A stretch of DNA of 64,000 bases from Mortierella sp. BCC40632 (taxonomy: Eukaryota; Mortierellomycota; Mortierellomycetes; Mortierellales; Mortierellaceae): NCBI GenBank assembly GCA_011634665.1, contig WAEK01000005.1, positions 860,001 to 924,000 on the forward strand. Reading direction: 5' to 3'. How positions within the stretch are numbered: the stretch's first letter is position 1; every line of letters begins with the position of its first letter. Positions 1-64,000 of the stretch are shown here, piece after piece. The translations under genes were made by a program, and so were the position numbers. The notes below the pieces were generated by a model that was given only the letters and a program-made list of their open reading frames with translations, was not told where the DNA came from and ran no database searches.

Positions 1-3000
1 TACATCACTCTGCAAGAACTGCCTTCCAGTCTTGTCTCCCATGGATCAGAAATCTGGAGCTTCACCAAGCATCGGCACCTCCCAAGAGGCTATTTCAGCA
101 AATCTGAATGATAAAAATATGTATTGCATCCGCGTCATGTTGAACGTTGCGCAATATCTTGGAGGAACACTTTTCGACAGCTGGCATTTAATCCTGGAGA
201 CCATGCAGCATGCAGAATACCTGTTGACCATCAAGTTGCATCGAGGCAGCTCATCAGCACAGCAGGCTAAAAGACAAGGCTCTATACAACAGAATATGAA
301 GGGCAATACACCCTCAATTATCCAAGGTCGATCAGCCATCTCCACATACGAGATCAGTGGGTCAGTCTCTGGCTCCTCTCACCAGGAGGCCGATGTTTTG
401 GCTCTTTTGGCATCCTTTAAACAGCTCTTTGATCTTACTGTCCATCTCGAGTTACAATCCTTCCAAAGCGTTACTCGGGCTCTGTGCAGGCTAGGTGCAG
501 CAGGGTGCGGCATCCCAACGGCTGATGGGAAAGGCTCAGTCGCCCCATTCCTGAAGAGCATCCGGAACGTCAACGTAAGGATCTAAAGAATGCAGTCGCA
601 GTCTGCCACCTGTTCTTTTTTATTTTTGTTAACTGAGCATGCTTATCTATTCATTGTAGAGAGCGGAAGACAAGTCGTTCGCTATCGAGAAACTACGATA
701 CATCTGTCTTCTTAATGTTGGTCGCCTTGCACAAGTTGAGGAAAGCCAGACAGTTTGGGATGCTGTTGTCAGCTTTTTGATCGAGACCTCAAACCACCCG
801 ACTCCTACCATCAGGATCAGAATGCAAGCCTGTGATGCCATATCAGATATTGTAATTGCGGCCATGGCTCAAGCTGAACACGCGCCCTCTGCAGAGCAAG
901 AAGAAACCCAGATGCGTGTCATGAAAAATCTTCGTGAGCTTATTCATGGGCATGGGAACACTCTTGTAGAGATTCAGCGTATGGGACTGGAAACGCTCAG
1001 CAAGCTTTTGCAGTCTTCAGGGCAGACCTTGTCGGTAGGCTGGGGTCTTATTTTCGACATGATCCAGTGCTCCATTGTTTCTCCAGGGCAGCGCAATCAA
1101 GGAGCTATGCCTGAACAGGACATCAGGGACCGATCCCCTGTTACACCAAACGAGCCATCAACTCCGACCAAGCCAAGTGGTCTCGTTCGGATTGCATTCC
1201 CGTGCCTACAGCTCATCTGCACAGACTTTTTATCTCTTTTGAACGCGACAAACCTTCAGCTTTGTATTGACACTCTTGCGGCATTCGGACACCAAACAGA
1301 GGATCTTAATATTTCGCTTACATCTGTTGGTTTGCTATGGAACATTTCAGACTTTATCCAACAAAGCAGGCGTGAGGTTGTTTCGGCGGGCAGCACGTCT
1401 GCTCAAGAGCCTCAGGTCGATGCTGACACGTCAACTTCCATGGAAGAGGTCGTCCTACTGTTCCCTGACCCTGAGATAACTTTAGTCAACTTGGATGGGC
1501 TTTGGATGCTCTTGCTTTTCAGGATTTCGTCGCTTTGCTCCGATTCACGACCAGAAGTCAGGAATAGTGCCATCCAGACTCTTTTGAGAACGATTCAGAT
1601 CAACGCTTCCAGTCTGGACAAGAAAGCGTGGCGACAGTGTGTCTGGAAGATTTTGCTTCCGTTGCTAAAGAGGATTGACGATGCCTCTAGTACCAATGTT
1701 GAGGAGGCAATTGAGCCTGTTAGTGCTGGCTTTTTCGTCATGCGCAGTGATTCTCCAAGCAAGCAGTGGGATGAGACACATGTGCTTCTCTACAGTGGTC
1801 TTGCAGACATCTTCCAGTCGTTCATGTTGCAATTGATCGTAATGGATGACTATCTTGAAGCATGGGCATTTTTGTTGGACCACTTTGAGACAGCGACTTT
1901 GTTCTCATCTCCAGATGTCGCGATCGCAGCGCTAAAGGGGATCCAAACAGTGACCAAGACAGTGGCCCCTGCAGGAGATGTCCCACTGACGCCAAGCGAG
2001 TTGCAGAAGCGACAAGCATCGCTCTGGGATAAGATATGGACAACCTGGGAGAGAATCGGATGTGCCATTACGAAAAGAACACCTTCAATTTCTCCTAAAA
2101 GAGAAGAGTATCATTCTCATGGGCGGCCGATCACAACTCATTTCACTCAGGAAGCCTTGACTGAGTTTGTCAACATTTTACACCATCTCTATCCGGTCAT
2201 TTCTTCGACATTCCAGTTGAAGGATCTGCAGGCTCTTTTGGATGTCACTCATCTCTTGCTGCTCTACGATGCCAGTCCTGTTTATCGTCCAGACATTGAC
2301 TACCTATCACCCCTCCAAAGTTCAGTTTATGAGGCCATCGCACAGTTGAATTTGAGTGAGATTGCAGGAGGACCAGCTGCAGTGTTGGATCAGCTCACAA
2401 AGCAGTTTTTGTTGGCGTTTCAAGAGCCGAACCCTGAAAACAACACAAGTGATGCGTCGCTCTCAGTATCTGCTAATGCTGTTACACCGACATACATTTC
2501 GTTGTGTAAGGCGGCTGTATCAAAGATTGTCGATATGATTGAGAAATACCAGCAAGAGACGGGTATCTATGCAAGCGGGGCATTTGCTACGGTTCTGAAG
2601 GTATGGTGTGAATTGAAGCTGATCCAGAGGGAAGCACTGCTGGTTTTTCACAAAAAAGACGAGCACGACCTTTTCTTTCCTTTCCTTTTCTTTTCTTTTC
2701 TAATCGATCTTTTATGATACTGTATAGGCTTTTGGCATTGCAATGCGATTGCGATACAAATGTCCTCCGTCTTTTAAGCACGTCGAGGATGCCCCTCTGT
2801 GGAAGATCGCTACGACAGCATTCCTCGAATGCATCAAGAATGGCATCAAGATTGTGGAGACTCTTGAGAAAGGTACCCGTGTTTCCTTCAATAATCATCG
2901 ACGTTTACTATTTACTTTGTTGTAGCTGTATAGACAATGCACATGCTAATCTGGACTTGTTGACTGCAAAAAATTATAGACATTGAGGAAAAGCGATTCC

Positions 3001-4172
3001 AAGCAATTTGGAAGGAGCTTCTAGTTATCTGTCATGGCACTATGGCACCTTCACTGTAAGTATATGAGGAGTTTATATCTGACTGGCTCTATTTTACTCA
3101 GCACTGACGCGTTCGATATCTGTTGGGACACAATAGACCTTTATCTATGCCTGATATGCCCTTGAAGAACCAAGCCTTGGATGAATCATTTGATTTGGTG
3201 TTCCTAAGCTGCATGAAGTCAAAAGTTTTTTCCAGGATGGGCTATCGCCGTGTTCCTCTATCAATTCTTGAGGATATGATTCGAGTCATTGATAACGCAG
3301 CCAACCTCTATATACCACCAACACATATGGCGACCAGAGCCTTCATGAGTCAGGATAGTGTTGCTCTCGCCGGAGACAAAGCAAAGTTGGCCCTTGCTGT
3401 CGACTCTATGAACGCCACATCGGACGATTCCTTGGCGGATAATGCTCATGGAGTCTGGATCAACTTGCACTCCACCACTGATACCACCGTGCCTGTCCGC
3501 CGAGAGAGATTTGCTTTTACCTGCCTTGATATTTTGTTTGAGCTTTGCTCTGATGATGAGAACCCGAACTCTTCTACATCTAGCTCCAAACGGGGGGCTT
3601 CCGATGACACCAGCATCAGCCCACCTCAAAGTAGTAGTGGATCCACAGAAGTCGCCTCTCGTCACCGAACAGCTCAAATAGCTACCCCAGTTCTGATGAA
3701 GCGTTGTCGAGAGATTTTGGATGCGTATAGTTCAGACCAGAAGCTGCTTGGCAAGTGCCCTTTCCCACGCCTGCGCCAACAAGAACTTTGCTTGGTTTTG
3801 CGTCGATTGAACGAGCTGCAGCTTGTACCAAGAGTGCTGATGGTTACTCAAGAGAGGAAAGCCAGCTCTGATGACTCTGCGATCCATTCGAGTCAAGATA
3901 AACGGGAAGTGTTGAATGGTAAGTGCTTGGACTAGACTTCAATGCAAGAATGGTCTGGACCTGGAGAGAGCCTCGGAAATTAACATTGACCTGCATGTGG
4001 CTGATCTCCCATTGCTCTAGATATCATTTTGTCAGGACCAGTCGCCCATTTGTTCTATCTCTACGAGTCTTTGACAGAGGCCCTCTTTTGCAATGATCCC
4101 GAGGTTCTGGAGCTTATTAAGGCTTGCCTTAGGACGACCCGACTTTGGCTAGGCCTTAGTATCAGCAATTAG
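1..4172 (+). CDS. MON2: MON2 homologue, C-terminal part (5' end outside window)
   Basis: Large peripheral Golgi/endosome protein related to the BIG/Sec7 Arf-GEFs but lacking GEF activity; it works with Dopey (Dop1) and flippase Neo1 in endosome-to-Golgi traffic. Six exons join in phase: ..574, 660-2600, 2728-2872, 2980-3055, 3137-3918, 4021-4172, giving the last 1,222 residues. Residues read from base 2 are already inside the protein, so there is no start codon here. Recognition rests on family blocks: CRLGAAG in the middle, GWGLIFDMI, the KLLGKCPFPR block and the C-terminal LTEALFCNDPEVLELIKA region, followed by TAG at 4170-4172. The Sec7-like N-terminus must lie upstream. Helical HEAT/armadillo-type composition throughout, no membrane segments. 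Exon 5 must start at 3137, because the earlier acceptor at 3101 leads to a stop. Identity is secure; individual splice sites less so. Confidence 0.93.
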
Positions 4173-4665
4173 ATCATCCCTGTTGCGAGTCAATTCAGAG
4201 CGACTGGGCATTATTCCCAATAAACCCCCCTCCCCACTTCCTTCCTTCCCATGGATTGTTTGAGAGAAAACCGGATCCGGCAAAAGTACTTTTGGCCGAA
4301 CAGTCTGGCAACCAGGTCCACTAAAAGAGAGGCCAAAGCCAAAGCCAAAGCCAATGTAATGCATCCGGGGTGCTCGGGAATGAAACTATCCTCGCCCATT
4401 CTCATGTCTGTGTTTGATGCGAGTCATGTCTGCGGAGGACAAGCACCTCATGCGATGCATTTGCCAGGAAAGAAGAATAGCAACCAGGGTTCTTCATTCA
4501 GGATGTGTAATGGGGTGCCATTGCCCAAAGAGGAAGGGACTGGGTGATTGAGTGCAACGAATCAAAGGAGTAAGCCACTAAGAACGCGAAGTCATTTAGT
4601 ATTTTTTTTTGGCAAGAGCTCGTCTCTCTCTCCTGTTGTTCCACGCAATCCACACGCGAAACACC
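4173..4665. other. Intergenic, MON2 3' end to mtSSB promoter
   Basis: 493 bp between two genes on the same strand. I see no coding signal. It must contain the MON2 polyadenylation region and the mtSSB promoter; the last 60 bases are pyrimidine-rich (tctctctctcctgttgttcc), as often seen just upstream of fungal start codons. No clear TATA box. Confidence 0.6.
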
Positions 4666-5771
4666 ATGCTCTTCACCAGAATCAACCCTATTGCCAAGCG
4701 CATTGCCACGGTATGTCTAGAGCCATATTATGTTGAAGAGAATCCATGGGGAAATACCACCCAAGGGGATCATTCAAAACAATGCCTCTTTTTTTATGCA
4801 CCAGGAAGAAGAAGGACAGGGAAGAATGCGAGCGAATGAGAAATGGCAGAGAAAAAAAAAGAGACAATCTAACCAGTGAGCCGCTACACGTATTTCTTTT
4901 TTTTTTTCTTTTGTTGTATCTCACAGCCGTCCGTAGGCTCCGTCCGCAACTTGAGTAAGCATGCCATGGCATAACCTTGTTATTGGAGAGCAGGAATAAT
5001 GGATGCGTCACTCCATTATGTCAGGAGGATTCGCTGGTGTGACAGAAGCACATGCATGAGCTCCCTTGAATTGAACTTAACACTCTTTACCGTCTTTCCC
5101 GCGCATTGGCTGCTCTTTATTTTATTTATCTTCCTAGTCAACAAGGCTACCATTGTTGGTCGCGTTGGTCAGAATGCCGAGTTGAACAATGTTAGCCAGG
5201 ATCGCACCGTTGTTCATTTCTCTGTAGCAACCTCAGAGATTCGTAAAGACGCTGAAGGTTAGAAAAATACCGACTCGGACTTTTACTTATTTGGGATCCG
5301 GTGGCGTCTTTTGTCAACTGTTCTTTTTGTAACCTGCTTTCTCTCTTTCTCTCTCTCACACACACTTTCCCCCCATCATCTCTTCTTTGACTGACCGGGA
5401 ACTTCTTTGGAGAATAGGCAACATAATCAAGACGACTCACTGGCATAGGATCGTTTCTTGGGATCAAAAGAACAACCCATACCTGGCAGAGAGGATCAAG
5501 AAGGGCGATCTTGTCTATGTTGAGGGTCCCATCCACTACCGTGCCTATACTGGCAAGGACGGCACGGAGAAGAGCTTGACCGAGATTTCTTTGAGTAAGT
5601 CCTTTTTCTTTTCATTTTCATGGCATGTGACTCTTCTTTCTTTCTTTCTTGTGGATCCATGGAATTTCTGTCATCTGACCCATAATTTGTATTACCATGG
5701 CTTATTTTCTCCCCACGCTTGTAATAGAGACCTTCCAAGCTCTTTCACCCAAGGAGACTTCAGAACACTAA
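4666..5771 (+). CDS. RIM1: Mitochondrial single-stranded DNA-binding protein
   Basis: Homotetrameric OB-fold protein that coats single-stranded mtDNA during replication. Five exons: 4666-4710, 4927-4954 (only 28 bp), 5138-5257, 5418-5594 and 5728-5771; phases agree and give 137 residues, the usual size for mtSSB. The first about 25 residues are basic and hydroxylated with no acids (MLFTRINPIAKRIAT), as in a matrix-targeting peptide. The core has the bacterial-type SSB signature: NKATIVGRVGQ, RTVVHFSVATSE, HWHRIVSW and KKGDLVYVEG. The long acidic C-tail of bacterial SSB is absent, as in other mitochondrial SSBs. The ATG at 4666 is preferred because the upstream in-frame extension lacks targeting character and begins with a non-ATG codon. 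It stands alone in the same orientation as MON2. Confidence 0.93.
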
Positions 5772-8039
5772 GACAGGATGAGTGGGTCTTTTATTTTTTC
5801 TTGTTTTTTCTACAACAGCTGCCAATAAAATATCCAAGAGAAAGATAGTTAATTTGACGTTCTATTCGAAAATAACTCTATCTCTCTGGAGAGGGAAAGG
5901 GAGGAAGGAGAGGAGGGAGAGGAAAAGGTCAAATCTGAACCAGGCCAACCATTACTATCCAAAGCTATCTTGTGTGTAGTGCGGGTATGCCCAAGTAAGC
6001 CCTTTTTGTACTTGAGAGGCAAGGTGTGGCCAGGTATACGTATTGCTTGAGTTAATGACATTTCTATGATCCAAATTGAGACAGAAAGGGAGAACAGGTT
6101 AAAGGGTCAAGTGTTTGGACAAGATCGGAGGTGTGAAGTTATGGTAGAGTGGAAGAGGACCTTGAGTCGTTGCAATGATGTGTGTGATCAACAACAATGG
6201 CAAAGGGCCAGAGCTCTTTCCGGCAAGCTTTTTTTTTTTTTTTGCAAGGGAGAATACGTAAAGGTCGAGGAGAAATGGTCAATTGACCATGAGATTGACT
6301 TTTGAGACGGATCTCTTTCCGGTTTTCTGTGGGTGGTATTCCTGGCAAAAAAAAAAAAAAAAAAAAAAAAAGATGGTAGTAGAACGCGACTCGTTGTGGA
6401 ACAGTATAAGAGTAGCCTGATCGAAATATGTATAGGGTAAGAGGTGGGCGGAGGATAGATTCCAGATCAAAGACGCAACACGCGTAGGGAACATGGCGCA
6501 ATTGACGAGATTCACAAAGTTAGACTGGCCGGAGGGTCCGCTTTCCTAGAAAGCAGAATACTGCGTACTATCATCCATGGAAATACAACAGATCGTAACT
6601 TCATATCTTTAGATTAGGATGCGAAAAGTTCGTTCCCCTAGCATTCTTGGTTCGTACTGCGTAAATTCTGCAATTGTAAAAGTGGCCATGGGAATGTGGC
6701 TCCCATGGTCAATATTTACATTGTTCGAGGTTGCCCAACTCAGAGTCGGTCAAGAGGGCACGAGCACTACCCAAAAGGAAACCCCACCCAAGGTCATACT
6801 GGAGAGGCGGAAGAAGAGCTGAAAGGAAACAACAATACCGTACGAAGGTTAGGAATTCCATTCAAGATTGTAGCTACGGTTTATCTCACTTTTCCTATGA
6901 AAAGTAAGATAAATGACTGAATCAAAAATATATTTCACAGGGTTATTTAGTCGAGATTTTTATTCTGCTTGAAATTACCGGGATCACCAGTCGTTCCCGT
7001 TGTTTCGATCCTTTAGGCCGCTATTGGCTGTCTACAATTCCAGTCCAACTAAAATAGTCCGTAGGGAATATATTTCCGATTGAACAAAGAGTGTTCGGAG
7101 AGTCTAGGCGAGATATCGAGCGACTAGACTCCTTATGTTTAGTGTCCTTGGTGAGCATCGGTTCTCTCAGTGGAGAGAGAGGCCAGTGACCACTACCCCT
7201 GCCCCACTGGGCTACTCAATTCAAAATCGACATGTCTCTGGTTCTCACTCTGGCTAAAGCAATACCGATTAGAGTCAATGGTATCTCATGGATGAACAAA
7301 GGAGGAGGAGGCGAGCGGCATCTTTGTCATAGCTTTGCGCTTATTCCAAAAACATCCATTCAAGGCATCCTCGTCCAAGTCATTCTGAGGGGCTATGAGT
7401 GTCAATAGTTGAACTTGCGAGATCAATGAAGAGGTTGCTCTCGATCCCTCTTTCGGAAAAACTCTCATTTGCGTCTCTCTTGTGGTGATCATCACTGAGA
7501 ATGTCGTTGTCAAGTGAGACTCAACCAAGACTCTCTCCTACCTGCTTCCCTGTCAAAGACATATTCGAGTGAAGGGGGCAACGGAAAGATCAATTCATCC
7601 CCCCTCCCCTGCAACTTTGCCCCTATAGCCAGCCTCCTGCCACCACAAGCGTGAATTTCAACGATCTCCCTTGCGCAGTGATGCATACCTTCTTCCGCTC
7701 ACTGTTGTCTTTATGATTCAATGTCCCTTTCCTGTCTACTTTCACGCGCCCTAAATATTTGCCTCTAATGCCCATGGGAGGAAGGGAGATCGACCTTGTT
7801 GGGCCAAAGGCACAAGTTTTAGTGCAACTCATCGAAGGGTTGCTATTGCCAGGACCTTCATTAAGTGTCGACTTTCAACTCGAGAACATTTTACTAAGTC
7901 CCATCTTTGGTCTAGTTTAGCAGAGTCTGGTCAGATGTCTCATTGAAGAATTGCCTACATTGTCATTAGAACTTTTATCTGTTTTTTTTTTTTTTTTTTC
8001 ATAACTATTGCTAGTATATGGATACTATTCTTAATAGGA
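5772..8039. other. Gene-poor intergenic DNA
   Basis: About 2.3 kb following mtSSB without an assignable gene. It contains homopolymer tracts (T14 near 6231, A26 at 6346-6371, T18 near 7982). One minus-strand open stretch of 80 codons at 7286-7528 has fairly protein-like composition but no family I recognise and no convincing exon context. Otherwise nothing supportable. Confidence 0.5.
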
Positions 8040-8622
8040 TTTCAAGGAATATCCTCGTTAAACAATAGCCAATGCGATGGTGATATGACAACTCAAGTTT
8101 TACTTGGTCCAGACCTCCCCCTTGTCAGACCTCACGGATGTGTTACTGAGCCTTCTGAACGCTAGTTCCTCACAAAGTCCTACGCTTGGAATTCCCTGAG
8201 GTCGACGAATGTAGCGACTCAAGCTGAATGATCCCTTGGATTTATAATGACGTGAAAGTTGGATATGACCTGACAAGCTTTTTTTTTTTTTTTTTTTTGG
8301 GGAAGCGCTTCGTCAAAGACAATGACGGTCTGATAGATCCTCATAGAGAGCTCTAAGTACTTTGGGTCGTTGGGCTCTACAGAGACCTCTCTCAGTATGT
8401 ATCGGATCTTTCAAATATGTCTAGCGGCTATTGTTGGTTCATGCACAGCCGTGAATTTCGTGTTTCCTGTGGAAATGGAACACCACCAAATGCAAGGCTG
8501 GCAGGTTGAAAGTGAGGATTGATCTCGGGTACCACAAGGGATGAGGAGGTCATGCTTCGAGGCAGTGTTGTAGCCGAGGCGCAATACTGGACGCGTTTGA
8601 TAGCACACACGAGGTCAGACAT
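8040..8622 (-). pseudogene. Decayed reading frame of unknown family
   Basis: Read on the minus strand, 8398 down to 8300 gives an uninterrupted protein-like stretch (EVSVEPNDPKYLELSMRIYQ) that continues in the same frame below an A-rich tract into VISNFHVIINPRDHS, then meets at least five in-frame stops before 8040. A second protein-like stretch at 8428-8622 lies in another frame. Together these look like a gene that lost function, acquired frameshifts and had a poly(A) expansion inside it. I do not recognise the family. The alternative is chance open frames, but balanced amino-acid composition over three neighbouring pieces argues against that. Confidence 0.35.
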
Positions 8623-9756
8623 GTCTAAAGCGAGTTTCTGTCAATTGATCCCACTCTCAAGAGCACTCTGCAAAAGATAGTTAGCCATGGTAAGCTCTAG
8701 AGTGATCACCCATGTAATAAAGATATTTGTCTCAAGTTCCGACTTGGTTCTTTACTTAACGTCTACATAGATCCCATCCAAAGGATGGAATGTAGGTGTG
8801 AGCCGTTCTCCTTCATAGGCGAGATTGAGTAGGCAAGGGACATGGAAATACCAAGAGAAAATGGAGGGTGGACAACAGGAATGCCCTTTTCCCCCCTCCA
8901 TTCGAGCTTTTAATAGTACCGATCTCAACGTGTAGTCGCATCGCCTCATCACAAATGTAGACACATAACACATCTTTGATTCGTCTCTGTTCTCGTTCTT
9001 GTTGTTCTTGTTCTTGTTCTTGTTGTTGTTGTTGTTTCTGGTATATTTTTTTTTCGACTCCTACTCGCTCCAAGCTGACTCGGATCGGCTCATAGGTTTC
9101 ATATGCCTTGGCTAGTTAGGCCGTGCAATAGAAATGGTATGGTCGCGGACTTTGGCTTGCGACCTGCGGTCGAGGACAGTGCTGTTGGGCACTGCCAGAG
9201 CAAAATAGGAAAAGACATCGAAGAGAGATAGACTGCAACCTCCTTCCTTTGTTTGGCTGAGCACTTTTTTTTTCTTTTTTTCTCTTTTATTTTTTCGGAA
9301 GCGATACCATGCTCTACTCAGCTCTGGCGAGATATTGTGATCGTTTAGTTAGTTGGAATGAATTTCCCTCTCTGCCTCTCAGTCATTTTTGCTGGTTTAG
9401 GATAAACCTGAAGTGAGTGGTTGTCAGTACTATCCAGAGTCAATTGGCGGACCTTTTACATCACAAAATTTGACTCCAAAGGCGGCGAAGCCAATGTTGG
9501 CTCTTCAAGGCTCAATGAGTTGAGCGCGTGGGCTGTCTTTCTCTTCTGCGATCATTTGATACGGATTTTTTGAAAGAGGATGGGAGAGGAGCTTGAATAG
9601 TTTGAAGAGTTACTTATCCTCTTGGCCATTGCTGGCTCTTCAAAGTCTAAAAGAGGCAATCATAAGCTTATTGATGAGAGGATGGGAGGGGAGGGGAGGG
9701 CGAGGGATGTGTGAGAGAAAAGTTGAGTTGAGTGAGGGCGAGGGTCACAGGAATTC

Positions 9757-9798
<42 letters not shown>

Positions 9799-10792
9799 AC
9801 ACACACAACACACAAAAACAGAAAAACAGAAAGCAGAAAGCAGAAAACAAAAAACAAAACTAAAAAAACTGTTTGTCCAGCTGCCGCACCAAACAACATT
9901 CACGCTTTGTACACACACATTCGCTTGTCCATGTTTGACGCAAGGGTATTTCTGAAAGCGGTGCTTTCGGTCAGATCTTTTCTGTTGTGTAGCTATTTTG
10001 TTGCTCATGGGGAAAAAGTGGATGAAAGACAGACACTCTGTCCCTCCAAGAGGAGGAAGGAAAGAAGAGGAGGGTAGAAAAGGAATGGAGAGGAAGGAGG
10101 GAGAGGGGGAGGGGAGGAGGGTTTCCCCTTTTCAATATGTAAAAGGCCCGACATGGGCACATGGGTCCCGGATCACGTAAAGACCCTCTTCTGGGTTGGT
10201 AAGGCTTCTTTTAGGGTACATTCTTTGAGCCGCACCGGGCCAAAGTAACCTTATTGGGAATTTTTAAGGACAGCAGGAAAAAAGGGGGATAGCCAGTAGA
10301 GGGGAAATAGGAGCTCTTATTTTACCTGCCAGCCAATCAACGGAGACAGGTCTATTACCATTCGGTCGTAAAAAAAAGCGGCGCGAACTTGATAGAGAGC
10401 AGTACAAAAGGGACGATTGGCCAAAACATCGGTTTGTGAAAACATCTTCTCTGTCGTCAAAAAGCGTAAAGTTCGCCACCATGCAGTACAAGCGGTGGTA
10501 AAGGGGGAAGGAGAGTGGTTTGTTGGGTTGTGGGTCACACATGTAGCAATAGAAAAAAAAAAAAGAGATGCTTTTATTATTCACTATTTCTGAGTAGGCT
10601 TTTGAGTATTCAGAGTGTCAGAGTGGTATAGGTATTTGTGAGAGTCGAATTATCGAACGAAACACATGAGCTTCTCCAAAATCGATAAACGACACACCTG
10701 TGAGGGTGTATGAGGGCCAGAAGAGAGAGAGAAGAGGGAAACAAAGGCTATGGAATGTCTTTTGTTTGTTTGTTTGTTTGTAAAACTCCTCC
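8623..10792. other. Intergenic DNA rich in simple sequence
   Basis: 2.2 kb upstream of nothing and downstream of the Cys-rich gene on the minus strand. It includes a GTT/CTT-rich run near 9000-9040, the A40 tract at 9758-9797, a long purine-rich run about 10030-10130 and a (TTTG)n run near 10762-10780. Open frames here are poly-Lys or poly-Phe artefacts of the repeats. Confidence 0.55.
9758..9808. repeat. Poly(A)40 followed by CA-rich microsatellite
   Basis: Forty consecutive A residues (9758-9797), then a short CA repeat and a degenerate acagaaa/agcagaa repeat. No target duplication or coding remnant is visible beside it, so a retroposon tail cannot be demonstrated. Confidence 0.85.
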
Positions 10793-12042
10793 TTATGCGG
10801 CAAAGACCGCGACCATACCGAGGAGAACGGCCAAGGATCCAGCCGACTTTTGGCCAGTGGCAGCACTTGCACCGGGGAAAGTGATGGATGGGAAGCCACT
10901 TCCACTGCCACTGCCACTTCCGCTTCCGCTTCCACTGCCACTTCCACTGCCGCTTCCACTTCCACTGCCGCTTCCACTTCCACTGCCGCTTCCACTTCCA
11001 CTACCGCTACCGCCTGGAGTGGGGGTTGGTGCCCTGGAAGTAGTAGAGGGGCTTCCACTGCCAGATGTCGAGCTGCATTGTCCGAGACCACTGCAAACGG
11101 TGCCAGAGGGACAGCAGGTTTTGCCATCTGAACAAGCGATTGGGTAAGTAGATGGGCAAGCACAACCGCCTATAATAAAGAAGAGAAAAAGTACAGAAAG
11201 TCATATGTCAATAGGCAGGAGCATGGATAAGAAACCTGGAGGAAAGAAAAAAGTCGAGTGGAGTATGTATCCTTCTCTGCCTTCCTCTTCTTCACATATA
11301 CATAGTATGAAAAGAAAAGACTGAAAGTAACTTACCAGTAGAGTCACAACCATATCGGCAGCAGCTGCTTCCGCACTGGGTGCTTCCAGCACTGCATCCG
11401 GAACCGGAGCCGCCGCTGGCTCCACATCCTCCGGTGATTGAGCAAGTGCTTGACTGGATATCAGAGAAGGACGTGGAAGCAAATACGAAAAGGAGAGAGA
11501 GAGAGAGAGAGAGAGAGATGGGAAGGAAAGCGAATGAGTATCAGAATCGTTCCAAAGATCACACAACTATTGGATGAAGACGAAGGAGGACGATACTTAC
11601 AGAGCAGCAAGAAGTGCCACAAAGGATCTTGGAGGTCGCAGAGCAGCAGATGCCACTCTTACACTTGGAACCTTCTGGACAGCAAACGGTAAAGTCCCTA
11701 CATCAAACCGACAAGTCAGAATAGAGATCTCAAAATATCCCCCATTTAAACAAGGAAATAAAATTATTCTTACTCGCAACAGCCGTAGCCGACTGGGCAG
11801 TCTCTGCTGGACGAGCATCCAGCACGCTTGGCCAGTCCCGAGGGAGGTCCAGTTGCAGCCGCACCGACGGAAAGGAGACTCACAGAAGGGTATGGACCCT
11901 CAGCCAGAACAGCCAAGGCACCGAGGTCGTTTCCTTGAGTTGGGTCTGTAATCAAGATCGCCTTCGTGTCTTGGGCCTGAGTAAAAGTGAGTGTGGCGAT
12001 TGTGGCGACCACGGCCAGAACAGTGGTTTTGAGAAGACGCAT
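10793..12042 (-). CDS. Secreted cysteine-rich protein with Gly-Ser stalk and GPI-like tail
   Basis: Four exons on the minus strand (11774-12042, 11601-11697, 11336-11453, 10793-11169) join in phase to 286 residues. An N-terminal signal peptide (about residues 1-23, ending TFTQAQ) is followed by several short cysteine modules (DCPVGYGCC, TVCCPEGSKC, CGTSCCS, CGSSCCRYGC, TCCPSGTVC), which recall fungal cell-wall or granulin/chitin-binding-like knots without matching one family clearly. Then come about 35 Gly-Ser residues from near-perfect codon repeats (about 10903-11013) and a C-terminal hydrophobic stretch (SLAVLLGMVAVFAA), consistent with GPI anchoring. The likely role is a surface-displayed cysteine-rich head on a flexible stalk; the ligand is unknown. 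Start ATG (12040-12042) gives the signal peptide directly. Confidence 0.82.
10903..11013. repeat. Coding minisatellite encoding Gly-Ser stalk
   Basis: On the plus strand, units of cttccactgcc, cttccgctt and similar hexamer variants are repeated; on the coding minus strand they read GGA/GGC-AGT/AGC without interruption. Length variation between strains is expected because the repeats are near identical. Confidence 0.8.
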
Positions 12043-12151
12043 TTGAGGTGACGGAGAGTGGGGGAATAGACAGGTGTATCTGTGGGGAAGAGGAGTTTGG
12101 AGAACGGAACCGAGGAAAACGGCAAAAAAAAGGAGACAGACGGGTGGTGTG

Positions 12152-12182
<31 letters not shown>

Positions 12183-12791
12183 AAAAGAAACGACTCGAGA
12201 ATAGGCCTCTTTTTTATACGTCAAATGGCGCGTCCTGCATAGGGTAAAGGGGGGTGGACCCGGAGGCGAGCGAATGGTGAGTGAGGTTTTTTAGTGAGAG
12301 ATGGATGAGGGGGGAAGGCAAAAGGAGGGAGAGAGGAAGGTGAAAGGTAGGTGAGAGATAGGGTAGGAGGCCGGGCAAGAGGTAGGTGCGAGGAAAGTGA
12401 GCGGTAGGAAAGCCCTGGGTAAGGGTGTGGTAGGTGTGGCCGAGGTTAGTAGGAAGTAGGCGAGGAAAGGTAAACTAGGCCATGAATTCTCCCAAACACA
12501 ACTGCGGTAAATGACATGAACTTGTTCAGCTGTCCTCTCGTGGATGGAAAGAGTCGACTCTAAAAAAACAATTCAATCCCATTTAGGTCTGTTTCTTTAA
12601 TGCAGCCTTGTGAGCCTCGCAGAAGAATCAGGGCCCAGAAGCCGTAGAGCCTCCAAAGGGTGGCGGTGCTGACAGAAAGTCATGTAGTTCAGCCAATAGG
12701 GTTCAAGAGTTCGATTTGTTTATTTTGCCACTGAGAGCCCCGAACAGACACGCCGCGCGTTGGGAGGGAGCCCCTTTTCCGATAGGTTGGG
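12043..12791. other. Promoter side of the Cys-rich gene and 3' flank of ISM1
   Basis: 749 bp between two minus-strand genes. Immediately upstream of the Cys-rich gene ATG is A29 at 12152-12180, then a tttttata sequence near 12210-12216, which could be a TATA-like element for the minus-strand gene, and a long G/A-rich run (12240-12420). No gene seen. Confidence 0.5.
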
Positions 12792-16355
<3,564 letters not shown>

Positions 16356-16642
16356 GTTGTATATGATAATAGTGCAAGACTTGGTTTAACGTCTATTCTA
16401 TGTGTCTGGCACACTGGTTTTCTTTTTTTCTTTTTTTGGTTCCGGTCGATCCCCTCTCTATTTGTGTAGGATTTCGAGAGATGGCAAGAATACCACCTTG
16501 AGCATTCTCGCGTCCGCCCATCTTCTCCCGCTCGACTAAGTGGCTGGGGACTCTTGTTGTGCCCTGTCCTGTCCTAGGATAAATAAATACTCCTCATTAG
16601 GAAGCACATACCCTATTTTGCCACTTGTTACTCAGCACCTCG
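16356..16642. promoter_or_regulatory. Divergent intergenic promoter between ISM1 and RRM-like gene
   Basis: 287 bp separate the two divergent start codons, so both genes probably share this promoter. It contains a T-rich run (16420-16440) and an A/T-rich stretch (gataaataaatac) near 16578. Both products look mitochondrial, so shared regulation is plausible but inferred. Confidence 0.5.
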
Positions 16643-18034
16643 ATGACGACCATGTCGGGCGCAACAACAACTTTCATTGCCTCTCTCAAATGGGGAACAG
16701 CTTCACGGGCACCGAATCGTTTAGGATTTTCTCCCAGTCTACAGTATATACAGAATTTTCGGATAAAGAGCGAACCAAAGGCAACAGATTCAGGCCGTTG
16801 GCAATTATGCCAACCAGCCCGCGCATACCATGCTTCCAGCGCACACATGAGGTTGAAAAATCGACATGCTAGAGTTTTGTCGCAGTCGACACATTTTTGC
16901 TTGAATACCAAACGGAGTACTTGCCTGAATGGTCCCCAGTTGTGCTTTTCCAACAACGTACGAAGAATGAGCTCCCAAAAGGAGCAGGGTACCGGTAGTG
17001 TCACCAAAAGCAACGTTGATCCCGGGGCAAGCGACTCCGGGATCGGGCGTGGTCAGGTGGGCGCCTCTGCAACTGGGTCCAAATGGGATTTTCCAACACC
17101 AGGAGCTGCCTCTCTCACAAACCCTACCCAAGGTACCAAGTCGTCGAAGATATGGGATTCGTTGAAAGGGCAGATCGGGGAACTTGACGCCGAAGAGACT
17201 CACAACAACAATATCCAAACCAACCTGAAAAAGCTCGACGTTATTTCCAGAGGTAAGAAGAAGCGCAAAGACTGGGTTAAGTTACGACAAATGGATCACA
17301 CCATGCTGACGCTGTCAATATAGTTTCTCGACGGAAACAGGTTTACTCTCCATATCTATTGATTTCACAGCTCCCCCCTTCTGTAATGCCGGACGACATT
17401 CATCGCATGGCCATCTCGGAGAACAGTATCGTTGACATTATCTACCATCGTAATCAGTTTCTGGAATTTCAAAACCGGGTCACGGTCGTCTTTCGTTCAG
17501 CGACAGATGCCGTTGACTTTATTACACAGAAGTACGGCAAGTTTTTGAGTGGCCACAGACTCATCATGGGCATGGTATGTAAAAGTTGTTGATATGACTT
17601 GAATGCCAATGTCACTTTGGTTAAAAGGCGTTTTTTTTTTTTTTTTTTTTTTGGCGAGGAATGGATTCCTCACCGATGCTCTTTTATTTATGATCCTGTA
17701 GCTGGACCCATTCAGTGCCAAAGACAGACTTTTGATCCCACCAAATCTATCACCTGAGCCTCTCTCAGGACAGCTTGTTCTCGTTTCTGGGCTCCCAGCA
17801 GCAGCACGACCTGATCATCTTAGGACGGAATTCCGCCGTTTCCAGCTTATGGATACAACTGAAGCTGCTATTATCCCTGTTCCTTCACGGCGTTTGGCCT
17901 CAACATGCCAATATTTGATTCGCTTATCGAGTCGTTCAGAAGCCTTTCGATTCATAAGGACATACCATAATACCTATTTCCAGTTCAAGGAATTCCGGAA
18001 GAGATGCCCTATCAGGACAACCATTATATACTAG
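16643..18034 (+). CDS. RRM-like, probably mitochondrial RNA-binding protein
   Basis: Three exons (16643-17252, 17324-17574, 17702-18034) join in phase to 397 residues. The first about 120 residues are basic, Ser/Arg-rich and poor in acids, like a long mitochondrial presequence, followed by a Gly/Ser-rich linker. The C-terminal half has two segments with RRM-like pattern: LLISQLPPSVMPDDIHRM...VTVVFRSATDAVDFI and LVLVSGLPAAARPDHLRTEF...YLIRLSSRSEAFRFI, each with a beta-strand, helix and second RNP-like strand. The aromatic residues of canonical RNP1 are weak, so RNA binding is inference. No characterised family recognised. An apparent 30-nt intron at 17341-17370 was rejected because the frame reads through. 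It pairs divergently with the mitochondrial IleRS gene. Confidence 0.75.
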
Positions 18035-18647
18035 GGCACTTGGCAAGTCAGAGCAGAAGGCAGCTGTATCATAAAGTCTTTTTTTCTGGAGTAGAGGCAT
18101 TAGACTCTGCATTACGACCATGATTCAGGGTTAATGAATGTCGATCTATGTTGGCATCAGGAGACCCCCCCCGCGTGTGTGACGGTGTAAAAAAAAAAAA
18201 AAAAAGAGTCTCGGTGCATGCATTTGTGTTGATGCCCATGGACCCCAGTCCGCGCGTTGAGTTCCCATCATCGGTGCACCTCCTTCCTCCTTTTCCCTCT
18301 GTGCTCATTTCTTTCTTTACTCTGCCTGACTCCTTTTTGAGGAACTCCTGGCACGCTGCTCTCTCTCTTTCTTTCTCTCTGTCTCTCTATCTCTCTCTCG
18401 AACCCCTCTTTTCAGTACTCCTTGCTCCTCTGAATCCCTTTCAGTCGTCTCTCTCTTTTTTTTATGTTGACTCCTTGCATCACCCAACATACTAAAAGAC
18501 TGCTACGAATGCCTGTGCCTTTTTTTTTTTTTGACACCTTTTTCTCCTGACTACCCCTCTTAATTTACAGCATTCTATAACGTCTCTTCATCCATCTCTC
18601 CCTTGCTTTTCACTACCCCGCTAAACTATGATACCATCGTTAGGCAT

Positions 18648-18695
<48 letters not shown>

Positions 18696-18988
18696 GTTTT
18701 TATAAAGTGTGGTCTAGTATCGCGCTTATGTTGCTCCTGATGCGGACGCACTTGGCGACATGAGCTGCTCGGAGATAGCACAGGACAATCATATCCATCC
18801 ATGAAAGACGGTCGCAATTGACTTGACTATGCTTGCACCTGCTTAGCTTGGCCACTTGGCTCACTGAGTCCAATAGTCCTATTTAAATGTTTGGATGTCC
18901 TCCAAGAACCAGACCTCTTTTCCTTTCCTTTATTTCGCTCAGCAGAGTTAGCCCTCTTGATAAACCTCACTCATCTACTCGACCCAAT
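18035..18988. other. Intergenic with pyrimidine repeats; promoter of Kre9-like gene
   Basis: 954 bp. Holds A17 (18189-18205), a long C/T-rich region (18270-18560) and a (CT)19 microsatellite at 18650-18688. The last 100 bp before the next ATG include tatttaaatg at about 18880, a possible TATA-like site. No gene seen. Confidence 0.55.
18650..18688. repeat. (CT)n microsatellite
   Basis: About nineteen uninterrupted CT units in a promoter-proximal pyrimidine-rich stretch; similar shorter runs occur nearby. Confidence 0.9.
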
Positions 18989-19764
18989 ATGAAGAACTTT
19001 TCACTCGTCCTCGCTGCAACAACGCTTGCTGCTTTCGCACAAGCAGACATGATTCAGGTAATTCTAGAAATAAGAATCTCAACATGATTTGAGAATTTGT
19101 AGAACGATGTTCCAGGGACCAAAAGAAAGAAAAAAAAAGAAAAAAGAAAAAAGAAAGATAAAAGACAGCAATATTCACAGTGTCACCAACGCCTTTTTTT
19201 CAAACCATCGTCGCTCCTGGCAACTTCCCCCCAATCTGGCAACTTCCATGATCCTCCCTTTCTCCTCGACTATATTCCCAGATCAACAACCCAACGGCCG
19301 GTACTGTGTGGACGGCAGGTGTTGCCAATTTCGTTGGCTGGACTGGAAACTGTGCCTCAATGGGCGCAGCGGCCAAGAACGTTACTGTCGACCTAAACAC
19401 TGGCCCTTCCGATGCCGTCCGCTACGTTGCCACTCTGGGGACACTTGACTGCTCGGCCAGAAACACCCGCACAGACTTGACCGTGCCCTTGACTGTGACT
19501 TCAGGGACATACTCGATTGTAGTGCGAACGGCGCCTCAGATGTCGTACACAAATATGTTTACCATCAACAACCCTTCAAAACCAGCGACAGATACGAACA
19601 ATCCTCCAACTGCGTCGAACCCAGGTGGAAGTGAAAGCGGCTCCAGCCCTCCATCGACAAGCCCCAGTGGAGGAAAGGGCAACAGCGCAAACAAAGTGTG
19701 CTCTTTGAGCCAGTTGTTGGCCGGCCTCGGCCTCGCTGTTCTCACGGCCACCCAGCTGATCTAA
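18989..19764 (+). CDS. Kre9/Knh1-like GPI-anchored cell-surface protein
   Basis: Two exons (18989-19057, 19282-19764) give 183 residues. A signal peptide (MKNFSLVLAATTLAAFAQA) leads into the Ig-like Kre9/Knh1 N-terminal domain, with its typical start INNPTAGTVWTAG and the W-T pattern VGWTGNC, ending near YTNMFTIN. A Ser/Pro/Gly-rich stalk (about residues 120-160) and a hydrophobic C-terminus (QLLAGLGLAVLTATQLI) indicate GPI anchoring. Members of this widespread family are small extracellular or wall-associated proteins; Kre9 itself acts in beta-1,6-glucan assembly, but that function cannot be assumed here. The intron follows the signal-peptide codons. It stands alone between two relic-rich regions. 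Confidence 0.88.
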
Positions 19765-21182
19765 TTCGGCGGCTCTAGTTCTAATGGCCAGAGTAAATCA
19801 TACAAAAGTCATCTAACATACAACACATAAAACATCATTGCTTAAATTTCGCCTTAAACTGGGAGCTTGCTCCGTTGATTTCCCTGGTCTCTCTCTCTCT
19901 CTCTCTTGATCGAATTTCGCTCTTTGTGATGATAGCCATCGTGCGATTGCCTAAAGCACGGGGTGAAGGAGCGGGTATGCGGGGGAGAAGAAATGTATGG
20001 AGTCAAGGGGGTTCATTGCAGAGCTTGTCGTTGCAATAATACCACACAAGGGCACCCTCTTCCTCCAGGATGGACACATCCTGTTGCTGTCCTGAAACAG
20101 ATTTTCAGAAAGAAAAGATAGCTGGTGAAAAGGGGACTATGTACACTCAGTGGCCGGTGGGAGCATTTCTAGGACCTCCAGGCTCGCGACTGGTCTCTAC
20201 AAAAATGCCAGGGAAGGTTTGCAACCCAGATTTTTTTTTTTTTTTTTTTTTTTTAGCAGCCATTGAAATGGTAGTCATGGTTGCGTGACGCTCAGTGCAA
20301 TACCTACCCCAGTGCCTTTGGTACCTGGAGCTGAAAAACGACACCCCAGTACGCTTCTCCAGCGTTCCATGGACTGTGATTGGAAGAAAAGAGAGTCCTA
20401 AGTTTAAAATGGCGTATCTAGAGTGGCAAAAGGCTTTTCCGTGATCAAATGAGGGTGTTTGCACTGAGCTTGCAAGCTATTCGGTTCTTTATTCTTTTCC
20501 CTGGAAAAGGCTAATCTTGCAGCTACCGAAGATTTCACATCTGCTCGTGCTGGAAATTCCTTGGCAGGCAACTCCTTGATTATTCTCCCTGCCTTGTTCC
20601 GCCTTGCAGAAATCGCTCATTTTGAAGTCTAGAGGTCCGAAAAAAAGTCTCTCAAACACCGAGTTTGTGTGCCTATTCTAGGGGAGACAATAAACACAAA
20701 TGTCATTCTCTGACCATTCTTTAGAAAAATATAGGCCAAGGAAGGAAAAGAATGTTTGCGTAGATATCAGCCACGCTCTTTTTTGGAGCTCATTGTATGT
20801 AAACCTTTTTCTCCTGAGGCTGCTACTCCATCCAGAGTGCCTTTTTTTTTTTTTTTTTTTTTTCTGGTCTTGGTTTTGAGATGATTTATGCTACATTCCA
20901 TCTTAAGACTAATAACCAATACCACGTGGCTGTCTTGTGGGTCAATCTACTTCAATGCTGCGTCTGTGTCAAGTGTCTTACTAGGAACTATCTCATGCCC
21001 TCGCGCTAGGATAAAGGCGAGTTACTGCGTTGTATTTCTGTTTAAAGAGTCCACTCGACCCAGCGTACTAGAAACTCGAATCGAGATTGAGTTTGATCAC
21101 AGCTCTTTTTGTAGCACGCGTCCCCTCGTTTCAGGCGAGACGCTTTGGCCCTTATCTGATGCTCATCAGATGAAGCATTCCG
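19765..21182. other. Intergenic, no gene recognised
   Basis: 1.4 kb with CT repeat (19889-19907), T24 near 20230-20254 and T21 near 20842. A plus-strand open frame of 103 codons (20888-21199) has no recognisable features and I do not call it. Confidence 0.5.
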
Positions 21183-22180
21183 TTATTCACACACTCTAAG
21201 ACTAGAGATTGGAAGGCCATCCTCCAAAGCCAGGACATCTTTTTTGATCTTCGCTTTTTTAGGACAGCCAATGTTCTCTTTACACCGAAAATGGTGCCTA
21301 ATTTTGTCACGCGCGTCAGTAATGTCTTGCATGAGCAAAGAATCCAAGTCAAATAGGAAAGGTAAAGGCACTACCTGTAGTTGACTCGATAGCCACCAAA
21401 GAGAAAGCTCCTAAAGGAGTGTTCCGGGATGAGACAGAGAAAGCACTCTATAACTTGATCCTTGGGCCCCAGCATGCGATTCATTGGTTGACCTCTTGTC
21501 GCTTAGCATGGCTCCTCGAATCAAACCTCCATGAATATGATGGTACGTGTCCTAGTCACCGGATTTTGGGACATGTCAAATATGCCATGAAAACGGTCAT
21601 AGGCATCGATGATCCAAAAGAGTGAATTCCCAAACACCAACGCCAAACCAAGATCGAGGACACGCCGTTGTTGATCGAGAATGAGGTTGGTCCACAAGGG
21701 GTCGTGACCCCCGAAGACCCTGTACTTCCGCCAACATTCATTTAAAGTTCATTCATCACCGAGATCAAAAAGGGACATGGGCACTGCTATCTTGAGCTCA
21801 GGTATCAATGTCTTGATATGGCATCGGACCTCAGTCTCCTTCCAAGGTTTGTCCAACTGATGTAGATGGACAGTAATGAGATGCGATTGGGCTCTTCACC
21901 ACAGTAGTCGTCCTCAAGTACGTAGACTACTGTTTCTCCGCTTTCTGATAAAGGTCCATGGACGGGAGTCATACAGTGGGAAAGACTTTCCGACGAGGTT
22001 CGGTGCCCGATTCAAAAGTGAGGGATGGGAGGCAGATGCTCGACCACAATGTCAGTAAAATTGATTTCTGCAATGTGGCCCAGGCCGATTGTCTTTACAC
22101 GATTCTGGTCGTTATAGTTGTCAGGTGTCCTTGGGGGGTGGTGTGGCAGTTAAACCGGCAGAATTGGCGGTGATACTTAA
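21183..22180 (-). pseudogene. Eroded gene of unknown family
   Basis: The minus strand shows a series of protein-like segments separated by stops and frame changes over about 1 kb. In order from 22180 downward: NRVKTIGLGHIAEINFTDIV; ETVVYVLEDDYCGEEPNRIS; HLHQLDKPWKETEVRCHIK followed in the same frame, after one TGA, by WRKYRVFGGHDPLWTNL and LDLGLALVFGNSLFWIID; then near 21371 LFDLDSLLMQDITDARDKIR. Composition is far more protein-like than chance frames, with at least four stops and two frame changes. The family is not recognised. It may be a dead transposon or host gene; no terminal repeats are visible. Confidence 0.45.
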
Positions 22181-22258
22181 AACCCTGCTGTAATCGTGCT
22201 CCTTTCTCTGACATTCCTCTCCTTTCCTTCTTTTCCTTTCATCTCATGACTGTATGAA

Positions 22259-24320
22259 ATGGCGCATCCACCCACTTCCTCTGCCTCGCCCCCACAAAGC
22301 AACTCAGTGTCTCGCATCACTCGTGTCGTCTTCATTGCACTATTGCTCGATATCCTTGCCTTCACAATCATTCTGCCTCTATTCCCAAGGCTACTTCAAT
22401 TCTATCGTGATAGCGAACAAGGTGATCAGGTACATGGTGCAATGCAACATTCTCTTGTTTTTATTCCATCAGGATCCCTCCCCCCCCCCTCCGAGTCTCG
22501 TCCAGCCTGATTCTGCAATAATGGAGAGTTTGTGCTCTACAAATCCGGATTGATTGCATGAGCATTTGATGCTTCGTGTAAAGTTCGGAGATCTTTTTTT
22601 CTTTTTTTTCCATCTGTGCTTACATTGTGTGCATTGCTTCTGCTCTCGTAGTCCTCTTTGTTAGCATGGTCACTCTCGAGATTACAAGAATTTCAACAGG
22701 CGATCGATTCTTCCTCAGCTGATGACACTCTCAAACGACCACCCAAGATGGACATTGTCCTGTTAGGAGGAGCTCTTGGGTCCTTATTCTCAATCCTTCA
22801 GTTTATCGCCTCACCCATCATCGGAAAGTTATCTGACGTTCTTGGACGGCGGCGAGTCCTACTAGCTTCAATGGTATGTCGCACTGGATTGCACTCGTAG
22901 TATTGGGCTTTACTCCTCTTGCTAGTATACAAGTTGCCAACTCCATTTTCGTTTTCCCCATGGGTTTACTTAGTTAGGGAACCTGGTATCCTGTGGAGTC
23001 TGGCTATTCTCCAGTTCGTTTGAACTCTTTGTCTTATCAAGAATTATCGGCGGCCTCAGCGAAGGAAACGTGCAGCTTTCAATTGCAATGATATCTGATA
23101 TCACAACACCTGAAACACGCTCACATGGACTCGCCATGGTCGGGATTGCCTTTGCAATCGCCTTTACGGTCGGACCAGCCTTGGGCGCTTACTTTGCAAA
23201 CAAAGACCTTGTGGCGGCCTTCCCAGGATTGGCCCAGTACGGACTACACCCTTTTTCAGGATCAGCGTTGTTGGCGTTGGTTCTTTTGACTGTCGAAATC
23301 CTCTATCTCTATTTCAAATTACCCGAGACAAACTCAGAGAGCTGGCGGCATGCAATGCAGAAAAAACATACCCAAGAGAGTAGCGGTGGGAAAGAGGATG
23401 CAGAGGTGCAGCTGCACAATCGCACAGGCAGTCGCCCCTCTGAAAACACCATGCAGTCCTCAACAATGCCCGAGTTACCTACCGATCCAGAGTCAATCCG
23501 TCAACTCCAAGATTCATACTTGACTCGCCTCTCGTTCACCCATTTTGCTCACCTCTTCCTTTTCTCGGGAATGGAGTTCACTCTCACATTTCTCACTTTT
23601 CATCTCTTCGATTTTACGCATATGCAACAGGGGGCTCTCTTGGGATATATTGGCATTTTATCTTCATTAATCCAGGGAGGGTATGTTCGCAGACGTGCTC
23701 ACAAGGTTGGAGAGAAAAGTATGGTCATTCAAGGAATGGCTGCTGCCGCTATTGGGCTGGGCTGCATTGCCATTGTATCAAGTGGTAGTAGTGGAAGCAT
23801 CGTCGAAGGTCGACTTTCCGAAGCACAGTCCGGATTTTCCGCACTTTATGGAAGATTGATTCTCTGGTTGGAGGCACAGGATTGGTCTCGAAAGTCAAGG
23901 ATGTGGGGTCTCTATGCAGGCGCTACGGGTTTGGCAATCACAAGTGCGACTGTAGTGAACTGCTTGACAAGCTTGACCAGTCTTGTCTGCGACATGGGCT
24001 TGGACATCGACAATAGTGTGTCGGACTCCAAGTCATCGTCGTCTTCCTCAACGGCAGCTGTAAAGAGACAACACAATCAACCCATTGGCAAAGGTCTTGC
24101 TCTTGGACGGTTTCGGTCTTGGGGACAACTCGGTCGGGCGCTCGGGCCAATCGCTGCATGCAGTCTGTATTGGCGTGTGGGGCCACTGGTTTGTTATGGT
24201 GCAGCCTCACTTTCAGTAGCGGCGATTACATTATTGTCGAGCAGGATCCTGCCCGAGGTCAGGAGATTGCCTATTCGTACCAACCCAGCATCTGCGGATC
24301 TTGCAAAGAAGCGTAGTTAG
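22259..24320 (+). CDS. MFSD10: Major facilitator superfamily transporter, MFSD10 (TETRAN)-like
   Basis: Three exons (22259-22429, 22652-22873, 22974-24320) join in phase to 579 residues. The N-terminal helix has the MFSD10-type block LLLDILAFTIILPLFPRLL; the loop between helices 2 and 3 has MFS motif A (GKLSDVLGRRR); then come SRIIGGLSEGNVQLS, HGLAMVGIAFAIAFTVGPALGAYF and the second-half block FLFSGMEFTLTFLTFHLFDF...QQGALLGYIG, all close to animal MFSD10. A hydrophilic Ser/Glu-rich loop (about residues 250-300) separates the halves. Animal MFSD10 exports organic anions; the fungal substrate is unknown. Exon 3 must begin at 22974 (acceptor cttag), because the next AG breaks the frame. A second hydrophilic Ser-rich loop, near 24000-24060, sits in the C-terminal half. 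Confidence 0.9.
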
Positions 24321-24470
24321 AGCAGCTTTGTCTTTGTTTTATTTATTTATATATTTATTTGTTTTCCTCCAATAGATGTTAGTTGATTAGAAATCTGGGA
24401 TATGATCCTTATTGTGAAATAGAGGAGAGTCGTCTAAAAAGCTCATACGAGAGAAGTTGTGGGTTGGTTG

Positions 24471-24716
24471 CTAGTCTCTTGCCAAGAGATTTTGGATAGC
24501 TCTGCTCTCTGGAGTAGCGGAGGTGTTGGACTTCCATGAAGTACCGTTTTTCTCTTTTATGCTTTCAGAACCCATGATCGAGTCGGCACCTCCAAACACT
24601 TTTTTCTTTTGGGACTCCAATCGCCCTTGGTTTGCTGTCCCCATGCCAACAGATAGTCCGTGGGCATACAGTTTCATGACCAAATCACTGTTGAAGTGCT
24701 GTGAGTTGTGACCCAT
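24471..24716 (-). CDS. Possible small hydrophilic protein (81 aa)
   Basis: A single-exon minus-strand frame starting at ATG 24714-24716 and ending with TAG reads as a hydrophilic, Ser/Lys-rich 81-residue protein (starts MGHNSQHFNSDLVMKLY, ends RAIQNLLARD). A TATA-like sequence (gtataaaag on the minus strand, near 24865) lies about 150 bp upstream. No family recognised. It lies tail to tail with the MFSD10-like gene, 150 bp apart. It could be a chance frame. Confidence 0.35.
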   Translation of the reverse strand: MGHNSQHFNSDLVMKLYAHGLSVGMGTANQGRLESQKKKVFGGADSIMGSESIKEKNGTSWKSNTSATPESRAIQNLLARD

Positions 24717-26321
24717 AGTAAACCTCAATTTGAAAGTAGTGTTTCTCGAGTGAGGCTAATGAGAGCCCCTACTAAAGGCCCACTCCCTACTCTCTATGAA
24801 AAAACAGGCACAAAGGGAGGCATCATATTTCTTTCTTGCTACTCCAAAGTGTCCCTGGCTTTTATACACCAGAACTCCTTGTTTAGTCAAAAACGTTCGG
24901 CAGCTCCTCAGTTTCGATAGCTATTGCAATCATTGAGGAGAACCGAGTTTCCCAGCCCTCTTTCGCCGGGGAAACATAGACCAGTATGCAGCCAGTTGCT
25001 AGGTAATCCGCATGGTACTTTCCTAGGCAAGAAATCCTCCCTCTTATTCCAATAGCAACCACATTGGCCAGTGTGAGCAAGAAGAAGATGGGTCCGCTGA
25101 AAACTCTGATATTTTGCTGCTCTCTCTCAGGTTGGATGCCCCAGATCACTTTTATCCTCGTCCTTACTCTTGAGGCGGACTAGTTTGTTTGACTCGAGTT
25201 TAACGTTTTTCTTGTCCTCGTCCACTGTACTCCCCTTTCCTCCCCTCAACAGTAGGCTATTCGGCTTAGTTTAGATTCACACCCAAGTAACCCTCGAGTA
25301 TAGTGTAAACCTTGGACATGGAGTTTTGTGGTGAGAAAGTTCGAAGTCAGGAGAGTCAGAGAATGAAGTGCTCCTTTTGACAAAAGCCTTACAGTAGCGT
25401 CAGGAGGAGCAAAGAGGAGTAGAGTCTGTTGAGAGAAGCTTGGATTAAAACGGACATCGAGAGTGAGGAGACGCAAAAAGATAACTCAGGTCCGGCAGTC
25501 GCTGATCAGGTGCTAAAAGAAATGAGGCATGAGACAAAGCTATTGAACTGACCATAGTTTTGTTTTGGGTCAAATGGGTAAAGTCGCCAGATGAGGTATC
25601 AAAAGGGCGAGACGAGATTTTGCATTGGTAGAGAGAAAGGTACCAATTGGGCATATCGAGGGTATGGTGTCAATTTGACCAGACTAATACGATTGTAAAT
25701 GAGAGACTATAGGACTTCAGAAAGCTGTTCACTATGGCAATAGTCTTGTTGAGAGACTGGTCTCCAGTTACGAACCGACAGTCTTTGACGTCTAATTTCT
25801 TGTAGGAGCTAAAGGCTTCACATCACAACAGCTGCAGTCTGGTAGTCTCCCATATTAACCAACAACAGCATAGATTTGAAGAATATGCTAGTTGCCGCCT
25901 CACCTATTTTCACCAACTTATATCCCTGGGGACAATGACGTGTTGGTTATGTGTTCGACTCTGGAAGATGTTTCGTGCAATCGTCCAGCTCGTATCGAGG
26001 GCTGGCTCACTATGGGGGCGTAGGGTTGATCAGTTCAGGCAAAGAAATCGAGAAATCAGTCGAAGGAATGCGCTGTGGCCTCCACCAAACTTGTCTCTTC
26101 AATATCTTGGATGGAACACGCTCAGCACCGAAGGTCCAACTGCACACACGAACAGCAACAGGGGATTCCAACAAGGGCACATAAATTTTTCTCGCCAACC
26201 AATCATAGTCCGCAGCCGGAGAGGCGAGAGCAGTTGATCGAGCGGGGTATATTTTTACACAAGTCTAGGGCAATGCTCCTTCCTCTCTTGAGCCAACTCA
26301 CTACTTCACGATTTCCTTCAT
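24717..26321. other. Intergenic, upstream of MYST acetyltransferase
   Basis: 1.6 kb without an assignable gene. Minus-strand open stretches at 24883-25149 and 25246-25654 are only weakly protein-like. The final 150 bp before the MYST ATG contain a tatatttttacac stretch (near 26247), a possible TATA element. Confidence 0.5.
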
Positions 26322-29208
<2,887 letters not shown>

Positions 29209-30674
29209 AGAAGTATAATTTAGTTTCAGCGGCATGGCAACAAACCCAACTCTAAGTGGGAGCAGTAATGCCTCTGGACCATGGGGTTTCAAGAAGGGGG
29301 GGGGGCTTCATCCATCCTTCACTTTACACATTCATCAGCCTAGTAACCTACCCCTCGACAAGGCGCACCCTCAATCTTTTTGGTGGTTGCGGTGCAATAG
29401 TCAATGTCATGTAACCCTTCATAGTGTTACTGGCTACGGTGAATAGAGGTCTTGGTTCAAACTCGACTGTTTTTGCCGCTGGGTAGCCGGGGTCTCAGCT
29501 TTTTGTGAGTTGATAGCATTAGGTAAGTTTTGTAGTCGTGTTTGACTCTTCAGTCCACTAGCCATCACACCGTTTAATATTGATATTAATAGAAGCCTCC
29601 TTAGATGGTTTATTCGTCGGTGCGCGCCAGTCCATGCTCTGCGGTAGCCCCTTTTAGAAAGAAAGAAATCTAAACAAAAGGGGAAGCGGAGGAGGGGGAC
29701 CCAGAAATGATATTAGTGGGAGTAAAATACAAAGCAGGAGTGAAAATTCAAGATAGGGCACAGGGGTGACCTATCGGGGAGGCGGGCCAAAGGCAACTCT
29801 ACAGCTAGGAAAAAGGGGGCAGGGATCCGGGAGCTGCAAGAGAGGTTCCCAGTCAGTCAAATTGAAGGCGTCAGCCTGTCTTTTGTCCGGAGGTTTCGAC
29901 TATGCATAGCTTGTTGGAGGCATTTAGTCTCTTGGCATAGCCAAGTAAGGGTCATAGCCAGGAGTGGGTCACTTTGTGCCAAAGACTATCTCCTCCTTGG
30001 TCAAAAATGTGGGGAGGACAGTTCCAGAATTGCACATCCGTTCATAGCGGCGACCGACTGAGTCTACGTCTGATTTGCTGATACCTAGGAAGAGGGTAGA
30101 GATTTATTCAGACAGCACCACGGTTGGCAAAAGCGTGTCAAAATCGCACCTCAATCTGTGTTCAACTTTCCGAGTCAACTCTTTAAGTACTGTAGCATAG
30201 CATGTTCTGTTAAGGACGACCACAACATATGACACTGTCAATAGTGTCAATAAATCCGGGTAGGTGGCAATAAGAAGGACCACTACTTTTTAATTCTCTC
30301 AAATGGCACTTTGTGAATCATTGAGGATAGAGATCAACCATTGAAGCGATATCTTTCTTACACCCTTTTGTGTGAAAGAAGGCAGTGTGTCTTGGAACAA
30401 ACACTATAGTTTTTTTTTAAACATAGCGATTGATCTAGAGAGCCTACACTACTACTAATGCCGAGAGGAAGGGAAGAAGGCCTCAATCCTTAATGTCAAG
30501 GCTCTTCCATATTAAACCCTTCTCCCTTTGGTTGCGCGTTCACTGCGTCGGAAGGCCATGTTTTCATCAGCCAAACAACGACATCTTTATGGTTCTATCT
30601 GGTGTCATATTGGCACAAGGACAGATCGGAGACTTGCTATAGCACTCAAACATACGCCTTCAGGTGCTTCGTCA
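29209..30674. other. Intergenic, no gene recognised
   Basis: 1.5 kb downstream of the MYST gene. No convincing open frame. A B-box-like ggttcaaactc occurs at 29454-29464, but no tRNA fold can be built around it. Confidence 0.5.
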
Positions 30675-31529
30675 TCAATAGAATGTTGTCTGGTCAGTAC
30701 TAGACAGCATTTGCACTTGCCCACCTAAAACTAACGTGGATCTACATTCATTTGCTTTAAAATTGATCCTAAAACATATGAGGTAGAATACTTTGGTTTC
30801 CGGGTTCTGTTTTAGGATCTCCAGTAAAAAGTACTCGGCTCTCGTGACAGACGAACTAACAAATGACGACCTGGATTGAGGCAGCTGTTGGTTACGGATG
30901 GCTGTCAAAAATGACTTCATAAACAGTAACGTTGCGTCCTTGGTTTTGCTGGGCCCCTCAAATTTCAGGCCGTTTATAGTACCATCGCTGCTACCTTCAT
31001 TCGCAGACGCAATGAGTGGATAAAGTAGGTCAAACAAAATAATGTTAGACTCAACCATCTCTTACTCAAAAGTCTGCTCAACCTTCTCCTCAATTGCTTG
31101 TATTCATGTCCATCTGGTTTCTGATACCTTGCGGGTAATGGTTTGCTGGCAATCTCTTACTTCAGTGACAAGCCTGTGTCTTGATTCCTCTGCAGCATGA
31201 AGGGTGCTCACATTAAGTGTTCCGACCAAAATGATCCTAAAAGGACATCGCTTTTATCAAACCATTCTTCCTCATGCTTTTCAGAGATCAAGGGGTAATC
31301 TGTCACTATATTTTCAATAAAAATTCTTGACTCTTGATAGAACAGCCAGGGTTGCTGGCGAATCATTCGTAGTGTCTGATGTATCACCTATGCTCTCTGG
31401 CATCTCTGGTTTAGCCTTTTTGCCGATTGTCCATGGTTGCCATTGATTTTGGATCATGTCGTCAAGAGGTTCGTGAACTTTACTTCTAGATCTTGCCATA
31501 AAAGAATAACAATGCTCAAAAATGCTCAA
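30675..31529 (-). pseudogene. Decayed gene of unknown family
   Basis: Minus-strand segments read as protein in order: RSRSKVHEPLDDMIQNQWQP (31314-31529), NVSTLHAAEESRHRLVTEV (about 31129-31232), QAIEEKVEQTFE followed in frame by a TAA, then EMVESNIILFDLLYPLIAS and LTAIRNQQLPQSRSSFVSSS (31058 downward). The TAA sits between two stretches that otherwise run on in the same frame, and stops follow below 30690. Best read as a dead or dying gene with helical, coiled-coil-like content. A live gene with an unrecognised intron across the stop is possible but I find no sites for it. Confidence 0.4.
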
Positions 31530-32089
31530 AGGAGCCTTTTCCAGCTATTGATGTGCTGTACCGACCTCCATTGCGTGAAGGAGAGTCGGACTGTGAGGAA
31601 ATATTGACCAAACATCAGCTTTGAACAATAAAAAAAAATGGAGGACGGGGGAAGGAACGTAAGAGGGAAACCATCCTATACTTTACATCTTTAATGGCCT
31701 TGAGGCTGAGGTTAACACTCGAAGTCTTGTCTTTGTATTAGTTCTTTGTTATGACACAGAGTAACATCGGCTGATCTCTTGGTCTCAAGAAACACTCAGG
31801 ATCTCGCTCGTGTCGTAGCCCAAGATTTGGGTGGTTTCGATTGTGTTTTATCTGAGCAGAGAACTGTCCGCTGTCATCACGATGTCATGGTGTTGGCAGC
31901 CTCTCACGATTTCCAAGATAGCATCTCCTGCACTTTCCACAACCCTCTGCCCTATTCCTCGCCTATGTTGAGCAAACAAGCTTCTTACCCTCGAACAATA
32001 AAAAGGCCATGCGTTTGTGCCTTTCAAGCCTTTGTAAGTTGCGTTTCATGGGCTTCTTTATTGTACTAGACACTGCTTCATATTTTCCA
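31530..32089. other. Intergenic, nothing recognised
   Basis: 560 bp between two decayed reading frames on opposite strands. Plus-strand open frame 31779-32069 has no domain features. Confidence 0.45.
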
Positions 32090-32937
32090 TGACCTCCTCT
32101 GCTTGTACTTGGGCACGAGTCCGTGGTGCTCGGCATGTGGCGGCAGCCTTTCCCTTTTCCACTGGTGATGGCTCACCGAGATACAAAGCAAAGCTCGCTC
32201 GAGGTGTTCTTGCACTGCTAGAATGGTGTGTGCGTTTCGCAGTCTGTGAATGCCAAAAAAAAAAAAAAAAAAAAAAATGCTCAACAGTGTCAAGTTTGCA
32301 CCAAGGCCTGATGAAGGACTGTCACTTCCAAGGTTGCTATCGCTGGCCAGTAGAACAAAGCGCCCTCTAACTGAATTCGAGAGCATAATCAAGAACCAGG
32401 CAATGATCGTAACTATGGGATTGCTTACCCGAGGGTGATTATTTTGTCCAATGATCTCGGTCAAGCGCTTGTAGTGGGTGCATGCGCTATCTTGCTCCAG
32501 ACAGACAGAGAAGCAACCAGCACCTCGCTACTGTTAGATAAATTCCGAGAAACGAAAGGCACTCCTATTGAATCAGAGCTTCAAGCTGAAATTGGGGCAG
32601 ATTCAAGGTTAGTGGAATATAAGAGCGGAAGACAGAATGCGAGACCCTATCCCAGTGATTTCTATAACAACAGAAATCTCAAGAAACGTCATTTGGATAC
32701 CCAAAGAGCTTTCAAAGACGAACTCTAAGAGATTGGAAGTCGCCTTTTAAGGATGATAGGAGGACCATCTGGAAGAAAACGGATCCAAGTTACCAAGCTG
32801 TCATTACCACTGGCTTATTCAAGTTTCAATCTCTTATGAGACTATCGTCTTTACATGAGTCTCTCCTTGGGCACTTTGTTCCTCTCATAAATTGCCTATT
32901 CGATAACGACATTGCATTGTTGGAACTTGGATATCGT
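32090..32937 (+). pseudogene. Coding-like stretch, possibly a helical-repeat gene relic
   Basis: Plus-strand segments in different frames read as protein: KAKLARGVLALLEW (near 32190), then after an A23 tract NSVKFAPRPDEGLSLPRLLS (32279-32438), LGQALVVGACAILLQTDREA (32435-32728), and QSLMRLSSLHESLLGHFVPL with NCLFDNDIALLELGYR (32731-32937), the last ending at a splice-donor-like cgtgtaggaa. This resembles a HEAT-repeat protein broken by frameshifts. No family assigned; a live gene with unrecognised introns cannot be excluded. It lies 255 bp upstream of ECM29, same orientation. Confidence 0.35.
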
Positions 32938-33192
32938 GTAGGAAATCTATGAATCACGTACCTGATAACTGTTAGGTACAATCCCTGGATCACATCGATG
33001 TGGGTCTAAATGACTTCTCCACACCCCCACACCTCAAATAATTCCCTTATTGTAGGGTGACTGTCATTTGCCTTTGTGACGTGGATGCACATGCCTAAGC
33101 GCGCACGCAAGCAATGCGCGTCAGCTTTCTGTCGGAGATCAGGAGATAGATAGGCTGGAGCCACTAAGCGATTGTTCAACTCTAAGAATCCA

Positions 33193-36100
33193 ATGGCAGA
33201 AAAAGAACTTGGTAAGAATCAGGCCATTGGATGATGCAGTGGATGTTACATATTGATTCAGCCCTGACATCGTATCTCTTTACTTCATTCTACGAACAGA
33301 GCTGTTAGACAAAGTCGAGTTGCGATTTGCGCTTGCAGAAAACGATACACTACTGGAAAAGACCCTGAACTCCTTCCTATGTCCGACCTTGCTGAAACTT
33401 GCTTCTCAGAGCGAGGTGACTCGTAAAAAGGTAAGTATCCATGCTAAAGAGTACTTCCACCTTAATCCTTCTGCTGAGCGACTAAAACCGTTTGACCACT
33501 CGACATGTAGGTCCTAGGCATCTTGACTCACGTCAATAAACGTGTTCGACCCAAGCCATCGATCAAGCTGCCGCTTCTTCCGTTACTCCAACTTTATGCA
33601 GACAATGAATCGCTGCTCGTCAGAAACCTCTCTCTCATTTATATTGAACTGGGCTTCGATCGAAGTACGGATGAGGTAAAAAATACATCTTTACATGCTG
33701 TAGATTGTGAGGGAAGAAAGGGAAGGGAAGAGGAGGAGGAGGAGGGAGTGTTTACCAAGTGCTAATTCTAACAAAAGCTTCTTCCCAATAACGCCAGGTC
33801 AGGAGAAGTACTTTGCCCTATCTGGTCAAGGGTATCTCCACTCGACCAATGGCACAGCAGAATACGATGCTCTACATGATCTTCACGGTATGAGTCGGAT
33901 GTAAGTCGACCTGATTTTCTTCTCCCCCAAAGATTTCTTATTAATACTTATGCTATACTCTTTAGATCCTTTCTGAAAGCAAGCTAGATTCCGATGAATA
34001 TGCAACAAACGACCCTCTTGGATTTGAGTCGAGACCTACAGATGCGGCCTTCATTCTGGGTCGCTGTCGAGATCTTTTGCTCTATCGACAGCCTACTCCT
34101 TCATCGAATGCCGTGCCTGAGGAATCTAGGTAGATTGTTTTGGTTTTCACCCCCAATCCTCTTCTCATCTCTCCATTTGCTCGGATAGCTCCTGTCACTC
34201 GTAATAACCCGTACCATCAAATATTCTTCTGATTAGTGATGCAACCCCATCTTCAGTACCAGATGGTATGAGTGCGCAATCCGTTTTGGCCGTAACCAAT
34301 GGTGGTAAAGCTATTTGGGCAAAGACAGATAGTCTTAAGCGCGTAAAGGTTGGTGAGAGTTCTTCGTGAATGTAAACAGTGATTTTTTCTTTTCTTTTCC
34401 TTATTGCAGAACCTAAGATCCTCTATTGGTGCAAACTAGACCGGCGTAGTAAAATTCATTTCCTCCGCAACCATATTCTCCGAGCAACTTCCCAACCCAG
34501 TTCGATTGGAGCGATTCCTTGCTTTGGTTGTCGCATCAACTGATATTTACCACGAAGTAACTATCTTGGGCGAAGATGGACTAAAACGCTTCAAGCAACC
34601 AGATTTGGAAGATCGATATGTTGTAGACCGCCTCTTTCTCATGTATCATGGTTCAAACGGGGGAAAGCCTGATCCCAGTAAGATATTTGAAATATTTCTT
34701 TGGGATTATGACCTCTCCATTTTTGGATGGTTGCTTAACAATATTCTCATTATGTTGTTTTGAAATGATAGGCAAGACTGACGAGCATCGTAGTCCAGGC
34801 TCGAATGCCTTAAAGCTAAAGATCCTTGGGTACTTATCAAAATCAGCCATGGCAGCCCAGTCAATGCCTGCAGCTCTGCAAGTTGCATTCGACTGTTTGT
34901 ATGGTAAGGAGCCAAATCAATTGCTTTCATTTGCTAGTTAATTTAAATGATGGCGTTTGCTCACAGTAAGCTCTTACGCCCATAGGTCCCAAGACCAGCA
35001 CCAAACTGGTCATGTCAGGAATGTCTTTTATTCAGTGGATAGCAAGAATGGTAGGCCTTGACGGACTGATGGATCTTGAGTTGTTTGCAGCAATACCTCA
35101 AGCCTAGTGCCTAAATCTATGCATCGTCTTGGATAGTGTAAACCGTCAGTACTCCAGCCTCTCTCGCCAATCCTTTTGTCTGGGCTCCTAAAGTACACAA
35201 GTGCAGACCAGCACGCATCAGGATTAGGTGTGTAAATGTGATACGCTGTCCATCGATGACGCCTCTTCATCGGTAATAACATAACTAAATCTTCTCGTCC
35301 TCTTTCCCCTTTAATCGCGATGAATAGATGCTGAAACCTCGAAGGGATTCGCATATGTTGCCATCGGCCTGCTTTCTAGAAAAGGTAAAAATTACTTTAT
35401 CCTTTCTTTTTGATATTCGTTCAGAGTCACAGCGAACTTAACCGATGAACCACTTTCTCCTATGTGCCATTCAATAAGTTCCCGAGGTTTTCCAGAAAGA
35501 TCTTTCTGTCCTGGAGAACCTCTTTGATGACATTGCAGTGCAGCCTAAGAATGTTATTCCGTACATCCAAGAGGCTTTAAGTTTGATTTTAGATGCTTTC
35601 AAACCGTTGAAAGCATGGGCAACTACCAACGACGAACAGAGGATCCTTGCCATTATCCAAAAGAACATATTCCTGGTGCGTGTTTAGGGGAACTACCTTC
35701 ACTTTGCTGTTTACACTTACGCTACGTGAATTAACGCATCTTCATAATATAGGACAATCACCGCTCTCGTTACTGCGCCCTGCGATATGTGACCGAGCTC
35801 TTTGAGTTCTCGCATGCAGAGGCTAGGTATCTTTGCTTGGAATCAACGGCAGACGAGAAGCTTGAAATCAAGGAGGAAGCAAAGCGAGGTCTTAATTTCC
35901 CTCCTCTGGAGGAGCGTCAGCGGAAATCCGAGGAAGAGGTGCGCTCCAGCTTGCCAGAGTTTTCTCAGTTTGTTCAGCTAATCGGCGAAAAATCGAAACA
36001 AAGCCAGCAACGGCCCAATAGGCCTCACTCCATCGCACAATCAGGCTCGAGTCAGACTATGAAGTATCCGCCAGAGGTCTTTTTAGGAATTCTAGAGTTT

Positions 36101-39100
36101 CTTCGACTATTGATGATCACCACAGCTGACCCAAAAGTCCCTATTGAGGATCCCTCAGCAGACTATGAGCTACAGCAGTCAACAAGATCCAAGCTTAAGG
36201 AGTGGCTAAAATCTTCGTGGAAACAGGAGGGCAGCGTCAGTACTTCTGATGAGGGACTATCTGGCTACTTTTCGTTGCTAGAACAGTCTCTCTCTGATGG
36301 CGGAAAAAATGGTGAGCACAAATCAAGTTTCCTTTATTGCGGCCTATATTTTGTTTTGGTTAAGTGGCAAGACCTAACTAAATTATTGACCTGGAACATT
36401 AGCTTTGGACAAAGAAGTCCATTCCACAGCACTCTCATGTCTCTTGGAGCTAGTCACCCATGCTCCAAGCAGTCTCTCTCAGGCATTCTCGCAAAAGTTA
36501 CCAGTGCTCAAGGTAGCTATAGCTGAAGGCTTGTTTGTTGAACAAATTACTTTTGTAGTGATCTAACTGAGAAAGCCACACAACCATCAGTCTTTCATAG
36601 GCTCATCGAAAGTAGAAGCAAGAATCACAGCTGCTCGAATTATTGGTATTTTAGCCACGGATAACGCTGACGATGTATCATTTGGACACGATGTACTATT
36701 GAATTTGCTCGAGGAGTTAAGCCCTGAGCAAGGAAAGTCTAAGCAGGTAGGTTTTTCTGGACATTTTAAATATGAAAGGCCAAGAGTAACCTCAGAGCTG
36801 ATACCAAACTATTTCATCTAATGCTAGATCTCTGCTGAGCAGAGGCATGGCCGAATTCTTGCCGCCAGCTGTATTCTGGGTCATATTCTATATCGCTACT
36901 CTGATCGCGCCCTTGAAATTATTCCTCAAGAAAAGTTCAACGATTTTATGGGAGAAATCCTAGAATGTCTGGTGTCAAAACAGGGCCTCCTCGTTTCCGG
37001 CGCATGCCTTGGATTGGGTGAAATCAGCCGATATGGTGTCCTCCCATCAGGAGACGCAGAAGGGATATTGGACAAGCTCATAGAAGTATACAATGGGACC
37101 AGCGATGTTAAAGTTCAAGAAGGCGTGATACGAACACTTGCCCATGTTGCTGTGGGCGATTCTCGGTTAGCCCGTCGTGTTCTCGACTTCTTCCGACAAC
37201 TTGCCCCATCACTGGGCAAGCGAGATGAAGTCTGTCTAACAATCGGAGAAGCTATTGCATGTGTTGGAGGAGGGTGGGAGTGTTCGATGATGGATGCGTT
37301 TGCTGATATTGCTGATTGCAAGCCATCCGTTCAGGCTCCATCAGAAGAAGTAATGACCTCAATTCTAGATATGACGCTTCGTGAGATGGCCGTTTCTTCG
37401 AACATCCCAACAAGAAAAGCAGCCTGTATTTGGTTGCTGTCCATTGTGAAGTTTTGTCCAAGTCACCCACGTGTCAAGGTAAGGACAAGTCTTCCCGAAT
37501 TGTCTATGCTCGTCTCCAATAGATACTAACTGAATCCACCTATTCATTATTAGGCAAACCTCCGCACCATCCATGATGTGTTTACCAGTCTGCTTTCCGA
37601 CCGCGACGGTATGTATCTCGATAAGCTGGCTCTATATTATGACTATGGATCTTTCGACTGAACCAACTCTGACGACCGATCGTGCCTGTGGATGATAGAG
37701 TTTACCCAAGAAGTTGCATCCAAAGGAATTGGACTTGTTTACGATATTGGAGATCAAGAGATCAGGACTCAGCTTGTGGAATCCTTAGTTGACATGCTCG
37801 AAGGTGGACGAAAGACGACTAGAAAAGTTACAGGAGATACCCAAATTTTTGATAACAATACATTGGGTCAAGCGCCAGATGGAACTACACTCACTACCTA
37901 CCAATCCATTCTTTCGCTCGCCAGCGACATGAATCAACCAGAGTTGGTCTACAAATTTATGCACTTGGCGAGTCATAATGCTATGTGGCAATCGAGGAAA
38001 GGAGCAGCCTTTGGATTTGCGTCCATTATTTCACAAGCAGAGAGCGAACTCAAGCCTTTTATGAAAAAACTGGTTCCTCGTCTTTACAGATACCAATACG
38101 ACCCAAATCCCAAGGTGAACGAGGCCATGACCAGTATCTGGAGGGCACTTGTTAAGGAACCAAAGCTTGTGGTCCAGGAATACTTTGAAGTCATCATTGT
38201 GGATTTGCTCGATGGGATGGGGTCACGTATCTGGAGAACGCGTGAATCAAGGTAATACCCTTTTGACTTTAGTATTCAGTCTCTAGAGTTGACCGTGATA
38301 GCATTATCCTAACTCTTCTATTGCCTATTGAATTTATAGTTGCTTGGCTATGGCGGACCTGCTCCATGGTCGTTCTGCCGAAGAGATACTACAGCACTTG
38401 GAAAATATCTGGACTATGTCATTCAGGGCACTTGATGACATCAAGGAAAGTGTCCGCATTGCAGCACTGAAGCCATGCAAGGTCCTGATATCCATTACTG
38501 TGAAGTATTGCGACCCGAAAAACGTCTCCTCCTCTGAAAGTCGCCGTGTCTTGGATGTCGTGGTCCCGTTTTTGATTACCAAGGGGCTTATGTCAGCCTC
38601 AGAGGATGTATCGAAGATCAGTCAGGCTGCAATCTTGAAGATTTGCAAGCAAGCGGGCCCTCTGCTTAAACCGCACATCTCGGGGATTGTTCTATCGTTA
38701 TTGGAGAGTCTGACATCGTTGGAGCCCCAGATGCTGAGTAAGTCGGCAGCGAGACGAGTTGAGGACACATCCGCACCAAAGAACAACGTAAACTAAAACG
38801 CCCCCCTTTTTTATTTTTTTTTATTTTTTATTTTTTTTTTTCTAGATTATCTCAGTTTCCACACTGAAAAGTACCAAATGACACAAGAGCAACTTGAAGG
38901 CAGTCGTCTTAGTGCAGTCAAGCTCTCACCTATGGTAACACTCTACTTTGATATCTGGCGCTATTGAATCCTGATAGCTTTAACGAGAGCTACTACTAAT
39001 TCAGCTTTGGGACGTTTCTTCAACTGCATCGATAGATGGAGGGAATAGATGCATGTATTGAAAACATGGACGAGGAAGTCATGGCAGAATTGACACCCAG

Positions 39101-40978
39101 TCTACAGTCTTTGATCAAAAAGGCAGTGGGTCTCCCGACGAAGGTAACTTTTAGTTGACTTGGATCAAAGACCGACTCTTAGAAAAGACGAGCATGTATT
39201 GAAAGTAGCTTTCGCTCTGATGTGTCACCACTAGGCTGGCTGTGCCCATTTCGTAGTATCTCTGTGTATCAAGAAACCTGAGGTCCTTCGCCCATTCAGC
39301 TCAACAATGTTAAAGTCCCTGTCTTCGACATTCAAGGACAAGTCCCCTGCAGTAAGGAAAGCATATGCAGTTGCAGCCGGTTATGTTGCAAGGTTAGTTA
39401 CGGATGCTGCTCTGGCCAAGTTTTTTGAAAACCTGGCTTGTAGCTATATCGAAGGCGAAGGTAAGATTCTGATTTATCTAGGGGTTATCTCAATCATAAT
39501 ATACCAAAGCAAATTATATCGGATGTTTTTTCCTTAACTCGTGAATTTCGCAATTTTAGATGAAGACGCTCGCTCCATCTCGGCAATTGCAATCCGCGAA
39601 GTTGGCAAGAATGCTGCAGATCGACTTGCGAGCATGGCTTCGTTAGTTTTCCCGACAGTCTATTTTGGAACTTTCGACCAAAACAAGGGAGCAAAAGAAA
39701 TCTGGGTTGAAGTTTGGGAGAACCATGCTGCTGGATCCTCTACTCTTAAACTCTTTGCGGAGGAAATTATGACGCTTCTCTCAAAACAGTTGGCCTCGCC
39801 ATCCTGGAATGCCAAAACTCAGTCTGCTTTGGCTCTAAAAGATCTTTGTGCTATTACAGGTAAAATATGAGCCATCAAGGAAGCGTAATTGTTTTCATAT
39901 GATTGACCACTCTAACGTGCCCTTTTTTTACATAGATATTTCAAAGCATATCCCGGACTTTCTACCGATAGTTATTAGCACATTAACAGGCCGAGTCTGG
40001 AAAGGCAAAGAGAATGTCGTTAGCCTTCTTGCAGCGATTGCTGTATCAGGAAGACCTGCTTTATTGGAGGACACTAACTCAATGCAGGAGGTAGCAAAGG
40101 TAAGCGTCTCACCGTTACATTACATTTGCGCGTCTGTTCTTGAGAAACGTTAGTAATACATCTACCTAAACACTTCATAGACTATCTTGCGAGAGACGAA
40201 AAAGTCGGACAAGTACTACCGACGATTTGCTATTGATGCTATGGGAACATTCTTGGATGCATTCCCTGAGCTGGATTTCTATGATGAAGTCAAGCCTATC
40301 TTGTTAAAGAGCATAGATCAGAAGGAGGCAGATTCGGAAGGAGAGGAAGAGGAACTCAACAAACCTCTGCAATACATGCTTGTTGCAAGCGCAATCCTGG
40401 CACTAGGCAAAGCATGGCCAACTATCCCCGAGAAGCAAGGTACTCAAAGAATACAGCGGTACTGCCTATTTTCTGGGGTATATACTAATGGTATCTTGTC
40501 ATTTACTTCAACTAGGATTGAACTCGGCAGAGTTTATCGAGATTCTTGTTCATCCTCTTGTAAATGGAGTCTGGAATGTGAAAGTTGCAGCATTGGAAGC
40601 ATTCGAAAAGTTTTTTGAAAAACTTGATCTCAAGACACAACCTGTTATTTCCGAGGAGGCTCTTTCTTCATTGCTACAAAGCCTATTGGAAGGCTGCCTC
40701 AGAGATTACAAATTTACCATTGTGCGACAACAAGGATTTACACTTCTCAGCAAGATCATCAATGATGTGAAAGGTATTAACAAAGTTGATGAAGCACTCA
40801 GTTCTTGCGCGGCGTCGGAACCTAGAAACATGCTAATACCGCGTAATGCACATTCTTAGGGACCCGTCTTTTCACGGACCGGGTGCGGACCAATATACTG
40901 GAGGTCCTGGCAGTAACAAAGAAGGATCCATTGCCAACAATCTCTGAGGGGACAACACAACTTCTAAAGGATGTTTAA
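33193..40978 (+). CDS. ECM29: ECM29, proteasome adaptor and scaffold
   Basis: HEAT-repeat protein that binds the 26S proteasome, checks its assembly and tethers it to membranes and motors. Twenty-seven exons join in phase (33193-33211, 33300-33430, 33511-33675, 33798-33887, 33966-34129, 34237-34348, 34440-34677, 34772-34903, 34986-35050, 35137-35227, 35328-35384, 35479-35675, 35753-36311, 36403-36512, 36591-36746, 36828-37478, 37554-37608, 37699-38251, 38340-38737, 38846-38934, 39036-39143, 39235-39460, 39560-39859, 39936-40099, 40181-40439, 40516-40773, 40860-40978) to 1,821 residues, close to the yeast and human lengths. Matching blocks occur from KVELRFALAENDTLLEK at the start through LVVASTD, LSPILLSGLLK, GFAYVAIGLLSRK and MDACIENMDEE-type C-terminal HEAT repeats. 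No broken exon found. Confidence 0.94.
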
Positions 40979-41054
40979 GAAAGTACTCTTTTTCGACCTA
41001 CAATCAAGAGAGATAGAGAGCCAAGTTGAAAGTAGCGGTCTTCGTATCTGCTAG

Positions 41055-41089
41055 CTATCCCTTAAACCGTTAGCCAGGCAAAAATGCCA
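41055..41089 (+). repeat. Left terminal inverted repeat of the Fanzor element
   Basis: CTATCCCTTAAACCGT pairs exactly with 45655-45670; after a 5-base length difference the block AGGCAAAAATGCCA pairs with the right repeat with three mismatches. Contains the small palindrome GGCAAAAATGCC. Confidence 0.65.
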
Positions 41090-41519
41090 TTTAACTTAGA
41101 AATTTTGGAGGTTTCCAGCCTTTTTCTCGAAAGTCTTTTTAAACCACAACCCCCCCTCCTCTATGGTCAGAAACTAGCAGATCAAACTACGTGCTGACAT
41201 TCACCATCAGAATCAGCCGGCATTGGGTAGGAATGCACCATCATGGAACCATGGGTCTACTCTTATTTATCTGAGAGATCACACCTGTGGTCCGTGCGGA
41301 ATTTATTAATAATTGTATTGTGCTAACAGCCGTCGCTCGCTTTGCTTGCTATGGCTGAAGATTCACTCGGTCACCATTATTAAAGAGAGAGGACAAACGA
41401 CTTTTTTTGATGAAAGTATCTGATGAATCGCTAAAGCACGGGATAGACACTGATGCGTAAGAGAGTGCAAAGAGAGTGGATGGGGCGGAATTTGGCTTTG
41501 ATACCTCGAGCTCCCGATG

Positions 41520-41550
<31 letters not shown>

Positions 41551-41620
41551 CGACTTTCTATCCACTTCTCTGGCACGCTTCCTCGCACCTTCGAAAGTTC
41601 ACTTTTATTCACTTCTGACC
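41090..41620. other. 5' region of the Fanzor element
   Basis: 531 bp between the left inverted repeat and the start codon, with no coding signal apart from a frame that runs into T29 (41522-41550). It would include the promoter. In known Fanzor loci the guide RNA comes from the element end next to the nuclease gene; I cannot identify one here. Confidence 0.45.
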
Positions 41621-44600
41621 ATGGGAGTTAAACAGGCCTGGAAAAAAGTTACGGACGCAGGCATCCCACGATCTTCTGTAGATCCGAAAGAGTTCCCATC
41701 TGTTCATATCGACCTCTTCTCCTTGTTTCTTCACTACATACTTGCCATTCTATTTTGGTTCCACACACCGCGCTCGTCTTCAAGAGGCAAGAAGCCAGAC
41801 AAAGAACCAGGTTGGGTCGCCAAGGCGCTCAATAAGAAGCTGGATCTTGTTTTCTCAAGGGATGCGATAATACACATCGACGGACTCCCCACCAGCGAAA
41901 AGGCCGTCGCCCGGAAATATCGCTCCAAGAGAGAGGAGGATAGCCGTCACCAGTGCTCCAGCTCACTGTCCGCATTCAATGCGGCAATCCAGCCTGGACA
42001 AGAGTACCCCGAAGGCGGCCTTCGCTCGGCGCGCAACTTGCGCCGACGGCTACTCCGGGCGTTCAAGAAAATGATGGTGTCCTGGAGAGGTGCAATGGAG
42101 ATCAGCATGGAAACGCGACACAGGCTGGCCAAAGACCTTGTTGCTCTTGGTCGTCATGCTCACGTCTGCTCTGGCGAGGCCGACAACTGTATTAGACAGG
42201 AAGCAATGAAGAGCAGCCAACGGATCTATGTCGCGACCACTGATAGTGACATGCTGTTCATCCCTAACGTCCATGTACTCAGGCAAGACTACAGCAACAG
42301 GTCTACATTCTATCTTTTTACAATCGACGACCAAGCCCTAGAGAAACTAGGGGTTCCTGACTTTGGGGTGTGGCAGACGATTGCCATTACTTCAGGTAAT
42401 GATTATTGCGACAACCTCAAAGGATTTGGTATCACCAAGAACCAGAATATTCTTGTGAAGCTGTGGAACCGTTCACCAGCAGGCCAAAGGACTGCACGTG
42501 CGCTGCTGGCGGGATACACGACTAGCTTCGATGCAGATCCGCATAAGTTTGATGCCGCGGCCAAGCTCTTTCTCGACGCGGAAGAGACGCCTCTCAAGCT
42601 CCCAGCCACGCCTTCCGAGACGAGCAGCCTGTTGGACCTAGTCTTGGCTGCCGCAAAGAGATTCCCCGAGGAGCTTTCCAGACTCAACTTTCAGATTAGG
42701 CAAGAAAAGTCTAAAGCACGAAGTAAGTAAGACTGAGTATTTTTTTTTTTTTCGATACTTGATTCCTTAGTCCTACGACGCTGCAGGGATTCATATCTAA
42801 TGGTACTTGTCCACTATTTTTTTTTTTTTTTTTTTTAAAAAAAAATGTCATCTAGGTTTAGAACCATTGCCTAGAGCGCCCTTTTCATTTTTGCTTGTTG
42901 ATGAACAGCGAAATGAAGACGCTGGGCCGACATGGCGTGGACCTAGATCTACGAAACGACCGGTCAAGGGACAAACAAAGCCGAGTTTTAAGCTTGTCCA
43001 ACCTCGAGGCATGGGGTTAATCGAAAATTTTCCAAGATCTCACGATGAGGAAGAGGATGAGGAGGTCTCCGACCCAAGTGTTGCTGGCGAGACGGCTCAA
43101 GGGAACATCGAACACACAAAAGACAAGGTCAATGGGTTGAAAATACAACAACAAGAGTGCCCTGTGGGCGAACGACTCGACTCTGACAAGCAGATTCTCA
43201 AAAAGCAAGGTGTATGCGACTTTTTTTGGATTGATGTAATTAAAAAATAAAGGATGCGAGAACTGATATTTTTTCGATTGATCCAAATGTAGGCAAGGTA
43301 TCAAGAGAGGAGCATCAACAAGTGAAGCAAAAAAGGCAAACGCACCACTAGATCCTCCACTGAAACGACAATGCAAAAAGCTGGCAAGAGCAAAGGCATC
43401 AAAGCTTGCAGTTCAAACGGCTCTAGGAACAGGAAGCGTAATGGGAACAGGATCATCCAACAGAGTATCGCCTGGCAATCTAATTGACCAAGCATTGGAC
43501 TCAACTTCTGACTGTATTACCCAGAAGCGCGAGCCGATTCTGTGGCGAGTAGCGTCAGTTTTGGAGGAGAGGTTGCCTTCAAAAACCAAAGAGGAGCGCA
43601 GTGGAGCTGCCAAGTATATTGCCGACACGGTGCTAGCACTCGCCAAATGCCACTCGGAGGCGACAAAAATTGGACTGTACATCGTACGGTGGTTTGTTGC
43701 CAAGACTGTTGCAGCCATGTACTCTGTGAATGGGAGTCAAGAGGATGGCAGAAAAAAGTTACAGATCCTAGATACGGAGGATTTTTGCCGCCAGCTCTTA
43801 ATGCTGCTATACTATGAAAACAGAACAAAGCGAGGGACTGTTGGCATGAGTCTAGCCAGGGAGGTAGTAGACGACTTTGCAAGGAGTGCAGGCCCCAATT
43901 TCAAACAACAACGAGATCGGCTCCAGTCGCACCTACAAGGACAAGTACCACAGTGTTTTTTTGAGAGTTCTGGCCGGAATCTGTACAGTATGTTGTGCAA
44001 AACGTTTGTCGAGTTTGTCCCCGAGTTGATCAAACGAGTAAGTGGTTCATGCTCTTTTTTTTTTTTTTTAAAAAAAAAAAAAATAGTTGTTAACTCAACG
44101 TAAAATTCTAGGTGCGTCGGCTGAACCCAGGATGGGCACAATCAACAGAGGGAGCAGCCATGCTGGAAGCAGTAGAGGAAAAAGGAATATCAGAGGCGTT
44201 TAGCCAGGCCGAGGTCTTCACAGTCCTCAACTTCCAGCTGCCCATCAAGGACCGACTAGAACTAGCTCCTACTGCAAAAGAATCAACGTCATTTCTCACC
44301 ATTTCTGAACAGTATTTTGTCCGCGCTATTTTTCGACAAGATTTGGAGCACAAAGTGGAACAAGGAATAATTAAGGATCTGTTAGGAGTCAGCTCCCAGA
44401 GAGAGGGATCTTCGAAGGCATCCAATCATCCAGGCGAGATCTACTACAGGCTCTTTGTCGGTGGGAGACAAAGAAGCAATTACGACAAGACTACCTGTGT
44501 TGGGAGGCCCTCATCGTCTCAAGTTCCGAGTCTTTTCGACTCTTTTGCAATGGCGGAAGAGGAGCTCGAGGAGGCAGCCCAGAAATTGCCAGGGCGAAAA

Positions 44601-45467
44601 AGAGCAGAAAGCTCGACGGCAGTAGCTCAAGGCGACGAGAGTGAAGCCAAGAGACGATATGGTCAACTAAAGACTCAATTTGTCGAGATGACAAAGGAGA
44701 GGATTGCAATTCTGAAGAAAACCAAAAGTTGCCAGATCGAGAAAGAAAGCATGCCAGCAGCGATTTCTCCACAGCAGAAATACTGCTTGCGAGGGACGAT
44801 GGTAACGGACGGATATCAGTTGCGGCTGCTTGCGTACCGTCCTCTAGATCCAAAGACTGAAAAGTTTCAAAGGCCCAGGATCAAAGCCGAGGCAGCCAAC
44901 GCGAGTGCTCATCCTCTGAACGTAGGCCGAACCACTATCCGGTATGCGACAGAGCTCTTTGCGAACAAAGAGACTGTTTTACAGCTTGTTGGCGATAGCT
45001 ACGTGGTGATTGGGGTTGACCCAGGGATAGCGGAGCTTGTCACAGCAGAGGACATACAACTGGCACACACAGGGGATGAGACACCTAATGCAACTCGTCA
45101 AGGAGACAGACGGGATCAATGCAGTAGAGCAAACGATAGTCCCAGTAATTAATATGGTGTGTATTGTGTAGACCAAAGTGAGGAGAGTAGCTAACGATTT
45201 AATCGTTTTATTTGTGGATGACAGGCAAAAGGGATGGGAATCATTGTCTGCCTAGTTGACGAGTTCAAGACATCGCGGCAATGCTGCCTCTGTGGTTTGA
45301 AAACAGAGGAGATGAAAAGAAATCTTGTATGCAAGGCAGGAGGAGGGGTCCAGCATGATGCAAGCCGTGATCGTGATATCAATGGGGCTCACAACATGGC
45401 AATGGCGGCACACCACTGGTTGTCCAAGATGGAATGGCCATGGTTCTTGCGCCGGATAACCAACTAG
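41621..45467 (+). CDS. FEN1/XPG-like flap nuclease fused to Fanzor/TnpB-like RuvC protein (RuvC part degenerate)
   Basis: Five exons: 41621-42722, 42856-43209, 43298-44037, 44112-about 45156, 45225-45467. Residues 1-300 are a FEN1/XPG/Rad2 domain: MGVKQAW start and metal-binding acids at D31 (VHIDLF), D87 (IHIDG), E186 and D188 (SGEAD), D208 and D210 (TTDSD) and D261 (SGNDYC, with the H3TH-like stretch NLKGFGITKNQ). Skipping intron 1 would end the protein at a TAA; splicing at gtaagt instead continues in phase through an acidic linker into a long basic region with a TnpB/Fanzor-type block (CLRGTMVTDGYQLRLL), RuvC-I (VIGVDPGIAELVTAED) and, in exon 5, RuvC-III with zinc-finger part (VDEFKTSRQCCLCG...SRDRDINGAHN). 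RuvC-II is not found, and the frame shifts by one between about 45020 and 45076. The second zinc CxxC is incomplete. The fusion is seen in the sequence; activity is doubtful. Confidence 0.75.
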
Positions 45468-45630
45468 GAGCGCTCTGCTCCCCAAGTCGAGTGTGGAGCT
45501 CGACAATAATTATCCCGTATTGGTAAGCAATTCATGGGCAATTCACGGAGATGCAAGCCAGGCCAACTCAAACATAACCAGTAGTGGATGCTAACCCTCT
45601 CTTTCACTCTTTCACTCCTATTTTTTTGAC

Positions 45631-45670
45631 TGGCGAATTTGCCTATTAAACCTTACGGTTTAAGGGATAG
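45631..45670 (-). repeat. Right terminal inverted repeat of the Fanzor element
   Basis: Ends ACGGTTTAAGGGATAG, the exact complement of the left end; the inner part TGGCGAATTTGCCT matches the complement of the left AGGCAAAAATGCCA with three mismatches. Also contains the palindrome AAACCTTACGGTTT. Confidence 0.65.
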
Positions 45671-46453
45671 AGTGGCGAATAAATCCAAGAACTTTTTTTT
45701 ACATACTGATGCAAAACAAAAGACATATGCCTTACCACATCCCTAAGCCTCATATCATCAACGAGTGATGTCAAGAAAGCTGTGGTGTTCATCATTTCTG
45801 GATCTCTGTCTGTGTGCATCTCGAGCAAGATACGAAGGAGTCGACAATAGGGACCGTTTGACAATTCATCAGCTCAAGGAGAACAGACTTAGTAGTAGTC
45901 AACTACCATATTCTCACTGCATAATTGGTCGAAAGTTGTTTGCGGATGAAATACGAGGATGGTCAGCATCTTTCATTGCAATGCCTTCACGTTTTACTAC
46001 AGACTTCTTCGCTCTTCGATTTAAACCAGGCCCTTTTTTCTAATGTTGGTTGAAATGAGTATTCTCGGATGACTGTCTATTAAATTACTTGGATGGTGCA
46101 ACGGTCGATTATCTTTACTTGAAGGATCCACTGGAAACAAGCAAAGCTAGATCGCTCCCCGGGAATTATCCCACAGTCGATATTTGCTCAGGCAACTGAG
46201 GACGCGAAATGTCTCACGCAAACAAGAAGACTGCGAGTGAAACGACAAGTGGTTGATATTATACAGGGAGATGTCAGATGAGGTATTTATCCATATTGAG
46301 CAAAATATATTTGTGTATCACCTCGTTCCGAGTCTTCAATGCCGTGCAAAATGCAATTCAGGCACTCTTTTCCTCTGCTATTCATTTTATAGTCCGCTCT
46401 AGTAAACAGCATATCTTTATCTAACTAACTAAAGCCCGAGAACTGGGAGAGCC
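45671..46453. other. Intergenic, with a short coding-like relic on the minus strand
   Basis: 783 bp between the Fanzor element and the 3' end of the F-BAR gene. Minus strand 45864-45710 reads SNGPYCRLLRILLEMHTDRD and FLTSLVDDMRLRDVVRHMSF without stops, protein-like but unassigned. It runs into the right end of the element, so the element could have landed in an already dying gene. Nothing else supportable. Confidence 0.4.
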
Positions 46454-48775
46454 TTATGCTATTGGTTCAGTAAAGTTGCTTGGGAAGAGACCGCGTCGAC
46501 TTCCATGAAGAGAGCTATATAAATCGCCCTCCCACCAGCCATCTTCACGGGTGTACAAGACAGCTAGGATATCTCCCTCTTTCAAACTAAGTTCCTCTGG
46601 AATAGTTGCTTCATACTCATACAAAACACGAACTAGGGAGTGACTAGTTAGGCTCTTGCGCTTCAGTAGTAAAAATCATGAGGAAATCATTGTGTTCAAA
46701 GTGACTTGGATTACCATAAAAAAGTACAGGTCTACCATCCTGAGAAACCTGTTGCTGGCCCGGCTGTGACAGCTGGCCAATCGGAGCTGATTGCTGTGGG
46801 GGATGGTAGGTGGTCGCAGCTGCCAATCTTTCTCCGGTGCTGTGGGGATACTCTCCAGTAAAGTTCGGAGGGGTACTCCCTTCAGCAAGTAAATTGTGCC
46901 TATCGGGGGTTGGGTGATGTCTTGAGAAAGCAGCGGTATTTGGGTCGCTTGCTACTTCCGATAGAGGTGTGAAGGTTGCCTGTGGTATCGGATCTGGCAG
47001 TCGATTAACCTTCACAGAGCCGCTGACGTCGAGCGATATTCCCAAGGTATTAGCAAGAGGGTATGCTTGGCGATCAGTTTCTGGATAGGATATGGCTTCT
47101 TCCATTGACTGGCTAATAGGGTTAGTGTGACCTGTGGCGAGATTGTGATGGGAATCGTCTCCAACTTGTAAACGAGAAGTAGTTTCTTCATCTAGTTTGA
47201 AAACATTGCTACCGATTGCCAAGGCTACCTGAACTGGAGCAGAAACATTATCGGACTCTGTCACATCGACAGATCCACTCTTTGAGTGAGGTGTTTGATA
47301 TTTGACCGACTGCTGCAACGGAGTTGGCTGATGAGGTCCCGGAGGCGTCTTTGCAGTAGGGCCTGCCGAATGACCTTGTGGTAAGATAGGGCGCTCCATT
47401 GATGCTAATGACTGTATATCAGGGATTTCTCCTCCAGTTGCACAGCTGTCAATAAAGCACTTTATATTCTGTTGGACATCGCACTGCTCCAATGACATTC
47501 GAATCCGTTCACATGACTAGAGTGAAGATGAGGAAGATAGCTGTTAATCAAACTGAAGCCACTACGGACAAATCATGATAGCGGTATTTTTCTACCTCGT
47601 CGTCCTCTACACAGGTGCTAGAAAGGATGTTGGCATAGTTCCATAGTGTCGTGCGAAGGTAATCAACTCTTTGTTCTTCCATCAACTGAAATTTCTGTAG
47701 AGCAATAGGTGAGCAAGGCGTTAGAAGCGACTCAAATTCCCAAGCGCTGAGCAATTTTGACGATTTCATCCAGTCTTACATCGCATGCTACTCTCCATTC
47801 AGTAATCCATTTGTCGTTAATATCTTGGAGTTGTCGTAAACTAGTGTGATATTCCACTTCTGTATTGTAGAATTCGATCATGATGGTGAGTCTACAGTAA
47901 ATAGTAGTGAGTCTAGTGATTCACAAAAGCCAAATAATAATCGACCCGACCCGACTCGACTTTTTTTTTTTTTTTTTTTCCCTCTGATATCTCTATTTTT
48001 AAAAAATAATAAAAATAATAATCGGATCGAGTATTATTTGGCTTTTGAGAGTCGCTAGTAGGCTCCACAAACGTATCAAAGTCATTACCTGCTGTTCTCG
48101 AGGCACTCTCTGATTTAGCGGAGGGTTTGCTGAAATCTTTTCCTGCAAGACTTAGCTTTGGTGCTGAGAATGACTTTGTCCGGATGCACTCTTGATCATA
48201 CTTGTCTTTCGCCTAGTTGGATATCAAGCGATAGCTGATGTTGGCATGACTAGCAGAAGGAAACCGCTAGAGTGAAACAGTTTCTGCTAAAGAAGTTGCA
48301 TCTTACTTTCGCAAGCTGCTGTAAGTAGAGTTGTTTATTCCTGAAGGTTTTGTCGACCGTGTATTGATGCTACACCCCAGGAGATGTCAAATGGTATCAT
48401 AGCGTTAGCCTTTCAGAACTCCAGAAATGGAAGAGAGGGGCGAGGGGAGGGGGAAAGCGGTTTGGGTACGCAAGTTCTTACCATTTTTCTCTTGCTCTTT
48501 TGGCTCGCATTGAATTCAGCAAGCGAAGACTCGAGCTGGTCCTTAATCTTGCTTGATAGCTCAAGGTGAGACTTCCCCATTGACTCAATTTCAAGTCTAA
48601 CAACATCCAGTGAATCGCGAAGAGATCTAAAGCCGATATGTCAGAATAAGTGCTCGGCCAAGGAGACATTAAAGAGTCATAGTTTACTCTGGGTACCCTA
48701 GTTCATCCTTTCCGAGCGGAGACTTTGACAGCTTCAGCAATTTCTTCCCGTATTCTTCTTCTAGAGTCGCTCTAA

Positions 48776-48807
<32 letters not shown>

Positions 48808-49145
48808 GCCGAGGCGTTAGCTAGTTGGATAAAGAGACTCTAATAGAACAGCGTTAGATGCTTTACCTCGATTGGAACATGGTCAAAATCTCTTGGCAGG
48901 TTTGCTTCGCTTGCCGCATTCTTGTGACAAGTGTAGAGTAGCCAGCATCGTCTTCGCCCTTTCAAATTGTCGTAGAAATCGCAATGGTTTCTGTCAGAAA
49001 GAAAAATCCTATTTGTATGCTGAGATAGATGGGAATGACCTTCTAGTCTATGCTCCTTTACCCAAAAGTTCTGCGAGAAGCGAGGCAGGCAATCTCCATT
49101 CGATTCTGAAAGCATCATGGAAGGTGAGGTGTGTGAAGGAAACAT
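46454..49145 (-). CDS. F-BAR and SH3 domain protein (Hof1/Cdc15/Imp2-like)
   Basis: Membrane-bending and actin-scaffold protein; fungal relatives act at the cytokinetic ring or endocytic sites. Ten exons (49062-49145, 48867-48958, 48697-48771, 48482-48626, 48307-48369, 48089-48212, 47780-47859, 47596-47694, 46715-47516, 46454-46632) join in phase to 580 residues. The F-BAR domain fills about residues 20-265: FSQNFW|GEDDAGYSTLVTRM, EEEYGKKLLKLS, SLRDSLDVVRLEIESMG, LAKAKDKYDQEC, FQLMEEQRVDYLRTTLWNY, ERIRMSLEQCDV. A Pro/Ser/Thr-rich unstructured linker follows, then a C-terminal SH3 (VLYEYEATIPEELSLKEGD, EDGWWEGDL, GLFPSNF). The start lies 117 bp from the divergent WDR7-like gene. One intron (47860-48088) is enlarged by a small inverted-repeat element. 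Confidence 0.9.
47913..48058. mobile_element. MITE-like inverted-repeat insertion in an F-BAR intron
   Basis: Two 37-bp arms, 47913-47949 (ctagtgattcacaaaagcca...) and 48022-48058, are inverted copies with 32 of 37 positions matching, including the perfect core CAAAAGCCAAATAAT. They enclose T20 and an A/T-rich stretch. Without this 146-bp piece the host intron would be about 83 bp, typical for the gene. No clear target duplication is visible, so the transposon family is not assigned. Confidence 0.6.
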
Positions 49146-49262
49146 GCAGCTGCGGCGACACACGCTGCACGATCTTGTGACTCTTTTCGATCAGGGGGAC
49201 AAATAGGCATGTGTTCCATTAAGTCACAGCCATCCTTCTTCCCTTGGAGCACACGTCCTAGC
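49146..49262. promoter_or_regulatory. 117-bp divergent promoter of F-BAR and WDR7-like genes
   Basis: Only 117 bp separate the two start codons, so 5' UTRs and promoter elements of both genes must overlap or be very short. No clear TATA box on either strand. Confidence 0.6.
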
Positions 49263-52200
49263 ATGGCGTCGGCCTCATTGTCCATTCCTATCGCATTCTG
49301 GGCGTCAGGAATCGCGTTAGATTCCATTTCATATGTGGCAACGTGCTTGGAATACATTATTGCTGGGTTCGTCGATGGACACATTGGCATCTTTCGATGT
49401 GAAAGCAAGCGGTCAGCTGTGGAGCCAGGAATTGAAGTATGAAGCACAAGACTGTTGTTGGAATATGTTCTTGCCTAAGCTGAAACACTTACTTATGCTG
49501 ACTCTGCCTTGGCCATACCATAGCTTCATGCCTACTCGCTATTAGTCGGTCATTCATCGCGCATCACGGCTATTACATGTGTCCAAATGGAGGGCGAGCC
49601 AACCTCGGAGCCAGAATGGGCAATTTTAAGCGCTTCAGACGACGGGTAAGTCGTCGGGATATCATGTGCCTGTCGTTTTGGTACGACAGAGTAGTAACCT
49701 CTCAGTTTAATGTACAGTGAAGTCAAGAAATGGAGCCTTTCTGACGGGAGGTGTCTCCAGTCGAACGCCAGTGCATTCATTGGAGTGCCGTCCTACCTCT
49801 GTGCTATCTCGCCACCGGATAAAGTAAGTCGTAGCGCTGTCCTCTAAACCGTGCAAGCATGCTTTCATGTAATCCCAGGCTAACAACCTTGACTTCAGGT
49901 TTCATTCAGTCAAAGTCTGATACTCTGCACAGGACAGTCAAATGAGGCGTGTATCCTTGATTCGACATCATTAGAGGTCGTCCGAGTTTGGGGCGGCCAC
50001 CAGAACTGGATTCACTGTGCACCGATTTCCGGAGGAGGTAAGGTTAAATTCGCCAAATCTTTATTTGATATGATCATCAAAGTGACCAGTTAGACTAAAG
50101 ACAGCGAATTCCACCCGAATGGTTAGATCAGCAGCACTTTAGAATTTTGTCCGTCTCGCCCGAGAGCAAACTGACGCTCTGGACTTTGGACACCACGAGC
50201 CTTGCAATTACCAAAACAAAATCCTTCGATCATTGCCTTTCGACTCAGGGACGCATCTTGAGTTTGGTTTCGTGCGAGGATGAGATGTCAACAGTAGCCA
50301 TTGTATCGAAGCATGTTGTCCAGGTATGCTCATTCTGTTTTTATCCACACTTTCACAAACTACTCAAGTCTATATTATGCTTGATCCTTACACTACGTCC
50401 TTTTTGAAGGTGATTCATTTAGAAGGATTGCAAATTGAAAGCGGCTACCTTATCCCGTGCCCCAACTCGAGCCTCTTTGCGGGCGCAAGATTCACTAGCA
50501 GCACTGAGATTGCCCTTTGGACGCAGGTAAGGATCTTTACTTGGCGAAAATGCTGGACCCAATGTAAAGCTCTGATCTCTGAGTGGAGGGAACGAGAGGA
50601 CAATTGACTTTACTAAATACTAAACCTCGATAGTCGGGTCAAGTTTACATCTACTCAATCCCAGATCTCCATTCGAGGAGTGCCAGCGCTAGTCTCAGCC
50701 CCATCCAAGAGTTTTCCTTACTAGATTGCCAATCCGAATCTGAGGCTATGCCAGCTAGCGATGGTAAGGCACTGCTGCGTTTGAATATCTAGTAACTACA
50801 TTGGTAATCTGACCTCTAATACTTACGAATTAGAATGTCATGAAGCAACCTCATCGATCTCCCCACATAGTGTAGTAGTCGTTCGCCTCGGAGAAACACA
50901 CTTTTGCTTAAGCCTCCATCTACACGCTAGCAGACTGTATTGTTATAGCCGTTTGCTAATTAGTGACGAAGCCAGGCCTCCCAGGAGCTCAGGTAGTTTG
51001 TTGTTGTTGTTATTTCTGTGTTGCAAAGGGTTTTGTCGCCAAATTTCCAGCGATCTTTCTCTTACCCGTCTTCTGTTTCTTCCTACTTAGAAGCTGAGAG
51101 AAAGAATATTCCTTGCTCCCCTGTGCAATGGTTCTCTGGTAGAGATACATCATTTCCGCCATCCCAAGTGACATCATCAGTTATGGTGGACGACTCTACT
51201 GTAGCTATTGGTCTTGGTTCGTATCATTTTCATTACTACTTTTATATCAAAACTGCTCTAGATTGATTGTTTAGCCTATCTAATACCGAGAGCTTTCTTT
51301 AGGAAATGGAGAGACATGGATATTGGGGATTGATGAGGCTATCTACTGCCTCTCGAATGGATTCTCCTCTCCACCCCCTGTGCAAGCAAAGATTCTCAAG
51401 GGCCATACTGGACCTATCACCAATGTCTTCACATCAAATGAATTAATGGAACGTTTGTTCATCTTGACCGGAGGCCAAGACTGCTCTGCACGAATTTGGA
51501 GCATCGAGTAGGTTTTTTTTTTTTTTTTTTTTTTTCTCTTTCCTTTCTTTTTCGGGAAAATCTCGGGCCTACCACTTCGTAATTTGTCATCAATAGAGGC
51601 ACCACGACTAATGAAGAAAGGTCTTCATCAATATTAGGACCTGCGGCGAGGTTGCTTGTTTTATCAATCATTGCAGACCAATCTCAGTCTTTATGCAAGT
51701 CCCAGAGGATGTGAACTCGAGAGTTAGAAGAGGCATAATTTCTGTCGCAGAAGATAACTCTGTTGCAATTCTTTCCATTGAGGAAATGAGCTGGTACGCA
51801 AGCACCTTATCTATTCGGGAACTGGACCTGCCTTCCAAAAATACAAGATAGCTAACCTCGTTCTATTTATCTAATTCCTCTAGTCTCTATCTCTTTGCAG
51901 GGTATGAAAGCACGATCCTATCAATTCAGTGGAGGCCCCTGGAGGACTATGTCATTCTTTGCTACGCAGATGACTCTGCGTTTGTTTGGCAGGTATAGTA
52001 CAAATGGCATTCGAAGTTGGCGAGGTCATTATAATGCATATCCTTACTATCAGGGTTGTTAATAGGTTCAAACTGGACATCTGGATCGCATTGTCCAAGG
52101 TAGCAAGGCTCGGGATATAATGACTGACGAACGCTTCAACACATGGTAAGTTTTTACAGTTAAGCTTGTCTGACGCTTATTTTTAAGGAAGTTATACTCG

Positions 52201-53969
52201 GCGCCCCTCGTATGTGCTTACTCATTCTCACCACCTCCTGAAAATAGCAAAGTTTCTCATGCAAGAGTCCCCACGCTTACGTCTCCATTTGATTGCTTTA
52301 CAGTTCCAATGGCAAGCACATGTAAGTTCAGCACTTATCACACCTCTGGCATAGTTGGAATACTAAAGCTCTACCCGCTGACATGTCTTTCTGTGAAGCG
52401 AACGTCCCTGTGCTTCTAGTGCACATAAAACAAATCCTTGCAAAGCTTCCCATGGCTCGAACGCTACAACAACAAGACAGCCTTGAACCCCCAAAGACAT
52501 CGACCTTAAAAGAACGATCCTCGACATTTAGTAGAGCAGGATCTTCCTCTCGTCTATTGCCTTCAGCGCCTTCGGCCAAGGTGAGAACAAAAGATGAGGA
52601 TGCTGGAGAGACTCGAGTTCAGCCTTATCTGAGAGCTGCCAAGGCGATCCTCGGCGTCTTTTTAGAGGAAGATGACGCACACACTCGATACATCAGGAAC
52701 CTTCTTAACATATCGCATCCACCGCCGACTTCATCGATTGGAGTAAGAGGGTGAGTATCTATTGGCGACTGGTGAAGCATTGACTGTAATCATCCTAGTG
52801 TAACTTAACTAACTTCTATTTAAATAGGGTGCATGGCAACCTTTCCTTGTTATCCACATCATCTCTAGGGGTCAGTGATTCCTGGGGCATTTCACCAACA
52901 ATGACCGCTCTAAAGCTGCTCTCGATAATCTCAATCAGCAAATCCATCGCCTCATTGGAAGGTGTGAGTGCTGAAGTCGATACTTGGACAAAGGAATATT
53001 GCAGTACCTTGCAGGATACTGTTGGTTCAAAATATTGTCAGCCATCTCTATCGTTTTTGGTAAAGTTCTGGCAAGACCCACAAGGTAACTATAGTGATCT
53101 ACTGCAGTCGCATGATAGACTTCAGCTCATATCTTTGTTCTCTAATAATAATCGTATCTTTTCTAATTGCCCAAATTATGTGCCATAGTTGAAATTCAAG
53201 ATGCGGCAAAAACTATTATCCTGTCAACTATTCAGAGAATGTCAAATAGTGGGCTGACGTCACTCGTTCAATACTGGTCAACCTTCTGTAAGTTTATGTG
53301 CTATTACTGCTCTCAAACTGGAAAACTACTTTATTAGGATATTAACAGCTTGCTGTAGTGCCGGCTGCTGTTCACTCCGATCTAAACTGTAGTCAATATA
53401 TGGCCCGCTCTGCTATTATTCTCGGGATAATTGGAGCAGAAAACGCAGGAGCACTACCAGAGAGGTAAATATTGAGGGCCTTTAACAAATGGATCAAGAA
53501 TCAATACTTGTATAAATTGATTTGACTCGACTATATGCGATTAATTTTTCATTATCTATAACCCCTAGAGTGAGAAAGCTAGTTGCATTGTCATTGACGA
53601 TCCTTCTAAATGACGACTCCCGAGTATCCTATAAGCTTTCATCCATCGATCTTCTGGCGCATGGACTCTTAACCTGGCAGCCATTCATTCGTGCTGATGC
53701 AGTACTCAGGACTCTATTTGGGCTTGCTATGGATTCTACTCAAGCGAATAATAGTCTTATATCTCGTCGATCTCGCCGCGCAATAGCCCAGATAGCGACC
53801 CTAAATGGACCATTGTTTGTGACAACTCTCTCACAGGAAATCCACGACGCAAAAAGACCTTCTGACCGTGCTGGTTTGCTCAAGTTAATTTCAGTCTTCT
53901 CGCGCAAAGTATGACGACCTCTTGTGTTTGGTGTTCAAGCCCTTTTGCTGTCTAAATAACTTACTAGCT

Positions 53970-54013
<44 letters not shown>

Positions 54014-54721
54014 GCCCCCATGTCCTATATAGTGGTGCCGCAAAACTGGCAGAAGCTATTGTAAAGTCACTCGATCCAACAACTCCAAACTTTCGAGAGC
54101 AACTTCTGCCTATTGGAACTTCTGTCATGATGGACCTAGTGCACTCTTTTCCTCAGTTGGACTTTCATATGGGATCACAAAAGCTTGCTGCAGGAACGTC
54201 GGAAGGTGCCATCATTGTCTACGATCTCCATACAGCAACAAGATGGCAGATCTTAGAGGGGCATTCAAAGGCTGTTTCAGCAGTTTCTTTCTCGCGAGAT
54301 GGCAGAACTATTGCATCTTGCTCGATACAGGATGGCACGGTGAGATTCTGGCACCCTAACCCAGGTTTTTTTGCCATGATAATGAGTGGCAATGGCTTGT
54401 GGGGTCAGAGACAACCGTCCCCCGCTGTGAACCAAGGCCAGCATGGCAGCTTGTCTTCACTCTCATCGCAAATGTCTATTCGGGTGTTTGAGTTCGCCCT
54501 CCAACCTTCGTCTACATCAGGTACTACTCAGGCTGAGAGACAGCAATACGAATGTTACATTGCCCGAAAACTCGCTCACTCGTCTCTTTTTTTTTTTTTT
54601 TTTTTGTTAATGTGGCCTAGAACCGGAGGACCTTCTCAGAGATCAGATTCATTTTGAATGGACTAGTGATAGAGCTGTTAAACTAACAGCCCTTGACCAT
54701 GTTATGTCGTTCAATGTATAA
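49263..54721 (+). CDS. WDR7: WDR7 (rabconnectin-3 beta)-like WD-repeat protein
   Basis: WDR7 works with DMXL/Rav1 in V-ATPase assembly. N-terminal WD repeats, a helical middle and two C-terminal WD repeats match the family in order: SLSIPIAFWASG, GHSSRITAITC, SGGDQQHFRILSVSPES, ILKGHTGPITNVF, TGGQDCSARIWSIE, SIQWRPLEDYVIL, AFVWQ, LLSIISISKSIAS, AIILGIIGAENAG, LLAHGLLTWQPFI, AAGTSEGAIIVYDL, LEGHSKAVSAVSFSRDGRTIA, ending LTALDHVMSFNV. Exons traced in phase include 49546-49645, 49718-49823, 49899-50037, 50127-50323, 50410-50526, 50634-50763, 50834-50992, 51091-51216, 51303-51507, 51617-51793, 51884-51992, 52066-52145, 52248-52321, 52399-52750, 52828-53084, 53189-53287, 53395-53464, 53569-53908, 54013-54520, 54621-54721 (about 1,190 residues). 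The junction at 49386-49545 after exon 1 is unresolved. Confidence 0.87.
53973..54010. repeat. Poly(T)38 before a splice acceptor in the WDR7-like gene
   Basis: 38 T residues run directly into the acceptor ag at 54011-54012, forming an extreme polypyrimidine tract. Several other introns in this window carry T17-T29 tracts. Confidence 0.9.
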
Positions 54722-55094
54722 ACTGAGATACTTTCACGCAGTACCTCCAAGAGCTTGAATATCCCAAATATGTAGTCCGGTACCATGAACTTGTAGAACT
54801 TGTGATACCTTTCAAATCTGCAACCTGGAGCAGAGTTAATTTCAGCTTTTGATTCGTGTGTTCAGACCTGATTCTTTTTTTAAAAGCCATCCCCCTCCTC
54901 CCCTCCAAAAAAAGGAACAAAGCTTTTCAGGGAGGTGTTTTGAAAGGCGGAAAACTCTAAACTGCCGCCTGTTAGCGATGTGAGATTCTGCAATAGCAAG
55001 AGTCCTAGAAAGAGCTACTGTTTATTAGAGGAAGAGGTAGAGGTATTTATACTGCTGCGCCTTCCCATTTAAAAAAGTTAGTTACATTTAAATA
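54722..55094. other. 3' flank of WDR7-like gene
   Basis: 373 bp between the WDR7-like stop and the minus-strand pseudogene. Nothing recognised. Confidence 0.5.
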
Positions 55095-55586
55095 CTATAG
55101 CTCTGGAGAGGGTTCTCTGGAACGTGAAGCTTCTACCACTAGGTGTTCCTTGAACAAGGAGGTGTTGGCCTTGTAAGCCTTCACATATCTCTCAAAGAGC
55201 TCGAGTTATCGCTCCTGATATGTCAGTACGCGGTCTCCTCGGACATTTTTTGTGTCCACCTGTTCTGGGAAATTCATCAAGGATAGGTTGTTGAGTTCTG
55301 TTCTCCTTCTTTTACTTCTTTAGATTTCCGGAGAAAATGCCTCAGCCTTTTCTATGTCCTTGCCGCATGATTTTTCGTATTTCTGGGTCATGGATCGAGA
55401 GAATGATAGTTCATCCTCTATGGCAACTTGGCAAGCATCACCCTTCGAGAGACAGTGGTCTCCAAATTTTTTTTTCGCCAAATATTTCCATTGTCTCTCC
55501 ACTGTCGAAATATTTTGCTCCGGCGGCTGGAGTGATTGTCAATAGGTCGACTGCTGTGGCTCGGTCTGCCCCTGTACCGACTCCAT
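55095..55586 (-). pseudogene. Pseudogene with three in-frame stops, unknown family
   Basis: One minus-strand frame from ATG at 55584-55586 to TAG at 55095-55097 (164 codons) is interrupted by exactly three stops: TGA after 15 codons, TAA near 55320 and TAA near 55205. Between them it is protein-like and hydrophilic: STVERQWKYLAKKKFGDHCL, SFSRSMTQKYEKSCGKDIEK, RVLTYQER, then LFERYVKAYKANTSLFKEHL and a Ser/Pro-rich end. No frameshifts are needed, so this is a fairly young dead gene. The family is not recognised; proximity to retroelements suggests, but does not prove, a transposon or expanded repeat family. Confidence 0.6.
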
Positions 55587-56253
55587 GGGAGGAGGGGCTA
55601 GTATAGTGTAGTAAATGCGCTTGGAAGATCTTCCGGTCTTCTGAGCCTCATTCTCCGTCACTGGCAGACCAGTGGCCGGTGATGTGTGTGACCTTGCTTT
55701 TAATATTGACCGAGAAATAAAATAAATTGCTAGTCTGGCCCTTTTGATCCACCTTATCTTCTTTTTTCTCGTTCATCCGGAACACATTCGATAACGCTAA
55801 AGAAGGTCCTAAAGTCCTCCACTTGGATGATCAACCAAATCACGATTTAGCGGCGGTAAGGTGCATTGACCTTGTGACCCTCTATTAAAGGAACATGACC
55901 ATTTGAAGGACCATTCGCTCTCTCCATCATCCCTTCTCTCTTCTCATTCTTTTTTTTTAGTCACTTATTTTCTCTCTCCATCATAAAGCGCAATGCTGAA
56001 TGCGGAGCAAAACTTTCAAGAGAAACCAAGGAGAATTCCTCCAAATAAAAGAGTCGATGCTACCCAACAGCTCATTCAGGGAAAATGCGACAGTGTCCTC
56101 TTCAAGCTGCGCCCTTTGCCACTATTTGTGACTGTCCTGTTGCCACCACCACCGCGCCCCCTCCACATTGCCACCAAAATACTTGTATAAATAGTCAGCC
56201 CTTTAGTTACCTTAATCTTTAGCAATAAACTGCCCAAACCAAAGACTCCCTGG
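55587..56253 (+). mobile_element. Probable left LTR (part) of the outer Ty3/gypsy element
   Basis: Sequence up to the CCTGG duplicate at 56249-56253 continues, past the inserted element, at 61499-61513 (cctctgactgttgca) and is followed by a primer-binding-like TGGCAGC and gag. So at least the distal part of this stretch must be the left LTR of the outer element. It has a TATA box (tataaata, 56186-56193) and an aataaa at 56224. The 5' boundary is not visible because the other LTR is outside the window; 55587 is only an upper limit. Confidence 0.5.
56186..56193 (+). promoter_or_regulatory. TATA box of the outer element LTR
   Basis: tataaata lies about 40 bp upstream of an aataaa signal (56224), a normal U3/R arrangement for an LTR. 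Confidence 0.45.
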
Positions 56254-56520
56254 TGTCAAAGAGTATGCTACCTTGGTGCGTCTCTTTGAGAATGTCCTTG
56301 CTGGAATGTTTCGATCTGTACGGACGGACACGAATTTTCTTCCCCCATTGCCGCGCTCCATGGAAAGGGTTCACCCCTTTTTCTACATATCTTCTCTAGT
56401 ATTTATTTCCTCTCTTTCTTTCTCAATAAACGTCAGTTAGTAACTCACCTCTTGTCCCTAGCCTTTGTCCTAGTCCCTGTCTTTGTTCTTCTCCTTCCCT
56501 ATTCCTCTTGCCTTGTTACA
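56254..56520 (+). repeat. Left LTR of the chromovirus
   Basis: 267 bp, begins TGTCAAAGAG and ends CTTGTTACA; contains aataaa at 56425-56430. Confidence 0.95.
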
Positions 56521-56532
56521 TGGTAGCAAAGG
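56521..56532 (+). promoter_or_regulatory. Primer-binding site
   Basis: TGGTAGCAAAGG directly after the left LTR. The first eight bases match the complement of a eukaryotic initiator tRNA-Met 3' end (…UGCUACCA). Confidence 0.75.
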
Positions 56533-56556
56533 AAGTTCCCTTCCACCACCTCCATT

Positions 56557-57310
56557 ATGCCTAACCACTTCGATACCTTTGTTAAAAATGTCCATCTCCA
56601 TGAATTCAAAGGCCTTCCAAACGAAAACGTTTCCAACTGGATCAAGGATATTGAAGAGTATAGCGATGCTCTCAGTCTCAACGCGAGTCAACGGATCCAA
56701 GGGTGCCGTCTTCTTCTCCAAGGCAACGCGCGCGCAACTGGGTCCGGACCCTTACGTTTCCAGCTGTCCTCAATGATAACGATTGGATCAGTTTCAAGGC
56801 TGCGTTGGAAAAACGCTACTCGAGCCCCCAACACCAAATTGTTCGCTCGTAGCAAATTGTACAACCTAAAAACAGAAAGGGTCTGTCACGGATTACATCA
56901 ATGAGTTCGAAACCCCTACGCTCTGTCCTCACTGACATGAGTGAGGCAGAAGCGATCCAGGTCTTCCTCCAAGGGCTTGGACAAAGACTTCAAGAACATT
57001 TCGCCGGTAATCCAAGCTTTCGACAAGACCTGTACACGATTGTTCAAGTGTCTGAGAGCCTCGACCGAGTGTACCAACGTGGGAAGCAACATTCTTGGGA
57101 ACCACAACCCAAACATGAACCAGCAAGGCCTGAGTCCTCGAATAGCCAAGCAGAACCGATGGAGCTAGACGCTATGAACATGCACAAGATGAGTCCTCAA
57201 AACAAGCGGACTGGAAAAATCGTGCATGCTTCTATTGTCACCAACCTGGCCATCAAGCCAAGAACTGTGAGGCAAAAAAAAAAGAATGCGTCGGGAAAAG
57301 CCCCGTCCCA
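56557..57310 (+). pseudogene. gag region of the chromovirus, frame-broken
   Basis: Starts with MPNHFDTFVKNVHLHEFKG and the capsid-like block NVSNWIKDIEEY, changes frame near 56730 and again near 56910, continues as DMSEAEAIQVFLQGLGQRLQ and ends with a CCHC zinc knuckle (CFYCHQPGHQAKNC, 57227-57268) followed by a run of ten A residues at which the frame is again lost. Gag packages the RNA in virus-like particles. As assembled it cannot make one protein. Confidence 0.85.
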
Positions 57311-60300
57311 ATAAAAAGAATTCTGGATCTTTATATGGGACCACGGTCGTAAATGTTATTGGTGATTGTCCAGAAGGAGTGTTCCCTAAACCCACAAATT
57401 GTCCAGAAACGTCGAGTGACATTTCTAAACAATCAGAATCATGTCCCTCCAGCTCAAGTGAGCTTCGTATCTCCTCCCAGCCTAAAATTGTCGATCCAAG
57501 TGGGTTAACAATTGATCCCAGGTCCGAGACCAAAGTTGGTTTCCGGTTCTCAGCGAGTGCCATTCCCAGTCCAACCCCGTTAAATGTCGTCGGTTCGTGA
57601 GCCGCTGCCTGTTCAAGATACCAATAGTAGCCTTGGCCCCGAGTTCCCTGCAAGTGCAGAATGTAGTGCCGTGTCCCGTGAATCCAGTAGTGAGTCAGAC
57701 GACTCAACCTTCACTCCCAGTCCCCAGAATAAGTTTTCTGCTAGTCCATGTCCAGATTCCAACAGTCAGGAAGTTAACCCTGAATTACCAGAAGAAATCG
57801 AAGACGAACCTCTCATGTATGTGGCCGGTCGTTTCAAGGATCATACTATCGACATTATGGTAGATAGCGGCGCATCCGCAAGTTACATTAATTACGAGGT
57901 AGTCAAGCGCCTTCATATCGCAACGTCAAAAAGCGAAATCCAACAACAGTTGCGTTTGGCAATGGCCAACCAACACTTTGTACCCAATATTGCCACATCC
58001 GACTCCGACTTGCCGACAATTTTTGCCCAGTAATCCAATTCAATGTTGTCGACATGAAATTTGAAGCAATCCTGGGCAAACGTTGGCTGGCACATAGTAA
58101 ACCGCAACCAATATTAGACCTTGCCAACCACGTCATCCGAGTCGAACCTGACATTGTAATCCAAGGATACACCCGACCGACACACCAACCAGTATTGTCC
58201 GCAATGCAATTCAAACGTTCCCTTGGAAAACACCAAGCCTACTTGTGCATTGTGCGATCGAACGAGGAGGATAACAAGAAAAGCGAAAGTCAGCCACCGG
58301 AGGTAGAAGTTCTCCTAGAAAAAAATACAGCGATGTATTTCCAGAGGAACTCCCGAAAAGAACTACCTCCTGAGCGTTCAGTAGACCATCACATTGACCT
58401 GATTCCTGGATCGACGCCGCCCTCTAGGCCTACCTATCAACTTTCCTTGGCCGAAATGGACGAGCTCAAAAACAAATTGATGACCTGCTACGACACGGGT
58501 TCATTAGACCTAGTCAATCCCCTTACGGTGCTCCTGTATTGTTTGTGCGGAAAAAAAAGGCGACTTGAGAATGTGCATTGACTACAGAGCATTGAACAAA
58601 CAAACAATCAGGAATACTTATCCGTTACCAAGAATTGATGAGTTGCTTGATCGACTGAACGGCGCAGAAGTGTTTAGCAAAATGGATTTACGAACAGGTT
58701 ATCACCAAGTTCGAATTCACGAAAACGACGTACACAAGACCGCTTTTCGCACAAGATACGGCCTATATGAGTTCCTTGTGCTGCCATTCGGATTGACCAA
58801 TGCTCCTGCCACCTTCATGACATTAATGAACGAAGTTTTCCGAACCGAACTGGATGGTTGTGTGATCATATACCTCGACGATCTATTGATATTCAGCAAG
58901 AACATGGAACAACATTTAGTTCATTTGGAAATTATCTTGCGCAAATTACGAGAACATCGACTGTATGCCAAGCTGTCCAAGTGCGAATTTGCCAAGAGCG
59001 AAGTTGGCTTCCTAGGACACATCGTGTCCAGCAAGGGCGTATCGGTCGACCCCTCCAAAGTCCAGGCAATAGCCGAGTGGCCAGCCTTGCGCTGTGTCCT
59101 AGATATCCAATCGTTTCTGGGACTTGTCAACTACTACCGACGCTTCATTCACAAGCTCGCCAAGATTGCCGCTCCCCTCACTGAACTACTGAAAAAAAGA
59201 TGTGACCTTCCGATGGTTGAAAGAACAAACGTGCGTTCAAAAATTGAAAAAGGCAATTATGAACGCCCCAGTCCTGGCTGTCTTCAATCCCGAACTCCCT
59301 GTTGAAGTCCATGTCGACTCCTCGAAATATGCTATTGGTGCAGCGTTAATGCAGAACGGTCGACCAGTCGCGTTCGAATCAAGGAAACTGTCCGCTGCAG
59401 AGATTAATTACCCAATCCATGAAAAAAAGAACAACTTGCCGCCGTCCATGCACTCCAAAAATGGCGAGTATATCTGCATTCGACAGCCGAGCCCTTTATT
59501 GTTTTCACCGATCATGAATCACTAAAATATCTGGATACAAAGAACACGCTCAGTCCTCGCCAAATTCGCTGGATGGAAAAACTAGCAGAGTATAATTTTG
59601 TGATACGATACAAAAAGGACCACTCAATGTTGTACCTGATGCTCTTTCAAGAAGGCCGGACTACCAAGATGCAGCCAGTATGGAGTCAAAACCAGTAATC
59701 GGATCCACAATCTTGGAAGCTTGCAGAGAGGCCTACGAGGAGGATGAAGATTTTGGCGATTGGTTGAAACGAGTTAGAGCAGTTCAAGGAAAGAATAACC
59801 CGTACGAGTTCACGCTCCATGACAACCTCCTCTACCTTAAGAAAGACATGCGATTATGTGTACCCAACCTACCAGAGGAAAAGTCTACGATCATGAAGGA
59901 AATCCATGACTCGTCGTTAGCAGGACACCTTGGTGTTGACAAGACATACGTCCGGCTATCTGAAGGATACTATTGGCCGGGCATGTGGCAATCCGTCAAA
60001 AATTATGTTAGCTCGTGCCACGAGTGTCGACTTAGCAAGCACAGAACGACAAAAGAACTGGGGCTATTGCAGCCATTACCCATTCCAGAGAAACCTTGGA
60101 CGCACATTGCAATGGACCTGGTGACACATCTACCTAAAACGAAAGCAGGACATGATGCAATAGTAGTATTTGTGGACAGGTTTAGTAAAAGCCGCTGTGT
60201 TTGTCGCCACAAAACCAGTTGCACCGCCAAAGGATGTTGCCAACATATTTTTCCAGCAAGTGTTCCGACATTATGGAGTTCCCAAGTCAATCGTGTCGGA

Positions 60301-61217
60301 CCGAGACACCAGATTCACCAGTACATTCTGGAAGAGCCTTTTCGAGCATCTTGGAACGAGTCTGAACATGTCAACCGCTAGACATCAACAATCAAACGGA
60401 CAAGCAGAGCGAATCATCCAGTCCTTGGAACAGTATCTGCGCTTATACACGAATGAGGCTCACGATGATTGGGACGAATTCCTCATCCATGCCGAGTCTG
60501 CGCATAATTCTGCCAAGTCATCCGCTACAGGACTTAGCCCATTCGAAGTGATGTATGGACACGTACCGTTAACACCAGCGACACTCTTGACGGAAAAAGC
60601 TCATGTGGTCAAACAACCTAATGTGAAAGAAGAGATGGAGAAACACCAAGCGAGATTCCGAATTGTTTATGACGCTATCCAAGACAGTCACAAAAAGTAC
60701 TCTGACCAGTACGATGCCCACAGACGCGAGGCCATATTTGAAATAGACGATCTTGTCTATATCGACGCAACCGATATCAAAACCGCCACGGAAAATGCGA
60801 CAAAGGAGGTCAACAAACTGAGGAGACCATTCCTAGGACCTTACAAAATTATTGCTCAACCAAGTCCCTTGAACTACAAGTTGCAGTTACCTCCCTAGAA
60901 GTCGACTGCATCCTGTGTTCCACGTCTCCAAGCTCAGGGCTACTACTCGTAGGAGTGACGAGTTTGCGGATAATGAAGAGCTGAGGCCTGACAAGGAACC
61001 TCTCATTGACGATAGCGATGAGTACTATGAACAGCCCTATGAGGTGGAGCGAATCGTCAAGCACAAGAAGACAAAGGAAGGTCTAATTAAATTCCTAGTC
61101 AAATGGGTTGGTTTCCCGGTAAAAGATAGCACTTGGCAGACGCTCGAAGACCTCGAGAACGCACAGGATGTTATTCAAGATTACCGAGATACTCTCAAGG
61201 AGAAGGACCTCTTTTAA
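57311..61217 (+). pseudogene. pol region of the chromovirus (PR-RT-RH-IN-chromodomain), frame-broken
   Basis: Protease active site DSGAS near 57864; reverse transcriptase 58054-59200 with MCIDYRALN, FSKMDLRTGYHQ (first catalytic Asp kept), PFGLTNAP and YLDDLLIF; RNase H from about 59250 (HVDSSKYAIGAAL); integrase with HHCC finger (GHLGVDKT...CHECRLSKH) and DDE residues in AMDLVTH, SDRDTRF and NGQAERI; C-terminal chromodomain (YEVERIVKHKKTK, LVKWVGFPVKDSTWQ) ending at TAA 61215-61217. Frame breaks lie near 58033, 58320, 58551, 59192, 59423, 59630, 60180 and 60893. All catalytic motifs are intact, so breaks may be recent or artefacts of the assembly. Confidence 0.92.
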
Positions 61218-61226
61218 GAGGGGGAG
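61216..61226 (+). promoter_or_regulatory. Polypurine tract
   Basis: aagagggggag immediately before the right LTR, the plus-strand primer for reverse transcription. Confidence 0.8.
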
Positions 61227-61493
61227 TGTCAAAGAGTATGCTACCTTGGTGCGTCTCTTTGAGAATGTCCTTGCTGGAATGTTTCGATCTGTACGGACGG
61301 ACACGAATTTTCTTCCCCCATTGCCGCGCTCCATGGAAAGGGTTCACCCCTTTTTCTACATATCTTCTCTAGTATTTATTTCCTCTCTTTCTTTCTCAAT
61401 AAACGTCAGTTAGTAACTCACCTCTTGTCCCTAGCCTTTGTCCTAGTCCCTGTCTTTGTTCTTCTCCTTCCCTATTCCTCTTGCCTTGTTACA
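61227..61493 (+). repeat. Right LTR of the chromovirus
   Basis: 267 bp, identical by eye to 56254-56520; followed by the second copy of CCTGG (61494-61498). Confidence 0.95.
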
Positions 61494-61512
61494 CCTGGCC
61501 TCTGACTGTTGC

Positions 61513-62551
61513 ATGGCAGCAAAGGTACAACCTCTTTCCACTGACCACTCTGACACTGACTCCCCCTCGAACCCTGCTACCCCCCGGACCCCCACGACCC
61601 CAACCCAAGTACCCCAAGAACAAGACCCCCTTGCCGATATTTTTTCTTCCTTGTCCATCATGAACCCAGACGCTGAAGCCTCCGCTACCATCCTTAAAGG
61701 ACTAGCTGCGAATGACCACGCAAGAACCCTCGCCGCCGTCCTCAAGCCTCCTAAACCCGAGCCCTTTACCGGCATTATCGATGCCGAGGAGTGTCTGAAC
61801 TTTGCCGACAGCTATGAAGAATATTTCACTGTCCTGCAACTTTCCCCTGAGCTGTGGGTTCGGTACTTTGTACTCGCTCTCACAAAGGATGCTCGCTCTT
61901 GGTGGCGCACGTCTGATATCAAAATTGAGACCCCATGGACGACCTTTCGAGAACAATTTATCGCAAGGTTCACGCCCCTGATGCTGTCCACGCTGCTCGA
62001 TTGAAATTGGAAGGCCTTGTACAAGGAAAAGAGGCGTTGCCGAATATACGAATGAGTTCCGACGATACCTACGCCTTATCCCATCGGTAGATAAAGACGC
62101 TGCTTTATTCCGGTTCCTTCGCGGTCTTGACCCAGAGACATCAAAGCAAGTCCGACTCCGTGAACCCAAGAACCTGGAAAAAGCGATCACCGAGGCTACA
62201 ATTGTTTATGATATCCTTTACCCCTCCAGCTACTTTCTTCACGATAAACATAACGTCCCCTCTTCATCTCCCGGCCCCAGCAATACCCCAAAAGACCCAA
62301 TGGCCATGGAGATTGACAACCTCAGAACAGAACTCAACGCCCTCCGTCGACAATTCTCTTCTCGCCCCACAGCAACACCCAAGTTATCCCCACAAGAACG
62401 CGAACGACTCCGCCAACGAGGAGCTTGCTTCCGCTGTCGCAAGGATGGGCATATGGCGAACGAATGCCGCAGTGGAAAACGGTTCAACAACATAGAATCC
62501 GAAGAGGCCTCTCCCTCGCAGCCCGAGCAGGGAAAAGACCCCAGCAATTAA
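61513..62551 (+). pseudogene. gag of the outer element, frame-broken
   Basis: MAAKVQPLS start at 61513, capsid block FADSYEEYFTVLQLSPE and WWRTSD, then two frame changes near 61975 (at cgcccctg) and near 62030, after which NEFRRYLRLIPSVDKDAALF and LRGLDPETSKQV continue to a CCHC knuckle ([14 protein letters not shown]) and a TAA at 62549-62551. Removing two single-base changes would give one frame, so the breaks are few and recent or technical. Confidence 0.85.
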
Positions 62552-64000
62552 GATCAGTCCAGGGCTTAGTTGCTGAAACCCCCTCTCCTGTCCACCTGGA
62601 CCAGGGGAGTGTTCCGAGACCAGAGTTAAGTTCGCAAGCGAATAAAAATAAAACAGTATTCAACTCTACTTCGTCCACTCCTCAGAAAAATAATGACAAT
62701 ATTACTCACGACCCAACCAAGGCCCACACATACGTCCATGAACCAATGCCAACGTCGTCAACGACTGAGGAAAAGGCTTGTACTAGTGACAAAGTGGACC
62801 TGGACCCACCTACTCTTGAAATACAGCTAGATCCATCGCCAAAGTCAACAAACAAACCGAAGAAAAAGAAAGGATTGGGCCTTCATAGCTACACCATTGC
62901 TAAAGCTCAACAACGACTCCTTACTTTCATCGGAGCAGTCAACAACCACCCTGCAAAGATTTTAATCGATGGAGGGGCAGAAATGAATGTCATCAGCAAA
63001 CGGTTTTTATCTCAACACTCGATCCCCGTAAAGTCCTGCACTCCTATCCCTGTCCTTCTCCCAAACGGCTCCTCCTCCACGACATCTCACACGGCAACTA
63101 TCACACTCGCACGCGATAACTATAACGACTCAGTAGACGCTATCGCTTATGACCTCCAAAAATACGACATCATCCTCGGTAAACCCTGGCTCACGGACAT
63201 CAACCCAAACATCAACTGGCAAACGAACAAACTGGTCTTTGATCACAACGGAAAGACAGTTCACTGGATATGTCGCGGCTTCAAACCAACTTCAGTATCA
63301 ACGACCTCAGGCGGACTCCTTCTTAGTCATATGCATTTCAACACAATCACAGCCCTACCCGGTAGTGAAGTCTTTCTTGCCCTACTCAAAGAAGGAGACA
63401 CCAAGCCTACTATCAACCCTATGGAAAATGCCGACCCCGATATCAGGAAAATCGTAATGGAAGAGTTTCCGGATGTATTCCCTGACTCTCTCCCTGATGG
63501 ACTTCCCCCAGACAGAGGAGACGCAATGCGTATTGACACTGACCCAACCGCCGACCCACCTGTTCGACCTGTCATTCGACTTTCAATCGCTGAACTTGAT
63601 GAACTAAAAAAGCAGTTGGATGACCTTCTGAAAAAAGGATTCATTAAGCCTAGCACATCACCATACGGTGCTCCCGTCCTCTTCGTTCGGAAAAAGGAAG
63701 GAACTCTCAGGATGTGTGTGGATTACAGAGGTCTCAACAGAATCACCAAAAAGAACCGCCACCCTCTGCCTCGGATTGACGAATTAATAGACAGATTCAG
63801 AGGTGCCAAGTACTTTTCGAAACTTGGCCTCTTGTCAGGATACCATCAGCAACGAGTCTATGAACCACACACTCACAAAACAGCCTTTCGTTGTCGATAT
63901 GGTCATTATGAATTTAATGTTGTTCCTTTTGGTTTGACAAACGCCCCAGCTTCCTTCTCGTCTATGATGCGCACCGTCTTGAACCCTGTCTTGGACGAAA
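62552..64000 (+). CDS. Protease and reverse transcriptase of the outer element (partial; motif A Asp replaced)
   Basis: An open frame runs from about 62860 to the window end. Protease-like site [13 protein letters not shown] (DGG in place of DSG/DTG, as in some plant gypsy elements) is followed by [10 protein letters not shown], then reverse transcriptase: [40 protein letters not shown], motif A as [12 protein letters not shown] where the catalytic Asp expected after KL is Gly (ggc), and [11 protein letters not shown]. The loss of this Asp should abolish polymerase activity. 62552-62860 is low-complexity linker with stops in the traced frame. YxDD lies beyond the window. Confidence 0.85.

Follow-up and report, generated by a model that had tools for sequence, protein, structure and literature searches.

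The window, a stretch of 64,000 nucleotides of DNA from Mortierella sp. BCC40632, is part of contig C5 of a genome assembly of 49.9 Mb in 62 contigs, and it holds on its forward strand a terminal-inverted-repeat element of 4,614 bp (41056..45669) whose limits are common to its sister copies and which carries TATCCCTTAAACCG at both ends. The gene of the element begins with exon 1 (41621..42722), which encodes a nuclease domain of the FEN1/EXO1 type, and intron 1 (42723..42855, GTAAGT..TAG) contains the TAA at 42728-42730 and joins the flanking exons in frame. Exon 2 (42856..43209) encodes a linker, exon 3 (43298..44037) the end of the linker and the N-terminal part of a Fanzor half, and exon 4 (44112..45048), which is 3'-truncated in this copy, the Fanzor half up to RuvC-I (GVDPG, 45012-45026). 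Given the donor at 43210, the acceptor of exon 3 has to be the AG at 43296-43297, since the TAG that ends at 43292, although a more canonical site, would lose the reading frame. A remnant (45049..45163) lies beside and between two deletions, where the middle of the RuvC domain is missing, and exon 5 (45225..45467) encodes the alternative RuvC-II glutamate, the zinc-finger cysteines, the RD of RuvC-III (D, 45375-45377), and the stop, all on the forward strand. The sequence-only reading had carried one frame from the nuclease through the linker into a Fanzor-like protein with RuvC-I and RuvC-III. Both of these motifs were found and exons 1-4 form one open frame, but the part from RuvC-I to RuvC-III is not intact: compared to the sister copy L009, about 50 bp have been lost after 45048 and a further 400 bp or so between 45148 and 45163, so that exon 4 lacks both its end and its donor site here. 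The remaining pieces could be joined by other splice options, which differ from the site used in the sister copies. The reading as a fusion is supported, with the correction that the transposon copy in the window is damaged and is not a working gene. Rfam and tRNA scans of the window gave no match. Elsewhere in the window (58514-60381, forward strand) open frames resemble, as read from their translation, Ty3/gypsy reverse transcriptase and integrase.

When the genome was searched at the DNA level with the window element, six sister copies at 94-97% identity were found besides the window copy, of which four are nearly complete in length and the other two partial or rearranged, together with one short fragment. 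L009 of this subfamily (A) has five exons and a stop-free translation of 1,302 residues, in which exon 3 has one stretch in another frame bounded by two compensating indels; L010-L014 carry indels, truncation, or rearrangement. The copies of subfamilies B and C are 67-71% identical in DNA to the window gene in most matching pieces, and the order of their FEN and RuvC parts is the same as in the window gene. The element is 7.2 kb long in L015 (B) and 5.05 kb in L009 (A) compared to 4.6 kb in the window. In B and C copies the FEN part is preceded by a further ORF (L021:7790-8839, forward; L015:1377-1955, forward), the orientation of which relative to the fusion gene is opposite between the two; these ORFs look related by eye, and the C version has no Pfam match.

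The terminal inverted repeat TATCCCTTAAACCG (left end, 41056..41069, forward strand; right end, 45656..45669, reverse strand, from the same end search) had 31 matches in the genome whereas the reversed control pattern had 0. Both ends were found in 4/7 A copies (the window, L009, L010, and L012) and the other three have the right end only; both are present in 5/6 B copies (L018 has the right end only), and all three C copies have the left end only. Each of the ends detected is bordered on its outside by TA, which had been part of the search pattern. This outer TA of TATCCCTTAAACCG may be a target-site duplication, and TA borders would fit a TA target of the Tc1/mariner type. By their sequence features, the window locus and its relatives are a mobile element. 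A non-coding left-end block of about 140 bp (41056..41195, no strand assigned) is kept between A and B/C and is a candidate guide-RNA or transposition site: A-B and A-C identity is 0.68-1.0 per 20 columns within it and 0-0.55 beyond it, whereas B and C stay alike beyond it. The core motif of this block, GGTCAGAAACTAGCA (41165-41179 in the window), is identical across the subfamilies, and its 13 matches in the genome are all within the left-end part of these elements, compared to one match for the reversed control. The folding of the block was not beyond chance on the minus strand (-15.9 compared to -10.6, sd 3.7, for shuffled sequences) or on the plus strand (-7.3 compared to -5.7, sd 3.0), and that of the right end was not convincingly better than shuffles (z of 0.32 in A and -1.25 and -1.39 in B). 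A hairpin GTCGAG..CTCGAC directly after the stop (45486..45504, forward strand) is kept in subfamily B, with folding z of -1.6 in A and -2.4 in B. The folding of either end or of this short hairpin was rejected as evidence of a guide RNA. In Pfam searches, DDE/D transposase, HUH, and recombinase domains were not matched in five pieces of the window or in the extra ORF of subfamily C, and in L009, among ORFs of at least 80 residues that were searched against families in part, the fusion gene accounts for all long sense ORFs. An 88-bp miniature element at L036:1443-1530 has the same inverted repeat, which suggests mobilisation in trans.

All seven metal-binding acids that had been claimed for the nuclease half (D31, D87, E186, D188, D208, D210, and D261) are in the window protein at those positions, and they are invariant in six diverged sequences from the same genome, the window included. 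The FEN half starts with M1-G2, as in the FEN1/EXO1/XPG superfamily, and its predicted structure has the fold of the 5' nucleases of that superfamily. The earlier label of FEN1-type needs one correction, in that EXO1 and FEN1 tied as the nearest solved folds with EXO1 nominally first. Identity to either is about 15-16% and the sequence profile of the FEN half ranked Rad2 first; with this tie in structure and Rad2 at the top of the profile, the substrate cannot be read off. Pfam matched 0 families in the FEN exon of the window, XPG_I not being matched, and therefore profiles or structure are needed to see this half there. The XPG_I score in the database relative P0008, from Mortierella sp. GBAus27b, was 21.6 bits compared to the Pfam cut-off of 24.9, and XPG_I is precomputed in 6/53 database relatives.

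In the Fanzor half, the last exon of the window matched Pfam Cas12f1-like_TNB above the cut-off (7.7e-8). When the profile of the Fanzor C-terminus was compared to PDB sequences, the best match was TnpB-like L79 (5.5e-8) and SpuFz scored only 0.07, so that structure was needed for the Fanzor assignment; the predicted structure of the C-terminal half has the TnpB/Fanzor fold with RuvC. Structure prediction had been suggested for each half separately; here one model of one chain matched EXO1/FEN1 and the solved Fanzors. Passages of Yoon et al. give as a mark of Fanzors a RuvC-II glutamate at an alternative position, six residues ahead of the zinc-finger motif, and describe DPG at RuvC-I as occurring "near exclusively" in Fanzors. 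In the window, E (45261-45263) is followed by FKTSRQ and then by CCLC, and in the database rows with a residue there it is E in 26/29. At RuvC-I, DPG is found in the window subfamily, and the 37 database rows have DLG (27), DGG (5), DAG (2), DMG (1), DPG (1), or a gap (1). Each zinc-finger cysteine is retained in 25-26 of the 26-27 database rows with a residue, and the window subfamily has three of the four.

Across the genome, XPG_I matched at 18 places, four of which are strong and probably host genes, and ten of the other 14 lie, as compared by eye, about 2.7-3.3 kb upstream of a match to Cas12f1-like_TNB on the same strand. When two FEN queries were combined with the Fanzor queries, a Fanzor lay downstream within 5 kb in 40/65 FEN clusters (31/47 in a first count with one FEN query) whereas 0.28 would be expected, and chance is thereby excluded. 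There were six reverse or opposite arrangements and, as read from the list, five of them involve the cluster of a neighbouring pair or element and the one at C10:1170104 does not. Of the 25 FEN clusters that the protein queries left unpaired, four (three on C25, and C15:170481) are B or C copies in which the RuvC half is visible at the DNA level, the one at C2:2011237 coincides with a strong match to XPG_I and probably represents a host gene, and stand-alone FEN relatives may be among the remaining 20. On the Fanzor side, 44/84 clusters were without a FEN match by the two queries. Of the clusters looked at, L033, L037, and L038 have no full FEN upstream of the Fanzor: the 98% match of L033 to the L032-type locus extends over only 1.9 kb, L037 retains a C-terminal FEN stub, and in L038 a Ty3/gypsy-like ORF precedes the Fanzor. 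FEN fragments are present in L039, and in L040 neither profile matched. A further FEN-Fanzor subfamily was seen at C9:1225530, C4:2275823, C20:84101, and C24:325728; each of these has a TNB match about 2.9 kb downstream of the FEN part, and three of them have an open FEN frame of 479 residues.

An intact gene is present in L029 (C9:2241800-2247000), where six exons with GT-AG introns, spanning C9:2242145-2246631, give an open frame of 1,346 residues; the exons were chosen from enumerated splice options with homology as the guide, and the acceptor of exon 5 is ambiguous by 12 bases. Apart from the final 136 bases and some weak, partial matches, L029 is single-copy at the DNA level. In L032, one ORF of 395 residues runs without a stop from the C-terminal helices of the FEN half into the N-terminal part of the Fanzor, and it could include a readable intron because such read-through is seen in the C copy L021.

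When the window-type protein of L009 was used as a whole-protein query, no relative was found among 7,985 scored candidates; with the more canonical L029 protein, 53 database relatives were found. Candidates in this search were restricted to lengths of 0.55-1.75 times that of the query, a range that does not sample short FEN proteins or Fanzors standing alone (400-700 residues), and within it 42 of the 53 matched both the FEN and the Fanzor profiles, 11 the Fanzor profile only, and 0 the FEN profile only. Both profiles include a piece of L029 and are to that extent not independent of the query. The FEN matches were at about 1e-30 or better in 39/42, the others being at 4.9e-16, 1.8e-9, and 6.6e-4, and XPG_I and Cas12f1-like_TNB occur together in precomputed Pfam in 3/53 (P0014, P0017, and P0019). 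When the search was repeated with a profile of 37 rows, there were 16 matches, of which 13 were new; all 13 match FEN (P0066 over 35 residues only), seven also match the Fanzor core, and the other six end before the core. Homologues are thus not always split into two genes: both halves are in one predicted polypeptide in 49/66 relatives (42/53 and 7/13), these proteins being gene predictions. The relatives are named as Mortierella, Dissophora, Linnemannia, Podila, Haplosporangium, Entomortierella, Actinomortierella, Benniella, and Gryganskiella, nine genera that we take to be Mortierellaceae, and P0066 is nameless. In viral contigs there were 60 pattern matches, of which 0 were confirmed as a relative.

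The dN/dS values of L009 compared to two B copies were 0.15-0.17 in FEN, 0.24-0.33 in the linker, 0.23-0.39 in exon 3, 0.14-0.15 in exon 4, and 0.17 in exon 5, at dS values that are mostly above 1 and near saturation. Compared to a C copy they were 0.14 in FEN, 0.63 in the linker, 0.24 in exon 3, and 0.19 in exon 4. Within subfamily A (L009 and L012) the values for exons 1-5 were 0.22, 0.18, 0.94, 0.14, and 0.64, on few changes. Between B and C they were 0.33, 0.77, 2.0, and 0.38 on 129, 51, 29, and 118 codons, which is weak or no constraint, and the B frame used has stops in 4/5 pieces; this is as expected of decaying copies. Among the 32 of 37 database rows with enough residues, the FEN and Fanzor distances correlated with r of 0.70 and 0/2,000 permutations were as high, the mean identity among rows being 0.40 for FEN and 0.42 for Fanzor.

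The intact six-exon gene in L029, the 49/66 relatives with both halves, the single-chain model that matched both EXO1/FEN1 and the solved Fanzors, and the ORF in L032 that spans the junction bear out the fusion. Taking sequence, predicted fold, conservation, selection, and the co-inheritance of both halves together, we are close to certain that the main gene of this mobile element encodes an N-terminal 5' nuclease of the FEN1/EXO1 type, a linker, and a C-terminal Fanzor, in about 1,100-1,350 predicted residues. What the two halves would do together is a more tentative matter. A possible explanation, to which we incline without giving it even chances, is homing by cutting and resection: the Fanzor half would cut the element-free site with a guide RNA from the element end, the FEN/EXO1 half would then digest 5' strands or 5' flaps at the break and leave 3' single strands, and the break would be repaired by copying the element-bearing sister or homologue. 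A 5' nuclease that is part of the same polypeptide would encounter the newly cut ends, and resection would favour repair from the element-bearing template. Guide-directed cutting is established for related Fanzors in the part of the literature covered here (PMC10432273). Against the mechanism, other characterised Fanzors are described as leaving blunt ends, mixed ends, or 3' overhangs, and the need for 5' processing is therefore not general. Also against it stand the folding of the candidate guide-RNA regions, which is not convincingly better than that of shuffles, the Fanzor copies that lack a full FEN half, the weak or absent constraint between B and C copies, and the lack of a transposase match in the pieces searched. 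The architecture and the cut-and-resect mechanism, taken together, make an account that we consider somewhat probable. That these proteins are self-contained cut-and-resect RNA-guided homing enzymes, widespread in the Mortierella group and needing neither a transposase nor host resection at the start, is held a shade more tentatively than the mechanism itself.

A different explanation, which we consider unlikely, is that the fusion is the whole transposition machinery, with the Fanzor making the breaks and the FEN half trimming 5' flaps or opening hairpin ends in the excision and integration of the TIR element. The structure-specific 5' nuclease fold, the 88-bp miniature with the same TIR, and the lack of a long sense ORF (at least 80 residues) beside the fusion gene in L009 would fit it. 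Against it, DDE, HUH, and recombinase domains were not matched in the pieces searched, the TA target-site duplication is only a candidate, and no TnpB or Fanzor protein is known to excise its own element. Less likely still, the FEN half might mature the guide RNA by trimming the 5' end of the element transcript, by analogy with XRN-type relatives that digest RNA from 5' ends. It is very improbable that FEN and Fanzor are two neighbouring genes of the element joined by gene prediction alone. The TAA at 42728 that follows exon 1 in the unspliced sequence would allow this, and so would a readable intron in the L032 ORF, but that ORF crosses the junction, L028 and L030 have conserved linker residues before the first ATG of the linker ORF, the junction introns keep the frame in A and in L029, and FEN-Fanzor models recur in many named species; we rejected this reading as unlikely on the junction ORF, the in-frame introns, and the recurrent models. 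A catalytically dead FEN half that only binds DNA and positions the Fanzor, which conservation of the fold alone would permit, is equally improbable as the metal-binding acids are nearly invariant in the database relatives where present.

Compared to Fanzor1 proteins (SpuFz1, PpFz1, and GtFz1), the fusion has in common the fold, a RuvC whose RuvC-II glutamate is at the alternative position six residues ahead of the zinc finger, and an inverted-repeat element with no transposase match in the pieces searched, a situation that passages of Saito et al. also describe for Spu-1. It differs in the added N-terminal FEN/EXO1 domain, in its length compared to the 400-700 residues of Fanzor1, and in a RuvC-I that is mostly DLG, DPG being found in the window subfamily and one of 37 database rows. 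With EXO1, FEN1, and XPG of the Rad2 family of 5' nucleases it shares the fold, the seven metal-binding acids, and the E-x-D pair, whereas its FEN half sits in a mobile element fused to a Fanzor. Bao and Jurka 2013 (PMC3627910), in the passages covered, describe Fanzors in fungal DNA elements of Mucor, Rhizopus, and Phycomyces, several without their own transposase; a Fanzor in a fungal DNA element is common to both, and the TIRs of the fungal examples given there are either of the MuDR type, with 9-bp TSDs, or not recognisable. That paper contains none of the words XPG, flap, FEN, and Mortierella, and a term search for XPG, flap, and Mortierella gave no occurrence in PMC3627910, PMC10432273, PMC10711439, and PMC11423790. 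PpFz1 also has an extra domain on a fungal Fanzor, the FRI insertion, but that is reported as a small insertion which binds cyclophilin whereas the extra domain of the fusion is a nuclease. In the titles and abstracts covered, no description of a FEN-Fanzor fusion was found. The large Fanzor survey of Jiang et al. 2023 (Sci. Adv.) may mention one. Provisionally, we regard the combination as new to the literature.

The biological roles of Fanzors remain unknown according to the portion of Saito et al. covered here. That a Fanzor is naturally fused to a nuclease which processes DNA ends, and that the active sites of both are conserved in many named species, points to events that follow the cut, and the hypothesis of repair and homing can be tested directly by mutating either active site. 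The fusion is also a natural eukaryotic nuclease that might bias repair toward homologous recombination.
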